A stretch of 64,000 nucleotides of DNA from Meridianimarinicoccus sp. MJW13 (lineage in GTDB: Bacteria; Pseudomonadota; Alphaproteobacteria; Rhodobacterales; Rhodobacteraceae), in contig NZ_JACNMU010000008.1 of assembly GCF_014901205.1 (NCBI RefSeq), forward strand, positions 124,001 through 188,000, in the 5' to 3' direction. Below the pieces are notes generated by a model that saw nothing but the letters and a program-made list of their open reading frames with translations, searched no databases and was not told the origin of the DNA. Shown here one piece after another: positions 1 through 64,000 of the stretch; within the stretch, counting starts at the first letter, position 1; every line of letters begins with the position of its first letter. The position numbers and the translations under genes are program-made.

Positions 1-2
1 AC

Positions 3-803
3 CAGATGGGCTTCATCGGTGGCACGGACAACCACAACGGGTTGACCAGCGACGTTTCCGAGGATGATTTCATCGGCGGGCACGGGCCCGAGGATGGCAG
101 CGTAGAGCGTCGGCGAACTGCCGGTGTTGGCGGCTGGATCGACGGGATCGACCTGTCCATCGGCTCGCTCGCCGGGGTCTGGGCCGAGGAAAACACCCGC
201 GCGTCGATCTGGGATGCCATGAAACGGCGCGAAACCTTCGCCACCTCTGGCCCGCGCATCAAGGCGCGGATGTTCGGAGGGGCCGGGCTGGTTCCGGTAT
301 CCGATCCGGTGGATTTGGTCGCACAGGGCTACGCGGGCGGTGTGCCGATGGGCGGTGTTCTGGAGGCGGGCCAGACGGCGCCGACCTTTACCGTCTACGC
401 CGAGAAGGACCCCGATGGCGCCAATCTGGATCGCTTCCAGATCATCAAGGGCTGGGTCGATGCCGAGGGCGAGACACATGAACGGATCATCGATGCCGTC
501 TGGGCCGGGGATCGCACCCCCGACAGCGACGGCCAGTTGCCGCCGGTCGGCAATACGGTGGATCTGGAAACCGCGCTTTATACCAACGACATCGGGGCGC
601 CGATGCTTGTGGGAAGTTGGACGGATGACGATTTCGACCCGACGCAGGGCGCCTTCTACTATGGCCGCGTGATCGAGATCCCGACGCCGCGCTGGACAAC
701 GTATGATGCCGTCCGCAACGGCCTGCCCCTGTTGAAAGAAGTGCCCGCGACGATCCAGGAACGCGCCTGGACGTCGCCGATCTGGCACACGCCGGCAAAG
801 TGA
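3..803 (+). CDS. DUF3604 family protein, C-terminal part (5' end outside window)
   Basis: The frame is open to the left edge, so the start lies before the window; about 266 residues remain, ending at TGA 801-803. DUF3604 proteins are related to PHP-type metal-dependent hydrolases, but no reaction is established to my knowledge. Visible family features are a GTDNHNG segment in the first residues (Asp/His of the kind that bind metal), then GVGGWIDGID, a TFATSGPRI segment, and a C-terminal part that reads like a beta-rich accessory domain. A gene for an outer-membrane barrel begins only 11 bp downstream, so the two are probably co-transcribed. The family call is by recognition; the substrate is unknown. 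Confidence 0.75.
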   Translation, partial: QMGFIGGTDNHNGLTSDVSEDDFIGGHGPEDGSVERRRTAGVGGWIDGIDLSIGSLAGVWAEENTRASIWDAMKRRETFATSGPRIKARMFGGAGLVPVSDPVDLVAQGYAGGVPMGGVLEAGQTAPTFTVYAEKDPDGANLDRFQIIKGWVDAEGETHERIIDAVWAGDRTPDSDGQLPPVGNTVDLETALYTNDIGAPMLVGSWTDDDFDPTQGAFYYGRVIEIPTPRWTTYDAVRNGLPLLKEVPATIQERAWTSPIWHTPAK

Positions 804-814
804 GGGGGACGACA

Positions 815-1798
815 ATGCACAGGGTCCGCCCCGCCATCGCCAGCCTTGCGCTGCTGCTGGCCGCCGCGTCCGGCGCCCATGCGGTCGAGGGCGGCATGGG
901 CGCCTATCTTCTGGGATCGCGGACCACATTTTCCGGGATCGTGCCGGGACCGGGCACATATGTCGGGTTTGACGTGGTGACCTCCGAGGGGTCGGTTCAA
1001 GGTCTCTCGCTCGCCGGGTTGCCCATTCGCGCGGACACGAAGATCGACCTGACGTTTGCCAAGCTCAGCGTCACGCAAGTCTTCGACACAACCCTGTGGG
1101 GCGGCACCCCTGCCCTCAACATCAACATCCCCTATGTCTTCGACGCGAAACTGTCGTTCATCGGGCAAACACCGCCCATCGACGGCATTCCGATCACCGA
1201 CACAACCTCGGGGGTGGGCGATGTCACGGTGACCGGTGTGGTTGGCTGGCATCGCGAGAATCTGCATTACAGTGCCGCCTTGTCGGTTTTTGCGCCGACG
1301 GGCAGCTACAGTACAGCTACGATAGATGTGGCCAACCGCACCATCGACGCGCTGAACACCGGCAAGAACATCTGGTCGATCCAGCCGGTCTTCGCGATCA
1401 CCCATCTGGATCCTGCGACGGGGGTGGAGCTTTCGGGTTCGGCCAGTGTGCTTTTCAGCACGCGCAATCAGGCCACCGACTACCAGAACGCACCGGCGGT
1501 CAACCTTGAGGCGGCGGTTCTTCAGCACCTGAAGTCCGGCTGGGCCTTCGGCGCGACCGGCTATGCCTACAAGCAGATCGGAGACGACAGCGGCTCTGGC
1601 GCCGAGAACACCAAGGCCTTTCTGGGCGCCGACAGCCTGAGCGCCCAGGTGTTCGGTCTTGGACCCATCGTGACCTACGCCGGGGCCAACCTTTTCGGAA
1701 ACGACGTGAGCTTCCAGTTGAAATACTACAGCGAATTCGGCGCCAAGCGCCGGTTCGAGAGCAACACGCTCTGGCTGAATGCGTCTCTCGCATTCTGA
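815..1798 (+). CDS. Outer-membrane barrel of the phenol MetA-pathway (SphA-like) transporter family
   Basis: A 327-residue exported protein. The chosen ATG (815) follows a GAGGGGG ribosome site and opens a clear signal peptide (short basic start, Leu/Ala-rich core, cleavage near AHA). An upstream GTG at 800 overlaps the preceding stop but would only add five residues. The rest is alternating beta-strand sequence with few Cys and ends in Phe (NASLAF), typical of an outer-membrane beta-barrel. This family is often annotated 'protein involved in meta-pathway of phenol degradation', a name taken from context; the likely role is a channel for a hydrophobic or aromatic solute. It forms a unit with the DUF3604 gene before it. 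Confidence 0.7.
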   Translation: MHRVRPAIASLALLLAAASGAHAVEGGMGAYLLGSRTTFSGIVPGPGTYVGFDVVTSEGSVQGLSLAGLPIRADTKIDLTFAKLSVTQVFDTTLWGGTPALNINIPYVFDAKLSFIGQTPPIDGIPITDTTSGVGDVTVTGVVGWHRENLHYSAALSVFAPTGSYSTATIDVANRTIDALNTGKNIWSIQPVFAITHLDPATGVELSGSASVLFSTRNQATDYQNAPAVNLEAAVLQHLKSGWAFGATGYAYKQIGDDSGSGAENTKAFLGADSLSAQVFGLGPIVTYAGANLFGNDVSFQLKYYSEFGAKRRFESNTLWLNASLAF

Positions 1799-1804
1799 GC
1801 GGAC

Positions 1805-1830
1805 CGGTCCCGCGTGGCCCCTGGGGACCG
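1805..1830. terminator. Hairpin between convergent genes
   Basis: CGGTCCC (1805-1811) pairs with GGGACCG (1824-1830) around a 12-base loop, placed between the barrel gene and the convergent transglutaminase gene. There is no T-run on either side, so intrinsic termination is only possible. Confidence 0.35.
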
Positions 1831-1843
1831 CCCGATCCGGTCG

Positions 1844-2728
1844 CTAGACCGCGGCGGGATCCGAAGACACATCAACCCTCACCACGACATCCATCGCGAT
1901 CAAATCGTCGGTTGCACCGGTAAAACTGCCGGTCACCGGCGTCACCTGCGCGATGTTTCGGGCGACGGCGACCGGGATCAGGTTCTGGGATCCGACGCTT
2001 CGGTTTGTGGGATCGAAGGCGATCCATCCGGCGCCGGGAAGATAGATTTCAACCCAGGCATGGGTCGAGCCGGAGCCCGCAGATCCCTGAAGGCTTTCTT
2101 GCGGATCGGACAGGTAGCCCGAGACGATGCGCGCCCCGAGACCAAGGTGCCGGGCGGCTTCCGCCAGCAGGACCGCAAAGTCCCGGCACGACCCCCACCC
2201 CCGATCCAGCGTTTCAGTCGGAGACTGGGTGCCTTCCATCTCGCGACTCTGATAGGAAATCTGCGCAAACACGCCATTGCTGATGTCCTTCAACAGCGAC
2301 AGCGTGTCGGTCGGATGCGCCATCACAAAACCCGCGACCCACCGGGAAAAGCGGCTTTCCGGATCGCCATATTGCGGGATCGTCAGCGCGCCCAGATCGG
2401 TCCATTCCTCGGCGGAATAGGTAAAGGGATATTCTGCGGCCGAGGCAGAGATGGCAAAGACCGGCCACGCCGGCGCACTCAATTCCAGACGTGCGCGGCT
2501 TTCGATCACCAGATGATCTGTGGACGCGTCAAAGGTGGCGGTCGCAATGGCGTTGCCGGCGACATCATGCGCCCATGTGACCGTTGCCGCCGGGGTGATG
2601 GATACCGCGTGCGAGAACAGCCGCAGCTCCCGCGTTTCGCGCGGGCGCAGCATCAACCGGTGCGGCCCGAGCGAGACCCGGTGGCGATAGCGGTAGGTGG
2701 TCTTGTGCAGGATATCGAGATGGGCCAC
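1844..2728 (-). CDS. Transglutaminase-like cysteine protease family protein
   Basis: A 294-residue cytoplasmic protein with an N-terminal beta-domain (residues about 1-130) followed by a transglutaminase-like papain-fold core. The catalytic triad is visible: Cys181 in GWGSCRDFA, His223 in STHAWVEIY and Asp239 in IAFDPTN. The start is set at GTG 2728, where the family-typical opening ([16 protein letters not shown]) begins; a longer frame from 2818 would overlap the next gene and reads like non-coding sequence. In bacteria these proteins are putative peptidases or amide hydrolases and are often beside circularly permuted ATP-grasp genes, but none is here. It is the last gene of a minus-strand run with the zinc-ribbon protein. 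Confidence 0.8.
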
Positions 2729-2777
2729 TGTGGGTTCCAATTCGGTTCGGAGACAAAAACGCGCCCGTCCTACGCCG

Positions 2778-2990
2778 TCAGCGGCGGCGGGTGCCGCCCG
2801 GGGTGACGGGCATGGCATTGCGCCAGACGTTGAGCCCCTTACAGCGGCGGCAGATGCGCTCTCCGAACCCCTCGCTCCAGAACACGGCCTCGCAGCGCAG
2901 GCACTGGCGCTCTCGCGGCACGTCGCCCGAGGCGCGCGCTGGCGCCTTGTCCGGCAGCGCCCTGTCAGCCTTGGGTTTCCTGATCGTCAT
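2778..2990 (-). CDS. Small zinc-ribbon protein
   Basis: A 70-residue basic protein with two CxxC pairs (Cys30/Cys33 in CLRC and Cys47/Cys50 in CRRC) 13 residues apart, which should hold one zinc ion. It begins inside the stop of the upstream gene (4-base ATGA overlap at 2987-2990), so it is translationally coupled to it. Lys/Arg-rich ends suggest nucleic-acid or protein binding, but no function is known. The very short intact frame, its coupling and its Cys spacing are the reasons to treat it as a real gene. Confidence 0.6.
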
Positions 2991-3490
2991 GTTGCGCCTG
3001 TTGTCCGGGCGGTGTCCGTGGACAGTCCGCTGTTCGACGCAGACGGTGTGACTTCGTTCTGCGTGTCCTGGGTGGCCAACACGTCCCGCGCGCTGCGGCT
3101 CGATCGGTTTGGCCCCTGCCCGGAATAGAGATGGCGCAACTGGGCTTCCGAAACGCCGTCGGCCTCCATCACCAGACGGATCATCGGGTCGGCCAGCATT
3201 TCGTCAACAAAGTAGTCCGACAAGGCCTTGCCCGTCAGCTTGTCCATGGCGCGCGCAAAGTCCAGATCGGCAAGCGAAACGGTCAGGGTTCTGGCCAGTC
3301 CGGGATGCGATGTTCTGGGGTGCAGCTTCACCTGCACCGAAGCTTTCCAGGCCTCGGGCTGCAGATGATCCGGCGGCGACACCAATTCTGTCTCGATGGC
3401 ATACTCTCCCGCGGGAAGCGTTTCTTCAAACCCCGGAACACGGAACGGCCGGGTGAAGATGGCAACGGTCTTGCTGGTCAGGTCTTCCAT
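2987..3490 (-). CDS. Conserved hypothetical protein with F-x-L-PAGEY motif
   Basis: A 167-residue soluble protein of unknown function. The start at 3490 follows a GGAGGA ribosome site; the frame extends upstream but that part is Pro/Arg-rich and looks non-coding. The N-terminal third contains TLPAGEYAIETE, which resembles VLPAGDYEVLVEEE in the small protein encoded at 4829-5143, so the two share a short domain. The rest is mixed alpha/beta and the last 35 residues are Ser/Thr/Asn-rich and probably disordered. It is coupled to the zinc-ribbon gene by a 4-base overlap. Confidence 0.6.
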   Translation of the reverse strand: MEDLTSKTVAIFTRPFRVPGFEETLPAGEYAIETELVSPPDHLQPEAWKASVQVKLHPRTSHPGLARTLTVSLADLDFARAMDKLTGKALSDYFVDEMLADPMIRLVMEADGVSEAQLRHLYSGQGPNRSSRSARDVLATQDTQNEVTPSASNSGLSTDTARTTGAT

Positions 3491-3643
3491 CGGCGTGGTC
3501 CTCCGTGGTTTGGGTTTCGTGGGGTGCGGCGTTGGAAAGCCCGGCGGCAGCGGCGCCTGGCGCACCCACCAGGGGGGGCGCTGGCACCGCTGCCCGGACA
3601 GGCCGTGCACATGGCCGGTGACCGCAGCAAAATGGTCAAGATC

Positions 3644-4489
3644 CTATTGGTTCAGCACGCAGCGGCCACCTGACAGTTGGAAGTTCCTGTGGCATTCCCA
3701 CCGGTTCCCGGACCTGTCGATATGGGCGTTGGCGGGCAGTTCCAGCGGAACGCAGCCACCACCCGACCTTGAATAGCCCCGGTCACATTTCCAGCCCGGA
3801 CCATAGGAGGCATCGCTGAAATAGGCGTTCTCGGGAATGATCACGGCGGTACAAGCGTCGTTCTGTTCGACGTAGCCGCGCTCGCATGTCCAGGGCTGGC
3901 CATAGATCGATGCGTTCAGGAAGGCATTGTCGGGCACCACGATGGGCGCACATGCCTCGCCCACGGCCTCGAACCCCCGGTTGCATTTCCAGGATGCGCC
4001 ATAGGTATCATCCGACAGATAGGCATTGTCCGGCACGACGATTTCCTGACAGGCGTTGTCGACCTTCAGGTACCCGCGCAAACAGCGCCATCCCTGCCCC
4101 GAAGCTTCCAGATACCCGCCCTCGGGAACCGCCACCTCGGTGCACATCGCACCGTCGATTTCGCGATACCCGTGCAGGCATTCCCAGCCGTCGCCATAGG
4201 TCCGGTTCGTGGCGAAGGCATTCTCGGGGATGTCTATGGGCGTGCACTGATCGCCGTCGATCCGGAAGGTCAGGTCACACTCCCACCCATCGCCATAGCT
4301 TTTGGGATGCGCATTCTCGGGCATCGGGGCGCCAAACGATTGTGCAAGGGCCGGAAGCGCGAAAGCGGCGGACGCTGCCAGAACGCAAAAGATCGCCGAA
4401 CCGCGCGTGGCGCGCCAGAAGGCCGCCGTCCGGTTCCGAACCGGTCGGCCACCCTTGCGCGCCGCAGTTGTCCCGAGCCTACGAGGCAT
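3644..4489 (-). CDS. Secreted Cys-rich repeat protein (seven YG-x2-WxCxRGY repeats)
   Basis: A 281-residue protein with a long basic N-region, a hydrophobic signal core (about residues 30-49, cleavage near ALAQ) and then seven tandem repeats of about 33 residues. The repeat consensus is P-x-NA-x6-YG-x2-WxCxRGY-x7-C-x2-I-x-V, giving two Cys per unit, very likely disulfide-bonded after export. The chosen start (4489) overlaps the upstream gene by 11 bp; a longer frame to 4621 would lie inside it. I know no function for this repeat. The regular Cys pairs, aromatic residues and export signal suggest an extracellular or envelope binding protein. Confidence 0.65.
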   Translation of the reverse strand: MPRRLGTTAARKGGRPVRNRTAAFWRATRGSAIFCVLAASAAFALPALAQSFGAPMPENAHPKSYGDGWECDLTFRIDGDQCTPIDIPENAFATNRTYGDGWECLHGYREIDGAMCTEVAVPEGGYLEASGQGWRCLRGYLKVDNACQEIVVPDNAYLSDDTYGASWKCNRGFEAVGEACAPIVVPDNAFLNASIYGQPWTCERGYVEQNDACTAVIIPENAYFSDASYGPGWKCDRGYSRSGGGCVPLELPANAHIDRSGNRWECHRNFQLSGGRCVLNQ

Positions 4490-4832
4490 CCAGTTGCAAC
4501 CCTTCGATACAGGCCTGGGCAAGATCACGGTTCGGAGAGTCCGCCCCAGGGATGGTCGCCCAGCCCGCCGCCATGATCGCATCCCGGCGCTTGAAGGTGG
4601 AGGCCGCGCGGATCGTGGCAAGTTGTTCGATCCGGTCGGGATCGGTGCGCGCCTTGTCGAGGCAGACCGGCACCATCGCCGCTATCACCTCGTCACGCGC
4701 CATCGCGTTGGCCAGTTTGTCCGCGCTGCCGCCGGTCATCCAGCCGCCCCAGGAAAACCCGCCAACGCCGACGACGACAGCGCCGATCAAGGCGCCGTAG
4801 ATTCCGGGTTTCAGCCATTCGGGAGTGTTCAT
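4479..4832 (-). CDS. Small single-pass membrane protein, unknown function
   Basis: A 117-residue protein with a Gly/Val-rich membrane segment at about residues 10-31 and a C-terminal soluble part containing two Cys (Cys58, Cys108) and an Ala-rich helix (AASTFKRRDAIMAAGW). Similar 110-120-residue proteins with the same DEVxAAMVPxCLDKA pattern occur in proteobacteria without an assigned role. The ATG at 4832 overlaps the stop of the upstream gene (ATGA), which fixes the start. The frame is open further upstream but that part lies wholly inside the neighbouring gene. Confidence 0.6.
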   Translation of the reverse strand: MNTPEWLKPGIYGALIGAVVVGVGGFSWGGWMTGGSADKLANAMARDEVIAAMVPVCLDKARTDPDRIEQLATIRAASTFKRRDAIMAAGWATIPGADSPNRDLAQACIEGLQLDAS

Positions 4833-5143
4833 TTCAAGTCCTCCGGCGGAGAAAGCGCCGCCTCGCTGTGAGTGTTCTGATTCGTCATTGCCTGATCGCG
4901 GCGCAGCGCCGCTTTCAGGTCGTTCTCGGTGGTGGCGCGCATCTCGCTGCGCCCCGCATCTGCGCCCTTGCCTTCCACAAGCAGGTAGGTCGCCGTCCGC
5001 CGGTAAGCCTCGAAGCTGAGCCCCTGGAGGAGTTCTTCCTCGACGAGCACCTCGTAGTCGCCGGCGGGCAATACTCCCGCGTGGCCCAGCAGGCCAAACG
5101 CGTTGGCAAACGTCACCGTCGATCTTGACGATCGCATGTTCAT
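4829..5143 (-). CDS. Small hypothetical protein with LPAGDY motif
   Basis: A 104-residue protein with no signal or membrane segment. Its first half (TVTFANAF..VLPAGDYEVLVEEE) matches in pattern the start of the protein encoded at 2987-3490; the second half is charged and probably helical or disordered. It is the first gene of a run of overlapping minus-strand genes (4-base overlap with the membrane protein gene). Two ATG codons (5143 and 5137) are possible; the first is used here. Function unknown. Confidence 0.55.
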   Translation of the reverse strand: MNMRSSRSTVTFANAFGLLGHAGVLPAGDYEVLVEEELLQGLSFEAYRRTATYLLVEGKGADAGRSEMRATTENDLKAALRRDQAMTNQNTHSEAALSPPEDLK

Positions 5144-5358
5144 CCTGGGTCTCCGCAATGTTGGCAGATCCGTCGCTGACACCTGTCTGCACCCCCGGAT
5201 CACGGCGGCCGTCACTGTCGAACGATCTGTATTCTTCTACATCGGGAACCTTTGCCCGGCGCTGACGCAGGTTAGTCCCGGCCATCAAAATCCGGTTGGC
5301 CGGCGGTCAATGCGATCGAGGCGGGAGGGGCCCCGCAGGCGCCCGAAAGGCCGCAACC

Positions 5359-6093
5359 CTATTTCAACAGGGGCCCGGTCTGATCCAGATAGGCTGGATC
5401 GAACTCGGCAAGATCCACCAGCCTGCCGTAGTCGTGAATGGTCACATGGCCCTCGCGGAAGGTCACCAGACCGCTTTCGCGCAACTGCCGCAGGACACGG
5501 TTCACATGCACCGCACTAAGCCCCAGCGTGTCGGCAAGGTGATATTGCGTCAGCGGGCAGTCGAACCCTTCCTTGCTGCCCATGCCCACCAGCGCCAGCC
5601 GCGATCCCAGCTCCAGCAGGAAATGCCCCATGCGGGCATCCGCGTCGCGTCGGCCGATCCCGACCAGATGCTCCACCACCATCGCCTCATCCCGCGATGC
5701 GGCCCAGAGGATGGCAGTGGCAAGGCGCGGCGTCTGCGCGAATGCCGCCAGCAGATCCTCCGCCAGAACCTCGACGGCCTGGATGTTCACGATAGGCTCG
5801 AAACTGTGATCCGAGGTCCGCAGCAGAACGCTCCGCAATCCCAGGAAATCCCCCGGCACCTGGAAATCGACGATCTGGCGCGTTCCGTCCGGCTGGATCT
5901 TGTAGGAACAGACCCACCCTGACGACAGGATATAGGCGGCTTGTGCCGACTGGCCCTGATGCACCATATCCCGCCCCGCCACAAAGGAGCGGCGACGCTG
6001 GTGCAAGCCGTCCAGCACGGCCAGTTCAACCTCGGACAAGGCAACGAAGGCCGAAAGCTTGCGCGTGAGGGGGCTTTTCTCGACTGGTGTCAT
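5359..6093 (-). CDS. Crp/Fnr family transcriptional regulator
   Basis: A 244-residue regulator: N-terminal cyclic-nucleotide-like sensor domain (about residues 15-135) and C-terminal winged helix-turn-helix (about 150-230, recognition region LADTLGLSAVHVNRVLRQL). There is no N-terminal Cys cluster, so it is not an oxygen-sensing FNR; it resembles the Crp-like regulators that are abundant in this order. The start at 6093 (MTPVEKSPLT) matches the family; extending to 6222 adds unrelated sequence. It lies 215 bp upstream of the small-gene run at 5143-2778 on the same strand and is a candidate controller of it. No target site was identified. Confidence 0.85.
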   Translation of the reverse strand: MTPVEKSPLTRKLSAFVALSEVELAVLDGLHQRRRSFVAGRDMVHQGQSAQAAYILSSGWVCSYKIQPDGTRQIVDFQVPGDFLGLRSVLLRTSDHSFEPIVNIQAVEVLAEDLLAAFAQTPRLATAILWAASRDEAMVVEHLVGIGRRDADARMGHFLLELGSRLALVGMGSKEGFDCPLTQYHLADTLGLSAVHVNRVLRQLRESGLVTFREGHVTIHDYGRLVDLAEFDPAYLDQTGPLLK

Positions 6094-6245
6094 GGATCCT
6101 CCAGTCCAAAATGCGGTCCGCGCGCCGAAATCGGCCCAGAGACTGCTCTCGATCAGTCCAGCATAGACCATTTCCTGCAAGAAGTACCCATACGCAGCAC
6201 CGCATCCGATGCCCCGGATCACGTTGTGATGAAGGGAAAACCAAG

Positions 6246-6482
6246 ATGGTCACGGCGAACGAGCACGCAGGTCAGGCCGCCCTTTCGATCTGCGAGGCGC
6301 TTCTGCTTGCCCTGAACGATCACGGGGTTCTGCCGGAGCATGAGATCGTGGGAGTTCTGCGGGATGCTGCGGCAACCCACGAGAACGCCACCGGGACTGA
6401 GACCGAGATGGCGCGGCACCGGGCCGTTGTGGCCCTGATCAACGCAATCATCGACGGCGGCAACTCGATTGGGCGCGCGTGA
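6246..6482 (+). CDS. Small conserved hypothetical protein (78 aa)
   Basis: A short, mostly helical soluble protein (MVTANEHAGQ...) with a hydrophobic first half (ALSICEALLLAL) and a charged middle. The ATG at 6246 follows a GGGAAAACCAAG leader; the frame continues upstream but overlaps the promoter of the divergent Crp gene. Proteins of this size and pattern, often beginning MxTxExxxxxALSICEALLLAL, are common in Alphaproteobacteria as hypotheticals. No function known. It is divergent from the Crp-type regulator. Confidence 0.55.
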   Translation: MVTANEHAGQAALSICEALLLALNDHGVLPEHEIVGVLRDAAATHENATGTETEMARHRAVVALINAIIDGGNSIGRA

Positions 6483-6558
6483 CGCCCCCTGAACCAAAGC
6501 TGCCGGCAAGCGGCGGGCCAACCCGCATTGAAACCAACGGACAACGGAAGGAAAACCC

Positions 6559-6693
6559 ATGTCAAAAGGCGACAGGAAACGCAGCAACCGCGAAGTGAAA
6601 AAACCCAAGAAGACCAAGGAAAAGGTCGCGGCAACCGCCGATTTCGCCAAGGGAAAGACGGCGGTCAGTATCGGGGTCAAGAAAAAACCATAA
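6559..6693 (+). CDS. Very small Lys-rich conserved protein (44 aa)
   Basis: ATG 6559 to TAA 6691-6693 encodes 44 residues beginning MSKGDRKRSNREVKKPKK and ending in a GVKKKP tail, preceded by a GGAAGGAAAAC ribosome site. I recognise this as a short proteobacterial protein type (MSKGDRKxxNREAKKPKK...) usually too small to be called automatically. About a third of its residues are Lys or Arg, so it may bind RNA, ribosomes or another acidic partner, but no role is established. Confidence 0.6.
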   Translation: MSKGDRKRSNREVKKPKKTKEKVAATADFAKGKTAVSIGVKKKP

Positions 6694-7396
6694 CTCCGGT
6701 AGGTGGCGCAATCGGCCCGCAGAATGCAGTCCAGCGCCATCAGGGTGTTGGGGCAAGACATCCGCCGCACCGAAATATATCTGTCCGGACGAAGGGCGCT
6801 GCTGGGCTGGAGCGTGAGGTTTGCGCGGCATCAACCTTCAGTTCTGGGCGCGCGCCGTGAAATGCGCCCCGCCCCGCTTGTTCCGTGTTCCAAACGCGTT
6901 TGCGGGTTGGGGCGCGACGTGCGCTGACGCGCCGTTACCACGGCAACAGCCATGGGGCTACAACAGATACTGACCTGCTGGCGTTATTGAATGTCGGCTT
7001 GCCGATCGGGGTCCCGTTCCAGTCGCGGGGGGCATCTTCCTGACCGCGACGCTGAAAGTTGCAACCCGTCGGTTAGCGATGCCGCAGCATAAGCCCCGCC
7101 TATTCGCGTGGCCGGTGAGCCGTTTGCCATCTGCGCGGGCCTCCAACAGGCTGCGATGACCTACACGCCTGTCTGCGCCGATTTGGCTTTTCCAGACCAT
7201 TCCGCGCGAACTGGGTACACCGGGTATCAGGGTTGCCCTGACGGTCGGCACGGTCTTCACGGCAGTTCTGACCCCACTGGCCTTGCGAAAGCGCAGACCC
7301 GCGTCTGATGCCAGAACATGCGATGCGGGCTAGAGGTTCCTGGGGGTGTTGAAGGCAGGGGCTGTGCGCCCTCAAACCCGGCCGCAGATCAAGCCC
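6694..7396. other. 700-bp stretch with traces of decayed coding sequence
   Basis: No intact gene is convincing here. On the plus strand, pieces in different frames read like a broken membrane protein: LLALLNVGLPIGVPF (about 6978-7022), FLTATLKVATRRLA (about 7036-7078) and, best, a segment at about 7192-7305 reading IPRELGTPGIRVALTVGTVF followed by TAVLTPLALRKRRP. They are separated by stops and frame changes. I read this as a possible remnant of a transporter-type gene, but the evidence is only the look of the translation. Confidence 0.25.
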
Positions 7397-7711
7397 CTAG
7401 GATGCAATCGCCACAACCGAAGCCTCGCCCTCTCCCTTGTTGCGCGTGTAGCGCATACTGTCGCCGCGATATTCGATGATCTCGCAATCGAGACCGAGAT
7501 CCTCGCCATCCAGGGACGCAGTTCGGCAGAAATACCCATCTTCCCAATACCACTGCCCGGACAACTTGCCGGTCCCGGCCTGCCCCGTGATCCGGCCATC
7601 CGCGTGGATGACAAACCTGAGCCCGTCGCCAACCAGTTCCCGGTCGGCAAATCGTTTCAGAAACGCTGTCCGGGACAGCAGCCGTTGCCAATTTGGATTT
7701 GGAGATGTCAT
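7397..7711 (-). CDS. Conserved hypothetical protein with DGYFCR motif
   Basis: A 104-residue soluble protein. It carries RFVIHADGRITGQ, SGQWYWEDGYFCR and RYTRNKGEGEA, a beta-rich pattern (FxxxxDGxxxGxxxxxxxxGxWxWxxGYFCR) found in small Rhodobacterales proteins that some databases misname 'dihydrodipicolinate reductase'. No dinucleotide-binding motif is present, so that name should not be used. The ATG at 7711 is the only sensible start. No clear partner: the cyclo-ligase gene lies 166 bp upstream on the same strand. Confidence 0.55.
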   Translation of the reverse strand: MTSPNPNWQRLLSRTAFLKRFADRELVGDGLRFVIHADGRITGQAGTGKLSGQWYWEDGYFCRTASLDGEDLGLDCEIIEYRGDSMRYTRNKGEGEASVVAIAS

Positions 7712-7877
7712 GGCTTTATCCTAGCGGGCACGGCCGGGCTTCACCAGCCAATTGCTGCCCGGCGCAACCGGTGGCACGAAATACCCCGCTGCGCTGCAAG
7801 TCACCCGGTGCCGCCTATCGCGATCCGGAAGGCATCGCATTGACAGCGATCCTCTGTACGACCGTCCAAGGGGAACA

Positions 7878-8567
7878 TCAGCGTCCGGCCCGATACCGTA
7901 GACCCGATTGCGTGACGATCGCGTCAAGGCGAATGTCGTGCGGCTGTGGATAGATCGTCGGCAGCAGTGCTGCGTCCAGGCCGACGCCCACGACGAAGGG
8001 CCGGGGCGACAGGGCCGCCAGCGTGCGGTCGAAGTATCCCCCGCCATAGCCGAGGCGATAGCCCTCTTGGTCCCAGCCGACAAGCGGGGCGAGGACGAAC
8101 TCCGGGGTCTCCTTCTCTGCGCCGGGGGCAGGCACCGGGATGTTCCAGTGTCCGCGGACCATCGGTGCACCGGGTTGCCAGCGGCGAAAGACCAACGGTG
8201 CGGCACGGGTTTCCACCACCGGCAGCGCCGTAACGGCCCCCGCTGCGTGCTGGTCGCCAAGCCAGCCGCGCAGGTCTGGCTCCGACTGGATCGGCCAATA
8301 GCCTGACACCACCCGGCCGGCGACCGGGCCGACTTGGACGTCAATCAGCGAGTCGAGGGCGCGCGCGAGGGCATCGGCCAGCGTGGCCCGCCCGGCCACC
8401 GGCAAGGCCGCCCGGGCGGCCAGCAACCGCCGCCGTTCGGAGGTGCGCCAGCGGGCAACGTCCCGGGCCTGTTGCGGATCGACGCCCAGGGGGTCGAAAT
8501 AGGCTGGGTCGATCTCGTGCGCGAGACAGGGCGGCGAGGCGTAGGATTTGTGCCTGGCAGTCGCCAT
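7878..8567 (-). CDS. 5-formyltetrahydrofolate cyclo-ligase family protein
   Basis: A 229-residue cytoplasmic enzyme predicted to convert 5-formyltetrahydrofolate plus ATP to 5,10-methenyltetrahydrofolate. Visible motifs are an N-terminal basic helix with ERRRLLAARAAL, the FVLAPLVGWDQEGYRLGYG segment and the glycine-rich ATP-site motif GYGGGYFDR (about residues 181-189). It is slightly longer than the usual 180-200 residues because of an extra N-terminal segment. The ATG at 8567 is chosen; the longer frame to 8747 runs through the region where a 6S RNA is suspected. Homologues are often just downstream of the 6S RNA gene. Confidence 0.88.
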   Translation of the reverse strand: MATARHKSYASPPCLAHEIDPAYFDPLGVDPQQARDVARWRTSERRRLLAARAALPVAGRATLADALARALDSLIDVQVGPVAGRVVSGYWPIQSEPDLRGWLGDQHAAGAVTALPVVETRAAPLVFRRWQPGAPMVRGHWNIPVPAPGAEKETPEFVLAPLVGWDQEGYRLGYGGGYFDRTLAALSPRPFVVGVGLDAALLPTIYPQPHDIRLDAIVTQSGLRYRAGR

Positions 8568-8627
8568 TTTGGAGCCTTTCCAACCATGTGGGGTCACCTT
8601 CCGGGCTACGCCACTTAATAGGTATTG

Positions 8628-8760
8628 TAAATACTTATTGGTTTGGCGCGGCAGACCCGCCGTGCGGGGAACAAGACAATGCCCGCAAGACCACCGGGCA
8701 AAGTCACGCCCCCCGGATCGTTGCTGTCGACGGCCAAGAGCACCCATGGCGTGATCCGCC
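8628..8760 (-). ncRNA. ssrS: Candidate 6S RNA (ssrS) upstream of the cyclo-ligase gene
   Basis: The 198-bp gap upstream of the 5-formyl-THF cyclo-ligase gene is the place where 6S RNA is found in many proteobacteria. On the minus strand a stacked stem can be drawn: TGCGGG/CCCGCA at the tip, GCCCG/CGGGT below it, GGCG/CGCC next, and a closing TTGG/CCAA, with a large bubble in between, as in 6S RNA. This is position plus hand-drawn pairing only; ends are approximate. A covariance-model search (Rfam 6S) would decide. Confidence 0.4.
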
Positions 8761-8765
8761 GGCAG

Positions 8766-9380
8766 TCAGTCGGGATGGCGCACGTCCCCCCTGCGCAGCA
8801 ACGCCATCTGAATGTCGAACAGCCGCAAGCCTTCGTCCACGATCGGAAAACTCCGGGTGCCCAACGTCCAGCGGATGGCCACGCCCTGTACCAGCGATGT
8901 GAGCAGGATGGCCACATCCGCAGCCGCCACATCATCGCGCAAGGCGCCCGAAGCCTGAAGCCCGGCGACGGCCTTGATCTGCCGTTTCTGGAACGAAGCG
9001 AGCAGACCCGCGAACACATCGCGCAGATCGGGATTGTCCAGGGTCAACTCGCGAGAGAACAGGATCGATGGCAAGGCCGGGGTTGCCCGGATCGCGGAAA
9101 GCTGTGCGGCAATCAGGGCCCGCAATCGCGCCTCGGGATCACGGGCGCCGGCTTCGGCTTCGTCCCAATCCGCAGTGAGACGCGTGGCGACATGTTCGGC
9201 AACGGCCAGCCACAATGCGCCTTTGGTCGGGAAATGCCGGAAGATGGCTGGCTGGCTGATCCCGATCATCCGCGCCACATCCGTCGTGCTCATGCGGTCG
9301 GGCCCGATCTCGAAAGCCAGTTTCAAGACCTGCGAAACGATCTGCGCCTTGCGATCCTCTGCACTGCGGCGTTGCGGCAT
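8766..9380 (-). CDS. TetR/AcrR family transcriptional regulator
   Basis: A 204-residue repressor-type protein. The N-terminal helix-turn-helix is clear (about residues 10-55: TTDVARMIGISQPAIFRHF), and the remainder is an all-helical ligand-binding domain. It is divergent from the cytochrome b561-RND pump genes, separated by about 105 bp containing a perfect 16-bp palindrome 14 bp from its own start, so it probably represses both itself and the pump genes until a toxic ligand binds. Confidence 0.88.
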   Translation of the reverse strand: MPQRRSAEDRKAQIVSQVLKLAFEIGPDRMSTTDVARMIGISQPAIFRHFPTKGALWLAVAEHVATRLTADWDEAEAGARDPEARLRALIAAQLSAIRATPALPSILFSRELTLDNPDLRDVFAGLLASFQKRQIKAVAGLQASGALRDDVAAADVAILLTSLVQGVAIRWTLGTRSFPIVDEGLRLFDIQMALLRRGDVRHPD

Positions 9381-9393
9381 GACATCTCCTATT

Positions 9394-9409
9394 GTTAGTG
9401 AGCACTAAC
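9394..9409. promoter_or_regulatory. Perfect palindromic operator, GTTAGTG-AG-CACTAAC
   Basis: Two 7-bp arms that are exact inverse complements with a 2-bp centre, in the divergent region between the TetR gene (start 9380) and the cytochrome b561 gene (start 9486). A further TAACTAACTTA run follows. Position and symmetry fit a TetR-family operator; binding is inferred. Confidence 0.6.
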
Positions 9410-9485
9410 TAACTTATTGTCGCTCCCGACGCAACACGCGTTTCCGAGTCGCCCAGATGCGGGCCCCCGACAGAAAGGACCGACA

Positions 9486-9974
9486 ATGCCCACCCCGACC
9501 GGCTATTCCAGACCCCAGATCGCGCTGCACTGGATCGTCTTTGCCCTGATCGCACAGCAATACCTGCTTCATGATGCAATCGCTTCGGCCTGGGATCGTA
9601 TCCTGGACGGGGCCGAAGTGGCGTTCAATCCGCTGGTTCTGGCCCATGTGGCGGGCGGGGCGTTGGTGCTCTTGCTGACGCTGTGGCGCCTTGGCCTGCG
9701 CCGCCGCCATGGAGTCCCGGCCCCGATCGAAGGCAGCGGGCTGCAGCACATGATCGCCAAGCTTACCCATGTCGGCCTTTATGCACTGATGATCCTCATG
9801 CCGATCAGCGGCTCGGTCGCCTGGTTCGGCGGCGTCGAAGCGGCCGCTGAAGGGCACGAGGTTCTCAAGGTCGCCCTGCTGGCGCTGATCGTCCTGCACG
9901 TCGTGGGCGCGCTCTATCACCAGTTCGTGCTGCGCGATGGTACGCTGGCGCGCATGCGCCACACCGGGAACTGA
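9486..9974 (+). CDS. Cytochrome b561 family membrane protein
   Basis: A 162-residue, four-helix membrane protein of the bacterial cytochrome b561 type, expected to bind two b haems and pass electrons from ubiquinol. His residues in the helices fit haem ligation: QIALHWIVF, VLAHVAGG, KLTHVGLY and VLHVVGALYHQF. ATG 9486 follows AGAAAGGAC; the frame to 9417 would cover the operator. It is the first gene of a set with an RND pump (5 bp to the adaptor gene), an unusual pairing, suggesting a role in oxidative or redox stress linked to the pump's substrate. Confidence 0.85.
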   Translation: MPTPTGYSRPQIALHWIVFALIAQQYLLHDAIASAWDRILDGAEVAFNPLVLAHVAGGALVLLLTLWRLGLRRRHGVPAPIEGSGLQHMIAKLTHVGLYALMILMPISGSVAWFGGVEAAAEGHEVLKVALLALIVLHVVGALYHQFVLRDGTLARMRHTGN

Positions 9975-9979
9975 GACCG

Positions 9980-11278
9980 ATGCGCTTGGGGCCGCTGCTT
10001 GCCTTGCCGCCCATCGCGCTGGGGGCCGCCGCCGCCGCGTGGATGATCACGACGGCGCCCGGCCCCGCGCAGGTGGCGGCCACCGGGACCGGGTTGCCCG
10101 TTCAGGTGATGACCCTCGCGCCCGAGACCATCCGACCGATCGCCACCGCCTGGGGCAACCTGCGCGCCGCTGAAACCTGGGTCGCGGTGGCCGAGGTCCA
10201 GGGCGCGGTGATCTGGCATCACCCCGACCTTGAGCCGGGGCGCGTGATCCCCGCAGGCACCGAGGTGTTGCGGATCGACCCCGCGGATTACAATCTGGCC
10301 CTTGCCCAGGCAGAGGCCGACCTTGCCTCGCTGGAGGCCGAACTTGCCCAGTTGACCGCAGAGGCGGACAACACGCGACGAATCCTGGCACTGGAACGCG
10401 ACCGGCTGACGCTGGCGGAAACGGATCTTGGCCGCATCCGCCGACTGGCCGAACAAGGCAGTACATCACAGTCCCGTGCCGATGAGGCGGAGCGGGCCAC
10501 GCTGCTGGCGCGCCGCACGGTCGCCGAACTGGAAAACGCCCTGGGGCTGATCCCGTCGCGGGAGGCACGCATCGCAGCACAGATCAAGCGGACAGAGGCC
10601 GCGATCCTCGGCGCGCATCGCGCGATTGGCCAGACGACATTGACCGCCCCCTTCGATCTGCGCGTGACCGAGGTCGCTGCGGAACGATTCCAGACCGTGG
10701 CCCCCGGACAGATCGTCATTCGCGGCAGCGGGATCTCGTCGGTCGAGGTCGTCGCGCACCTGCCGCTGGACGCATTCCGTCGACTGATCGGCGACAGCCC
10801 GGGGGATGTGAGCCTGCTCGAAATGATGCGCCAGGGTCCGGGCGTACGGCTGGAGGCGACGCTCAGTCCCCTGGCGGATCCTGCTCAGGTCTGGGCCGCG
10901 CGGGTTTCGCGTGTCGAGGGCGTTCTGGATGCACGGGCGCGCACCGTCCCGGTCGTCGTGACGGTCGACGATCCCTACCGGGATGCGGACCCACCCCATC
11001 GGTTGCCGCTGGTGCCCAACATGCAGGTTTCAGTCACACTCACCGGCGCCCCCCTGCCCGAGGTTCTGGCCATCCCCGAGGCGGCGTTTCAGGCCGGCAT
11101 GGTCCGCGTTGTGGGCGATGGCAACAAGCTGGATCTGCGTGAAGTCACCCAGGCCTTCGCTCAGGATGGCCGCGTGGTGATTGCCGAAGGGCTGGTCGCG
11201 GGCGACCGTGTGGTCGTGGACGACATCGCCCCGGCGATCCCCGGACTCACGCTGACGCCCGTCGAGGTCGGAAAATGA
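9980..11278 (+). CDS. RND efflux periplasmic adaptor (HlyD/MFP family)
   Basis: A 432-residue membrane-fusion protein. A single N-terminal membrane anchor (about residues 3-24) is followed by a lipoyl/barrel half (AEVQGAVIWHHPDLEPG), a long coiled-coil hairpin (about 105-215, Glu/Ala/Leu heptads) and C-terminal beta-barrel domains. It links the inner-membrane RND pump to an outer-membrane channel; no TolC-type gene is adjacent. Its stop overlaps the pump's start (ATGA, 11275-11278), showing tight coupling. Confidence 0.88.
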   Translation: MRLGPLLALPPIALGAAAAAWMITTAPGPAQVAATGTGLPVQVMTLAPETIRPIATAWGNLRAAETWVAVAEVQGAVIWHHPDLEPGRVIPAGTEVLRIDPADYNLALAQAEADLASLEAELAQLTAEADNTRRILALERDRLTLAETDLGRIRRLAEQGSTSQSRADEAERATLLARRTVAELENALGLIPSREARIAAQIKRTEAAILGAHRAIGQTTLTAPFDLRVTEVAAERFQTVAPGQIVIRGSGISSVEVVAHLPLDAFRRLIGDSPGDVSLLEMMRQGPGVRLEATLSPLADPAQVWAARVSRVEGVLDARARTVPVVVTVDDPYRDADPPHRLPLVPNMQVSVTLTGAPLPEVLAIPEAAFQAGMVRVVGDGNKLDLREVTQAFAQDGRVVIAEGLVAGDRVVVDDIAPAIPGLTLTPVEVGK

Positions 11279-14200
11279 TCCGCTGGTTCGCCGGCCACCC
11301 GACGGCGGCCAACCTTCTGCTTTTGCTGTTTCTCGCGGCGGGCGCCTTCACCGCTCCGGGACTGCTGCGAGAGACGTTTCCCGATTTCCGCGCCGTCGAA
11401 GCCGAGATCACCGTGCCCTATCGTGGTGCTGCGGCCGAGGATGTGGAAAGCGCGATCTGCGCGCCGCTGTGGGACGCGGTCCAGGTGGTCGAAGGCCTGG
11501 AAACACTGACCTGTACCGCGCAAACGGGCCGCGCCCGGGCCGTCGCCACCATGGCGCCGGGCAATGATCCGCTCCGTTTCGTCAATACGCTGCGTACCGA
11601 AGTGGCCGCGATCAACAGCTTTCCCGACCGGACCGATCCCGCCATCGTGCGCGAATTGCACCGCTCGGACCCGGTAACATCGGTCGCCGTGTCGGGCGAT
11701 CTGCCGCTGCCGGAACTCGACCTCTATGCCGAGGCCCTGTCAAACCGCTTGATCGCCCTGCCGGGCGTTGCCGGCGTCACCCGCTCCGGTCTCGGCACCC
11801 GCACGATCCGGATCAGCGCCCGCGCTGCCGTGCTTGAGGGTCATGGGCTGACCCCCGTCGGGCTGGCCGCCACCATCGCCAGCCAGAACATCGACCTGCC
11901 TGTCGGCACGCTGGAGGGCACGGGGGCTGATCTGACCCTGCGGCTCACGGCCGAGCGCAACACGGTGATGGGTCTGGCACGGATTCCGGTTCTCGTGCTC
12001 GCAGACGGTGCCACACTGACGCTTGGCGACGTGGCCGTGATCGACGAACGATTTGAGCCGCTCTACGACCGGGTCGCGGTCGATGGCACACCGGCGATCC
12101 TGATCGACGTCGCAAAGGCGCTGGACGCCGATGCCTTGCGGGTGCTCGATGCGGTTTCGGAACTCGTGGACGCAGAGACAGCGCGCCTGCCCGACCGCCT
12201 GCGGGTCGAGGTCGTGCAGGATGTCACCTCGATCATTCGTGACCGGTTGGTGATGCTGGTCCAGAACGGCGTGATGGGGCTGGTGCTGGTGGTTGTGGTC
12301 CTGAGCCTGTTCTTCCGTCCGGGATTTGCCGTCTGGGCCGCGATGGGCCTGCCGGTCGCCTTCGCGGGCGCCTTCCTGTGGATGGGGCTGACCGGGCTGA
12401 GCCTGAACATGATGACGCTGGTGGCGCTTTTGATGGCGATCGGAATCGTGATGGACGATTCCATCGTGATTGCCGAATCCATTGCCGTGGAAACCGCGAA
12501 GGGCGTCACGCTGGAAAACGTGGTTGCCGGGGTCGGGGTGGTGGCGCCCGGTGTCGTGGCCTCCTTCCTGACAACGCTCGCCGTGTTCCTGCCGCTGGCA
12601 TTCCTGGCCGGCGAACTGGGCGCGGTCCTTGAGGTTCTGCCGGTCGTGCTTCTGGCGGCGCTGGCGGCTTCGCTGGTCGAGGCCTTCCTGATCCTGCCCC
12701 ATCATCTGAAAGGCAGTCTGCGCGTCGCCCCCCCATCGCGCGTGCGACAGCGCGTTGACGCGGCCTTCGACGTCCTGCGCGAGCGCGGCATCGGGCGTCT
12801 CGCGGATAGGGCGATCCGCGCACGCTGGCTGGTCGCCGGACTGGCCATCGGTGCGCTGATCGCGACGGTTGGCACTTTGGGGGGCGGCATCGTCAAACGC
12901 GAAGCGATGCCCGAGATCGACGGGGACGTGCTGGAGGCGCGCATCCTGATGCCGGCGGGCACGCCCCTCGCACGCACGGCAGAAGCCGTTTCGCAGGTCG
13001 AGGCCGCGCTCGACCGGGTCAACACGCAGCTTGCACCGGAGCAACCCGAGGGGCAGCCCCTGGTCATCCGGCGGATCACACGCCTGGGCCGCAACCTGTC
13101 GGCGGGCGAAAACGGCGCACATGTCGGCACCGTGGCCGTGGACCTTCTGGGGGCCGAGATCCGCACGAGCACGCTGGACGAGATCGTGGCGCTGTGGCGG
13201 GCCGAGATCGGTCCCCTTCCCGGCGTCACCTCGCTGATCCTGGTCGAACCCGGCATCGGGCCGCAGGGCATCGCGGTCGAATTGCGCCTGACGCATCCCG
13301 ACCTCGACACGCTGCAAGCCGCCGGACGCGCGACCCTTGCGGAACTTGAAACCTACGCCGGGGTGCGCAACGCGATCCTTGACCTGCGTCCCGGTGCGGG
13401 CGAACTGCGGCTGACGCTGGCACCCGGCGCCGAAGCCCTGGGCCTGACGGCCGCCGACGTTGCCGCGCAGTTGCCTGCGGCCTTCCTCGGGTCCGAGCTT
13501 GCCGAAGTCCGACGCGGTGACATGGCCTGGGACATCGAACTGCTGCTGGCCGAGGCTGACCGGGAGACGCGCGCCGACCTGAGCGATTTCGAGATTGCCC
13601 TGCCCGGCGGCGGCACCGCGCCGGTTTCCACCATCGCGACCATCGAAGAAGGGCGTGGCTGGGGCACGATCACGCGCCGCAACGGGTTGCGGACCTTGAC
13701 CGTCTCGGCAGACGTCGACGGACGGATCGGGAATGCCGACGCGATCACGGCACAAATGTCCGAAAGTTCCCTGCCCGACCTCGCCGCCGCGACTCCGGGC
13801 CTGACGTTCGAGGTTGCCGGACAGGCCGCGAATTCGGCCGAGACCGTCGCGTCGATCCTTAGGGGGTTCCTGATCGGGTTGGTGGGGATATTCATCGTCC
13901 TGAGCTTCCAGTTCCGGAGTTACGTCGAACCTCTGATCGTCATGCTGACGATCCCCTTGGCGTTTCTCGGGGTGATCTGGGGGCATATGGCGATGGGCTA
14001 TAACATCTCGATGCCGTCCCTGGTCGGCGCGGCCTCGCTTGCCGGGATCGTGGTGAACAACGCCATCCTGCTGGTCGGGGTCATCAAGACACGACAGGCC
14101 CAGGGACAGACCGCGGCACAGGCCGCAGGCGATGCCGTCCGCGTCCGCTTTCGTCCGATCTTCATCTCGGCCTCGACCACCATCATCGGAATGGCCCCGC

Positions 14201-14355
14201 TCCTGTTTGAAACCTCCACGCAAGCGCAGACGCTCAAGCCACTGGTCATTTCCGTGGTGTTCGGACTGCTGGCCTCGACGGTGCTGATCCTTCTGGTGCT
14301 GCCGTCCTTCTATGCAATCCTTGCCGACCTGGGCCTGAACAAGAAGGATGAGTGA
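11275..14355 (+). CDS. RND family efflux pump permease
   Basis: A 1026-residue inner-membrane pump, the normal length for HAE-type RND proteins. It has two repeats of one helix, a large periplasmic loop and five more helices. In the fourth membrane helix the proton-relay pair Asp-Asp is present (IGIVMDDSIVIAE), and the second half has the matching GIVVNNAILL. It should export a small toxic compound with the adaptor encoded just upstream. Local TetR control is likely. Substrate unknown; it resembles the AcrB/MexB-like multidrug type rather than metal exporters, since no metal-binding Met/His clusters are obvious. Confidence 0.9.
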   Translation: MIRWFAGHPTAANLLLLLFLAAGAFTAPGLLRETFPDFRAVEAEITVPYRGAAAEDVESAICAPLWDAVQVVEGLETLTCTAQTGRARAVATMAPGNDPLRFVNTLRTEVAAINSFPDRTDPAIVRELHRSDPVTSVAVSGDLPLPELDLYAEALSNRLIALPGVAGVTRSGLGTRTIRISARAAVLEGHGLTPVGLAATIASQNIDLPVGTLEGTGADLTLRLTAERNTVMGLARIPVLVLADGATLTLGDVAVIDERFEPLYDRVAVDGTPAILIDVAKALDADALRVLDAVSELVDAETARLPDRLRVEVVQDVTSIIRDRLVMLVQNGVMGLVLVVVVLSLFFRPGFAVWAAMGLPVAFAGAFLWMGLTGLSLNMMTLVALLMAIGIVMDDSIVIAESIAVETAKGVTLENVVAGVGVVAPGVVASFLTTLAVFLPLAFLAGELGAVLEVLPVVLLAALAASLVEAFLILPHHLKGSLRVAPPSRVRQRVDAAFDVLRERGIGRLADRAIRARWLVAGLAIGALIATVGTLGGGIVKREAMPEIDGDVLEARILMPAGTPLARTAEAVSQVEAALDRVNTQLAPEQPEGQPLVIRRITRLGRNLSAGENGAHVGTVAVDLLGAEIRTSTLDEIVALWRAEIGPLPGVTSLILVEPGIGPQGIAVELRLTHPDLDTLQAAGRATLAELETYAGVRNAILDLRPGAGELRLTLAPGAEALGLTAADVAAQLPAAFLGSELAEVRRGDMAWDIELLLAEADRETRADLSDFEIALPGGGTAPVSTIATIEEGRGWGTITRRNGLRTLTVSADVDGRIGNADAITAQMSESSLPDLAAATPGLTFEVAGQAANSAETVASILRGFLIGLVGIFIVLSFQFRSYVEPLIVMLTIPLAFLGVIWGHMAMGYNISMPSLVGAASLAGIVVNNAILLVGVIKTRQAQGQTAAQAAGDAVRVRFRPIFISASTTIIGMAPLLFETSTQAQTLKPLVISVVFGLLASTVLILLVLPSFYAILADLGLNKKDE

Positions 14356-14525
14356 GCTGTTGGACACCGCCGGGCCGGATGGGGCCTTGCAGCTTCGAAA
14401 GGCGCATCTTTCCAATGGGGATATCGGCGCTGTCCAGAAGGTGACGGCCGGTTGCGCGCCCTGGACACCCGCGGTCCTTGAAGCGGCCGCGCGACTTGTC
14501 CGCGTCGGGCCTCGGGTCAATGCGT

Positions 14526-15248
14526 CTATTCGTTTTGCCAGTGGACCTTGGTGACGAACACGTATCCGGCGCCATAGACGGTCCGGATCATTTTTGGGGA
14601 CTTTGGATCATCGCCAAGCTTGCGCCGCAGGCGCGAAATTCGTGCATCGATGCTTCTGTCGTAAGGGTCCAGATCGTCCGGGCTGCCGATATCCAGCAGT
14701 TTCGATCGGCTCAGCACGCGTCCCGACAAGGTCAGGAATGTCTCCAGCAAGGCCGCTTCTGCCGAACTGAGGTTCTCGGTGTTGCCGTCCGGGTCGCACA
14801 GCGTACAGGACGAAAAGTCCGCGACCCACCCGTCAAACTCGGCAACCTTGGGGCCATGCGATTGCGGCTTGGCGGCGGATTGCGCCTGCCCCCGTCTCAG
14901 AACGGCGCGGACACGGGCCACCATCTCACGCGGCTCGAAGGGTTTGACGATATAGTCATCCGCTCCCAGCTCCAGCCCGACAATCTTGTCGGTTGAGTCG
15001 CCCCGGCCCGTCACGATGATCGCCGGAATCCCGCGGCGTTTCACGCTGTCTGAAATCATCGTCAGCCCGTCACCGTCCGGCAGGCTCAGATCGATCAGCA
15101 TCAAATCCGGTGCGGTCTTCTGCAGGGCTTTTTCAAAATCACTGCGCAGCCGGAAGTGCTGGGTCTTGTATCCGACCCCTTCAAGGGCGCGCCGCATGAT
15201 CCGCGCCATCTCGGTCTCGTCTTCGAGGATGTAAATCAGTTGGCTCAT
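14526..15248 (-). CDS. OmpR-type response regulator
   Basis: A 240-residue two-component response regulator. The receiver domain (about 1-120) has the acidic pair EDE near the start, the phospho-acceptor Asp in LMLIDLSLPDGDG and the conserved Lys in YIVKPFEPREM. The C-terminal winged-helix domain (about 145-235) ends in the typical RTVYGAGYVF. Its ATG lies inside the stop of the kinase gene (4-base overlap), so the two are co-translated. The pair faces the CoA ligase/ABC transporter genes and is the best candidate to regulate them. Confidence 0.88.
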   Translation of the reverse strand: MSQLIYILEDETEMARIMRRALEGVGYKTQHFRLRSDFEKALQKTAPDLMLIDLSLPDGDGLTMISDSVKRRGIPAIIVTGRGDSTDKIVGLELGADDYIVKPFEPREMVARVRAVLRRGQAQSAAKPQSHGPKVAEFDGWVADFSSCTLCDPDGNTENLSSAEAALLETFLTLSGRVLSRSKLLDIGSPDDLDPYDRSIDARISRLRRKLGDDPKSPKMIRTVYGAGYVFVTKVHWQNE

Positions 15249-17221
15249 TGTGCCCCGGACCCATCCATCACGTCGCTGTTTTTCTGAAGGGATGACAGAA
15301 CGTTGGCCAGATCGCGCTTTTCAAAGGGTTTCGCCAGGAACGGATAGGCGCCCGGCTTGCCGAGATCCTTGAGCGACGCACACTGACCGCTCATCAGAAC
15401 GATGCCAAGGCGCGGGGCTTCGCGGCTGAGACATTCGGCCAGGGCGATCCCATCCATATCGCCGGGCATCGAGATGTCGCTCAGCATCAGCTTGATCTCG
15501 GGCACCGAGCGAAACAGCTCAAGGGCCACCGCCGCATCTTCGGCTTCGATCAGGGGATATCCAAGTTCGATCAGATGGCGGCGAACGACGGTTCGAACAG
15601 CTTCGTCATCTTCCACCAGCAGGACCAGCGGGTTTTCGGAACTGTCTTCGGCGTCCGATTGCCCGGAACCGGACGCGCCAGCCTCGTCCTTGGTATCCTC
15701 TTCGGCGATGGGGAGCAGGATGGAAAACGTCGTGCCCACGCCGGGTTCACTGACCACCGAGATGGTCCCGTTCGCCTCTCGCACAAACCCGAAGACCATC
15801 GACAGGCCAAGCCCGGTGCCCCCACTGTTTCCCTTCGAGGTGTAGAAAGGCTCGAAGACGCGCTCTTGCGCTTCTTTCGAGATGCCGACGCCATCATCCG
15901 TAACGCTGATCTTGAGATACGGTCCTGCTGGCAGCTTGTTCAGTTCGGCCTCGCTTGGGCCCAGGTCCTCGGGCTCGACCGTGATGGTGATGCAGCCCTG
16001 ATGACCGATTGCCTCGCGCGCGTTCATGAAGAGGTTGAGCAGCGCCATCTCAAGCTGTGCCGGATCGACCATCGCGGGCCGGTTGCTGGCGTCGTCCGAA
16101 AAGACAATGTTGACGTCGCGCGGAAATGTCGACTGCAGCAGTTCGATCATTCCCGAGATCAGAGTGTCGACATGCACGGCGCTCGGATGCGCCGGTTCGC
16201 TTTTTGCAAGCGACAGCAATCTGCGCGTCAGGTCGCTGCCGCGACGGGCCGCGGAAATCGCCGGATCAAGGTATTCGTCGCGCAGGGTCTTGTCTGACAG
16301 CCGTTCCTTCAGGGGAATGAGATTGCCGAGGATGATTGCCAGGACATTGTTGAAGTCATGGGATATCCCGCTGGACATCCGACCGAGGGCGTCCATTTTC
16401 TGCGATTGCAGCAACGCGGCGTTGGCAAACTTGAGCTTGGTGACATCCAGCGACAACAGGTAGAATCCGACAACCTCGCCGTCGGATGGACTATCGGGGC
16501 GCAGATAGGTCCGGATCTCGCGTTTCTGACCGTTTGGAAGGGTGATTTCCATTTCGAAATCCACCACGTTGCCGCGGCGCGCATGTTCGAAGAACCGTGA
16601 CGAGCGTTCGTGGGTTTGGGGGTGAAGAATATCCTTGCAGGGCTTGCCGATCAGCTGCGAGGGATCACGGCCATAGGCGCGCGCGAAACGCTTGTTGGCA
16701 TACAGAATGTTCATGCCACGGTCGATGTGAGCAATCCCGGCGGGAACCTCATCCGCGATCAGTTGAAGCCGCGACTCGCTCAGCCGCAGTTGCGCGGTCC
16801 GTTTCTCGACCCTTTGTTCCAGAACTTTCTCGCGGTTCTTGTCTTCGGTGATATCGGTATAGACCGTCACGAAACCGCCCGTCGGCAGCGGAGAGCCGAC
16901 GACCCGCAGCGTCTTGCCGTTCATCGAAACGCGTTCGAAATTGTGCGGCTTGAACGCCCGCGCCTGCTCCACCCGCTCTGCGACCTGTGCGTCGACATCG
17001 CCGGGGCCGTATTCTCCGCACTCGGCGTTGTGCCGGATGAAGCTTTGAAAATCCGCGCCTTCGAACGCCAGCGCCTCGGGGAACCCCAACAAGTCCAGAA
17101 AGCGCTTGTTCCAACTGACAAGCTTGAGGTTGCTGTCGAAGATCGTCAGCCCCTGCGCCATGTGATCCAGGCTCTCCCGGATCAGGTTTTCGACCGCCAA
17201 CCTATTGGTTTCCTTGCTCAT
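15245..17221 (-). CDS. Hybrid sensor histidine kinase (PAS-PAS-HisKA-HATPase-REC)
   Basis: A 658-residue soluble kinase with no membrane segment. Domains: PAS 1 (about 10-125), a short coiled coil, PAS 2 (about 150-265), HisKA with phospho-His in SSGISHDFNNVLA (about 290), HATPase (about 375-495, with DDGVGIS and GGTGLGLSMV), and a C-terminal receiver (about 525-645; Asp in LMLSDISMPGDMDG). The start at ATG 17221 gives MSKETNRLAV; a longer open frame to 18691 runs antisense through the CoA ligase and is not real. A cytoplasmic PAS sensor fits detection of an imported or metabolised acid or CoA ester from the divergent catabolic genes. Confidence 0.85.
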   Translation of the reverse strand: MSKETNRLAVENLIRESLDHMAQGLTIFDSNLKLVSWNKRFLDLLGFPEALAFEGADFQSFIRHNAECGEYGPGDVDAQVAERVEQARAFKPHNFERVSMNGKTLRVVGSPLPTGGFVTVYTDITEDKNREKVLEQRVEKRTAQLRLSESRLQLIADEVPAGIAHIDRGMNILYANKRFARAYGRDPSQLIGKPCKDILHPQTHERSSRFFEHARRGNVVDFEMEITLPNGQKREIRTYLRPDSPSDGEVVGFYLLSLDVTKLKFANAALLQSQKMDALGRMSSGISHDFNNVLAIILGNLIPLKERLSDKTLRDEYLDPAISAARRGSDLTRRLLSLAKSEPAHPSAVHVDTLISGMIELLQSTFPRDVNIVFSDDASNRPAMVDPAQLEMALLNLFMNAREAIGHQGCITITVEPEDLGPSEAELNKLPAGPYLKISVTDDGVGISKEAQERVFEPFYTSKGNSGGTGLGLSMVFGFVREANGTISVVSEPGVGTTFSILLPIAEEDTKDEAGASGSGQSDAEDSSENPLVLLVEDDEAVRTVVRRHLIELGYPLIEAEDAAVALELFRSVPEIKLMLSDISMPGDMDGIALAECLSREAPRLGIVLMSGQCASLKDLGKPGAYPFLAKPFEKRDLANVLSSLQKNSDVMDGSGAQ

Positions 17222-17404
17222 ATCAAGTGCTCTCGTGGGAGTGGAAGCGTCGGGGGAAGCGAATTTCAAACTGCAACTGTCACAAACTTTAGCGCCAAAC
17301 CCGGCATCCAGCCAGATGGCAGTACAATTGCGTACATTTGGCTGAAACTTCGACAACATCTGCATGGCACACACTCCCCAACCTGACGTTTGGGAGGAAT
17401 CACA
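17222..17404. promoter_or_regulatory. Divergent promoter region between sensor kinase and CoA-ligase operon
   Basis: 183 bp separating the two divergent units. It contains GTACAATTGCGTAC (CAATTG core, GTAC ends) and, just before the CoA ligase start, a hairpin CTCCC (17374-17378)/GGGAG (17392-17396) whose right arm is the GGGAGGAAT ribosome site. This could limit translation until opened. No confident -35/-10 pair was assigned. Confidence 0.4.
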
Positions 17405-19033
17405 ATGCATAACGCGACCATCTACGAGCATGGTTTGGGCATGACACCGGCCAACTACGTCGCGCTGTCTCCGCTGAGCTTCATCGAGCGTACTGCTTCG
17501 ATCTATCCTGATTATCCGGCGGTGGTTTATGGCGACGTGCGCCGCGACTGGCAGACCACCTATCACCGCTGCCGCCAACTGGCCGGCGCCTTGTCTGCAC
17601 GCGGTGTGGGCGTGGGCGACACCGTCACGGTGGTTGCCGCCAATATCCCGGAAATGTTCGAAGCGCATTTTGGCGTACCGATGTCCGGCGCGGTGTTGAA
17701 CACTGTCAACACACGGCTTGATTCCGAAGCGATTGCCTTCATCCTGAACCACGCCGAAACCAAGGTTCTTCTGGTCGATGTGGAATTTTCCGATGTCGTC
17801 GACCGCGCCGTCAAGATGTCCGGCCGCGACAACATCCTGGTGGTGGATATCGAGGATGCCACGTTTGACGGCGGGTCGCGGGTCGGCGCGCTTACCTACG
17901 AAGAACTGCTGTCCGAGGGCGACCCCGCTTTCGAATGGTCCCTGCCCGGCAACGAGTGGGACGCCATCAGCCTGAACTACACGTCGGGCACCACCGGTGA
18001 TCCCAAGGGTGTGGTGTATCACCACCGCGGCGCGATGCTGAACGCGACCTCCAATATCGTCACCTGGGGTATGCCCCAGCATTCGCGGTATCTTTGGACG
18101 CTGCCGATGTTCCATTGCAATGGCTGGTGTTTCCCCTGGACCATCGCGGCGAACGCGGGCGTGTGCCTGTGCCTGCGTGCCGTGCGTGCCGAGCCGATCT
18201 ACCAGTTGATCCGCGAGGAGAAAGCGACCCATTTCTGCGGTGCGCCGATCGTCCTGAACATGCTGGCCAACGCGCCGGACGCGCTCAAGGATTTCTCGCA
18301 CGAGGTCAAGGTCATGACCGCCGGTGCCTCGCCGCCCGCCGCCGTGATCGAAAAAATGGAAGCCATGGGCATCGAGGTCACCCACGTCTACGGCCTGACC
18401 GAGACCTACGGGCCGTCGGTTGTCTGTGCCTGGAAAGACGAGTGGAACGGCCTGAACGCCGAAGCCAAGGCCAAGCTGAAATCGCGCCAGGGCGTGAAGA
18501 ACCTGGCCCTTGACGGCTTGATGGTCGCCGACCCCGACAGCCTGAAGCCCGTGCCCCATGACGGCGAAACGCTGGGCGAGATCTTCATGCGCGGCAACAA
18601 CGTGATGCGTGGCTACCTCAAGAACCCCAGCGCCACGCAGAAGTCGTTCAACGGCGGCTGGTTTGCTTCGGGCGACCTTGGCGTGATGCACCCCGACGGG
18701 TTCGTCGAACTCAAGGACCGGTCCAAGGACATCATCATTTCAGGCGGCGAGAACATCTCGTCGGTCGAAATCGAAGACGTGCTCTACAAGCATCCCGCAA
18801 TTCTGGAGACCGCGGTTGTGGCACGCCCGGACGACAAATGGGGCGAAACACCTTGCGCCTTTGTCACCATCAAGCCCGGTGCAACCCTGGACGAGGCCGA
18901 AGTGATCGCCTTCTGCCGTCAGAACATGGCGACGTTCAAGGCTCCCAAGACCGTGGTGTTTGGGGAGCTGCCAAAGACGTCGACCGGCAAGATCCAGAAG
19001 TTCCTTCTTCGGGATCGCGCCCGCGCGCTCTGA
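17405..19033 (+). CDS. Acyl-CoA synthetase (AMP-forming), DmdB/medium-chain type
   Basis: A 542-residue ligase that adenylates a carboxylic acid and transfers it to CoA. ANL-family motifs are intact: P-loop YTSGTTGDPKG, HVYGLTETYGP, the hinge-region GWFASGDLGV and LKDRSKDIIISGGENISS, and the catalytic Lys in STGKIQKF near the end. ATG 17405 is chosen over 17390 because it follows GGGAGGAATCAC. The general type includes DmdB (methylmercaptopropionate-CoA ligase) and aromatic or medium-chain acid ligases, so the substrate cannot be named. It leads a run with transport, ETF and dehydrogenase genes, separated from them by a strong terminator-like hairpin. Confidence 0.85.
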   Translation: MHNATIYEHGLGMTPANYVALSPLSFIERTASIYPDYPAVVYGDVRRDWQTTYHRCRQLAGALSARGVGVGDTVTVVAANIPEMFEAHFGVPMSGAVLNTVNTRLDSEAIAFILNHAETKVLLVDVEFSDVVDRAVKMSGRDNILVVDIEDATFDGGSRVGALTYEELLSEGDPAFEWSLPGNEWDAISLNYTSGTTGDPKGVVYHHRGAMLNATSNIVTWGMPQHSRYLWTLPMFHCNGWCFPWTIAANAGVCLCLRAVRAEPIYQLIREEKATHFCGAPIVLNMLANAPDALKDFSHEVKVMTAGASPPAAVIEKMEAMGIEVTHVYGLTETYGPSVVCAWKDEWNGLNAEAKAKLKSRQGVKNLALDGLMVADPDSLKPVPHDGETLGEIFMRGNNVMRGYLKNPSATQKSFNGGWFASGDLGVMHPDGFVELKDRSKDIIISGGENISSVEIEDVLYKHPAILETAVVARPDDKWGETPCAFVTIKPGATLDEAEVIAFCRQNMATFKAPKTVVFGELPKTSTGKIQKFLLRDRARAL

Positions 19034-19051
19034 AACAGAACCTCCCTGAAC

Positions 19052-19092
19052 TGGGTGGAGTGTTTTCTCCCATTCGCTCCACCCATTTTTTT
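19052..19092 (+). terminator. Rho-independent terminator inside the acid-uptake cluster
   Basis: TGGGTGGAG (19052-19060) pairs perfectly with CTCCACCCA (19077-19085), 16-base loop, followed directly by seven T (19086-19092). It lies between the CoA ligase stop and the first ABC gene and probably sets the ratio between ligase and transporter, or marks a separate promoter for the transporter. Confidence 0.75.
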
Positions 19093-19106
19093 CAGAAAGA
19101 GAAACG

Positions 19107-19865
19107 ATGACAAGCACGGCCCAATATATTCTTGAGACCGACAGCCTTTCCAAGGATTTCAAAGGCTTTACCGCGGTTGACAATGTGAATCTCAAGGTCA
19201 AGCGCCATGACATTCACGCCCTCATCGGCCCGAACGGTGCGGGAAAAACCACGGTCTTCAACCTGCTGACCAAGTTTCTGGTTCCGACACGCGGGACGAT
19301 CAAGGTCAATGGTGCCGACATCACCTCCTCCAAACCCGCCGAGATTTCGCGCATGGGCGTGATCCGGTCGTTCCAGATCTCGGCCGTCTTTCCTCATATG
19401 ACAGCGCGTGAAAACGTGCGTGTGGCCCTGCAGCGCAAGCTGGGAACCTCGTTCCATTTCTGGAAGCCGTTGTCGTCGCTGAACAAGCTGAATGACCGCG
19501 CTGACGAGTTGCTGCACATGGTGGGGCTGGAGCGTTTCACCGACTCGATCGTGGGAGACATGCCCTATGGCCGCAAACGCGCGCTGGAGATCGCGACGAC
19601 GCTCGCTCTCGAACCCGAATTGATGCTGTTGGACGAACCGACCCAGGGCATGGGCCGCGAAGACGTGGAACGCATCACTGAACTCATCCGCAAAGTGTCG
19701 AAGGATCGCACGATCCTGATGGTCGAACACAACCTTGGCGTTGTGTCCACATTGTGTGACCGCATCACTGTTCTGCAACGCGGCGCCGTCCTGACCGAAG
19801 GAAACTACGAAGAAGTGTCGTCCGACGCGCGGGTCAAAGAAGCCTACATGGGGAAAGCGGCATGA
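19107..19865 (+). CDS. Branched-chain-type ABC transporter ATP-binding protein (LivG-like)
   Basis: A 252-residue ATPase of the high-affinity branched-chain amino acid type. Walker A is GPNGAGKTT (about 41-49), Walker B is LMLLDEPTQGM, and the switch His is in MVEHNLG. The signature loop reads MPYGRKRALEI in place of the usual LSYG(E/Q)QR, a noticeable variant. It should pair with the ATPase encoded next and the two permeases downstream. The next gene starts inside its stop (ATGA overlap at 19862). Confidence 0.9.
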   Translation: MTSTAQYILETDSLSKDFKGFTAVDNVNLKVKRHDIHALIGPNGAGKTTVFNLLTKFLVPTRGTIKVNGADITSSKPAEISRMGVIRSFQISAVFPHMTARENVRVALQRKLGTSFHFWKPLSSLNKLNDRADELLHMVGLERFTDSIVGDMPYGRKRALEIATTLALEPELMLLDEPTQGMGREDVERITELIRKVSKDRTILMVEHNLGVVSTLCDRITVLQRGAVLTEGNYEEVSSDARVKEAYMGKAA

Positions 19866-20614
19866 ACGTCTCTGTCCAGAACAACGAGATCGGCGGCCAG
19901 CACGCGTCCGAACTTATCGAAGAACTGCGCATCACCGACCTGCACGCCTTCTATGGCGAAGGTCATGCACTGCACGGCATCGATCTGACCGTGCACCAGG
20001 GCGAGTTGGTCACCCTTCTGGGCCGCAACGGATCGGGCCGCACCACCACGCTTCGCTCGGTTGTTGGTCTGATCGGCCATCGCACCGGTTCCATCGTTCT
20101 CAAGGGCGAGGAAGTCATCAATTCGCAGCCGCACACGATTGCGCGGCTTGGCGTCGGCTATTGCCCGGAAGAACGCGGCATTTTCTCAAGCCTGAACGTC
20201 GAGGAAAACCTGATGTTGCCACCCGCCATCGCGCCGGGCGGGATGTCGGTTGAAGAACTCTACGAGATGTTCCCCAACCTTGCCGAACGCCGCAAGAGTA
20301 TGGGCACACGGCTGTCGGGTGGCGAACAGCAGATGCTGGCCATGGCCCGCATCTTGCGCACCGGCGCAACGCTTCTGCTGCTGGACGAAATCACCGAAGG
20401 GCTGGCCCCGGTGATCGTCGACAAGCTGGCCGAGATCCTGATCGAGCTGAAAAAGCGCGGCTACACCGTCGTACTGGTCGAACAGAACTTCCGCTTCGCC
20501 GCACCGCTCGCGGACCGGCATTTCATCATGGACCACGGCCATATCGTCGAGACCGTCGCAAAGGACGAACTCGAAACAAAGGCGCATGTCTTCGACCAAT
20601 ACCTGAGCGTTTGA
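19862..20614 (+). CDS. Branched-chain-type ABC transporter ATP-binding protein (LivF-like), Arg in Walker A
   Basis: A 250-residue ATPase with an N-terminal extension of about 20 residues. The signature loop is intact (RLSGGEQQML), as are Walker B (LLLLDEITEGL) and the switch region (VVLVEQNF). The Walker A reads GRNGSGRTTT: the normally invariant Lys is Arg (codon CGC at about 20037-20039). I recall the same change in other LivF-like proteins, so it may be a subfamily trait; with one normal ATPase partner the transporter can still work. Part of the five-gene importer at 19107-23738. Confidence 0.9.
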   Translation: MNVSVQNNEIGGQHASELIEELRITDLHAFYGEGHALHGIDLTVHQGELVTLLGRNGSGRTTTLRSVVGLIGHRTGSIVLKGEEVINSQPHTIARLGVGYCPEERGIFSSLNVEENLMLPPAIAPGGMSVEELYEMFPNLAERRKSMGTRLSGGEQQMLAMARILRTGATLLLLDEITEGLAPVIVDKLAEILIELKKRGYTVVLVEQNFRFAAPLADRHFIMDHGHIVETVAKDELETKAHVFDQYLSV

Positions 20615-20638
20615 ACCATCACCCCAAGGAGGAATAAT

Positions 20639-21844
20639 ATGAACATTCTCACCAAACTCGCCGTTGGCGCGTCCGCGACCGCGATGATCGCGTCGGCGGC
20701 TGCCGCCGAAGTCAGCGATGGCAAGGTCAAGATCGGCGTTCTGACCGATATGTCCAGCACCTACTCGGACCTGGCCGGCAATGGCGCCGTCGTTGCCGCA
20801 GAAATGGCGATTGCGGATTTCGGTGGCACGGTTGCCGGTGCGCCGATCGAACTGATCTCTGCCGATCACCAGAACAAGGCTGACATCGCGGCCAACAAGG
20901 CGCGCCAGTGGGGTGACAGCGAAGAAGTCGACGTGTTCGCCGAACTGGTGACGACCTCGGTGGCCCTCGCGGTCTTCGAGATTGCAAAGCAGCAGAACAA
21001 GATCGCCCTCGTCTCGGGTGCCGCGTCTTCGCCGCTGACAAGCGATGCCTGCATCCCGACCGGCCTTCACTGGACCTACAACACCCGCGCTTTGGCCGTT
21101 GGTACCGGGTCTGCCGTGGTCAAGGAAGGTGGCGACACCTGGTATTTCCTGACCGCCGACTACGCATTCGGTGAAAGCCTCGAGCGTGACGTGGCTGCCG
21201 TTGTCGAAGCCGAAGGTGGCCAGGTTCTGGGGTCGATCAAGCACCCGTTCCCGTCGTCGGACTTCTCGTCGTTCGTTCTGCAGGCTCAGGCATCGGGCGC
21301 CAAGGTTGTCGGCCTTGCCAATGCGGGCGCGGACACCGTGAACGCGATCAAGGCCGCAAACGAATTCGGCCTGGTTGCCGCCGGTCAGTCCATTGCGGCG
21401 CTGTTGACCTTCATCACCGACATCCACGCGCTTGGCCTGGAAACCGCGCAGGGCATTCAGCTGACGACCGGCTTCTACTGGAACCTGAACGACGAAACCC
21501 GGGCTTGGTCCGCGCGCTTCAACGAGCAGACCGGCACCATGCCGACGATGGTTCAGGCCGGCGTCTATTCGTCTGTCATGCACTATCTGAAAGCCGTGGA
21601 AGCCGCTGGTACGGATGACACCGATACGGTTCTGGCAAAAATGCGCGAGATGCCGGTCAACGATTTCTTCGCCACCAACGGTCAGGTCCGCAGCGATGGA
21701 CGCATGGTGCACGACATGTACCTTGCCCGCGTGAAATCCCCCGCCGAAAGCACCGGCCCGTGGGACTACTATGACATCGTTCGCACGATCCCCGGCGAAG
21801 AGGCCTTTGGCCCGCTGTCGGAAAGCAACTGCCCGACCAAGTAA
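20639..21844 (+). CDS. ABC transporter periplasmic substrate-binding protein (Liv-type)
   Basis: A 401-residue periplasmic protein with a signal peptide (cleavage near SAAAAE, residues 20-25) and two Rossmann-like lobes of the leucine-binding type (KIGVLTDMSSTYSDLAGNG; ADYAFGESLERDV; GLANAGADTVNAIKAANEFGL). It follows an AAGGAGGAAT ribosome site, consistent with high expression. Proteins of this subgroup bind many carboxylates, amides or aromatic acids rather than amino acids only. The CoA ligase in the same cluster makes an organic acid the likely ligand. A strong hairpin lies just after the gene. Confidence 0.88.
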   Translation: MNILTKLAVGASATAMIASAAAAEVSDGKVKIGVLTDMSSTYSDLAGNGAVVAAEMAIADFGGTVAGAPIELISADHQNKADIAANKARQWGDSEEVDVFAELVTTSVALAVFEIAKQQNKIALVSGAASSPLTSDACIPTGLHWTYNTRALAVGTGSAVVKEGGDTWYFLTADYAFGESLERDVAAVVEAEGGQVLGSIKHPFPSSDFSSFVLQAQASGAKVVGLANAGADTVNAIKAANEFGLVAAGQSIAALLTFITDIHALGLETAQGIQLTTGFYWNLNDETRAWSARFNEQTGTMPTMVQAGVYSSVMHYLKAVEAAGTDDTDTVLAKMREMPVNDFFATNGQVRSDGRMVHDMYLARVKSPAESTGPWDYYDIVRTIPGEEAFGPLSESNCPTK

Positions 21845-21853
21845 GACCATACT

Positions 21854-21879
21854 TCGCCCGGGTTTCACCGCCCGGGCGA
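21854..21879 (+). terminator. Hairpin after the binding-protein gene
   Basis: TCGCCCGGG (21854-21862) and CCCGGGCGA (21871-21879) form a perfect 9-bp stem with an 8-base loop, no T-run. Such hairpins after binding-protein genes usually stabilise the upstream mRNA or cause partial termination, so that more binding protein than permease is made. Confidence 0.55.
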
Positions 21880-21913
21880 CCCTCCCCACAATCAAGAGAC
21901 AGGACGCCGCGAG

Positions 21914-22804
21914 ATGCTCACCGACCTTCTTGGAATTCCGCCACAAGTGTTGTTCGGCCAACTGCTGCTGGGCTTGATCAACGGCGCATTTTACGCCGTG
22001 CTGTCACTTGGTCTCGCGGTTATTTTCGGACTATTGAATATCGTCAACTTCGCCCACGGCGCGCTTTACATGCTCGGGGCGTTCACGACTTTCTTCCTTG
22101 CGAAGTACATCGGCGTCGGCTACTGGGGCGCGCTGATCCTGGCGCCGCTGATCGTTGGAGCCCTGGGCATCCTGATCGAACGGTTCCTATTGCGGCGCCT
22201 GACAGGGGTCGATCACCTTTATGGCTTGCTGCTGACATTCGGCCTGGCGCTTGTGATCGAGGGCGTCTTTGTCAAGATGTTCGGAGCATCCGGCATCCCC
22301 TACCCCACGCCAGAGGCCCTCAAGGGCGGTGTCAATCTCGGGTTCATGTTCCTGCCGTACTACCGCGCCTGGGTTGTCGTAGCGTCGCTGATTGTCTGCG
22401 TTGCCACCTGGGCCCTGTTTGAACGCACGAAGATCGGTGCATATCTGCGCGCGGGCACCGAAAACCCGCAGCTGTTGCAGGCCTTCGGGGTGAACGTTCC
22501 GATCCTGACCACGCTTGCCTACGGTTACGGCGTTGCCTTGGCGGCCTTTGCCGGCGTGCTGGCCGCCCCCATCACCCAGGTCAGCCCGCTGATGGGATCC
22601 AACCTGATCATCGTGGTGTTCGCGGTTGTTGTGATTGGCGGCATGGGGTCGATCGTTGGCGCGGTCGTGACCGGGCTGGCCATGGGCGTCGTCGAAGGTC
22701 TGACCAAGGTCTTCTGGCCCGAAGCCTCTGCCACCGTGATCTTCCTTGTAATGGCCATCGTGCTGGTTCTGCGCCCTGCAGGCCTGTTTGGCAAAACTGC
22801 GTGA
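21914..22804 (+). CDS. Branched-chain-type ABC transporter permease (LivH-like)
   Basis: A 296-residue inner-membrane protein with about eight helices. It shows the family opening LLGLINGAFYAVLSLGLAVIFG and LLNIVNFAHGALYMLGAF, and the coupling region MGGMGSIVGAVV near the end. It forms the membrane channel with the next permease. Start at ATG 21914, 69 bp after the binding-protein gene. Confidence 0.9.
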   Translation: MLTDLLGIPPQVLFGQLLLGLINGAFYAVLSLGLAVIFGLLNIVNFAHGALYMLGAFTTFFLAKYIGVGYWGALILAPLIVGALGILIERFLLRRLTGVDHLYGLLLTFGLALVIEGVFVKMFGASGIPYPTPEALKGGVNLGFMFLPYYRAWVVVASLIVCVATWALFERTKIGAYLRAGTENPQLLQAFGVNVPILTTLAYGYGVALAAFAGVLAAPITQVSPLMGSNLIIVVFAVVVIGGMGSIVGAVVTGLAMGVVEGLTKVFWPEASATVIFLVMAIVLVLRPAGLFGKTA

Positions 22805-22814
22805 GGTGCATGAG

Positions 22815-23738
22815 ATGAATACGAAAGTTGGATACGGTATCGCCCTGGCACTGCTGCTGGTCGCGCCGTTCTTGATCTACCCCGTCTTCCTGATGAAGCT
22901 TCTGTGCTTCGCGCTGTTCGCCTGTGCCTTCAACCTGATCCTGGGATACGGCGGTCTGCTGAGCTTTGGTCATGCCGCGTTCTTTGGTGGGGCGGCCTAT
23001 ATCACCGGCCACGCAATCAAGATCTGGGGCCTGCCCACGGAACTTGGCCTGCTGGTCGGGGCCGGCTCGGCGGCCGCGCTTGGCTATCTGATCGGCCTGC
23101 TGGCGATCCGCCGTCAGGGGATCTACTTCGCAATGATCACGCTGGCGCTGGCGCAGATGGTGTATTTCATCTTCACAAGTGCCGGCTTCACGGGGGGCGA
23201 GAACGGCTTGCAGGGCGTGCCGCGTGGGTATGCACTGGGCATCTTCGATCTGCAGAACAACCTGACGATGTACTACTTCGTCCTGGCGGTTTTCGTGATC
23301 GGCTTCCTGATCATCGCACGGGCCGTGCATTCGCCGTTCGGCCAGATCCTTGGCGCAATCCGCGACAATGAGGACCGGGCCACGTCGCTGGGCTATGACG
23401 TCGATCGCTACAAGCATCTGGCCTTCGTTCTGTCCGCCGGCCTGGCTGGCCTTGCCGGAGCCACCAAGACGGTCGTGTTTCAGCTCGCGTCCCTGACCGA
23501 TGTGCATTGGCACACCTCTGGCGAGGTGGTGTTGATGACCCTGCTGGGCGGTCTGGGCACCATCGCGGGACCGGTCGTCGGGGCTGGCGTGATCGTCACG
23601 CTGCAAAACTACCTTGCTTCCGGTCCGCTTGGCGCCTGGGTGCCCGTGGTGCTGGGCACGATCTTTGTGGTCTGCGTCCTGGCCTTCCGCCGCGGGATCG
23701 TCGGCGAATTGCACGCCCTGCTGAAAAAGTCCTTCTGA
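22815..23738 (+). CDS. Branched-chain-type ABC transporter permease (LivM-like)
   Basis: A 307-residue membrane protein with about ten helices. Typical segments are LILGYGGLLSFGHAAFFGGA and the coupling loop LLGGLGTIAGPVVGAG. ATG 22815 follows GGTGCATGAG and is preferred over a start at 22788 inside the previous gene. It completes the importer. A GC-rich stem follows the gene before etfB. Confidence 0.9.
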   Translation: MNTKVGYGIALALLLVAPFLIYPVFLMKLLCFALFACAFNLILGYGGLLSFGHAAFFGGAAYITGHAIKIWGLPTELGLLVGAGSAAALGYLIGLLAIRRQGIYFAMITLALAQMVYFIFTSAGFTGGENGLQGVPRGYALGIFDLQNNLTMYYFVLAVFVIGFLIIARAVHSPFGQILGAIRDNEDRATSLGYDVDRYKHLAFVLSAGLAGLAGATKTVVFQLASLTDVHWHTSGEVVLMTLLGGLGTIAGPVVGAGVIVTLQNYLASGPLGAWVPVVLGTIFVVCVLAFRRGIVGELHALLKKSF

Positions 23739-23743
23739 CAAAA

Positions 23744-23769
23744 GGCGGCGCGCTTGGCTGCGCGCTGCC
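23744..23769 (+). terminator. GC-rich hairpin between livM-like gene and etfB
   Basis: GGCGGCGCGC (23744-23753) pairs with GCGCGCTGCC (23760-23769), one G-U pair, six-base loop TTGGCT; no T-run. It could be an attenuator or an mRNA-processing hairpin between transport and ETF genes. Confidence 0.45.
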
Positions 23770-23791
23770 CCCAAGCTTGCGGAGATGAGAA

Positions 23792-24550
23792 ATGAAGATC
23801 CTCGTACCAGTCAAACGCGTGATCGACTACAACGTGAAGGTTCGCGTCAAGGCAGACGGCAGCGGCGTCGACCTCGCCAACGTCAAGATGTCGATGAACC
23901 CCTTTGACGAAATTGCCGTCGAAGAGGCAATCCGCCTGAGGGAAGCAGGACTGGTGGACGAAATCGTCGTCGTTTCAATCGGCGTCAAGCAGGCGCAGGA
24001 AACCCTGCGCACCGCATTGGCAATGGGGGCGGATCGCGCCATCCTGGTGCTTGCCGCGGATGACGTGCACACAGATCTGGAACCGCTGGCGGTGGCCAAG
24101 ATCCTTGCCAGGGTCGTCGAAGAGGAAGCCCCCGGTCTCGTGCTGTGTGGCAAGCAGGCCATCGACAACGACATGAACGCCACCGGCCAGATGCTGTCGG
24201 CCCTGCTGGGCTGGAGCCAGGCCACCTTTGCTTCCAAGATCGAGATCGAAGGCGACAGCGCCAAGGTCACCCGTGAAGTCGACGGCGGACTTCAGACCAT
24301 CAGCGTCGCCATGCCGACCGTGGTCACGGTTGATCTGCGCCTGAACGAACCGCGCTATGCCTCGTTGCCCAACATCATGAAGGCAAAGAAAAAGCCGTTG
24401 GTTGAAAAGACCGCTGCCGACTACGGCATCGACGTCGCACCGCGGCTTGAAATCCTGAAAACCGAAGAGCCAGCCGCACGGGCGGCAGGCGAGATTGTCT
24501 GCTCGGTCGATGAACTGGTGGCGAAACTCAAAGATGCGGGAGCTGTGTAA
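23792..24550 (+). CDS. etfB: Electron transfer flavoprotein beta subunit
   Basis: A 252-residue cytoplasmic subunit that binds AMP and, with the alpha subunit, carries electrons from acyl-CoA dehydrogenases to ETF-ubiquinone oxidoreductase. It has the canonical opening [35 protein letters not shown] and the [16 protein letters not shown] segment. Its TAA overlaps the ATG of etfA (TAATG). Being placed beside a dehydrogenase and an acid importer, it may be a second, dedicated ETF. Confidence 0.95.
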
Positions 24551-25476
24551 TGGCTGTTCTTCTTTTGGCTGAAGTGAATGACGGTGTATTGGCCCTGGAT
24601 GCCACGGCCAAGGCTGTCACGGCCGCGGCGCTGTTGGGACCGGTCACTGTGCTTTGCGCGGGGGGCTCTGCAAGCGGGGCTGCCAATGACGCCGCGAAAA
24701 TCGCTGGGGTCGCCAAGGTCCTGTGCGCCGAAGACGCGGCACTTGGGCACCGGTTGGCGGAAAGCACGGCGGCCCTGATTCTGGGGCTTGCCGGTGACTA
24801 CAGCCACATCGTCGCCCCTGCGACCACCGACGCCAAGAACATCCTGCCGCGCGTGGCCGCGCTGTTGGATGTGATGGTCATCTCTGATGCGTCCGGCGTC
24901 GTGGACGGCGACACATTCGAACGGCCCGTCTATGCAGGCAACGCGGTTCAGACCGTGAAGTCGACCGATGCAACCAAGGTTGTCACGTTCCGCACATCGA
25001 CGTTCGACGCTGCCGGCGAACAGCCCGCAGCCCCGATCGACACCGTCGCCGCCGCCGCTGATGCCGGGCTTTCGACATGGGTCGAAGACAAGCTTGCAGA
25101 AAGCGACCGTCCCGAACTGACATCCGCGGGTGTTGTTGTGTCAGGCGGGCGTGGTGTTGGCTCCGAGGAAGACTTCAAGATCATCGAAGCGCTGGCGGAC
25201 AAGCTGGGCGCGGCGGTGGGGGCCTCGCGCGCCGCAGTTGATTCCGGTTTCGCGCCGAATGACTGGCAGGTGGGTCAGACCGGCAAGGTCGTCGCACCGG
25301 ATCTTTACATTGCCGTGGGCATTTCCGGGGCCATCCAGCACCTCGCGGGCATGAAGGACAGCAAGATCATTGTCGCCATCAACAAGGACGAAGAAGCCCC
25401 GATCTTTCAGGTCGCGGACTACGGACTGGTTGCCGACCTGTTCGATGCCGTGCCCGCCCTTACCGAAAAGCTGTAA
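24550..25476 (+). CDS. etfA: Electron transfer flavoprotein alpha subunit
   Basis: A 308-residue FAD-binding subunit. The C-terminal FAD domain is complete: [49 protein letters not shown] and [18 protein letters not shown]. Normal length. It starts one base inside etfB and is followed after 15 bp by the acyl-CoA dehydrogenase gene, its likely electron donor. Confidence 0.95.
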
Positions 25477-25491
25477 ACAGGAGTTCCTGAG

Positions 25492-27291
25492 ATGACCTAT
25501 GCCGCCCCCATTCAGGATATGCGTTTCGTGTTGCACAACCTGTGCAACCTTGACGAAATCGCGCAGCTGCCAGCCCTGGAAGATGCGACGCCGGACATGA
25601 TCGACGCCATTCTGGACGAAGCCGCAAAATACGCCGGTCAGCAGCTTTCGCCGCTGAACGGCGTCGGTGACCAGGCCGGGCTGGGGTTCGACAACGGCAA
25701 GGTCACAATGCCCGAGGGTTGGGCGGCGGCCTATGAAACGCTGGTCGAAATGGGGTGGAACAGCCCTTCGGCAAACCCGGAACATGGCGGCATGGGGCTG
25801 CCCTATGTGGTGAATGCCTGCATTCAGGAAATGTTCCAGGGCGCGAACATGGCGTTCCAACTGTGTCCGATGCTGACCCAGGGGGCGATCGAGGCGCTTG
25901 AAGGATATGCATCCGAGGAGCTGAAGAACACCTATTTGCCAAAGCTGGTGACGGGCGAATGGACCGGCACCATGAATCTGACCGAACCGCAGGCGGGATC
26001 GGACCTGGCGGCGATCCGGTCCAAGGCCACCCCCGAGGGCGACCACTATCGCATCAAGGGTCAGAAAATCTTCATCACCCACGGTGAACACGACATGACC
26101 GACAACATCATCCATCTGGTGTTGGCGCGGCTGCCGGATGCACCGGCGGGGGTCAAGGGGATCTCTCTGTTCCTGGTTCCCAAACTCCTGCTTGATGCCG
26201 ATGGGGCGCCGGGCGCGGCCAATGACCTGCGCTGCGTGTCCATCGAACACAAGCTGGGCATTCACGCCAGCCCCACATGTTCGCTTTCCTTTGGCGACAC
26301 TGACGGCGCGATTGGCTATCTGATCGGCGAACCGAACCGCGGACTTGAGTACATGTTCGCCATGATGAACAACGCGCGTCTGAACGTGGGGTTGCAGGGC
26401 ATCGGTGTGGCCGAACATGCGCTTCAGGACGCCGCGCGCTATGCGGCCGAACGCAAGCAAGGCGGCGCCCCCGGTGTCGACGGCAGTGCGCCGATCATCC
26501 TGCACCCCGACATTCGCCGGATGCTGGGCATCATGAAAAGCCGCACCGAAGCGGCACGGATCATCGCCTACCGGGCGGCCGCCTCGCTTGACTTTGCCCA
26601 CCGCGCAACCGATCCCGACACCCGTGCCTTTCATCAGCGCCGTGTCGATTTGCTTATCCCGGTGGTCAAAGGCGGATCGACAGAAATGTCGGTCCAGGTC
26701 GCATCACTGGGCGTGCAGGTCCACGGTGGCATGGGCTATGTCGAGGAAACGGGCGTCGCCCAGCATTTCCGCGATGCACGGATCACCACGATCTACGAAG
26801 GCACGACCGGAATTCAGGCGCTTGACCTGATCGGGCGCAAGATCCTGCGCGACAAGGGGGCCGCTGTGGCCGAACTTGTCCGCGACATGCGCGCCAGTGC
26901 AGAGGCGCTCCAGTCCGCAACCGGCAATGCCGCCGATTGGAAAACACTGTCTGACGCAGTGTCTCAGGGCGTTGAAGCCGTGGAGGCGGCAACCGCCTGG
27001 CTTCTGGTAAGCGCCAAGGATGCGCCCGGCGCGCCCCTGGCCTCGGCGGTCAATGTGCTGGAGGTCTTCAACATCGCGCTTGGCGCCTGGGCGATGGGCG
27101 ATGCCGCGCTGGCAGCGGCCAGGCAGATAGCCGATGGCGAAAATGTGGCGGGTGCACAAAGCAAGATTCGCCTGGCCGAATTCTATGCCCGCCAGGTTTT
27201 TCCCGAAGCGCAGGCGCGTCTGACTGCAACGATGCACGGCGCGGACGCAGTGCTTGGCTTGTCGCCGGAAGACCTCCTGCAAGAGGTGTGA
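25492..27291 (+). CDS. Acyl-CoA dehydrogenase, DmdC-like long form
   Basis: A 599-residue flavoprotein, longer than classic acyl-CoA dehydrogenases because of an extra C-terminal helical domain. It shares the length and motifs of the 3-(methylthio)propionyl-CoA dehydrogenase (DmdC) group: ANPEHGGMGLP, the FAD-site MNLTEPQAGSDL, GQKIFITHGEHD, MNNARLNVGLQGIG, VHGGMGYVEETG and the segment with the catalytic Glu, TIYEGTTGIQALDL. It should form a 2,3-double bond in an acyl-CoA and reduce ETF. Without a lyase/hydratase gene nearby, DMSP catabolism is not shown; other acids are equally possible. Confidence 0.88.
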   Translation: MTYAAPIQDMRFVLHNLCNLDEIAQLPALEDATPDMIDAILDEAAKYAGQQLSPLNGVGDQAGLGFDNGKVTMPEGWAAAYETLVEMGWNSPSANPEHGGMGLPYVVNACIQEMFQGANMAFQLCPMLTQGAIEALEGYASEELKNTYLPKLVTGEWTGTMNLTEPQAGSDLAAIRSKATPEGDHYRIKGQKIFITHGEHDMTDNIIHLVLARLPDAPAGVKGISLFLVPKLLLDADGAPGAANDLRCVSIEHKLGIHASPTCSLSFGDTDGAIGYLIGEPNRGLEYMFAMMNNARLNVGLQGIGVAEHALQDAARYAAERKQGGAPGVDGSAPIILHPDIRRMLGIMKSRTEAARIIAYRAAASLDFAHRATDPDTRAFHQRRVDLLIPVVKGGSTEMSVQVASLGVQVHGGMGYVEETGVAQHFRDARITTIYEGTTGIQALDLIGRKILRDKGAAVAELVRDMRASAEALQSATGNAADWKTLSDAVSQGVEAVEAATAWLLVSAKDAPGAPLASAVNVLEVFNIALGAWAMGDAALAAARQIADGENVAGAQSKIRLAEFYARQVFPEAQARLTATMHGADAVLGLSPEDLLQEV

Positions 27292-27305
27292 GGCTCCCAA
27301 CGCCT

Positions 27306-27322
27306 GACCGGCGCCGGTCTTT
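27306..27322 (+). terminator. Palindromic hairpin after the acyl-CoA dehydrogenase gene
   Basis: GACCGGCGCCGGTC (27306-27319) is fully self-complementary and followed by TTT, 15 bp after the dehydrogenase stop. Weak intrinsic terminator at the end of the cluster. Confidence 0.4.
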
Positions 27323-27521
27323 GCACAGGCGCCGGCAATGAGGTGTCAGCGCAAGGCAGTCTCAAGTGCATGGTGCGTGGCTTGTGTAATGGGGCGCGCT
27401 GCTGCGATTGCTCGGTCCGACGTCGATGCCGGCCCGAGCAGGACGCCTGTCTTGCTGGTGTGCAGTAGAAATCCGTGATCCCGCTGGTTTTTCGGTCACG
27501 GCCGAGGGGAAACCGGTCTAT

Positions 27522-27545
27522 GTAGGGTGCGTGAACACACGCACC
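27522..27545. repeat. REP-like hairpin, GTAG-GGTGCGTG-AACA-CACGCACC
   Basis: A perfect 8-bp stem (27526-27533/27538-27545) with loop AACA, preceded by GTA(G). The form GTAGGGTG...CACC is that of dispersed REP-type elements in many proteobacteria. The rest of the 320-bp gap 27292-27611 holds nothing else I can support. A genome-wide count is needed to confirm repetition. Confidence 0.4.
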
Positions 27546-27611
27546 TTCCGAGCGACCAGGTTGTTCCGCCGACCAGAAAACGTCGCACCCCGATGCCGCC
27601 AGAGACCCTTG

Positions 27612-28244
27612 ATGCGCAAAGCCCCAAAAACATCGCGAACGCGCCGGATATTCTTGTTCACACCCTTGTTCCTGGCCACAATTCTGGCCGCAAATCTGTC
27701 GCTCGGCGTGCTGGACGGGGGGCTTTCCGGGGCGAACCTTGAAAAATTCGGGGTTAGTCTTGCCAGCCTGCAGAACGGGGAATGGCTTCGCCTTCTGACC
27801 GGGTCTTTCATCTCGCGCGATGCGGACATGTTGCTTCGCCAGCTCTTTCTTGCCGCAATTTCCATCGGTTGGTTCGAATGGCGATACGGTCCGTTGCGCG
27901 CGGGCGCCATGTTCTTTCTGCTTGATATCCTTGGCACACTCCTGCTGATGTTCGGCGTCATCTACCTGATCCAACACCTGAACTTGGACGGCGTGGCCGA
28001 GCTTCCAACCACTTTCGACGTCGGCATGTCCGCAGGCGGATTCGGCCTGATAGGGGCAAGCCTGTTTCACTTGCGCTGGCGGGGCCGCGCCATGGCCATC
28101 GGACTGGCTGTTCTGGTCGTGAAGCTTCTCACCTTCCCCGAACCGATCGCCGACATTGCACACCTGATCATGCTGCCGTTCGGCTTTCTGGTGGAAGCTC
28201 TGGTCTCGCGGTTAATTGCCCCGAAGCCTGACAGCACCAGGTGA
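27612..28244 (+). CDS. Rhomboid-like membrane protein
   Basis: A 210-residue inner-membrane protein with about six helices. Features fit a rhomboid serine protease: WLRLLTGSFISRD after the first helix (corresponding to the WR..T..F..... region), Ser in VGMSAGGFGLIGA (position of the catalytic GxS), and His in DIAHLIMLPFGF in the last helix. This is a shorter and divergent form, and the family assignment is by motif placement only. ATG 27612 (MRKAPKTSRTRR) is the only start giving a normal basic cytoplasmic end. It sits alone between the acid cluster and the cyo operon. Confidence 0.6.
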   Translation: MRKAPKTSRTRRIFLFTPLFLATILAANLSLGVLDGGLSGANLEKFGVSLASLQNGEWLRLLTGSFISRDADMLLRQLFLAAISIGWFEWRYGPLRAGAMFFLLDILGTLLLMFGVIYLIQHLNLDGVAELPTTFDVGMSAGGFGLIGASLFHLRWRGRAMAIGLAVLVVKLLTFPEPIADIAHLIMLPFGFLVEALVSRLIAPKPDSTR

Positions 28245-28353
28245 CATGTTCCATCCGCACCAGGCGGCCTAGCCGCGCGGAGTTTCTAAAGCTAGGGTCG
28301 GCCTTGCGGACACTTTCAGCAAGGTCCCGGATTTGGGTGGAGGCAACCAGGTA

Positions 28354-29304
28354 GTGGCGTTTTTATCGAGGTTCATTGTCCTGACCATCCTGGCCATCGG
28401 GGTGGTGATCCATCCCGATCTGGCCGCGGCAGACGCCTCTTTCTGGACGCCCGCGGGCCCCGTCGCGGCAGACCAGAAGGCGCATTTCATTCGCGTCACC
28501 CTGCTGACGATGGTGGCCGTGGTGCCGGTACTTGTTCTGGTGCCGCTGATGCTCTGGCGCTATCGCTACAGAAACACCAAGGCGAAATTCACGCCTGACT
28601 GGGAATATTCCGGCCCGCTCGATCTGTTGATGTGGGGTGTCCCCGTGGTCATCGTTGCCGTGCTGTCGGTGCAGCTTTGGCAAAGCGTCAAAAGACTGGA
28701 TCCCTACCGGCCCGTCGATACATCAACACCGATCCTGCATGTTCAGGTTGTTGGTCTCGACTGGAAATGGCTGTTCGTCTACCCCGACCTCGGCATCGCG
28801 AGCATCGGCGAACTGGCGTTTCCGACCAATCGGCAGGTGGGCCTTTCCCTGACGTCCGATACGGTGATGCAATCCTTCGTTGTCAGCGCACTGGCGGGGC
28901 AGATCTACGTCATGCCGGGCATGACAACGAACCTGCACCTTGAAGCAGATGCGCCTGGACGCTTTCAGGGCCAGAACACCCAGTTCAACGGGGAGGGGTT
29001 CACCCAACAGAAGTTCGATGCCATCGGCATGTCCGAACAGGCATTCGAACACTGGGTTGCTTCGGTGCGCGACACCGGCGTTCCCCTGGATCCGGCCAGT
29101 TACGAGGTCGTCAGCGCAAGATCCACACAGGCAGAGGCGCGTGGCGTTCTCGGCACGGATGCAATGCCGGACGATGCGCTTTATTTTTCGTCTGTCCCGG
29201 ATGATTTCTTCAACTCGATTGTGGCGCGATATCACGCTGGCGTCGCCGTATCGGCGGCACACCAACCCGGCGCCCCTGCCCCGTTGGAGGCTGGTACCCG
29301 ATGA
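28354..29304 (+). CDS. cyoA: Cytochrome bo-type ubiquinol oxidase subunit II
   Basis: A 316-residue exported membrane protein with a signal region, two membrane helices (about 45-70 and 90-112) and a cupredoxin-fold periplasmic domain. The CuA ligands are missing: where cytochrome c oxidases have Cys-x3-Cys the sequence is GRFQGQNTQFNGEGF, so electrons come from quinol. GTG 28354 follows GGGTGGAGGC at good spacing; an upstream TTG (28333) lacks one. It overlaps cyoB by 4 bases. Confidence 0.88.
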   Translation: MAFLSRFIVLTILAIGVVIHPDLAAADASFWTPAGPVAADQKAHFIRVTLLTMVAVVPVLVLVPLMLWRYRYRNTKAKFTPDWEYSGPLDLLMWGVPVVIVAVLSVQLWQSVKRLDPYRPVDTSTPILHVQVVGLDWKWLFVYPDLGIASIGELAFPTNRQVGLSLTSDTVMQSFVVSALAGQIYVMPGMTTNLHLEADAPGRFQGQNTQFNGEGFTQQKFDAIGMSEQAFEHWVASVRDTGVPLDPASYEVVSARSTQAEARGVLGTDAMPDDALYFSSVPDDFFNSIVARYHAGVAVSAAHQPGAPAPLEAGTR

Positions 29305-31391
29305 ATTTGCAAGACATTGCCCTAGGACGGCTCGACTGGAACGCGCTGCCCATCCTCAAGGCCATCGAAAATCCGACAGCCAGTGAACTGATCGGCGGCG
29401 GGGCTGCCGGGGTCGTCATTGTCGGGGGTCTTGCTGTCGTGATCCTCATCACATGGTGCGGCTGGTGGCGGCCGTTGTGGAAAGACTGGCTGACCAGCGT
29501 CGATCACAAGCGTATCGGGATCATGTATATCGTGCTGTCGATGATCATGCTCACGCGCGGGGTGATCGAAGGCGCGTTGATGCGGACCCAGCAGGCTTTC
29601 GGTCTGGACGGCGGTTTTCTGGCGCCGGACCATTTTGCCGAGCTGTTCAGCACCCATGGCACGATCATGATCTTCTTTGTCGCCATGCCCTTCGTGTCGG
29701 GGTTCATCAACTACATCATGCCGCTGCAGATCGGCGCACGCGACATGTCCTTCCCGGTGATGAACCAGATCAGTCTGGGCCTGACCGCGGCGGGGGCGGC
29801 GTTGATCATGATTTCGCTGGTGATCGGGCAATTCTCGACCGGCGGCTGGACGGCCTATCCGCCCTACACGGGCAAGGTCTTCAATCCCGGTGTCGGGCCG
29901 GACTACTGGATCTGGTCGGTTGGCATCGCGGGGATCGGATCGACCCTGTCCGGCATCAATTTCGCCGTGACAATCTATAAAGAGCGCGCGCCGGGGATGA
30001 CCCTGTTCCGGATGCCCCTGTTCACCTGGACCGTCCTGTGCGCCGCGATCATCCTGATATTCGCCATGCCACCGCTGACCGTGGCGACGCTGATGCTGGC
30101 CGCTGACCGCTATCTGGATTTTCACTTCTTCACCAACGACCTGGGCGGCAACATGATGAACTATGCCAACCTGTTCTGGCTGTTCGGTCATCCCGAGGTC
30201 TATCTTCTGGTGCTGCCCGCCTATGGCATCTTCTCCGAGGTGATCGCGACCTTCTCGGGCAAGCGGCTTTATGGCTATGCGTCGCTGGTCTATGCCTCTC
30301 TGGCGATTTCCATTCTCAGCTTCACGGTCTGGCTGCACCATTTCTTCACCATGGGTCAGGGCGCCAACGTCAATATCGCCTTCGGCATCGCCACGATGTT
30401 CATCGCGGTGCCCACGGGCGTGAAGGTCTATGACTGGATGGCGACCATGTTCCGCGGGCGCATCCGGTTCTCGGTGCCCATGCTCTATGCAACCGGGTTC
30501 CTGATCCTCTTCGTCATCGGCGGGCTGACCGGGGTGATCCTGGCCAACCCGACCATCGACTACCAGGTCCACAATTCCGTGTTCCTGGTGGCTCATTTCC
30601 ACAACGTCTTGATCCCCGGCGTGCTGTTCGGGCTGCTGGCCGGGTATCACTACTGGTTCCCCAAGGCCTTCGGATTCCGGTTGCACGAAGGCTGGGGGTT
30701 TGTTGCCGCCACCCTGTGGATCGTGGGTTTTGCGGTCACCTTCTTCCCGCTCTACGTGCTGGGGATCATGGGGCTGCCGCGCCGGTCGTTCAGCTATCAG
30801 GAGGCCGCCTTCGACCCTTTCACCCTTGTGGCCATGTGCGGCGCGGGTCTGATCCTCTCGGCTCTTGCAACGCTTGTCATCCAACTGTGGGTCAGCGTCC
30901 GGGGCCGGGACAGCCTGCGGGTGCCAGTGGGTGATCCCTGGAACGGGCGCACCCTGGAATGGGCGACGTCGTCCCCGCCCCCGGAGTATAATTTCGCCGT
31001 CCTTCCGCAGGTGACGACGCGTGACGAATTCGCGATGTCGAAAGCCAATGGAACCGCCTTCCCGACCCCGGATCGTTTCGCGGACATCACCATGCCCCGC
31101 AACACCGCGCTGGGGATGATCATGTGCATCGGCGGCACGCTTTTCGGGTTCGCGCTGGTCTGGCACATCTGGTGGCTGGCGCTGGTGGCGCTGGTGACCA
31201 TGCTGGGGTCATGGGTGGCAGGAACCTTCAGGACAGACCGTCACCGGACCATCCCCGCCGCCCAGGTGGCCGCGACCCACGTGGCTTGGCTGGAACAGGT
31301 GGCCACGGCCACGCCGACCACACGCGACAGCGAGGCCTCTTCGCGCAACACCGGCCGCGCCGCGCTGGACCTGCCGGAGATCTCTGCATGA
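29301..31391 (+). CDS. cyoB: Cytochrome bo-type ubiquinol oxidase subunit I
   Basis: A 696-residue haem-copper oxidase catalytic subunit, 15 helices as in CyoB. The Cu-B/haem ligands are visible: His in FSTHGTIMIFF, the HPEVY Tyr-His pair (WLFGHPEVYLLVLPAYG), His-His in VWLHHFFTMG and the paired His in FLVAHFHNVL. The D-channel region NYIMPLQIGARDMSFP is present. It reduces oxygen to water and pumps protons. Overlaps cyoC by 4 bases. Confidence 0.95.
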   Translation: MNLQDIALGRLDWNALPILKAIENPTASELIGGGAAGVVIVGGLAVVILITWCGWWRPLWKDWLTSVDHKRIGIMYIVLSMIMLTRGVIEGALMRTQQAFGLDGGFLAPDHFAELFSTHGTIMIFFVAMPFVSGFINYIMPLQIGARDMSFPVMNQISLGLTAAGAALIMISLVIGQFSTGGWTAYPPYTGKVFNPGVGPDYWIWSVGIAGIGSTLSGINFAVTIYKERAPGMTLFRMPLFTWTVLCAAIILIFAMPPLTVATLMLAADRYLDFHFFTNDLGGNMMNYANLFWLFGHPEVYLLVLPAYGIFSEVIATFSGKRLYGYASLVYASLAISILSFTVWLHHFFTMGQGANVNIAFGIATMFIAVPTGVKVYDWMATMFRGRIRFSVPMLYATGFLILFVIGGLTGVILANPTIDYQVHNSVFLVAHFHNVLIPGVLFGLLAGYHYWFPKAFGFRLHEGWGFVAATLWIVGFAVTFFPLYVLGIMGLPRRSFSYQEAAFDPFTLVAMCGAGLILSALATLVIQLWVSVRGRDSLRVPVGDPWNGRTLEWATSSPPPEYNFAVLPQVTTRDEFAMSKANGTAFPTPDRFADITMPRNTALGMIMCIGGTLFGFALVWHIWWLALVALVTMLGSWVAGTFRTDRHRTIPAAQVAATHVAWLEQVATATPTTRDSEASSRNTGRAALDLPEISA

Positions 31392-32017
31392 CGGCTCAAA
31401 CAAGCTCTCACCCCGGTATGAACCTTGGCGATCACCACGGAGAGGCCCACCGGACGGCCGAGACACTGGTGTTCGGTTTCTGGGTCTTCCTGATGAGCGA
31501 TCTGATTATCTTTGGTCTGATGTTCGCCACCTATGTCACCATGCTCAACCCGATGGGCATGGCGGGTGGCCCCGGCCCCAAGGATCTTTTCGACCTGAAC
31601 AGCGCCTTCATCCAGACGATGTTGCTGCTGACCAGCAGTTTTACCTTCGGCATGGCCTCGCTGGCATTGCGGCATGAGCAGGGCAAAGGCCCGCTGATCT
31701 TGTGGCTGATCGTAACCCTGTGCCTTGGCCTTGCATTCCTGGGGTTCGAACTGAGCGATTTCTCGAAGATGCTGGCGGCGGGGGCCACCCCGGCGCGCAG
31801 CGGTTTCCTGTCGGCGTTCTTCGGACTGGTGCCCCTGCACGGCCTTCATGTCACGGCGGGTCTGATCTGGCTGATCATCATGCTGATCCAGATCGGCACC
31901 CTTGGCCTTGTCTCCCCGGTCAAGACACGGCTGCTGCGGCTGGGACTGTTCTGGCACTTCCTCGACATCATCTGGATCGGGATATTCTCGGTCGTCTACC
32001 TTTGGGGGCTTGCCTGA
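31388..32017 (+). CDS. cyoC: Cytochrome bo-type ubiquinol oxidase subunit III
   Basis: A 209-residue, five-helix subunit. The start ATG 31388 lies in the cyoB stop (ATGA). Typical segments are ETLVFGFWVFLMSDLIIFG, FSAFFGLVPLHGLHVTAG-type His motif (GLVPLHGLHVTAGLIWL) and FWHFLDIIWIGIFSVVYL at the end. Structural subunit with no redox centre. Overlaps cyoD by one base (TGATG). Confidence 0.92.
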   Translation: MTAQTSSHPGMNLGDHHGEAHRTAETLVFGFWVFLMSDLIIFGLMFATYVTMLNPMGMAGGPGPKDLFDLNSAFIQTMLLLTSSFTFGMASLALRHEQGKGPLILWLIVTLCLGLAFLGFELSDFSKMLAAGATPARSGFLSAFFGLVPLHGLHVTAGLIWLIIMLIQIGTLGLVSPVKTRLLRLGLFWHFLDIIWIGIFSVVYLWGLA

Positions 32018-32328
32018 TGCAGCATCCACCGGATTTCAAAAAGGAACGCCGCGCCTATCTGGTCGGCTTTGTCATCGCGCTTGGCTTGACGCTTTTGCCG
32101 TTCTGGGCGGTTGCCGCCCCCTGGGCGTCGCGGAGCCTGATCATCTGGGCGATCGCGGTCTGTGCGGTCATTCAGATCCTCGCCCAGTTCAGGTACTTCC
32201 TGCACATCAACCTGAGCCGGCAGAAACGCGAAGACCTGCAGCTTATCCTGTTCGCCACGCTGATCGTCATCATCATGATGGCGGGCACGATCTGGATCAT
32301 GGCGAACCTTGCGATGCGCATGATGTAG
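32017..32328 (+). CDS. cyoD: Cytochrome bo-type ubiquinol oxidase subunit IV
   Basis: A 103-residue, three-helix small subunit that aids assembly. The sequence has the family core IQILAQFRYFLHINLS. ATG 32017 overlaps the cyoC stop. Last gene of the oxidase operon; no cyoE haem O synthase follows, so that gene must be elsewhere. Confidence 0.9.
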   Translation: MQHPPDFKKERRAYLVGFVIALGLTLLPFWAVAAPWASRSLIIWAIAVCAVIQILAQFRYFLHINLSRQKREDLQLILFATLIVIIMMAGTIWIMANLAMRMM

Positions 32329-32379
32329 TTTCGGTCATTCAGGCGGGGCAGACCGGAATACAGAAATCGGATGGCCCGG

Positions 32380-32403
32380 CCCGAAGGCGCGCGGACCTTC
32401 GGG
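32380..32403. terminator. Hairpin between cyoD and the convergent kinase gene
   Basis: CCCGAAGG (32380-32387) and CCTTCGGG (32396-32403) form a perfect stem with an 8-base loop. It lies just before the kinase stop on the other strand and could end transcription from both sides; no T-run. Confidence 0.45.
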
Positions 32404-32404
32404 A

Positions 32405-33787
32405 CTATGCCTGGCCTTTGCCGGGTACCGCCGGGAACGCAAGCTTCACGATTAGGCCCGGATGGTTGTCGCCAAGCTCAAGCCTGGCGTCGTGAAGGTC
32501 GGCGATGACCGCAACCAGGCTAAGGCCCAGACCGCTGCCCGGCGTCGTGCGGCTTTGTTCAAGGCGATAAAGCCGCCGCAGCACCTTGTCCCTTTCCTGT
32601 GTCGGGATGCCGGGACCATCGTCTGCAACGCTCAACGTCACCGACGTGGCGGTCTTGCGCAGGGCCACAGCGATGCCGGACCCTGTCGGCGTGTGGCGCA
32701 GTGCATTTTCAATCAGGTTGGCCAGCACCTGCCCCAGCAAGACCTTGTCGCCAAGGACTTCGACGGCGCCGTTGTGCGTGTTCGACAGGGTCAGCGCATG
32801 GCCGCTTTCCTCGGCCGACGGTTCGTAGACCTCAACAAGCGTCGCAGCGAGCGCCCCCAGATCTACCGGCTGAAACCTGTTCCTGGGGCTGCCGCCCTCG
32901 ATCTGCGCAATTTGCAACAGGGACTGGAACGTGGCGACGATCCCGGCGGTTTCCTGACCCGCCTGGTCAAGTGTGGTCCCGATCTCGTCGGGCAGGTTCG
33001 GCAGTTCGCGGGCGCGGTTCAGCAGCACGGCAACCCGTTGGATCGGGGTCTTGAGGTCATGCGCGATGTCCGCCGAGACCTGCCGCAGCGCATTGGTCGA
33101 GGATTGCTGCGCCGCCGCCATGCGATCGACCTGAACAGAAATGGTGGACAGGTCGTCCGCGCGACCGGGCATCTTGCCCACCCGTGCGGACAGGTCGCCG
33201 TCGGTGAGCCGTTCCAATGTCCGCCCGACTGCTTCGATGCGCCGCCCGCTGCGCCGGGAAATCACCAGCCCCGCCGCAAGTGCGATGGCCGTGGTGGGCA
33301 AGACGCTGAGCAGCAGGATGTTGAGAAACAGCTCGCCCAGTTCCTCGATCTGCTCGCGGCTGTTCGCGATCGTCAGCTGGCCGCCATGCAGGTTGGCCGT
33401 CAAGGCAAGATAGGGGTCCTCGGACAGATCCTCTCCTTCCGGAAAGGACAGGACGCGAAATCCCTCGCCGGACTTTGAAATCACGCCATTGCCGAAGTAC
33501 CTGCCGTCGGGGGAACGATAGCTGAGAATGCGCCGCTCCGGATCCGTGGCCGCGCCCTGGGCCGAGATCAGCTGCGCCAGCGCGCCCGCCGAGGGGGCGG
33601 CCTGAAAGCCGGCCAGTTCCTGACGCAGATCGGTCTCCATCGTCGTTTGAAACGAGTCCCGGATGATCAGGTAGGAGGCCCCGAGGCTGAGAAGGCTCAC
33701 CACCGCGAACAGAATGACCAGCGCCACGGCAAGACGCAGCGGCGTGGATTGCACCAGCGCGCGTGCTCTGTCCTTCGGTGTCGTCAT
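32405..33787 (-). CDS. Membrane sensor histidine kinase (envelope type)
   Basis: A 460-residue classical kinase: membrane helix (about 18-42), periplasmic domain of about 110 residues, second helix (about 155-178), HAMP (about 178-235), HisKA with phospho-His in SADIAHDLKTPIQRV (about 248) and HATPase (about 350-455, with ADDGPGIP and GSGLGLSLV). The start overlaps the stop of the response regulator gene (ATGA), so it is the last gene of the PepSY-regulator-kinase unit. The layout and periplasmic sensor resemble the QseC/CpxA group of envelope sensors. Confidence 0.9.
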   Translation of the reverse strand: MTTPKDRARALVQSTPLRLAVALVILFAVVSLLSLGASYLIIRDSFQTTMETDLRQELAGFQAAPSAGALAQLISAQGAATDPERRILSYRSPDGRYFGNGVISKSGEGFRVLSFPEGEDLSEDPYLALTANLHGGQLTIANSREQIEELGELFLNILLLSVLPTTAIALAAGLVISRRSGRRIEAVGRTLERLTDGDLSARVGKMPGRADDLSTISVQVDRMAAAQQSSTNALRQVSADIAHDLKTPIQRVAVLLNRARELPNLPDEIGTTLDQAGQETAGIVATFQSLLQIAQIEGGSPRNRFQPVDLGALAATLVEVYEPSAEESGHALTLSNTHNGAVEVLGDKVLLGQVLANLIENALRHTPTGSGIAVALRKTATSVTLSVADDGPGIPTQERDKVLRRLYRLEQSRTTPGSGLGLSLVAVIADLHDARLELGDNHPGLIVKLAFPAVPGKGQA

Positions 33788-34455
33788 TCTTCGATCCGGT
33801 AGCCGGATCCCCGGACCGTCTTGATCAATTCCGTCTCGAACGGTTTGTCGACCTTGGCCCGCAACCGGCTGACATGTGTTTCGACGACGTTGGTCTGCGG
33901 ATCAAAGCTGATATCCCAGACCGCTTCCAGCAGCATGGTCCGGGTCTGCACCCTGCCCTTGCGGCGCAGCAGATGTTCCAGAAGTGCGAATTCCCTCGGC
34001 AAAAGGTCGATGGGTTGTCCTGACCGCGTGACCTTGCGGCGGACAAGATCCATTTCCAGATCGCCGGCGCGCAGGACCGTTTCTTCCTGCGTCGCCCGCG
34101 GTCGGCGGGCCAGCGCCGCAACGCGCGCCGACAGTTCCCCGAATGCGAAGGGCTTCACAAGATAGTCGTCGCCGCCAGCATTCAGGCCCTCGATACGGTC
34201 GTCGACGCCCCCCAGAGAGGTCAGGAACAGCACCGGGGTCTGGTTTCTGGCACCGCGCAGCGTTTTCACGACCGACACGCCGTCCAGCCCCGGCAACATC
34301 CGATCAACGATCAGAAGGTCGTAGTCGGTCGTGCTGGCCTGCAACAGCGCGTCCTTGCCGTCGGTCATCAAATCCACGGTATGGCCTTCTTCGCGAAGCC
34401 CATCGGCAACGTAGGTGCCGGTCGTCTTGTCGTCTTCGATGACCAGGATTTTCAT
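33784..34455 (-). CDS. OmpR-type response regulator of the envelope two-component system
   Basis: A 223-residue regulator of the QseB/PmrA-like kind. Receiver: MKILVIEDDKTTG, phospho-Asp in LLIVDRMLPGLDG and Lys in YLVKPFAFGEL. Winged-helix DNA-binding domain (about 127-222) ending in KTVRGSGYRIEE. It lies 75 bp downstream of a PepSY gene and is translationally coupled to the kinase. Three matching 18-bp palindromes nearby (34948, 35460, 36936) are its most likely targets. Confidence 0.9.
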   Translation of the reverse strand: MKILVIEDDKTTGTYVADGLREEGHTVDLMTDGKDALLQASTTDYDLLIVDRMLPGLDGVSVVKTLRGARNQTPVLFLTSLGGVDDRIEGLNAGGDDYLVKPFAFGELSARVAALARRPRATQEETVLRAGDLEMDLVRRKVTRSGQPIDLLPREFALLEHLLRRKGRVQTRTMLLEAVWDISFDPQTNVVETHVSRLRAKVDKPFETELIKTVRGSGYRIEE

Positions 34456-34473
34456 TCTGCGCGTCCATGTTTT

Positions 34474-34499
34474 CTGGTGGCCGCCTGCAAGGCCACCAG
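34474..34499 (-). other. Hairpin between PepSY gene and response regulator gene
   Basis: CTGGTGGCC (34474-34482) and GGCCACCAG (34491-34499) form a 9-bp stem with an 8-base loop, without a T-run. It lies in the 75-bp gap and may lower expression of the downstream regulator relative to the PepSY protein. Confidence 0.45.
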
Positions 34500-34530
34500 C
34501 ATTCTTGCATCTTGGTCAGAGGTTTGCGAC

Positions 34531-34863
34531 CTACTTCTCGTCGTCGGCCTCGACGGTCATCGTCCCGTCCGCCAGCGTGTAGTAGACGTCCTGTTCGGTG
34601 CCATCTGCCATCAGGATTTCGAATTCGACAACGCTGTTGGCCGGGGCATCGTCATCGAATTCAGCCTCTGTGACCTTGCCGCCGGTTTTCGCTTCGACCT
34701 CTGCCAACACGGCGGCAACTTCGGGATTGGCGGTCAGGAACTGCTTCAGTTCTTCCGCCGATTTCGCGTCCGAACCGGACGAGGCGTATGCCATCGATCC
34801 GGCAAGGACCGACAGGCCGAGCAGGCCGGCGGTTGCGGCGCGGGCGAGTTTGGTGCGTTTCAT
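34531..34863 (-). CDS. Periplasmic PepSY domain protein
   Basis: A 110-residue exported protein: signal peptide (about 1-27, cleavage near AYA) and one PepSY domain (about 35-105; KVTEAEFDDD, VVEFEILMADGTEQDVYYTLADG). Such small PepSY proteins are often encoded with a two-component system and are thought to act as periplasmic inhibitors or accessory sensors. ATG 34863 follows AAGGAGACC. A CATTACA-N4-TGTAAGG palindrome lies 85 bp upstream, so it probably leads an autoregulated unit with the regulator and kinase. Confidence 0.82.
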   Translation of the reverse strand: MKRTKLARAATAGLLGLSVLAGSMAYASSGSDAKSAEELKQFLTANPEVAAVLAEVEAKTGGKVTEAEFDDDAPANSVVEFEILMADGTEQDVYYTLADGTMTVEADDEK

Positions 34864-34947
34864 GGTGGTCTCCTTGGTGTCCGGGCGGGATCATCCCGTC
34901 CGATGAAACAGATCTATGGCATCCGCATGGCCCGCGCCTGACCGTCG

Positions 34948-34965
34948 CATTACAACCCTGTAAGG
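34948..34965. promoter_or_regulatory. Candidate response-regulator box 1, CATTACA-ACCC-TGTAAGG
   Basis: 7-4-7 inverted repeat with one mismatch in the outer arm, 83 bp before the PepSY start. It shares arms and spacing with the boxes at 35460 and 36936. Inferred target of the neighbouring OmpR-type regulator. Confidence 0.55.
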
Positions 34966-35125
34966 TGCGGATGACGCTGGCGACGGAGCAACGACCATGC
35001 TGCCGGGAGCCTCTGGTTCCCACGATTCAAGGCATGCCGGGCCCCATGGGGCCCCTTCGGTGCAGGGTCGCCATGGGGTCGCCGGTTGGTCGGCTGTGCT
35101 GCCGTCAATATCCTGCGCACGAACG

Positions 35126-35149
35126 AAAAACGGCGGGGATTTCCCCGCC
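35126..35149 (-). terminator. Rho-independent terminator of the small membrane protein gene
   Basis: Read on the minus strand: GGCGGGGA-AA-TCCCCGCC followed by GTTTTTCG. The perfect 8-bp stem and T-run 25-48 bp after the stop at 35174 make a clear intrinsic terminator. Confidence 0.75.
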
Positions 35150-35173
35150 ACCACCCTGCCAACAGAATGGGCC

Positions 35174-35392
35174 TCAAGCCGATGCGGGATGGCCCGCGAA
35201 GGCCTCATCCCGCGCGGTATCCGCGCGCTTTTCAGCCTCGGCAAGGATCCGCGGTCCCGCCAGACGCAAGGCCAGCGCAAGTGCGCCCCCCAGCACGATT
35301 GCGAAACCGATCGCCATGATCCCGAAGCCGAAACCGGCGAAAACGATCAGGGCCAGAAGCGTGCTTGCCAGAAGTGATTTGATACGTTGCAT
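35174..35392 (-). CDS. Small two-helix membrane protein (72 aa)
   Basis: A 72-residue protein: short basic start, hydrophobic segment (about 7-45, LLALIVFAGFGFGIMAIGFA...) that may be two closely spaced helices, then an amphipathic charged tail (RILAEAEKRADTARDEAF). It has a strong AAGGAGACC ribosome site, a palindrome of the same type as the PepSY gene 68 bp upstream and its own terminator. Function unknown; size, layout and promoter suggest a small stress-induced envelope protein. Confidence 0.6.
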   Translation of the reverse strand: MQRIKSLLASTLLALIVFAGFGFGIMAIGFAIVLGGALALALRLAGPRILAEAEKRADTARDEAFAGHPASA

Positions 35393-35851
35393 GTGTCAGG
35401 TCTCCTTGTTCCTTATGACAGGAATGTGGGGGGCAAGACCTGCCGTGACCTGACGCTGACATTACATCGGTGTAATGCGTCGAGACTTAGCCGCGGACGG
35501 CCCAAGGGATCGGGGTTGCCTGGGGCCGAACCTTCCCAAACATGATCCGAAGACTGCACCATCCGGTCGATCCCAGGACCTCGGCCACGTCGCGCGGGCG
35601 CCAAAGTGCGCGTCAGAAGGATGGCCCGGCGCACACTGGCGTCTCTTCCGGGCGTGGCCGTCGAACGCACGACGGCTTTGCAAGGTCTGCCGGGCCATGC
35701 GACCTTCGAGGTGCCCTATTGACCAATCGCCGTCTTTTCAAAAAACTGCTCGAAGCCAGGAGGGCTGGACATAGAGCCAAGATCATCACGTACGCATGGA
35801 CGACGTCGACGGCTTTTGAAACGCCGCAGCGAGCCGATTGGCGCGTCACCG
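35393..35851. other. Gap between small membrane protein gene and CorA gene
   Basis: 459 bp. It contains the second 18-bp palindrome (35460-35477) near its left end. The remaining part has open frames in both directions but none with a ribosome site or recognisable protein. Confidence 0.5.
35460..35477. promoter_or_regulatory. Candidate response-regulator box 2, CATTACA-TCGG-TGTAATG
   Basis: Perfect 7-bp arms around a 4-bp centre, 68 bp before the start of the 72-residue membrane protein gene. It is the best copy of the three. Confidence 0.6.
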
Positions 35852-36907
35852 ATGGCGATTTCGACACCGCAGAACGCGCATCCAACATCGATCACCACAT
35901 ATCTCTATGATGCAACGTCCTGCGAAGCTGTGGACGGACTGGCGTCCGGCGCGCCAGGTCAATTCCGATGGATCGATGTGTGTGGGCTCAAGGACGACGT
36001 CCGGATCGCAGATCTGGCAACGGATCTGGGTCTGAGCGGCCTGTCCGTCGCCGAGCTTTTCCATCTGGACCAGCGCGCCCAAACAGATGTGGACGGCGAT
36101 CTGGTGCTGACCGTTCTTAGAATGCCGGTCAGTAGCCAGCCTTTCGTTGCTGACCAGATCTCGCTTGTGCTGGGGCCGGATTTTGTTCTGACCCTCCGCG
36201 AGCAGCCGCGCGATTGCCTGGATGCGGTGCGCAAGCGGCTGGCAGGTGGAAAGGGGCGTATCCGCAGTTCCAGCGGCTATCTGTTCTATGCCATCTGTGA
36301 TGCCATCATCGACAGCTATTTCCCCGTTCTCGAAGCGCAGGGTGATCTGATCGAAGCGATGGAAGAACGCATCCTGCGTGATCCCGAAGACGGGGCCATG
36401 CGCGACACGCACCAGATCAAGCGCGATCTGTCGATCCTGCGTCACGCGATCTGGCCGATGCGCGAAGCTCTTGCGGCGCTTCAGCGGGATGACATGCCAC
36501 AGATCAGCGACCCGCTGTTGCCGTACCTGCGCGATTGTTCGGATCATGCCTTTCAGCTTCTCGACATGGTCGAGGTGTTCCGGGAAACCGCACAGGGGCT
36601 TGTGGAACTGCAACTGTCGTCGCTTTCGAACCGAATGAACGCGCACATGAAAGTGCTGACGATGATCGCCACGATTTTCATTCCGATGACCTTCATTGCT
36701 GGTGTCTACGGGATGAATTTTGACCGCGCCTCGCCCTACAACCTGCCGGAGCTGGGTTGGCGCTTTGGGTATCTTTTCGCGCTTGCCCTGATGGCTGCGG
36801 CAGCGGCCACCATGCTGTTTTTCTTCTGGCGGCTGGGCTGGATTTTCGGTCGTTCCGACGAGGACCGGCGCGGCAGTGGATCCGCGACGGACCCGTCGCG
36901 ACACTAG
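35852..36907 (+). CDS. CorA family divalent cation transporter (ZntB-like)
   Basis: A 351-residue inner-membrane transporter with a large cytoplasmic N-terminal funnel domain and two C-terminal helices. The pore signature GMN is present (VYGMNFD, residues 287-289) at the end of the first helix (TMIATIFIPMTFIAG). The family moves Mg2+, Co2+ or Zn2+; the sequence LFHLDQRAQTD and the long cytoplasmic domain resemble ZntB more than CorA. ATG 35852 is chosen; the upstream TTG has no support. It stands before the HtrA and MprF genes on the same strand. Confidence 0.88.
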   Translation: MAISTPQNAHPTSITTYLYDATSCEAVDGLASGAPGQFRWIDVCGLKDDVRIADLATDLGLSGLSVAELFHLDQRAQTDVDGDLVLTVLRMPVSSQPFVADQISLVLGPDFVLTLREQPRDCLDAVRKRLAGGKGRIRSSSGYLFYAICDAIIDSYFPVLEAQGDLIEAMEERILRDPEDGAMRDTHQIKRDLSILRHAIWPMREALAALQRDDMPQISDPLLPYLRDCSDHAFQLLDMVEVFRETAQGLVELQLSSLSNRMNAHMKVLTMIATIFIPMTFIAGVYGMNFDRASPYNLPELGWRFGYLFALALMAAAAATMLFFFWRLGWIFGRSDEDRRGSGSATDPSRH

Positions 36908-36935
36908 GGCCAGCCCCATGCATCCTGCCGCGGAA

Positions 36936-36953
36936 GATTACAGATTTGTATAG
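36936..36953. promoter_or_regulatory. Candidate response-regulator box 3, GATTACA-GATT-TGTATAG
   Basis: Same 7-4-7 layout with matching inner arms (ATTACA/TGTA), 71 bp before the HtrA protease start. Weaker than boxes 1 and 2 but in the expected position. Confidence 0.45.
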
Positions 36954-37023
36954 CCGCTGCGAAGTCGTGTTCATCCCCCGCCCCGATATCTGCTCCACAA
37001 TGCATGAACACGGAGTTTCCCTC

Positions 37024-38157
37024 ATGGCACATCCACAGTCCCCGAAACGACGCACCAAACTGACAGCGGCCCTGCTGACCGCAACCGTGGCATCGACCGG
37101 CATGGTTACTCTGGCGCCGACCGCCGCGCTGGCGGTTCCCGCAGGCGGCTATGCCGACCTGATCGAAACGTTCAGCCCCGCCGTCGTCCTTGTCGAAGTC
37201 ACGTCATCCGCCACCCCCGCCGACGCGGAAGGCGGCATGTCCAACGACGACTTTTTAAAGGAATTCCAGCGCCGGTTCGGGGACACCATGCCCCAGATGC
37301 CGCAATCGCCGAATATGCCGGACCGTCAGGGGGTCGGCTCTGGCTTCATCATTTCGGAAGACGGCCTGATCGTCACCAACAACCACGTGATTGCGGGTGC
37401 CACAACCGTCACGGTCAAATTCGCGGACGGATCGGAGCACGAGGCCACGATCATCGGGACCGACCCGTTGACCGACATTGCCCTGATCGACATCGACGGC
37501 ACGGACCTTCCGACCGTGGCGTTCGGCTCGTCCGAGGCGATGCGCGTGGGCGATGAAGTCATCGCCATGGGCAACCCCTTCGGCTTGGGCGGCACCGTGA
37601 CCACCGGCATCGTTTCCGCCAAGGACCGCGATATCCGCTCTGGCCCGTTCGATGCCTTCATTCAGACCGATGCTGCCATCAACCGGGGCAATTCCGGGGG
37701 TCCGCTGTTCAACGACCAGGGGGAGGTGATTGGTGTCAACACCGCGATTTTCTCGCCCAACGGCGCAAGTGCCGGGATCGGCTTTGCCGTGCCGTCGGAT
37801 CTGGTGTCCACGGTGGTCGCGGATCTTGAGGACGACGGCAAGATCGATCGCGGATGGCTGGGGGTGCAGATCAAGCCGGTCAGCGATGAGGTTGCCTCGG
37901 TGCTCGGCCTGAACGCGGGACAGGGCACGATGATTGAAAAGGTCATGGATGATACGCCCGCACAGAAAGCCGGTCTGCAATCGGGCGACATCGTGTTGAG
38001 TTTCGATGGCACGAAGATCGAAGAAGCCCGCGATCTGACCCGCGCGGTTGCAGGGACGGCGCCCGAGACGACCTCGAAAATCGAAGTTCTGCGCAAGGGC
38101 GAGACCCTGACGCTGGATGTCACCCTGGACAATCGCGCAACTGCTCAGGACGCCTGA
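37024..38157 (+). CDS. HtrA/DegP-type periplasmic serine protease (one PDZ domain)
   Basis: A 377-residue exported protease that degrades misfolded envelope proteins. Signal peptide of about 38 residues; trypsin-like domain with His121 (TNNHVIAG), Asp151 (LTDIALIDI) and Ser224 (NRGNSGGPLF); then one PDZ domain (about 280-372, starting RGWLGVQIKPV). DegP and MucD have two PDZ domains, so this is the shorter DegS-like form, though the signal appears cleavable. ATG 37024 follows CACGGAG; the open frame further upstream overlaps the CorA gene. A palindrome upstream suggests two-component control, as for DegP in the Cpx system. Confidence 0.92.
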   Translation: MAHPQSPKRRTKLTAALLTATVASTGMVTLAPTAALAVPAGGYADLIETFSPAVVLVEVTSSATPADAEGGMSNDDFLKEFQRRFGDTMPQMPQSPNMPDRQGVGSGFIISEDGLIVTNNHVIAGATTVTVKFADGSEHEATIIGTDPLTDIALIDIDGTDLPTVAFGSSEAMRVGDEVIAMGNPFGLGGTVTTGIVSAKDRDIRSGPFDAFIQTDAAINRGNSGGPLFNDQGEVIGVNTAIFSPNGASAGIGFAVPSDLVSTVVADLEDDGKIDRGWLGVQIKPVSDEVASVLGLNAGQGTMIEKVMDDTPAQKAGLQSGDIVLSFDGTKIEEARDLTRAVAGTAPETTSKIEVLRKGETLTLDVTLDNRATAQDA

Positions 38158-38225
38158 CCGAAGCCTTGCCGCGCCGCGCGTCCCTCTCAAGGCGCAGCAA
38201 GGCCCACACTTCGCGGAAGCCAAAA

Positions 38226-38254
38226 CTGCCCCGGTGCAATTCGCGCCGGGGCAG
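38226..38254 (+). terminator. Hairpin between HtrA and MprF genes
   Basis: CTGCCCCGG (38226-38234) and CCGGGGCAG (38246-38254) form a perfect 9-bp stem, 11-base loop; an A-run, not a T-run, follows. Possible weak terminator or processing site. Confidence 0.4.
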
Positions 38255-38294
38255 GATACACGTCAAAAAAATACCAACGACTCGAGGTCCAGAC

Positions 38295-40895
38295 GTGAGC
38301 GCTTCCGATACTTCGCCGCCAACAAACCTTTGGGCGCGGATCAAACCGATTGTCCCTTACCTATTGACGGCAGGCTTGTTCGCGCTCGGCACTTTTGCGC
38401 TCTACCATCTTCTCAAACCGATCAATTTCCGGGATGTCATGGACCAGGTCCGCGACACGCCCCTGCATGTCATTGTCCTGTCAATCCTCGCGATGTTCAC
38501 CGGCTATGCCGCGCTGATCGGATATGACTGGTCCGCCTTGCGCTATATCGGCAAGAAGCTTCCGTTCCCGGTCATCATGATGGGCGGGTTCCTGGGCTAT
38601 GCGCTTGGCAACACCGTCGGGGCAGGCCCGGTTACGGGCGGTGCAGTGCGCTATCGCATCTATTCGTCTTTGGGACTGACCGCATATGACATCGCGGGGA
38701 TTGCGGTCTTCGGGTCCGCGGCCTTTGGGCTTGGCGCCATGATCATCGGGTTCGGCGCGCTTGCCTATCATCCCTTTGCCTTGCAGTCCCTGACATCCAT
38801 AAGCCCACATGTCCTGCGTTGGATCGGGATCGCCGCGCTGATCGTCTCGCTGGGGTTGCTGCTGGCGCTGGCGCTGCGGAAGTCTGACATCACGCTGCGC
38901 GGCTACAGCTTCCGCACCCCCTCGTTGGGTCTGCTCAGCGGCCAGTTGCTGTTCACGGCGATCGATATCCTGATGGCCGCAACCGTTCTCTATCTTCTGC
39001 TGCCGTCCAACGAGATGGGCTTTGCCACCTTCCTGGCGGTTTTCGCGGCGGCGATCTTTGCCGGCGTTGCCAGCCATGTGCCCGGCGGCGTCGGTGTCTT
39101 CGAGACCGTTATCCTGACCGCCCTGCCCGACTCGGTGCCCGTCGATCAGGCGGCTGCCGGATTGCTGCTCTACCGCCTGATCTATTATCTTGTGCCCTTC
39201 GGCCTCGCGCTGATCCTGCTGGCGCTGTCCGAACTGCGCATGGCCAGTTCCAAGCCTCCGTCGCCCCGGATGCAGGCGCTTGCACCGGTCTTTGGCGCTG
39301 TCACCTCCATCGTGCCGCTGGCCATGGCGGCGATGATCTTTGCCTCGGGCATCTTCATGCTCTTCTCGGCGGTCATTCCGGCCGCCAGCGAGGTTGCCAG
39401 AGACCTTGAGCTTCTCCTGCCACTGGGCCTTCTGGAAGGCGGCGCCCTGTTGTCCAGCGCGATCGGGGCCGCCCTTCTGATCATTGCGCATGGCATGCTG
39501 CGTCGGATCGAGGGCGCTTATTGGCTTGCGGTCGGCGCGCTGATGGCGGGGATCGTGGCGTCGCTGCTGCATGGGCTCGACTATCAGCGGGCCCTGATCC
39601 TGTCCCTGATGGTGCTTGTGCTGCTGCCCTGCCGCCGCGAATTCTATCGCAGCGCGCGGTTGACACGAAATCCGCTGTCGCTTCGCTGGGTTTTGCTGTT
39701 GGGGTCGATCGTCCTGGCCGCGGCTGCGGTCTATTTCTTTGCCCACAAGGCGACGCCCTACAGTCATGAATTGTGGTGGCAGTTTGCCGAAGACGATTCC
39801 GCACCGCGTGCCATCCGCGCTGGTCTGGTCGGCGCGCTTCTGATCGGCCTGTTCGCACTCGTGACGGCCCTGCGACCACCGAAGGTCCTGGCCGATCTGG
39901 CAACTGCAGATCAACTGGAACAGGCGCGGGCCGTCATTGCGCAGCAGCCGAACCCGGATGCCAACTTTGCCCTGACCGGGGATAAATCCTTGCTGTTTTC
40001 CGACAGCGGCCGGTCGTTCCTGATGTACCGGGTTCAGGCTCGGTCGTGGATCACGCTGGGCGATCCCGTCGGAGATCCCGATGAGGTGGCGCAGCTGGCC
40101 TGGGAGTTTGTCGACGCCGCCAATGCCGCAAATGCGCGGCCGGTGTTCTACGAAGTCGCGGCGGACAATCTGGCGCTTTGGGCCGAGATGGGCCTCGCCA
40201 TGCACAAGATGGGCGAAGAGGCGGTGGTGCCCCTGGCCAACTTCTCGCTGGAGGGCAGCCACCGCAAGAAGTTGCGCACGGCCCACAATCGCGCGGGCCG
40301 CAACGGGCTCAGCTTCGAAGTGTTGGCTGCGCCGGTAGATGACGCCACCCTGGAGGTGCTGCGCGACATTTCGGATCAATGGCTGGTCGACAAGCACAGT
40401 TCGGAAAAGCAGTTCTCGGTCGGCCGGTTCGATCGCGACTACCTGCGTCAGTTCCCGATTGCCATCGTGCGCCACGAATCCCGCATCGTGGCCTTTGCCA
40501 ATGTCCTGACGACCGAAGCCAAGGAAACCGCGACCATCGACCTGATGCGGCACGTGGACGATGCGCCGTCGGGCTTGATGGACTACCTGTTTACCGAGTT
40601 GATGCTGCACCTGAAAGAACACGGGTTTGCCGGGTTCAGCCTTGGAATGGCCCCCCTCGCCGGCCTTGAAACGCGCCGTGGCAGCCGTTGGACGATGAAG
40701 CTGGGCGCATTGGTCTACCGTCACGGCGGGCATTTCTACAACTTCGATGGCTTGCGGAACTTCAAGAACAAGTTCGATCCAATGTGGGAGCCCCGCTTTC
40801 TGGTCGCCCCGCCGCGGGCCAATGTCCTGCTCATCGCAACGGACGCTGCGGCGTTGATTGCGGGCGGCATGCGCAAGGTGGTGGCGACCGGCTGA
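38295..40895 (+). CDS. mprF: MprF: aminoacyl-phosphatidylglycerol synthase/flippase
   Basis: An 866-residue bifunctional membrane enzyme. The N-terminal flippase part has about 13-14 helices (FLGYALGNTVGAGPVTGGAV, ASHVPGGVGVFETV), and the C-terminal cytoplasmic synthase domain (about 545-860) has the conserved AVIAQQPNPDANFALTGDK, RVQARSWITLGDPVGD and WTMKLGALVYRHGGHFYNF segments. It transfers Lys or Ala from tRNA to phosphatidylglycerol and turns the product outward, making the membrane less sensitive to cationic peptides. GTG 38295 follows CTCGAGG. Lying after the HtrA gene, it supports an envelope-defence theme. Confidence 0.92.
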   Translation: MSASDTSPPTNLWARIKPIVPYLLTAGLFALGTFALYHLLKPINFRDVMDQVRDTPLHVIVLSILAMFTGYAALIGYDWSALRYIGKKLPFPVIMMGGFLGYALGNTVGAGPVTGGAVRYRIYSSLGLTAYDIAGIAVFGSAAFGLGAMIIGFGALAYHPFALQSLTSISPHVLRWIGIAALIVSLGLLLALALRKSDITLRGYSFRTPSLGLLSGQLLFTAIDILMAATVLYLLLPSNEMGFATFLAVFAAAIFAGVASHVPGGVGVFETVILTALPDSVPVDQAAAGLLLYRLIYYLVPFGLALILLALSELRMASSKPPSPRMQALAPVFGAVTSIVPLAMAAMIFASGIFMLFSAVIPAASEVARDLELLLPLGLLEGGALLSSAIGAALLIIAHGMLRRIEGAYWLAVGALMAGIVASLLHGLDYQRALILSLMVLVLLPCRREFYRSARLTRNPLSLRWVLLLGSIVLAAAAVYFFAHKATPYSHELWWQFAEDDSAPRAIRAGLVGALLIGLFALVTALRPPKVLADLATADQLEQARAVIAQQPNPDANFALTGDKSLLFSDSGRSFLMYRVQARSWITLGDPVGDPDEVAQLAWEFVDAANAANARPVFYEVAADNLALWAEMGLAMHKMGEEAVVPLANFSLEGSHRKKLRTAHNRAGRNGLSFEVLAAPVDDATLEVLRDISDQWLVDKHSSEKQFSVGRFDRDYLRQFPIAIVRHESRIVAFANVLTTEAKETATIDLMRHVDDAPSGLMDYLFTELMLHLKEHGFAGFSLGMAPLAGLETRRGSRWTMKLGALVYRHGGHFYNFDGLRNFKNKFDPMWEPRFLVAPPRANVLLIATDAAALIAGGMRKVVATG

Positions 40896-41048
40896 CACGG
40901 GTCGTCCCGGCCATGGTGACAATCGTACGGATCGACATCGCGGCAGTCACGGAAGCCGCCGGCGGGCCGTTTGCGACCTGTCGTCCGGCCTCCGGTGCCT
41001 TGTGCCCATCGCCGGCCCCTCAGCCACTGATGGGCATTGCACTGTCGG

Positions 41049-42860
41049 TCACTGCTGCGGCGTCAGGCCGTCGTACATGGCATGAAGAAACCGGTCTGCC
41101 ATGGCGGGGCTGAAAGCAAATTGCCGCCCGATCAATCCTCCCTCCTGCACCCCTTCTTCGGCTTCGTGGATCACCTGATCTTCCTTGATCGTCACCATGA
41201 TGCGAAGCTGATCCAGTGTCTCGGGATCGACGGCCGTAGGATCGTCCGAGAGGATCACAAAGTCGGCAAGCTTTCCCACTTCGATCGAGCCCTTGTCTGC
41301 TTCCTCGAACTGCTGCCAGGCTGGCCAGAGCGTCAGCGCCTTCAGGGCGGTCATGACATCGACCCGTTGCGCCGGGCCAAGAATGTCGCCCGACCGCGTC
41401 CGCCGCGTCACCGTGGCATCCAGGATCCGCATGCTGTCGGGGAAGGCCACCGGCGCGTCATGGTGCGAGCCGAACATCATCCCGCGCTCGACCACCCATC
41501 CCGTCGGCGAGATGTTGTCGGCATTGACCGGACCGACGGTATGGTCGCGATGCCAGTCTCCCCAGTAGAACGTGTGCATTGGAAACAGCGATGGAAACAC
41601 GCCGAGGGCCTTGTAGGCATCGATCTGGTCCTCGCGCAGGAATTGCCCGTGGATCAGCACCGGTCGGTTGCCCGGATCGCCGTAGTCCGCCTGGGCGGCC
41701 CCGAGAGCCGCGATCAGCATGTCAGAGGCCCCTTCACCATTGGCATGGGTGATGATCTGAAATCCGTTCTCGTAGCACCAGTTCACCGCGTCCTGGACCT
41801 GCTCCATTGTCACGGAAGCGTAGCCCGCATAACCGGGTGGGTAGTCTCCCACCGGATCGTAGTAGGGCCTGTCCCTGAGCGCGGTGAAGCCCTGCGGAGA
41901 CCCGTCGATGGTCAGCTTGCAGCCGCCCACCCGCACGTTGCCGGTATAGTCCTTCGACGTGTGCGCGGCGATGTAGTCCCTGTCTTCAAGCACGTCCGGA
42001 TAGGCAATGACATCCACAGGCAGCCCCCCCTCCGCATCCACGGCCTTGAGAACTTCCACGATCCCGCCGGAAGAGCGCCCCTCCTGCGCGGTCGTATATC
42101 CGTAGCTTGCCCAGAGTTTCGAGCCGGAGCGTGCGAAGGCCGCAATGCCCTCTGGTCCCAGGCGCGCCATCATCGGGATGATCACGGTGAAAAAGGCATA
42201 TTCTTCGAGCACGCCATTCGGCTCCCCACGCGCGTCGCGCTGAATGACCCCGCCCGGAGGGTTTTCAGAGTCCGCGCTGAGCCCCGCAAGTTCGAGCGCC
42301 TTGGAGTTGGCGACCCCAAGATGTCCCGACTGGTGCACGATCACGACCGGCAGCTCTGTCGAGACGGCGTCGAGGTCGTCCCGCGTCGGGTGTCGCAACT
42401 CGGCCAGTTGCGCGTTGTCGTAGCCGAAACCGACAATCATGTTCACCCTGTCGACGGCCTTGGCATTGTCTTCTGCCCACTGGCGAAGCGTATCCTGCAG
42501 GCTGGCAATGTCCCTGACCTCGCCGTCCGGCGGCGCAAGAAGATTGGCAGAGAGCGCCTGAAGACCGCCCATGACAACGTGTCCGTGGCTGTCGACAAAT
42601 CCCGGCAGCATGGCGCGTCCGTTCAGGTCGAAAACGTCTGTTCCGTCGCCCTGATACGCGATGAGGTCCGCCAGGGATCCAACGGCCATGATCCTTCCAT
42701 CCTTGACCGCAACGGCTTCGGTTGTCGGTTGTGCGTCATCGATCGTAAGGATCGGCCCGCCGGTATAGATCGTGTCGGCAATGTCCTGGGCCGAAACGAT
42801 AGTCGGATACGCGAGTACGCTTGCGAGCGTCCCAAGACGCAGGGTTGTCATCAACATCAT
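41049..42860 (-). CDS. Exported amidohydrolase (YtcJ-like, amidohydrolase 3 family)
   Basis: A 603-residue protein with a signal peptide (about 1-25, cleavage near VSAQ). The metal-dependent TIM barrel is recognisable by PGFVDSHGHVVMGG (HxH metal site), the VGGCKLTIDGSPQGFT segment, THANGEGASDM and PVLIHGQFLREDQ and the late MMFGSHHDAPV. These enzymes hydrolyse N-acyl amino acids, amides or similar small compounds; the substrate is unknown. GAGGAGAACTG precedes ATG 42860 (ATG at 42857 and 42851 are alternatives). It stands alone, convergent with mprF. Confidence 0.85.
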   Translation of the reverse strand: MMLMTTLRLGTLASVLAYPTIVSAQDIADTIYTGGPILTIDDAQPTTEAVAVKDGRIMAVGSLADLIAYQGDGTDVFDLNGRAMLPGFVDSHGHVVMGGLQALSANLLAPPDGEVRDIASLQDTLRQWAEDNAKAVDRVNMIVGFGYDNAQLAELRHPTRDDLDAVSTELPVVIVHQSGHLGVANSKALELAGLSADSENPPGGVIQRDARGEPNGVLEEYAFFTVIIPMMARLGPEGIAAFARSGSKLWASYGYTTAQEGRSSGGIVEVLKAVDAEGGLPVDVIAYPDVLEDRDYIAAHTSKDYTGNVRVGGCKLTIDGSPQGFTALRDRPYYDPVGDYPPGYAGYASVTMEQVQDAVNWCYENGFQIITHANGEGASDMLIAALGAAQADYGDPGNRPVLIHGQFLREDQIDAYKALGVFPSLFPMHTFYWGDWHRDHTVGPVNADNISPTGWVVERGMMFGSHHDAPVAFPDSMRILDATVTRRTRSGDILGPAQRVDVMTALKALTLWPAWQQFEEADKGSIEVGKLADFVILSDDPTAVDPETLDQLRIMVTIKEDQVIHEAEEGVQEGGLIGRQFAFSPAMADRFLHAMYDGLTPQQ

Positions 42861-44173
42861 CAGTTCTCCTCGTCCGGGACAGGCCGCGGGGATGTCTTCG
42901 GGCAACGTCCATTTCGTGCAGTCTTGCATGAAAATCTCGGGAAAACACGCTTGGCGCGGGTCAGGCAAAACACCCCACGGCGTGCGCCCCCCGGTACGAG
43001 ACTTGCACCGTTCGCCTGACGAACCGTTGCCAGGACATCGTCGTGGGGATCCTGACCCGCAGGGTCAATGGCACCCAAGAGTTGCAACACCATCCCCGGC
43101 GGCTTTTACGGTGAGACGGCGCTACCTTTTGACAAGGCCGCGACGACGCCAAGGATGGTGTTGCGGCCTGGTCGCGGGCGAGACCCATGGACCCATCGAG
43201 AAAAAGACTGTGACGGGAAAGAACCGTGGACGGATAGGGTGATCGCCGCCACCGACGTCGCCGACCTGCGCCGTCGTGGCGATCACACGGTCGCAATACC
43301 TGAATCGGAAATGTATTTATTCCAGGCAAAGCAAGCTTCATTGTCATTCCCGCCACACACCATTTCTCCCACCCGGTAATATCGGCATCAACCCCTACAT
43401 CAAAGGCGACCTCCCCTTCCTCAATGACTCGCGAATTGGCGCGCCCGAACCTTGGCGAATGTGGGTTTGAGGCAACTGTACGTGGTATTCTGAGGTCTTG
43501 GCTTTCTGGCGACACCCGCCGCGATGGCACAGCCCGGTCCGATGACGTCTTACATCGCGGGGCCTCAAGCGCTCCAGCCCGGCTCAGAAGTCTATAAAAG
43601 GATGGGTATCTGGCTTGCGTGCTGTCGCGGGGGGCCCACCGCACGGGCGGCTGATGACGGACGCGGCCCGGGTTGGCAGGACAGGCAACCAGACGGGCAG
43701 CGATTGAATTAAAATCTCCCGGCAACAATACCTTGGAGCGAAGGAACGACAACCCTGGCCTGCGCCTGCCCCCCACGTTCCGGATATGGACCGCTCACTC
43801 AAGCAGGCAGGATGTTGATCAGGGCTATGCTTGATCTGAGCCGCCTCTGATCGGGTCCACACGCGCCACCGCTTGTGTCCCTATGCCAGTGTTTCCGGCA
43901 ATACCAGCGGCTCACCGGGAGCTGGGATGCCGTTCGTCACACCAGTCAAAGTCGCCGTTGCGGACGCCAAAACGCGTGGATAAAGAGAAATAATAGATAT
44001 CTGATTTATTGGTTTTCCTGCCCGCGCAATAACCTGTGAATTTTTCGCCTTCCGCCAAACACCTGCCCAATCTTGATCGATCCATGCGTTAATAATTTCT
44101 CACATTTTTGTAATGACCCATAGCCCCAAGTGTATTCTCTGCGGACATTCACAACAATGCAGGGGTAAAGACG
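42861..44173. other. 1.3-kb region without a convincing gene
   Basis: No frame has a good ribosome site and a recognisable product. Structures seen: a 12-bp exact inverted repeat GCAACACCATCC (43084-43095)/GGATGGTGTTGC (43153-43164); a hairpin TGATCGCC/GGCGATCA (43240-43285); and a marked fall in GC from about 43970 to 44160, which is the leader of the FG-GAP gene. Frames in 42960-43240 look like random GC-rich reading. It may hold remnants of a small mobile element. Confidence 0.4.
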
Positions 44174-46219
44174 ATGGCAGATCCTATTGTAATCGATCCC
44201 GGAACACCCTTTGACGACACCGTCCTTGGCCTCAGAAATGATGATCTTCTTGCGGGCGGTGCTGGCAGCGATCGGGTTGCGGGCAAACGCGGCGATGATG
44301 TTCTGGTCTATGATGTTGAACTGAACGAAGGGTTCAGGGATCTGTATGACGGCGGCATCGGCTATGACACGCTGCGGCTGGAAATGACTGGCGACACATG
44401 GCTCGATCCGGATGTTCAGGCTGAAATTGCCGCCTATTACGCCTTTCTGGACGATCAGACGGCAGGCGGCACCACCGATGCCGACAAGACCTTCTTCACC
44501 TTCTCATGCTTTGACCTGCGCGTCACCCGAATGGAAAACCTTGAGATCCTGGTCGATGGCGTGCCGTCGGACGACTGGACGCCACTGCCGGCTAGTTTCG
44601 GCTTCGTGCTGGCCGGGATCAACGCGGGCGACTACGCCGGTATTTCGGTTTCCTCGGCAGGGGACGTCAACGGGGATGGCATCGACGACATCCTGATCGG
44701 AGGCCGCTACGCCGCAGGCACCGGCGAAGCCTATGTGATCTTCGGCAAGAACACGGGCTCAGAAGGGGACTTCACCACTTCGATCGATCTGGCCTCGCTT
44801 GGGGCCGGCGATGGCAGCACCGGCTTTGTTCTGACCGGGATCGATGCCGGTGACTTCGCGGGCATTTCCGTTGCTTCCGCCGGGGATGTGAACGGGGATG
44901 GCATCGACGACATGGTGATCGGGGCCCATGGCGCCGACCAATCCAGCGCCTACGATGCCGGAGAAAGCTATGTGGTCTTCGGCAAGGACACCGCCGTCGC
45001 GGGCGATTTCGCGGCCTCGATAGATCTGGGCAGTCTGGATGGCACCACGGGTTTCGTTGTGACCGGACTCCTCTACACCGACTACAGCGGTTGGTCTGTT
45101 GCCTCGGCCGGGGATGTGAACGGTGACGGTATCGATGACATCCTGATCGGGGCTTTCGGGGCCGATCAGGCCGGTACTTTCAACGCAGGTGGGGCATATA
45201 TTGTCTTCGGCAAGGACACCGCTGTTGAGGGTGATTTTGCCGCTTCCATGGATCTTGCCAGCCTGAATGGCAGCAACGGTTTTGCGCTGACCGGGATCGA
45301 TGCCTTCGACTATACCGGCTATTCGGTCGCCGCCGCCGGAGATATCAACGGCGACGGCATCGATGACATCCTGATCGGATCCACGTCCGCCGACCGGCCG
45401 GGCACGCTCAGTTCGGGCGAAACCTATGTTGTTTTCGGCAAGGACACCGCCGTCGCGGGCAACTTCGCCGCCTCGATCGATCTGGCGTCTTTTGCAGCGG
45501 GCGACGGCAGCACCGGCTTCGTTCTGACCGGGATCGACAGCTATGACTACAGCGGCGTGTCTGTTGCTGCCGCCGGCGATGTGAACGGCGACGGTTTCGA
45601 TGACATCGTGATCGGGGCCTACGGAGGCGATACCGCCGGCACCCAGAATGTGGGCGAGACCTATGTGGTGTTTGGCAAGGACACCAGCGTGACGGGTGAT
45701 TTCGCGGCCTCTATCGATCTGGCCAATCTCGATGGCAGCATGGGCTTCGTGCTGACCGGGGTAGATGCAGAAGATGAGAGCGGGATCTCCGTAGCCTCTG
45801 CCGGGGATGTGAACGGCGATGGCATCGATGACATCCTGATCGGCGGCTACCGGGCCGACCAGACGACCGGGGTTGATGCTGGCGAAAGCTACCTGGTCTT
45901 TGGCAAGGACACGGGGTTTGCTGCCTCGGTGGATCTGGCCAGTCTGAATGGCGCGGACGGGTTCGTGTTCAAGGGGATCGGTGCCGGAGACTACAGCGGG
46001 TATTCCGTGGCCGCAGCCGGAGATGTGAACGGTGACGGCATCGACGACATCCTGATCGGTGCCGGCCAGGCCGACACGGCAGCCGGCGCCGATACCGGTG
46101 AAAGCTATCTGGTGTTCGGCGGGACCACCTTGCTGGCTGCTTTCGATGCGGCAGATGGGGTCAGCGATGGCGCCATCGACCTGGCGTTGATCGGCACGGA
46201 CCCGATGGCCTTCGTCTGA
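44174..46219 (+). CDS. FG-GAP repeat protein with short RTX-like start (seven-bladed propeller)
   Basis: A 681-residue acidic protein with no classical signal peptide. Residues about 15-47 contain a single RTX-like segment (NDDLLAGGAGSDRVAGKRGD), suggesting type I secretion. From residue 141 to about 650 there are seven repeats of 70-78 residues, each with GDVNGDGIDDILIG (calcium-binding DxNxDGxxD loop) and ending SYVVFGK or similar; seven such units make a complete integrin-alpha-like beta-propeller. The end (DLALIGTDPMAFV) may be a secretion signal. AT-rich leader upstream. Likely a cell-surface or secreted calcium-binding adhesin; binding partner unknown. Confidence 0.85.
   Translation: MADPIVIDPGTPFDDTVLGLRNDDLLAGGAGSDRVAGKRGDDVLVYDVELNEGFRDLYDGGIGYDTLRLEMTGDTWLDPDVQAEIAAYYAFLDDQTAGGTTDADKTFFTFSCFDLRVTRMENLEILVDGVPSDDWTPLPASFGFVLAGINAGDYAGISVSSAGDVNGDGIDDILIGGRYAAGTGEAYVIFGKNTGSEGDFTTSIDLASLGAGDGSTGFVLTGIDAGDFAGISVASAGDVNGDGIDDMVIGAHGADQSSAYDAGESYVVFGKDTAVAGDFAASIDLGSLDGTTGFVVTGLLYTDYSGWSVASAGDVNGDGIDDILIGAFGADQAGTFNAGGAYIVFGKDTAVEGDFAASMDLASLNGSNGFALTGIDAFDYTGYSVAAAGDINGDGIDDILIGSTSADRPGTLSSGETYVVFGKDTAVAGNFAASIDLASFAAGDGSTGFVLTGIDSYDYSGVSVAAAGDVNGDGFDDIVIGAYGGDTAGTQNVGETYVVFGKDTSVTGDFAASIDLANLDGSMGFVLTGVDAEDESGISVASAGDVNGDGIDDILIGGYRADQTTGVDAGESYLVFGKDTGFAASVDLASLNGADGFVFKGIGAGDYSGYSVAAAGDVNGDGIDDILIGAGQADTAAGADTGESYLVFGGTTLLAAFDAADGVSDGAIDLALIGTDPMAFV
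44594..46122 (+). repeat. Seven tandem FG-GAP coding repeats
   Basis: Seven units of 210-234 bp inside the preceding gene. The most conserved block encodes AGDVNGDGIDDILIG and recurs at about 44658, 44877, 45105, 45339, 45573, 45798 and 46017. The units differ by point changes, so the array is old rather than newly duplicated. Confidence 0.85.
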
Positions 46220-46222
46220 CCG

Positions 46223-46253
46223 GTCTGGCCCCGGCGCACATCCGGGGCCAGAC
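46223..46253. terminator. Strong hairpin between convergent FG-GAP and SulP genes
   Basis: GTCTGGCCCCGG (46223-46234) and CCGGGGCCAGAC (46242-46253) form a perfect 12-bp stem with a 7-base loop, directly after the FG-GAP stop. No T-run, but probably a bidirectional terminator. Confidence 0.6.
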
Positions 46254-46391
46254 ACACGGTTGCATTTGGCCGAGGTGACGCAGGGGGGGAAGCTGCCGCA
46301 CAGTTTTGCTGCATGGTGGGATTTCTGGTGCGCCGGACCCCGGACGCTCACACACAGCGGCTTTGGTGGTTCGTATCCGGGATAAGCCCGG

Positions 46392-48161
46392 TCAAGGCGC
46401 CACTGCCCCCGGTTTCTGGGCGCATTCCACAAAGACCCTCAGCTTGCAGTCCTTGCAAATATCATCGTCGGCGGCCGCAACCGCGACACTGATCGCTTCG
46501 CCCTTGTTGTTGTGGAGATTGCCTTTCCCCAGTTCATCAAAGACATGCAATCGCTTCAATATTCGCAGCGAAGGCGCGTTGGTCGTGAAGATATGGAAAT
46601 CCGCCCCTGCCTTTCGCGCCCGTCGTATTTCTTTCAGCAGCAGGCCGGCCCCTGACAGGTCGATCTTCCACAACCCCTTCAAGCCCATAAGCTTGGTCTT
46701 CGGCACCGGGCTGGCGGCTTCCGCATTTCGGAACTGCTGCTCTACATTTTCGACAGAGGCAAAGAACAGCGGGCCGTCCACCCGGATCACCGAGATTTGC
46801 GGACATTCGGGCAAGCCATAGGTTGCCGCGTTCTTGAACACCCGTCTGCCGTTGATGGTGGTCGGCGAACCCACAGCCACGATGGGATGGGCGCTGTCAT
46901 AAAGAAAGACGCACAGCGACGTGATAACGCCAACGACGATGGCAAGGTCGAGTTCGGTAAAGATCCCGGTCAGGAAAGTGGCCGCCAGAATTGCCGTTTC
47001 GCTCCGGTTGGAAGTCAGCACATGACGAATTTCGCCGAAGTTGATCAGCCTGTAGGACACGAACAGGATCACCCCCGCCATGGCCGGGACAGGCACGTAT
47101 TCCAGGTACGGGGCCAACACCCATAGCAGGACAACCAGAAATCCGGCCGCGAAGATCGTGGAAACAGGCGTCTGCGCGCCCGCATCCGCGTTGAGGCCAG
47201 ACCGCGTAAACGAGCCCGAACCGGCATAGCATTGAAAGAAAGAGCCAACCGCGTTGGACAGCCCCTGCCCCACCATCTCCTGGCTGGAATCATAGGGTTC
47301 ATCCCGACGCAGCGCAAAGGATCGACCGATGGAGATCGCTTCAAGGAGACCCACGAAGGCGACCGTGGCGGCAACGGGCAGAAGTTCTGCAAGCAGCGCG
47401 AACGACATGTCCGGTGCGCCGATGCTTGGCACGATGGACCCCAGCGGGGCGAACATCGCCACCCCCTGTGCCGGTGCGTTCAACAGCCAGGCCACGCCCG
47501 ACCCAACGGCCAGCGCGATGATATAAGACGGTATCTTCTTGCTGAACTTCGACAGCGCGATCAGCGTCAGGATCGTCGCCCCCGAAATGATCACGGCGGT
47601 GGCGTTGATCTGGCCGACATGCGCGCCCACGTGAAGCAGGCGTTCGAAAACGCCCCCACCGCCACCCTTTTCAAGGCCAAGTGCACCGCCGATCTGGCTG
47701 GCCGCGATCAACAGGGCCGCAGCGGCGGTAAATCCGATCAGAACCGAATGGGAGATGAAGGAAATCAACCCGCCCAGCTTGAACACGCCCGCGATGATCT
47801 GGATCACCCCGACCATCAGCGTAAGCGTGAAAACCATGGCGATATAGGTCTCGGTCCCCGGGGCCGCGAATTGCGACATGGACGCAAAGATCACCGCAGA
47901 TATCGCTGTGGTCGGGCCGGAAACCATGATCATCGACGATCCCCAGATCCCGGCGATCAAGGCAACGACGACGGCCGTGAACAGGCCGAATTCCGGGGGC
48001 AGCCCCGCAATGATGGCAAAGGCCACACCCTGCGGCAGAACGATTGCCGCATTGGTCAGACCGGCAATCGCATCGGCCTTGAGCGTGTCACCATTGACCA
48101 CCCAAAACCATGGGCGGACGGGGCTCAGTGATGAAAGCAATGCGGTCAGCCGATGGTGCAT
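46392..48161 (-). CDS. SulP family anion transporter with STAS domain
   Basis: A 589-residue membrane protein with about 12-14 helices (AIAGLTNAAIVLPQGVAFA, the SulP signature region SMIMVSGPTTAISAV) and a C-terminal STAS domain (about 435-560). After the STAS domain it has an extra tail with a CxxC pair (DDDICKDCKLRVFVEC), an uncommon addition that may bind metal or sense redox state. SulP proteins carry sulfate, bicarbonate or dicarboxylates. It is the last gene of the minus-strand operon that begins with a TRAP importer and includes a sulfatase, making sulfate the likely ion. Confidence 0.88.
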   Translation of the reverse strand: MHHRLTALLSSLSPVRPWFWVVNGDTLKADAIAGLTNAAIVLPQGVAFAIIAGLPPEFGLFTAVVVALIAGIWGSSMIMVSGPTTAISAVIFASMSQFAAPGTETYIAMVFTLTLMVGVIQIIAGVFKLGGLISFISHSVLIGFTAAAALLIAASQIGGALGLEKGGGGGVFERLLHVGAHVGQINATAVIISGATILTLIALSKFSKKIPSYIIALAVGSGVAWLLNAPAQGVAMFAPLGSIVPSIGAPDMSFALLAELLPVAATVAFVGLLEAISIGRSFALRRDEPYDSSQEMVGQGLSNAVGSFFQCYAGSGSFTRSGLNADAGAQTPVSTIFAAGFLVVLLWVLAPYLEYVPVPAMAGVILFVSYRLINFGEIRHVLTSNRSETAILAATFLTGIFTELDLAIVVGVITSLCVFLYDSAHPIVAVGSPTTINGRRVFKNAATYGLPECPQISVIRVDGPLFFASVENVEQQFRNAEAASPVPKTKLMGLKGLWKIDLSGAGLLLKEIRRARKAGADFHIFTTNAPSLRILKRLHVFDELGKGNLHNNKGEAISVAVAAADDDICKDCKLRVFVECAQKPGAVAP

Positions 48162-48206
48162 AAGGGGGTCCCGAACTGGTGCGACAGGCGTTTCAAGCCA
48201 GAAGGA

Positions 48207-49835
48207 TCAGCCTTTCTGTCGATCCCGATCTGCCGCAAGCGCGGCTGACAGGTCTGCTTCGGTGGGAAATCCGATGATGACCCCAGCCTTCGCTTCGCCC
48301 AGGTCCGCCCCGCGTCTTTCGATCTCGGCATCGGACATGGTCGTGCGCTGGCTGGTGCGCCGGGTCCATTGAAAGAACAACTTTTGCAGCCGCTCACATT
48401 CTTCCGCATGTTCGGGTTTGCCGCCAAGGTCGTTGAACTCCTCCGGGTCGGCCTCCAGATCGTACAACATCGGGCGGAACCCTTCGGCAAAGATGTATTT
48501 CCAGCGCCCATCGAACAGCATTGTCAGCTTGGCTTCGGAAACCCCGACCCCAAGGCGGCGGCGGGCCTGGCGGAAGGAATAGTCGTACTCCGACACGACG
48601 AAATCCCGCACCGAGGCACATGAGCCGTGCATCATCGGCCGCAGGGATTTGCCTTCGATGATGTGGCTGACCTCCTGTCCACCGAAGTAGTCGAGGATTG
48701 TGGGCACCACGTCGATCGCCTCGACCAGGGCGTCAGACACCGTGCCGCGCGTCGCGTCGGCCTCTGCGCTGGGGTCCACCACGATCAGCGGGATACGCGC
48801 GGACGGATCGTGAAACAGTTCCTTTTCACCCATCCAGTGATCGCCCAGGTAATCGCCGTGGTCGGAGGTGAAGACAATCATCGTCTCGTCGGTCAGGCCC
48901 TGCGCCTCTAGAAAGGCCATCAGCTCGCCCATCTGATCGTCGATCTGCTTGATCAGCCCCATGTAGGCCCCGATGACCTTGGTGCGGGTGGTCGCATTGG
49001 TAAAGGCCTTCGACACCCGCTCTTCCATGAAGGCGCCGAACACGGGGTGCGGGTCGTTTCGTTCCGCGTCGCTGCGCAGCACGGGCATGTGCGTTTCGGG
49101 CGGGTACATGTCGTGATAGGGTGCCGGCACAATATAGGGCCAATGAGGCTTGATATAGCTCAGGTGGAGGCACCAGGGGCTGTCGCCGGCCTCGCGGATG
49201 AAATCCATCGCGCGGCGGGTGATATAGGGGGTTTCGCTTTCCTCGTCGGCGGCGCGCGCCTTGAGGTCGGAATTGTCAAGGAACCAGCCACTGAGGATGT
49301 TGCCGTCTTCATCCTCTCCGCTGTTGGCCACAGAGTCCCAGGGGTTTTCATCCTCCCAGCCACGGTCCTTCATGTATTGATCGTAGTTCTTGTTGCGCTT
49401 GCCATAGCTGGTGCTGGGATGCAGCCCGTCGTCGCGCTCGTAGGGTTCGAACCCGCACTCCGAGACCAGGGCACCGATGGTGCTGTCGGGCGCGAGACCA
49501 AGGCGTTTCATCCCGTCCGCATCAGCGGTCATATGGGTCTTGCCGCAAAGCGCCGTGCGAACTCCCAGGGGGCGCAAGTGATCGCCCAGGGTCATCTCGC
49601 CGACCTTGAGCGGCACGTTGTTCCATGTGGACCCGTGCGAGCTGACATACCGCCCGGTGTAGAACGACATCCGGCTTGGCCCACAGATGGTGGATTGCAC
49701 GTACGCACGATCAAAGCGCACGCCGCGTTTGGCCAAGGCGTCAATGTGCGGTGTCTCGATGCCTGGATGCCCCGCACAGGACAGGTAGTCCCACCGAAGC
49801 TGATCACACATGATAAAGAGCACGTTTTTTGACAT
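48207..49835 (-). CDS. Cytoplasmic sulfatase (type I, CxPSR) / phosphonate-ester hydrolase family
   Basis: A 542-residue alkaline-phosphatase-fold hydrolase. The nucleophile motif is C51-G-P-S-R55 in STICGPSRMSFYTGR; Cys51 would be changed to formylglycine. Metal-site residues include Asp11 (IMCDQLRWD) and Asp-His in FTSDHGDYLGDH. There is no signal peptide, so it acts in the cytoplasm, like choline sulfatase and phosphonate monoester hydrolases. ATG 49835 (MSKNVLFIMCD) is the family start. The TAXI-TRAP importer upstream would deliver its substrate and SulP downstream would handle released sulfate. Sulfate versus phosphonate ester cannot be decided from sequence alone. Confidence 0.85.
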   Translation of the reverse strand: MSKNVLFIMCDQLRWDYLSCAGHPGIETPHIDALAKRGVRFDRAYVQSTICGPSRMSFYTGRYVSSHGSTWNNVPLKVGEMTLGDHLRPLGVRTALCGKTHMTADADGMKRLGLAPDSTIGALVSECGFEPYERDDGLHPSTSYGKRNKNYDQYMKDRGWEDENPWDSVANSGEDEDGNILSGWFLDNSDLKARAADEESETPYITRRAMDFIREAGDSPWCLHLSYIKPHWPYIVPAPYHDMYPPETHMPVLRSDAERNDPHPVFGAFMEERVSKAFTNATTRTKVIGAYMGLIKQIDDQMGELMAFLEAQGLTDETMIVFTSDHGDYLGDHWMGEKELFHDPSARIPLIVVDPSAEADATRGTVSDALVEAIDVVPTILDYFGGQEVSHIIEGKSLRPMMHGSCASVRDFVVSEYDYSFRQARRRLGVGVSEAKLTMLFDGRWKYIFAEGFRPMLYDLEADPEEFNDLGGKPEHAEECERLQKLFFQWTRRTSQRTTMSDAEIERRGADLGEAKAGVIIGFPTEADLSAALAADRDRQKG

Positions 49836-49908
49836 GGGACTATCCGGGTCAGAAAGTTGAAGGGGAGCAGGCAAATGGCCGGGGCCGCAGAGACCCCGGC
49901 CGTCCAGA

Positions 49909-50940
49909 TCAGCCTTTGGCGGCTTCCGGGATCTCTACGCCCAACTCGGTAAGCGCGCGCAGGGCGCCGGGGTGCAGTTCCAGGTTGATATCCTGCACGG
50001 CACCTTGCGGCGTGATGGCCCGCATCCAGGGCGAACTTTGCCCGGCTTCTTGCACGCCGGCATAGAACGCCTTGGTCATCCGATAGATCATCTCTTCATC
50101 AGCGTCCTTGTTCGTCACGATGCCCACGGTGACGCCCAGGGTGGTGACGTCGCCTTCGTTGATTTGATTTTCCCCGTAAGCGCCCGCCGGCAGCGTGGCC
50201 GCGCTGAAGCCCGGACGGCCCACTAGTGCCTGCACGCCTTCGCTTTCCAGCGCTTCTGCGGGAATGCCAAGGAAGCGGATTTCATTGGTCACGGCGATCT
50301 GCGTCAAGGCCGGGCTTGGGGCGTTGGTCGGGTTGCAATAGACGTCGATGTTGCCGTCCTGGAAGGCAGCGGCAGCGGCGTCCCAGCCCAGGGTGACGGC
50401 TTCGTAGTCCGTTCCCGCCTCAAGACCTGCGACCGCTTTGAACAGCCGCTCCATCGTGGTGTAGGCCGCACCGCCCGGAGGTCCAAGGAAGACGCGCTTG
50501 CCAGCAATCTGGTCTATGGATGTAATGCCGGACGAGCCATAGACGGCGATGTGATAGACCCCCATCGGGAAGTTCAGCACCGTGCGCAGGTTGTTGACCA
50601 GTTCGGGGGCTTGATCGATCTTTTCGTACATCGCGGCCTGGCGACGCATCAAGGAGTGGATGACGGGCGAGGACATGCAGAAATCGCTGCGGCCCATGGC
50701 GACTTCCAGAACGTGACGTGTTGCGGCGCCAGTGGCGTTCAGCTGGATTTCATAGTCCGGCAGCGCGCCGTTCACGATGTTCACAAAGGTCGTCATCACA
50801 AGGTTCGGGCTTGTGCCCGGCCCCAGCGTGGACATGCGCAGCAGTTCCTTGGCAAAGGCCACACGGGGCATCGCGGCGAATGCGGCGGCTCCTGCGGCAG
50901 TGCCCAGCAGCGACCGGCGGGTCAGGGATACATTGTTCAT
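49909..50940 (-). CDS. TAXI family TRAP transporter solute-binding protein
   Basis: A 343-residue periplasmic binding protein of the TAXI type. The N-terminus has a twin-arginine motif (LTRRSLLGTAAG), so it is probably exported folded by Tat, cleaved near VAFA. Typical segments are MSTLGPGTSPNLVM, MGVYHIAVYGSSG and KRVFLGPPGGAAYTTME. TAXI proteins bind small carboxylates such as glutamate or other anions. It lies 19 bp after the fused permease gene and 73 bp before the sulfatase gene. Confidence 0.9.
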   Translation of the reverse strand: MNNVSLTRRSLLGTAAGAAAFAAMPRVAFAKELLRMSTLGPGTSPNLVMTTFVNIVNGALPDYEIQLNATGAATRHVLEVAMGRSDFCMSSPVIHSLMRRQAAMYEKIDQAPELVNNLRTVLNFPMGVYHIAVYGSSGITSIDQIAGKRVFLGPPGGAAYTTMERLFKAVAGLEAGTDYEAVTLGWDAAAAAFQDGNIDVYCNPTNAPSPALTQIAVTNEIRFLGIPAEALESEGVQALVGRPGFSAATLPAGAYGENQINEGDVTTLGVTVGIVTNKDADEEMIYRMTKAFYAGVQEAGQSSPWMRAITPQGAVQDINLELHPGALRALTELGVEIPEAAKG

Positions 50941-50959
50941 GGGTAGTTCCTCCTCTGGA

Positions 50960-52819
50960 TTAGGACTTTTCGGGTGTCAGGAAATTGCCGAAGCGGACAG
51001 CGGACCAAAGTGCCAGCGTGGCTGCGACGGCAATCCACGAAACAAGGGGTCCAAAGAACAACAGGGCAAAGGCCAGGGCAAGGCCGATCGGCGCATAACG
51101 TGCCTTGCCCTTGCCCGGATAGCAGGCGCGCGAGATGTGCAGCACCGCAAGGGTTACAAACAGGATGGACTGTGCCGACTCCATCAGCGGGTAGCCCGTG
51201 CCAAGCAGCATCGCGGGCTGGTAGATGAAGGCGAAGGGGATGACGAAGCCAGGCAGGGCCAGCCGGGATGCTTCCACCGCCGTGCGCATCGCCCCGGCTC
51301 CGGCAATGGGCGCTGCCGCGAATGCTGCAAGTGCAACCGGTGGAGTGACGGCGGACAACACACCGAAATACAGGACGAACATATGGGTGTGAATGATCGG
51401 CACACCAAGTTTCTGCAGGGCCGGCCCCATGACAAGCACGATGATCAGATAGGCGGGCACCGTCGGCATTCCCATGCCAAGAAGCAAGCAGGCCAGTGCC
51501 ATCAGCAACAGCGACACCACCAGTTGTCCGTCGGCATAGCTTGCCACCAAGGAGGCAAACCGCAGCCCGACACCGGTCAGGTTCAGAATGCCGATGATGA
51601 TGCCCACGGCGCCCACGATCACCACCAGCTGCGCCGAGATCATGCCAGCCGAACGAATGAACGTGAGCCAGGATTGCAGGTCCACCAGCAGGCTGGGTTT
51701 CAGCGCGAAGCCAAACACGATGGCAAAGGCGACACCGATAAATCCGGCATAGGCTGGGGACGACCCTCCGACCATGGCCACGACGATTGCGGTCAGGGAC
51801 AGCATGAAGACGATGATCTGCGCCACTTCACGCCAGCCGAAACTCAGCTTGGGCTGTTCGGAGGTGTCGAGGTCCATGTCGCGCGCAGCGCTGGAGGTCG
51901 CCATGAACAGACCCGCGTAATACAGGATCGCAGGAACAGCGGCCGCGACACAGATCGTCAGATACGGTTCGCCCGTGATGTCGGCCATGATGAACGCGAC
52001 CGCACCCATGATGGGCGGGGTAATCTGACCCCCACTTGAGGCCGCGGCCTCGACGGCGCCCGCGAAATGCGCCTTGAAACCGCGCTTCTTGATCAGCGGG
52101 ATCGTGATGACCCCGGTGCCCACGACATTGGCCACGGCACTGCCCGAGATTGTTCCGAACAAGCCGCTGGCAATGGTGGCCGCTGCAGCGGGACCCGAGC
52201 GCACCCGGCCCGTGGCAGCCAGCGCCAGCTTTACCAGCACCTTGTCAATCGTCAGAAATTCCAGGATGGCGCCGAAGATGATGAAGATGAGGATCGTCGA
52301 CACAACGGTGGCCATGGGACGCCCGAACACACCGTCGAAAGAATACCAAAGGACCTGGATCAGTTCCTCTGACGTCATCCCGGCATGACGCATGAAGCCG
52401 GGCGCATACTGCCCGAAGGCGCCATAGATCAGCACCACGGCTGCAACGCCCGCCATGACCATTCCGACCGACCTGCGTGTAAGGTCGATCACGGCAATCA
52501 GCCCCAGGACGCCCAGCCAGATATCCGTGGAGGTCAGAAAATAGAGCCCGGTCTCGATCTCGGCTGCGGCGCGAAAATACTGAAAGACCGCGATGCTCAG
52601 GAAACCGGCGGTGACAAGCGCCAGCACCTTTCCCATGGGGCTGTCGCTGCTGTCGATCTGTGCCAGCAGGATCAGCAGACCGCCGACCAGCAACATGCCG
52701 ACCCGCAGATAGGATTCGCTGAACACGCCAAATACAGAGACGTAGAAAACAACGGCAATAACCAAACCGGACAATGCCAGGTTCAGTCCGGTAACTGATT
52801 TTGAAAGCACGCTTTGCAT
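50960..52819 (-). CDS. TRAP transporter fused permease (DctQ-DctM, TAXI type)
   Basis: A 619-residue membrane protein combining the small four-helix and large twelve-helix TRAP subunits, as usual for TAXI systems. Conserved features of the large domain: ATIASGLFGTISGSAVANVV, AAASSGGQITPPIMGAVAF and LLGMGMPTVPAYLII, plus GVLSAVTPPVALAAFAAAPI. It drives sodium-coupled uptake of the solute carried by the TAXI protein. ATG 52819 (MQSVLSKS) is preferred over 52867. First gene of the operon, facing the IclR regulator. Confidence 0.9.
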   Translation of the reverse strand: MQSVLSKSVTGLNLALSGLVIAVVFYVSVFGVFSESYLRVGMLLVGGLLILLAQIDSSDSPMGKVLALVTAGFLSIAVFQYFRAAAEIETGLYFLTSTDIWLGVLGLIAVIDLTRRSVGMVMAGVAAVVLIYGAFGQYAPGFMRHAGMTSEELIQVLWYSFDGVFGRPMATVVSTILIFIIFGAILEFLTIDKVLVKLALAATGRVRSGPAAAATIASGLFGTISGSAVANVVGTGVITIPLIKKRGFKAHFAGAVEAAASSGGQITPPIMGAVAFIMADITGEPYLTICVAAAVPAILYYAGLFMATSSAARDMDLDTSEQPKLSFGWREVAQIIVFMLSLTAIVVAMVGGSSPAYAGFIGVAFAIVFGFALKPSLLVDLQSWLTFIRSAGMISAQLVVIVGAVGIIIGILNLTGVGLRFASLVASYADGQLVVSLLLMALACLLLGMGMPTVPAYLIIVLVMGPALQKLGVPIIHTHMFVLYFGVLSAVTPPVALAAFAAAPIAGAGAMRTAVEASRLALPGFVIPFAFIYQPAMLLGTGYPLMESAQSILFVTLAVLHISRACYPGKGKARYAPIGLALAFALLFFGPLVSWIAVAATLALWSAVRFGNFLTPEKS

Positions 52820-52897
52820 CGGTTTCCTCTTCCTCTGAATGCGGTGACGAAAAACGTTTCCGCCCACGACGCTCCGTCATGAAGGACTAGACAGGAA

Positions 52898-52934
52898 ACT
52901 GGATCCAGTCGAACATGCGTTTCACTAGGTGGAA
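52898..52934. promoter_or_regulatory. Two palindromes before the IclR gene
   Basis: ACTGGATCCAGT (52898-52909) is a perfect 12-bp palindrome. TTTCAC-TAG-GTGGAA (52920-52934) is a 15-bp near-palindrome whose right arm overlaps the ribosome site of the regulator gene (ATG 52939). Its size and centre fit an IclR-type operator, so the regulator may block its own translation start region and the divergent TRAP operon. Confidence 0.5.
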
Positions 52935-52938
52935 TGCC

Positions 52939-53745
52939 ATGACCAAGTTCAACCGCTCTGTCGAGCGCAGCATGAAAATACTCGAAGTCGTTTCCGGTAG
53001 TGGCGTGACTTCATTGGCTTTTCTGGCGGATCAAACTGGTCTGCCAAAACCCACGATCCTGAGAATCTGTGCCACTCTGGTCCATCAAAGGTGGCTTACA
53101 CAAAGCCGAAGTGACGGCCGATACAGGATTGGTTCACGCTTTCCTCGCCTGGGCACTGCCCCCGATTCGATTGATGCCCTGGTCGAAGCAGGCAGTTCGG
53201 AAATCGTTCGTCTGTCCGAAGCAACCGGATTGGGCGTAGACTTGGCGGCAGGGATCGGAAATGGACGTGTCGAGATCGTCGACACCACCAGAACCTTCTC
53301 CGACCATGGCATCTTTCCTGACTGTATCGGCTATCGCCCGTCGCCATTCCGCTCGGCCCTGGGGTGTGCGTTCCTTGCGGCCCATGATGCCGACGCAAGG
53401 GCAGACTTCTCTGCCAAACTGGCTGTGAACACCAAGGGAAAAGACCGCGAGGCCGCACTGAGCCTGCCCGGAAAACTCAAGGAGATCCGGGCAAAAGGGT
53501 TTGCCACAAGGGAGTTCGGCTATTGGGGGCGTGCGGTGGATTACGGCGGCATTCCCAGTGCGATCGGCGTTGCCATCCGTGCCGAGGGGCGCGTCATTGG
53601 CGCCGTTAGTCTGATATGGCTTGCCGAAAAGCATCGCGTCGATGAGATCGCCTCGGCGCATTTGAAACAGCTGACATCGGCAGCAGTTGCCATCGGCAGG
53701 CAATTCGAATCCAACGTCCGCCTTCCGGACGGAGCAGCCTCCTAG
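52939..53745 (+). CDS. IclR family transcriptional regulator
   Basis: A 268-residue regulator with an N-terminal winged helix (about 1-70: SVERSMKILEVVSGSG, GLPKPTILRICATLV) and a C-terminal effector-binding domain (about 85-255). ATG 52939 follows AGGTGGA; an earlier ATG at 52915 lacks one. It is divergent from the TRAP-TAXI-sulfatase-SulP operon, 119 bp away, and is its probable controller, with the imported ester or its product as effector. Confidence 0.88.
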   Translation: MTKFNRSVERSMKILEVVSGSGVTSLAFLADQTGLPKPTILRICATLVHQRWLTQSRSDGRYRIGSRFPRLGTAPDSIDALVEAGSSEIVRLSEATGLGVDLAAGIGNGRVEIVDTTRTFSDHGIFPDCIGYRPSPFRSALGCAFLAAHDADARADFSAKLAVNTKGKDREAALSLPGKLKEIRAKGFATREFGYWGRAVDYGGIPSAIGVAIRAEGRVIGAVSLIWLAEKHRVDEIASAHLKQLTSAAVAIGRQFESNVRLPDGAAS

Positions 53746-53946
53746 GTCGCCATACAGGGGCTTGTCTAGTCAGCCAGGCCTGATTCTTGCCGTCGGATTG
53801 CCCCTTCGGAAAGACAAGCGACCGCCCGTGCGGCTGGCCAGTTTTGAGAAATCGTGCTTCTGGCGCGGCCAACAGCGCGCGCAGACCACCGGGGACGACA
53901 AACCGGATGGCGTCACGCAATCGCCATCCTTGGTCAGGACCGCGGC

Positions 53947-54402
53947 TCAGACCTTTGTGACTACCTTGTCCAGTTCGTCATGCAGCCGCGCCATCATGTC
54001 GTGCAGCTGATCCCTCTCGGCAGGTGAGAACGCACTCAGGATCACAGCCTCCAACGCAAGTGCCTCGGGCACGATTCGCTGAAAGACCTCACGCCCGGCT
54101 TGGGTCAGTTCGATTTCGACCAGCCGGTGATCCGAATCGCAGGTGGATTTTCGCAGAAGTCCGGCCTGTTCGAGCTTGGCAACCGCGCGGCTGACGCTCG
54201 GCTTTTCCAGATCGACACTGTCATGGATTTCACGGACCGACATCTTTTCACGGCGCGCGACATGCGCCAGCACCCGCCATTCGGGCGTCGAAAGACCGTA
54301 TTTCTCACCATAGACTTTCGCCAGAACCTTGGTCGTGCGCGATGCCAATACGGACAGTTTGTAAGGCAAGAATTCAGACAGGTTGAAGTCGTCTGCGGTC
54401 AT
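53947..54402 (-). CDS. MarR family regulator of the homogentisate genes
   Basis: A 151-residue winged-helix regulator (about 35-100: LSTPEWRVLAHVARREKMSV, VDLEKPSVSRAVAKLEQAGL; wing DSDHRLVEIELT). It is divergent from the VOC-hmgA-maiA-fahA genes with about 265 bp between starts, in which two copies of a 17-19-bp palindrome occur, one of them 18 bp from its own start. By position it should repress tyrosine/homogentisate catabolism until an intermediate binds. Confidence 0.88.
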   Translation of the reverse strand: MTADDFNLSEFLPYKLSVLASRTTKVLAKVYGEKYGLSTPEWRVLAHVARREKMSVREIHDSVDLEKPSVSRAVAKLEQAGLLRKSTCDSDHRLVEIELTQAGREVFQRIVPEALALEAVILSAFSPAERDQLHDMMARLHDELDKVVTKV

Positions 54403-54419
54403 GTGATCCGGCCCCCTTT

Positions 54420-54438
54420 ATTTCGTTGCAAATGAAAT
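54420..54438. promoter_or_regulatory. MarR operator copy 1, ATTTCGTTGCAAATGAAAT
   Basis: 19-bp imperfect palindrome with matching ATTTC/GAAAT ends, 18 bp upstream of the MarR gene start. The same word is repeated 47 bp further on, which marks it as a binding site rather than chance. Confidence 0.65.
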
Positions 54439-54467
54439 GACCTTGACTCAGCCTCCCACAGAATGGT

Positions 54468-54484
54468 ATTCGTTGCAAGTGAAA
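54468..54484. promoter_or_regulatory. MarR operator copy 2, ATTCGTTGCAAGTGAAA
   Basis: Second copy of TTCGTTGCAA(A/G)TGAAA, centred 47 bp from copy 1, nearer the catabolic genes. Together they can serve both divergent promoters. Confidence 0.65.
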
Positions 54485-54668
54485 CGATTTTAAGAGTGCA
54501 AACAGCAGCAGAGACTTCGAACCACAGGACCGGAAGTAAAATGTTTCAGGGCAGCCACTTGCAAGGTCTACTTCACGCACATGCGGCGGACATTCTTTCT
54601 GAGAATTCCGCCAACCGAAGGAAGCCAGGCCACCCTGATTGTCGTGTCCCCTTTGAATGGAGAACCCT

Positions 54669-55214
54669 ATGAAGATCGAACAAATCCACCACGTCGCCTA
54701 CCGTTGCAAGGACGCAAAAGAGACCGTCGAATGGTACGGCAAGATGCTCAACATGGACTTCGTTCTGGCCATTGCCGAGGACAAGGTGCCGTCCACGCAT
54801 GAGCCTGACCCCTACATGCACCTGTTCCTGGACGCAGGAAACGGCAACGTCCTGGCGTTCTTCGAACTGCCGACAAAGGCGGAAATGGGCCGCGACCCGA
54901 ACACGCCTGAATGGGTTCAGCACATCGCCTTCAAGGTCAAGGATCGCGACACGCTGATCGAATTCAAAGAACATCTGGAGGCCAACGGGGTCGAGGTTCT
55001 CGGCATCACCGACCATTCGATGTTCCACTCGATCTATTTCTTCGATCCGAGCGGCCACCGGGTCGAATTGGCCTGTCCCGATCCCGAAGAAGAAGCCATG
55101 CTCGCACGCATGGATGAGGTGAAATGGGATATGCTTGAAGAGTGGTCCCAGACCAAACGCGCTCCGAAGCATGCAGATTGGCTGCACGCAAAAGAGCTCA
55201 AGAAAGACGCCTGA
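54669..55214 (+). CDS. VOC (glyoxalase/dioxygenase fold) protein of the homogentisate operon
   Basis: A 181-residue two-module vicinal-oxygen-chelate protein. Metal ligands are apparent at His8 (IHHVAYRC), Glu66 (AFFELPT), His85 (VQHIAFKV) and Glu133 (HRVELACP), the glyoxalase-I-like set. It is half the length of 4-hydroxyphenylpyruvate dioxygenase and lacks that enzyme's C-terminal half, so it is not a normal HPPD. ATG 54669 follows GGAGAACCCT. It is the first gene before hmgA (62 bp). Its place suggests a role with an aromatic or maleylacetoacetate intermediate, not established. Confidence 0.8.
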
Positions 55215-55276
55215 ACCGGCCAGAACGCACCGAAGATCGATTCGGTGCGTTCGCCCCCAATGCAAGGAGACGCGCG

Positions 55277-56626
55277 ATGAACAACCCGGATACCAACCCC
55301 ATGATTCAGGCCGATGGCGGGCTGACAAACCCCGGCTACATGCCCGGTTTTGGCAACGACTTCGAGACCGAGGCACTGCCCGGCGCTTTGCCGCAAGGCA
55401 TGAATTCGCCCCAGAAATGCAACTATGGCCTGTATGGGGAACAGCTGTCCGGCACTGCCTTCACCGATGTGCGTCCCGAACGGACCTGGTGCTATCGCAT
55501 CCGTCCGTCGGTCAAGCACTCGCACCGCTACGAAAAGATCGACCTGCCCCATTTCCGGTCGGCTCCGGATATCCACCCGGATGTGACCTCGCTGGGTCAG
55601 TACCGCTGGGATCCGATCCCGCATACAGACGAGCCGCTGACGTGGCTGACCGGCATGCGGACGATGACCACGGCAGGCGATGTGAACACCCAGGTGGGCA
55701 TGGCAACGCACGTCTATCTGGTGACCGAATCCATGAAGGACGCGTATTTCTTCTCGGCCGACAGCGAAATGCTGGTGGTTCCGCAGGAAGGCCGCCTGCG
55801 TTTTGCGACAGAGCTGGGGATCATTGATCTTGAACCCAAGGAAATCGCGATCATCCCCCGCGGCCTCGTCTACAGGGTCGAAGTGATCGACGGCCCCGCG
55901 CGCGGCTTCGTGTGCGAGAACTACGGCCAGAAATTCGAACTGCCGGGCCGTGGCCCGATCGGCGCCAACTGCATGGCCAACCCGCGCGATTTCAAGGCGC
56001 CCGTCGCGGCCTATGAAGACCGTGAAGTGCCGTCGACCCTGACCGTGAAATGGTGCGGCCAGTTCCATGAAACCAAGATTGGTCAAAGCCCGCTGGACGT
56101 GGTGGCGTGGCACGGCAACTACGCGCCCTACAAATACGATCTGCGCAACTACTGCCCGGTCGGCGCGATCCTGTTCGACCACCCGGACCCGTCCATCTTC
56201 ACCGTTCTGACCGCGCCCTCGGGCCAGCCCGGCACGGCCAATATCGACTTCGTTCTGTTCCGCGAACGCTGGATGGTGATGGAAGATACGTTCCGCCCGC
56301 CGTGGTACCACAAGAACATCATGTCCGAGCTGATGGGCAACATCTACGGCGAATACGATGCCAAGCCGCAGGGTTTCGTGCCCGGCGGGATCAGCCTGCA
56401 CAACATGATGCTGCCCCACGGTCCTGACCGCGAAGCGTTCGAAAAGGCTTCCAACGCCAATCTCGGCCCCGACAAGCTGGACAACACCATGTCCTTCATG
56501 TTCGAGACCCGCTTCCCGCAGCAACTGACACAGTTCGCGGGCAAGGACGCCCCGCTGCAGGACGACTACATCGACTGCTGGGCGGACATGGAGAAGAAGT
56601 TCGACGGCACGCCGGGCAAGAAGTGA
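55277..56626 (+). CDS. hmgA: Homogentisate 1,2-dioxygenase
   Basis: A 449-residue iron(II) cupin enzyme that opens homogentisate to 4-maleylacetoacetate. Length and sequence are typical: [55 protein letters not shown] (His and Glu iron ligands) and [12 protein letters not shown] (His ligand). ATG 55277 follows AAGGAGACGCG. The open frame further upstream overlaps the VOC gene. Its stop overlaps the GTG start of maiA. Confidence 0.95.
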
Positions 56627-57267
56627 CGGCGATGCTGACGCTCTATTCCTATTGGCGCTCGACCACATCCTACCGGGTGCGGGTGGCGCTGAACCTCAAG
56701 GGGCTGTCCTATCGGACAGTCCCGGTGGACCTTGTCGCCGGCGCGCAACACGCGCCGGACTATGTGGCCTTGAACCCTATCAAGGGCGTGCCGACGCTGG
56801 TGCTGGAGGACGGCACCGCGCTGACCCAATCACTGGCGATCCTGGACTATCTGGATCAAATCGCGCCCGACCCTGCCTTGTTGCCGGACGACCCGGTGCT
56901 GCGGGCCAGGGTGCAGGCGGCGGCACAGGTCATCGCGACGGACATTCATCCGGTCAACAACCTCAAACTCGTGAACCGCCTGAAGTCCGAATACGGGTTG
57001 AGCGCCGATCAAGGCGTGGAATGGATGCGTCACTGGATGACACAAGGGTTGCACGCCTATCAGGCGCTGCTGCCCGAAGGCCCCGCCTACAGCTTTTCGG
57101 ACACTCCGTTGCTGTGCGACATCTGCCTTGTCACCCAGCTTTACAATGCCCATCGCTGGGGTGTCGACCTGACGCCCTTTGCCCGTCTGCTCCAGATCGA
57201 AGAGCAGGCCCTGAAATTGCCGGCATTTGATGCCGCGCGCCCTGAAAACCAGCCCGACGCCACCTGA
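56623..57267 (+). CDS. maiA: Maleylacetoacetate isomerase (zeta-class GST)
   Basis: A 214-residue glutathione-dependent isomerase turning maleylacetoacetate into fumarylacetoacetate. The thioredoxin-like N-domain has the active-site [19 protein letters not shown] (Ser-Ser/Cys region here Ser-Thr-Thr) and [10 protein letters not shown]; the helical C-domain has [12 protein letters not shown] and [17 protein letters not shown] 56623 overlaps the hmgA stop (GTGA); ATG 56632 is an alternative start three residues on. Between hmgA and fahA as expected. Confidence 0.92.
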
Positions 57268-57277
57268 AGGACACCTC

Positions 57278-58528
57278 ATGACACAGCTACTCCGCTCCTG
57301 GGTCGATAGTGCAAATTCGCCCGACACCGACTTCCCGCTCAACAACCTGCCCTATGGCGCCTTCCGCGTTTCGGGCGGCGACCTGCATGCAGGCGTTGCC
57401 ATCGGGGATCACATCCTTGATGTAACGGCTCTGGAACAGGCCGGCATGCTCGACCTGCCGCAAGGTGATGTGTTTGCCCATGGCACATGGAATGACTTCA
57501 TGGCGCTTGGCGCTGATGTCTGGAACAGCTTCCGGGCCTATCTGTCCAAGGCGCTGGCCGAAGGTGCCTCGCAGCAAGCCGATCTTGAAGGGCATCTTGT
57601 GGCGATGGCCGATGCCACGCTGGAAATGCCCTTCAGCGTCACCGAGTTCACTGATTTCTACGCAGGCCGCCATCACGCGTTCAACGTCGGCTGCCTGTTC
57701 CGCGATCCGGCCAATGCCCTGCCGCCCAACTGGCTGCACATCCCGATCGGCTATAACGGCCGCGCGTCCTCGGTTGTGGTCAGCGGCACGGACGTCACCC
57801 GCCCCAACGGCCAGCTGAAAGCGCCGGACATGGACATGCCGGTGTTCGAGGCCTCAAAGCGTTTCGACCTGGAACTGGAAATGGGTGCCATTGTCGGCAA
57901 ACCGTCCAAGGGCCGCGTTTCGGTGCAAGAGGCCGACGACATGATCTTCGGTTATGTGCTGCTGAACGACTGGTCCGCACGCGACATTCAGGCGTGGGAG
58001 TATGTGCCGCTCGGTCCGTTCCAGGCCAAGGCGACGGCGACGACCATCAGCCCCTGGATTGTGACCAAAGCCGCACTTGAACCCTTCCGCGCCTCGACCC
58101 CGCCGCGCGAAAAGGAACTGCTGCCCTATCTCAAGGAACCCGGACCGATGCTCTATGACATCGATCTTGAGGTCGGCCTCGCCCCCGAGGGCAAGTCGGA
58201 AACGATCCTGTCGCGCACGAACTACAGCGTGATGTATTACTCTGCGGCCCAGCAACTGACCCATCACACCACCAGCGGCTGCCCGATGCGGGTTGGCGAT
58301 CTGCTGGGATCGGGCACGATTTCGGGCCCGGAAAAGGAAAACCGCGGCAGTCTTCTGGAACTCAGCTGGGGCGGGAAAGAGCCGCTGACCCTGGACACCG
58401 GAGAGACGCGGACCTTCCTGGAAGACGGTGACACCCTGACCCTGCGCGGCGTCGCCAAGGGCGACGGGTACCGGATCGGGTTTGGTGAGTGCGCAGGCAC
58501 CTTGCGCCCCGCACCCGCCCTCGATTGA
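57278..58528 (+). CDS. fahA: Fumarylacetoacetase
   Basis: A 416-residue hydrolase that splits fumarylacetoacetate to fumarate and acetoacetate, the last step of tyrosine breakdown. Family segments are TDFYAGRHHAFNVGCLFRD, IPIGYNGRASSVVVSGT, the metal-site LELEMGAIVG, LLNDWSARDIQAWEYVPLGP, and SGCPMRVGDLLGSGTISGP. Normal length. ATG 57278 follows GAAGGACACC. It ends the operon before a hairpin. Confidence 0.95.
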   Translation: MTQLLRSWVDSANSPDTDFPLNNLPYGAFRVSGGDLHAGVAIGDHILDVTALEQAGMLDLPQGDVFAHGTWNDFMALGADVWNSFRAYLSKALAEGASQQADLEGHLVAMADATLEMPFSVTEFTDFYAGRHHAFNVGCLFRDPANALPPNWLHIPIGYNGRASSVVVSGTDVTRPNGQLKAPDMDMPVFEASKRFDLELEMGAIVGKPSKGRVSVQEADDMIFGYVLLNDWSARDIQAWEYVPLGPFQAKATATTISPWIVTKAALEPFRASTPPREKELLPYLKEPGPMLYDIDLEVGLAPEGKSETILSRTNYSVMYYSAAQQLTHHTTSGCPMRVGDLLGSGTISGPEKENRGSLLELSWGGKEPLTLDTGETRTFLEDGDTLTLRGVAKGDGYRIGFGECAGTLRPAPALD

Positions 58529-58535
58529 ACGACAC

Positions 58536-58562
58536 GACCGTCGCAGCCCGACTGCGGCGGTC
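58536..58562 (+). terminator. Hairpin after fahA
   Basis: GACCGTCGCAG (58536-58546) and CTGCGGCGGTC (58552-58562) make an 11-bp stem with one G-U pair and a 5-base loop, 8 bp after the fahA stop; no T-run. Likely end of the homogentisate transcript. Confidence 0.5.
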
Positions 58563-58605
58563 ACCTTCCGGACGGGACCGCAGCGAATGATCACATCGGC
58601 GATCG

Positions 58606-60402
58606 ATGACGGCCCTTGCACCAAATCCCCCGATGGCCGCAACACACCCCCGCACTGACAAAGTCCCTTGCGCGACTGCCGGTATGACGGTCGCGATACG
58701 GGCTCCGGCATTCAGGACAGCCCGACCTCTGCCGTCCGCGGCGCGATTTCCCTTTGACGACACGCAGGACTTCGACGAGGCATTTCAGAGGCTGATCGCG
58801 GCGCCGGACAGCCTGCAGATCGAAGCCGAGGCGGGCGGGTTCGCCTGGGATCTGGAGCGCTTCGACTTCCTGAAACAGGGCGAAAACTTCGACAGCATCC
58901 ACCCGTCGTTGGAACGGCAAGCCCGGCTGACCACCCAGTTCGGCTTGTACGAGGTCATGGACGGCATCTACCAGGTCCGCGGCTACGACCTGTCAAACCT
59001 GACGCTGATCGAAAGCGAAACGGGCTGGATGGTCTATCAGTATGCCTTCCTGCTGCCGGCCAGCCCCTTTGGCTATGTCACGCAGGGTCTGGGCCAGTCT
59101 GCCTCCAGCGGCGCGACAGGTCTTGTCGCACCGACGATGGAAATCACCGATCCGATTGAAGAGCACATCATCGACGGCGTGAAGATGGTCTTCCAGTTGA
59201 CGCCGGGCACCGAGGCGCCGTCCGAGTTGAACACCTATCTTCCGGACATGAAGGCGCTGTGGATGGCCGAGAACGTCACCGGGACGATGCACAACATCTA
59301 TACCTTGCGCGGTGCGCAGGTGCGCGATGCGCTCGGCTGGTCACAGTTCATCAACGAAGCGCTTCAGATGTTCGGCCAGGACGCCGAGGTCATGTTCGCC
59401 TCGCATCACTGGCCGCGCTTTGGCAACGCCCGCATCCAGGAGGTGCTGCGGGCGCAACGGGATCTTTACGCCAACCTCAACAACCAGGTGCTGCACTTCG
59501 CCAACCAGGGCGTAACGATCAACGAAATCCACAACGTTTATGAACCGCCCGCGAGCATCGCGAACAACTGGTTCAACCGGGGCTACCATGGCTCGGTGCA
59601 GCACAACGTGCGCGCCGTCATCAACCGCTATCTGGGATACTGGGATGCGAACCCCGCAATGCTGATCCCGCTGTCCCCTGCCGACGCCGCCCCTCTTTAT
59701 GTCGAAATGATGGGCGGTGCCAATGCGATCATGGCGAAAGGTCAGGAGCTGTTCGACGGGGGTGCGTATTTCCAGGCGGTCGAGATACTCAACAAGCTGG
59801 TCTATGCGGAACCCGCCAATACCATCGGCTACCAGCAGGAAAACCCGGGCCTGCGGAACAGCTTCCTGGCAGGCGCATACGAATTGCGCTCGCCGCCGCC
59901 GCAGGGCACCGCGACCGAGACAGCGACCCCCGATGTGATCCAGGCGATGGCCACGGGGCTGTTTCTCGACTACGTCGGTGTCAAGATGGACAGTCGCAAG
60001 GTCGGCGACCTCGCGTTCACCGTCAACATCGTGCATCCGGACATCGACGAGCAGTACATCCTTGAACTGAGCAACGCCACGTTGACCAACATCGAAGGGT
60101 ACCAGGCCGACGACGCTGATCTGACGGTGACCATCGACCGCGAACAGCTTGTGCCGGTGATGATCGGCGAGGCGACGATCGACGCACAGATCGACGCCGG
60201 CAATGCCCGGGCCGAGGGCGACCGGACGGTCCTCACGCAAATGGCCTCGTTGCTGACCGACTTTGAAATGACCTTCGAAGTCATGCCCGGCACCGATGGG
60301 GCCACGGCGGTACCGGGGCGGTATGACACCGTGGATGCAGCGACCGGCGAAGGACCCTTCGAGGTCAAGACATCCAGCGGCAGTTCCGTCCTGCCGAACT
60401 GA
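58606..60402 (+). CDS. Alkylsulfatase (SdsA1-type) homologue lacking the HxHxDH zinc segment
   Basis: A 598-residue relative of linear primary alkylsulfatases (SdsA1/YjcS). The alkylsulfatase domains are clear: PFDDTQDFDEAFQRLIA, LYEVMDGIYQVRGYDLSNLT, GLGQSASSG, FQLTPGTEAPSELNTYLP, MAENVTGTMHNIYTLRGAQV and FASHHWPRFGN, then the dimerisation and sterol-carrier-like C-terminal domain. Where the family has about 85-90 residues with THSHxDHFGG, this protein jumps from GWMV to YQYAFLLPASPFGYV (seam near 59034). So the zinc-binding motif is absent though the frame is open. The N-terminus shows no normal signal peptide. It is probably inactive as a sulfatase or a gene in decay. Confidence 0.8.
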   Translation: MTALAPNPPMAATHPRTDKVPCATAGMTVAIRAPAFRTARPLPSAARFPFDDTQDFDEAFQRLIAAPDSLQIEAEAGGFAWDLERFDFLKQGENFDSIHPSLERQARLTTQFGLYEVMDGIYQVRGYDLSNLTLIESETGWMVYQYAFLLPASPFGYVTQGLGQSASSGATGLVAPTMEITDPIEEHIIDGVKMVFQLTPGTEAPSELNTYLPDMKALWMAENVTGTMHNIYTLRGAQVRDALGWSQFINEALQMFGQDAEVMFASHHWPRFGNARIQEVLRAQRDLYANLNNQVLHFANQGVTINEIHNVYEPPASIANNWFNRGYHGSVQHNVRAVINRYLGYWDANPAMLIPLSPADAAPLYVEMMGGANAIMAKGQELFDGGAYFQAVEILNKLVYAEPANTIGYQQENPGLRNSFLAGAYELRSPPPQGTATETATPDVIQAMATGLFLDYVGVKMDSRKVGDLAFTVNIVHPDIDEQYILELSNATLTNIEGYQADDADLTVTIDREQLVPVMIGEATIDAQIDAGNARAEGDRTVLTQMASLLTDFEMTFEVMPGTDGATAVPGRYDTVDAATGEGPFEVKTSSGSSVLPN

Positions 60403-60635
60403 AGCCGCCCACCTGACGAAGATGCGCCTGCACGCCCCAACCGCGTGCGGGCGTCCCCGCAAGGGTGACGCACTCAACGGTCTGATTGGCGCCGCCGTCC
60501 CCGAGCTTTCTCAAACCAGACGCTGCCGGACCAAAACTTTGGTTTGGCCAGCGCCTGCACACAACCTAGTATCCTGCCAGACACGCCCGCCAGAGTCGCA
60601 ACCGACGATCCGATGTGATCGCGAAGGAACACAGC

Positions 60636-61421
60636 ATGTTTGACTTTCCGCCCCTTGCACGTTCTGTCGTCCTGCTGACGGCGGCCGTATTTCTGGCCAC
60701 CGCGTCCGAGGCCCAGGATGCGGACGCCGAAGCCAACAACCCCCTGGCCAACACAACCGCGCTCAACTTCCAGAACCAGTATTTCGGCCAGATCGAGGGC
60801 CTGGATCGCGACGCCAACCAGTTCTACCTGCGATATGCACAGCCCTTCGGCGCCTTCGGCGGCAACTGGCTGGCCCGGTTCACAGCCCCCGTGAACACTC
60901 TTCCGGAAGTCGGCAGCGGCGATCAGACCGGGCTGGGGGATCTTAATCTTTTTGCCGCCTACCTGTTCGACACCGGCAACCCGGCCATCAGCTTCGGGAT
61001 CGGGCCGCAGGTCACGGCCCCCACGGCGACGAAGGATGAGCTGGGGTCCGGCAAATGGTCCGTCGGGCTCGCCAACGTTCTGTTCAATGCCACCAACCCG
61101 AAGTTCCAGTGGGGGTACCTGCTGACCTGGCAGGCAAGCGTGGCCGGCGACAAGGACCGCGACGACGTCAACATCGGGGCCTTCCAGCCGTTCGGGTTCT
61201 ATCAGCTGGGCCAGGGCTGGTATCTGCGCTCTGCTAGCGTCTGGACATACAACTTCGAAACCGACAGCTACGGTGTGCCGCTGAGCCTGGGCCTCGGCAA
61301 AGTGATCGAGACGGAGCATGCGGTCATCAACATCTACGCCGAACCGCAAAAATATGTCTGGACCAGCGGCGACGGCCAGCCGGAATGGGGCGTGTTCGCG
61401 GGCGTGAATTTCCAGTTCTGA
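60636..61421 (+). CDS. Small outer-membrane barrel, probable porin-like transporter
   Basis: A 261-residue exported protein. Signal peptide of about 23 residues (MFDFPPLARS..., cleavage near SEA), then alternating beta-strands (NQFYLRYAQPFG, GLGDLNLFAAYLF, YGVPLSLGLGKVI) and a terminal Phe (GVNFQF), typical of an outer-membrane barrel. It belongs to the same broad class as the barrel at 815-1798. ATG 60636 follows GAAGGAACAC; an in-frame GTG at 60615 is less likely. It may have served substrate entry for the alkylsulfatase-like protein encoded upstream, 233 bp away. Confidence 0.65.
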   Translation: MFDFPPLARSVVLLTAAVFLATASEAQDADAEANNPLANTTALNFQNQYFGQIEGLDRDANQFYLRYAQPFGAFGGNWLARFTAPVNTLPEVGSGDQTGLGDLNLFAAYLFDTGNPAISFGIGPQVTAPTATKDELGSGKWSVGLANVLFNATNPKFQWGYLLTWQASVAGDKDRDDVNIGAFQPFGFYQLGQGWYLRSASVWTYNFETDSYGVPLSLGLGKVIETEHAVINIYAEPQKYVWTSGDGQPEWGVFAGVNFQF

Positions 61422-61432
61422 TGATGGACTGC

Positions 61433-61459
61433 GCGCCGTGCCGCGGCCCGGCACGGCGC
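61433..61459 (+). terminator. Hairpin after the outer-membrane barrel gene
   Basis: GCGCCGTGCCG (61433-61443) and CGGCACGGCGC (61449-61459) form a perfect 11-bp stem with a 5-base loop just after the stop; no T-run. Confidence 0.55.
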
Positions 61460-61712
61460 ACACGACGAATGCTGTCACACACATGATCGGTGCGCCTCGG
61501 GTCGCCTTGCAAAGCAGGCGCCCGAGGGCGGCGGCCATGCCATTCCCGATACGAGCGAGAATCAGGCCATTGCCTTAACCGCCGCCGCAGCCATGCGCGG
61601 CGCGGGCAGCACCCTGAGCGCGCCACGGCCATAAGGCCGCCAAAGGCGTCAATCTAACATCCTGTATTTATGCTTGGATTTCCCTGTTTCCAATCTCTTT
61701 TCCGATGCCTGA

Positions 61713-61726
61713 CAAGTGAACACTTG
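61713..61726. promoter_or_regulatory. Palindromic operator CAAGTG-AA-CACTTG
   Basis: Perfect 6-bp arms around AA in the AT-rich leader of the ABC operon, placed just upstream of a possible -10 (TAAAAT). Such a site suits a sugar-responsive repressor (LacI, ROK, GntR or DeoR type), none of which is in the window. Confidence 0.5.
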
Positions 61727-61789
61727 ACGTCTGATAAAATTCAGTGAAGTTTACTAATAAGCGGATCGTGAGTTTTTTGGAGACTATGA

Positions 61790-62848
61790 ATGGCTGGCGT
61801 CACCCTGAATGCAGTCCGCAAGGACTACGGCACCTTCCTGGCCATTCCCGAGCTTGACTTGGAAATCGAAGATGGCGAGTTTTGCGTGTTTGTCGGGCCG
61901 TCCGGCTGCGGAAAGTCGACCTTGCTGCGCACGATCGCGGGGCTGGAAGACCTGACCGATGGCCAGATCCTGATTGGCGATCAGGACGTCAGTGATCGCC
62001 ATCCGGGCGAGCGTGGCGTGGCGATGGTATTTCAGAACTACGCGCTGTATCCGCATATGAACGTGCGCCAGAACATGGGCTACGCACTGCGATTGGCCCG
62101 CGAACCCAAAAGCACGATCAGCCAGAAAGTCGAACGCGCCGCCGACATCCTTGGTCTGCGCGATCATCTGGACAGAAAGCCCGCCGAGCTTTCGGGCGGT
62201 CAGCGGCAACGGGTGGCCATCGGACGGGCCATTGTGCGCAATCCGAAGGTCTTTCTGTTCGACGAGCCGCTGTCCAATCTGGATGCCGAGTTGCGGACCA
62301 GAATGCGGCTGGAATTGTCGGAACTGCATCAGACCCTCAGCACGACCATGATCTACGTGACCCATGATCAGGTCGAGGCCATGACGCTGGCCGACAAGAT
62401 CGTCGTTCTGCGCGCCGGACGCATCGAACAGGTGGGCTCTCCGCTGGAGTTGTATGACAACCCCGTCAACAAGTTCGTCGCGGGTTTTCTCGGATCCCCC
62501 AGCATGAATTTCCTGCCGGCAACGATGACCGCGAACGGTCTGCAATTTGCCGATCTGGATGGCGCCTGTGTGGACTTTGGCACCGAACCGACGCCCGGCA
62601 AGGTCGTCATGGTCGGCATCCGGCCAGAGCATCTTGAAATCAGCGAAGACGGAGCCCCCTTGCCGCTGCGATCGGTCGAACAACTGGGCGGCGTCACCTA
62701 TGGCTATGCAATCCTGCAATCCGGCGAGGAATTCTGCGTTGACCTGAAAGGCCGCCGCGACATTCGGGCAGGCGACACCATCCGTCTGCTCATTCCCCCG
62801 TCACGCGCACTGGTCTTTGACGCGGATACGGAACTTCGAATTCGATAA
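61790..62848 (+). CDS. Sugar-type ABC transporter ATPase (MalK/UgpC family)
   Basis: A 352-residue ATPase with a C-terminal MOI/TOBE regulatory domain. Walker A GPSGCGKST (about 36-44), signature LSGGQRQRVAIGRA, Walker B VFLFDEPLSNLD and switch VTHDQVEAMT are all intact. The C-terminal part (about 240-350) has GIRPEHLEI. It energises uptake of a carbohydrate or polyol. It is followed by a matching binding-protein gene; permeases lie beyond the window. Confidence 0.92.
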   Translation: MAGVTLNAVRKDYGTFLAIPELDLEIEDGEFCVFVGPSGCGKSTLLRTIAGLEDLTDGQILIGDQDVSDRHPGERGVAMVFQNYALYPHMNVRQNMGYALRLAREPKSTISQKVERAADILGLRDHLDRKPAELSGGQRQRVAIGRAIVRNPKVFLFDEPLSNLDAELRTRMRLELSELHQTLSTTMIYVTHDQVEAMTLADKIVVLRAGRIEQVGSPLELYDNPVNKFVAGFLGSPSMNFLPATMTANGLQFADLDGACVDFGTEPTPGKVVMVGIRPEHLEISEDGAPLPLRSVEQLGGVTYGYAILQSGEEFCVDLKGRRDIRAGDTIRLLIPPSRALVFDADTELRIR

Positions 62849-62888
62849 TCGACGCCGACAACTGACAGACAACATCTGGGAGGATACC

Positions 62889-64000
62889 ATGTCTAAATCA
62901 CAATGGCTGCAAAGCTCTGCGCTGGCCCTGGCATTGGGGCTGACGGCGGCTTCGGCTTCGGCCGAAACGCTGCGGGTCTATTTCAACGCCGGACACGCCT
63001 ACGACACCTATCTTGAGGCCATCGCGCAATTCGAAGCCGACAACCCCGGCTGGGAAGTTCAGTTCGAAAAGTTCCAGTGGCCGGATCTGCGCACCAAGCT
63101 GGTTGCCGATTTCGCTGCCGACAACGCGCCGGACCTGGTGGCGACGGCGGGCGGCTGGGTGCCGGAATTCGCGTTTCAGGACCTGTTGCTGCCGCTGGAT
63201 GATCTGGCCGCCCGGGATCAGGCCGAGTTCGATTTCCCCGGCGACTGGTTTGACCCAGCCATTGCCAAGAACACCGTGAACGGCAAGATTTACGGCCTGC
63301 AAATCCACCTGACCTGCGCCACGCTTGTCTACAACAAGGACATGCTGGCCGAGGCAGGCTATGACGCGCCGCCCACCACCTGGGACGAATTCCGCGAGGT
63401 GGCCATAGCCACCACCAAGCCGGGCGTCTTCGGCTTCGCGCCCAATTCGTCGTTCTTCTATTACTGGCCCTGGGTGTTCCAGAACGGTGGCGAGTACTTT
63501 GACACCGAAACCGGCGAAGTCGGGTTCGGCTCCGAGGAAACCATCGGCGCGATGCAATTCCTGGCCGACCTGATCCACAAGGACCGCGCGGCCCCCGTGC
63601 CGGTGGCGGGTGCCGACTATGAAGGGCCGCAAAAGCTGTTCACCTCGGAACGCGCCGCGATGATCCTGACCGGCCCCTGGGACATCAACCCAATCCGCAC
63701 CGGCAACCCTGACCTGAACTGGGCCGTTGCGCCGTCGCTGTCGAATGCGACGCAGGCAACCGTGCAGGGCGGCGTTGCGCTTGCCATTCCGAAAGGCGCC
63801 CAGCATGCCGACATGGCGTGGGATCTGGCAAAGCGCCTGACCGATGTCGAGGTCGAGGTCGCGACCTCGTTGCAATACTCGATGACCATGCCGCGGAAAT
63901 CCTGGCTTGCGGATGAGCGTGTGCAGGCCGACCCGCTGCTGGGTCAGTTCGGGTCCTGCCTGCCCTATTCCAAGGACGTGCAACTGCCCCTGACGCTGAC
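62889..64000 (+). CDS. ABC sugar-binding protein, 3' end outside window
   Basis: At least 370 residues, still open at the right edge. Signal peptide of about 25 residues (cleavage near SASAE), then an extracellular solute-binding family 1 fold: YFNAGHAYDTYLEAIAQFE, NAPDLVATAGGW, LTCATLVYNKDMLAEAGYD, PTTWDEFREVA, FFYYWPWVFQNGGEYFD and AMILTGPWDIN. ATG 62889 follows GGGAGGATACC. Partner of the ATPase gene 40 bp upstream; ligand probably a sugar or polyol. Confidence 0.9.
   Translation, partial: MSKSQWLQSSALALALGLTAASASAETLRVYFNAGHAYDTYLEAIAQFEADNPGWEVQFEKFQWPDLRTKLVADFAADNAPDLVATAGGWVPEFAFQDLLLPLDDLAARDQAEFDFPGDWFDPAIAKNTVNGKIYGLQIHLTCATLVYNKDMLAEAGYDAPPTTWDEFREVAIATTKPGVFGFAPNSSFFYYWPWVFQNGGEYFDTETGEVGFGSEETIGAMQFLADLIHKDRAAPVPVAGADYEGPQKLFTSERAAMILTGPWDINPIRTGNPDLNWAVAPSLSNATQATVQGGVALAIPKGAQHADMAWDLAKRLTDVEVEVATSLQYSMTMPRKSWLADERVQADPLLGQFGSCLPYSKDVQLPLTL

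Follow-up and report, generated by a model that had tools for sequence, protein, structure and literature searches.

A probable recent pseudogene of an SdsA1-type alkylsulfatase in Meridianimarinicoccus sp. MJW13

The window, a 64,000-nucleotide stretch of contig NZ_JACNMU010000008.1, contains at 58606-60402 (forward strand) a remnant of an SdsA1-type (type III) alkylsulfatase gene, read as an open frame of 598 codons. We regard it as very likely that this gene is a recently decayed pseudogene of an exported enzyme, arisen through an ordinary short-repeat deletion. Three separate lesions mark it: the zinc-binding segment, 12 residues of the dimerisation domain and the 5' end are lost. These lesions point to recent decay together with gaps that are unique among the relatives, a broken sister gene, a phase-matched repeat at the seam, further broken copies in other genomes (G219, G044, L069 and G186) and a poor structural model compared to that of a control protein (L036). 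Nothing in the gene calls for a new function.

Three lesions in the alkylsulfatase gene

In a phmmer search of solved structures, the 598-codon frame matched SdsA1 (2cfu) at E 3.1e-157, along with five other solved sequences of the SdsA1 family. Pfam placed the alkyl sulfatase dimerisation domain PF14863 (E 3.3e-39) at 59515-59892 and the SCP2-like C-terminal domain PF14864 (E 2.1e-36) at 59920-60285, both on the forward strand, and reported no lactamase domain in the window protein, for which NCBIfam likewise gave no match. Compared to SdsA1 of Pseudomonas aeruginosa, the protein retains the domain order, the dimerisation and C-terminal domains and the equivalents of E280, E299 and H344, whereas it has lost H169, H171, D173 and H174 with their surrounding residues, the leader and a 12-residue piece of the dimerisation domain. 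The metallo-beta-lactamase-like domain is incomplete, with 84 codons gone. An annotation as alkyl sulfatase, drawn from the two C-terminal domains, would be wrong on activity. A literature search found no paper whose title concerns this gene.

The first lesion lies directly behind GWMV (residues 140-143, ending at 59034), which joins YQYAFLLPASPFGYV without a break in the frame. The loss of the HxHxDH segment in frame, as described in the sequence-only reading, holds against all 51 relatives compared, comprising 50 with long open frames and the gene of genome G041: each carries 83-86 residues at this place and the window protein carries none. That reading had put the missing piece at 85-90 residues or about 260 bases, close to the 252 bp (84 codons, after residue 143) that are lost relative to the G041 gene. 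It had also suggested an alignment with SdsA1, and here the query indeed breaks at residue 143. Residues 24-152 align with residues 16-144 of the 2cfu chain and residues 143-560 with residues 220-650, so that H169, H171, D173 and H174 are among the SdsA1 residues left unmatched.

For the related SdsAP, the zinc ligands are given as His192, His194, Asp196, His197, Glu303, Glu322 and His367 (PMC5426288). Because their spacing is the same as in SdsA1, we take E203 (59212-59214), E222 (59269-59271) and H267 (59404-59406, all on the forward strand) as the three ligands that remain; they correspond to E280, E299 and H344 of SdsA1, with residue numbers counted from the phmmer alignment to 2cfu. According to this ligand set, four of the seven ligands, those of HxHxDH, sat in the deleted segment. 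The three retained positions, assigned from phmmer and the relatives' alignment, hold the same residue in all 50 long-open-frame relatives. The possibility that the zinc residues lie elsewhere in the protein, raised in the earlier reading, was not borne out, as HxHxDH occurs nowhere in it; the motif is present in 53 of the 54 relatives tested and absent from one gene fragment (L069). When the segment of the G041 gene was used as query against the 4.0 Mb assembly of the window's own genome, four weak matches appeared (best E 0.12), one of them a distant paralogue on contig C14, and none was accepted as a detached copy of the zinc segment.

The seam can be placed at TCTAT (59033-59037, forward strand) by comparison with the G041 gene, in which the left edge of the segment reads GCCTATGAC and the right edge TTCTATCAG, as compared to GTCTATCAG in the window. 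CTAT stands on both flanks in the G041 gene, and TCTAT is what is left in the window. Since both copies share the same codon phase, a deletion between them is automatically in frame, and a short repeat in matching phase can alone explain the clean join. Bacterial pseudogenes can arise by deletion between short direct repeats, and the window gene resembles such cases in having a repeat at the seam of which one copy is left; the in-frame phase of this repeat is its only special point. Most likely, slippage or recombination between the CTAT/TCTAT copies removed the 252-bp stretch, which encoded HxHxDH together with two strands of the metallo-beta-lactamase fold. The option of a recent in-frame deletion, given in the sequence-only reading, is supported by this repeat, by the absence of the gap from the fetched relatives and by the slight erosion of what remains of the gene. 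We infer the order of events, the slippage or short-homology mechanism and the lack of function.

A second in-frame deletion of 12 codons follows codon 405 or 406 (59818-59826, forward strand), its placement differing between the phmmer and relatives' alignments. All 51 relatives hold the 12 residues, and neither of the two internal gaps was found in any of them. The codons at the edges of this 36-bp loss, as we read them, show no clear repeat. It would have been a separate event, cutting into a helix of the dimerisation domain.

The third lesion concerns the 5' end. Codons 46-143 (58741-59034, forward strand) align with SdsA1 and the relatives up to GWMV, whereas codons 1-45 (58606-58740, forward strand) have no homology to the relatives and a composition of non-coding type. 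GC content at codon positions 1, 2 and 3 is.64,.71 and.62 in codons 1-45, compared to.62,.37 and.86 in codons 46-143 and.62,.40 and.82 in codons 144-571. Based on homology and composition, the listed frame starts in unrelated and probably non-coding DNA. In the relatives, the mature protein follows a leader, to which most inspected cases add a HFHPKGKxPS-like stretch (present in 42 of 53 rows); neither was seen upstream of PFDDTQDFDE in the three forward frames of the window, and AGGA, GGAG, GAGG and AAGG were all absent from 58560-58620. N-terminal hydropathy does not separate the window protein (1.61) from the relatives (median 1.76 in 53 rows), and it is therefore homology and composition that indicate the absence of an export leader. 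The 5' end would thus have been lost together with the leader, the first 45 codons being a chance extension into unrelated DNA. With this truncated start and the second gap, the view in the sequence-only reading that the rest of the protein is well kept over 598 codons had to be given up.

Relatives and broken copies

The set of relatives was restricted to open frames of at least 600 aa scoring at least 600 bits, which yielded 51 sequences and, after removal of duplicates, 50. The label of a long open or intact frame reflects these two thresholds alone, with distant and broken homologues left out. The G041 gene (L007) was added to the alignment of the 50 as its 51st member. It is the nearest relative found, at 82.5% identity over 571 residues, and comes from another genus of the same family, having emerged from a search of 394 family genomes. 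Like the window gene, it has the same gene downstream; unlike it, the G041 gene keeps both HxHxDH and the 12-residue piece and is broken by two stops, one at the leader boundary and one internal, and by a frame change that closely follows the zinc segment. One of the five other genomes searched in the genus of G041 holds an open-frame homologue at 60%. In the window's own genus, two of six other genomes hold a homologue (38-42% identity); these split the query at residue 143 with about 250 bp between the pieces, which indicates that the zinc segment is present. At E 0.001, 46 of the 394 family genomes and 33 of the 390 order genomes gave a match of any kind, in overlapping samples that count the window's own genome, many of the matches being distant homologues. 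The distribution of the alkylsulfatase gene is sporadic.

Other broken copies occur. The copy in G219 lies in pieces in several frames, and it is called broken from these separate frames, as its three stops may include the normal end; the copy in G044 has an apparent frame change. The fragment in Microvirga massiliensis (L069:4827-5930) is without either end, and a fragment in G186 (L030:1-460) is 3'-truncated, ending soon after the zinc segment begins. An alkylsulfatase on an IMG/VR viral contig (L105:5001-6965) equals the copies in L066 and L010 in phmmer score and length and is perhaps host DNA around a provirus.

Among 161 fetched loci, 99 of which have both arms (duplicates and the window's own copies counted), nine matches run through the seam. 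The window's own gene accounts for two of them (L001 and L110), and four contain the zinc segment or its start (L015, L023, L131 and L030). The remaining three (L147, L149 and L155), members of a distant subfamily with an altered zinc motif, were rejected as same-gap cases and read as chance extensions of the right arm. Over these 161 loci, homology on both sides of the seam runs through it only in the window's own gene. No relative with the same gap was seen in the matches of 7 genus, 394 family and 390 order genomes (overlapping samples that include the window's own genome), nor in genome contigs, viral contigs or among the plasmid matches listed, which were read from 30 of 158 records and consist of two pieces at each place listed.

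Selection, predicted structure and rival explanations

The sequence that remains is little eroded. Of the columns that do not vary among the 50 relatives, the window gene departs at 3 of 95 and the G041 gene at 4 of 94, compared to a leave-one-out mean of 1.02 among the relatives and a maximum of 12; the latter belongs to L050, whose match begins only at residue 94 and whose start may be damaged. At the level of 95% conservation, the window gene departs at 12 of 177 and the G041 gene at 10 of 176 columns, both at the high end of the relatives (mean 3.84, maximum 13). In a codon model of our own implementation, run on 12 of 55 alignment rows and the 502 codons present in all 12, omega was 0.036 on the window branch, 0.026 on the G041 branch and 0.029 on the rest, a comparison weakened by saturated synonymous sites (branch lengths of 2.5 and 3.7 neutral units). 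Separate branch ratios were no better than one ratio (lnL -13013.47 versus -13013.56), and forcing the window-branch omega to 1 lowered lnL to -13016.19, worse by 2.7 log units.

An open frame, losses in multiples of three, little erosion and a window omega of 0.036 could mean that selection still acts. By our estimate, both internal losses would be multiples of three in one case out of nine by chance if their lengths were random. The dN/dS ratio, proposed in the earlier reading as a check, is indeed low, yet it does not settle present function, since the broken G041 gene has an omega that is just as low. Given that this gene matches the window gene in omega and in departures, most of the divergence would predate decay and a working window gene is not implied; with 4 of 94 departures and an omega of 0.026 in the G041 gene, the low erosion fits recent decay at least as well.

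AlphaFold models of the window protein and of L036, a control with a long open frame, were built on a common set of 28 sequences. Mean pLDDT was 60.5 and pTM 0.63 for the window protein, compared to 83.1 and 0.85 for L036. Residues 143-176 and 404-440 fall under pLDDT 50 (blocks 141-180 at 31-46 and 401-440 at 28-39), and the SCP2-like domain is the best-predicted part, with residues 451-550 at block values of 84-96. In the L036 model, strands 127-131 and 158-162 fall within the lost segment along with several helices; helix 448-464 contains the second gap. Foldseek matched the window model to SdsA1-type structures at E 1e-43 with a TM score of only 0.46 and an rmsd of 21, as expected from a poor model. 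Although AlphaFold confidence says little about stability and is no proof, these values are consistent with a decayed gene. If the gene has recently decayed, its product, should it be made, would be unable to form the two-zinc centre and would probably be cytoplasmic and probably not folded as an alkylsulfatase.

It is improbable, in our judgement, that the gene encodes a pseudo-enzyme that lost catalysis and was kept as a cytoplasmic binding or scaffolding protein via its SCP2-like and dimerisation domains. Its open frame, in-frame losses and low omega resemble such a protein, as does the well-predicted SCP2-like domain; however, the gap is conserved in no fetched relative, the 5' end is gone and the dimerisation domain is damaged, with its low-confidence stretch at residues 401-440. 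Furthermore, a sister gene broken by plain stops gives an equally low dN/dS, the seam repeat reduces the open frame to a matter of phase, and the zinc-altered subfamily, which has a member in the same genome, looks different in being full length and common to distant taxa. In light of the 5' truncation, the second deletion and the broken sister gene, a pseudo-enzyme with another role, one of the options in the sequence-only reading, finds little support. The combination of a long open frame, a clean in-frame gap and low dN/dS should hence be read with caution. More doubtful still is a metal-free, dead remnant kept as a cytoplasmic dimer that binds alkyl chains or lipids, in which both deletions would have been selected against catalysis, altering the interface.

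We consider an assembly error very unlikely. The genome is in 20 contigs, and a segment still present in it might have been collapsed out of the contig, as the earlier reading had allowed; such a collapse would nevertheless need a long near-identical repeat, where the seam shares only 4-5 bp, and two events within one gene, both in frame, and no recognisable copy of the segment was found elsewhere in the assembly. Least credible is a still-active enzyme holding zinc by other residues: E203, E222 and H267 are kept, but four ligands, two strands, several helices of the fold and the leader are gone and the protein has no other HxHxDH.

A candidate zinc-altered subfamily and the neighbouring genes

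The window's genome also encodes a full-length alkylsulfatase-like protein of 637 aa with PF14863 and PF14864 (L002:775-2688; C14:82152-84062). With HSH--TVLG at the motif, it is without the D and H of HxHxDH, and a W occurs in the region that carries the second Glu or an Asp in other homologues. The two-residue loss and the W are common to six proteins from five genomes across Pseudomonadota, this one included; the others are a Vibrio fortis plasmid protein (L147:5893-7731, the same protein as L149), two proteins in L148, one in L150 and one in L155, the last from another family of the window's class. BLASTP of the Vibrio fortis protein against the paralogue gave 34% over 608 columns. HxHxDH is intact in most of the other homologues tabulated alongside. 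A search of 295 family genomes yielded nothing close to the paralogue, the best match standing at 33% or less. From these sequences, the six look like a conserved zinc-altered subfamily, a candidate for a conserved pseudo-enzyme or for an altered metal site, and in our view it is a better lead than the decayed gene. The paralogue is flanked by two DUF1254/DUF1214 genes (L002:12-815 and L002:2795-3817); a literature search limited to the pairing of alkyl sulfatase with DUF1254 found no paper combining them.

Downstream of the decayed gene lies an open frame at 60615-61421 (forward strand), with no Pfam match for 60636-61421. Its G041 counterpart (64% over 217 aa) also adjoins a broken alkylsulfatase copy, so the pair is kept together while the alkylsulfatase partner decays. 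Upstream, 55142-58528 holds in a row a homogentisate dioxygenase, a glutathione-S-transferase-like gene and a fumarylacetoacetase. Of the six other genomes of the genus, one alone has a close fumarylacetoacetase (64%). About 1.9 kb upstream of the zinc-altered paralogue, C14:79538-80227 encodes a homologue (27%) of the 60636-61421 protein.
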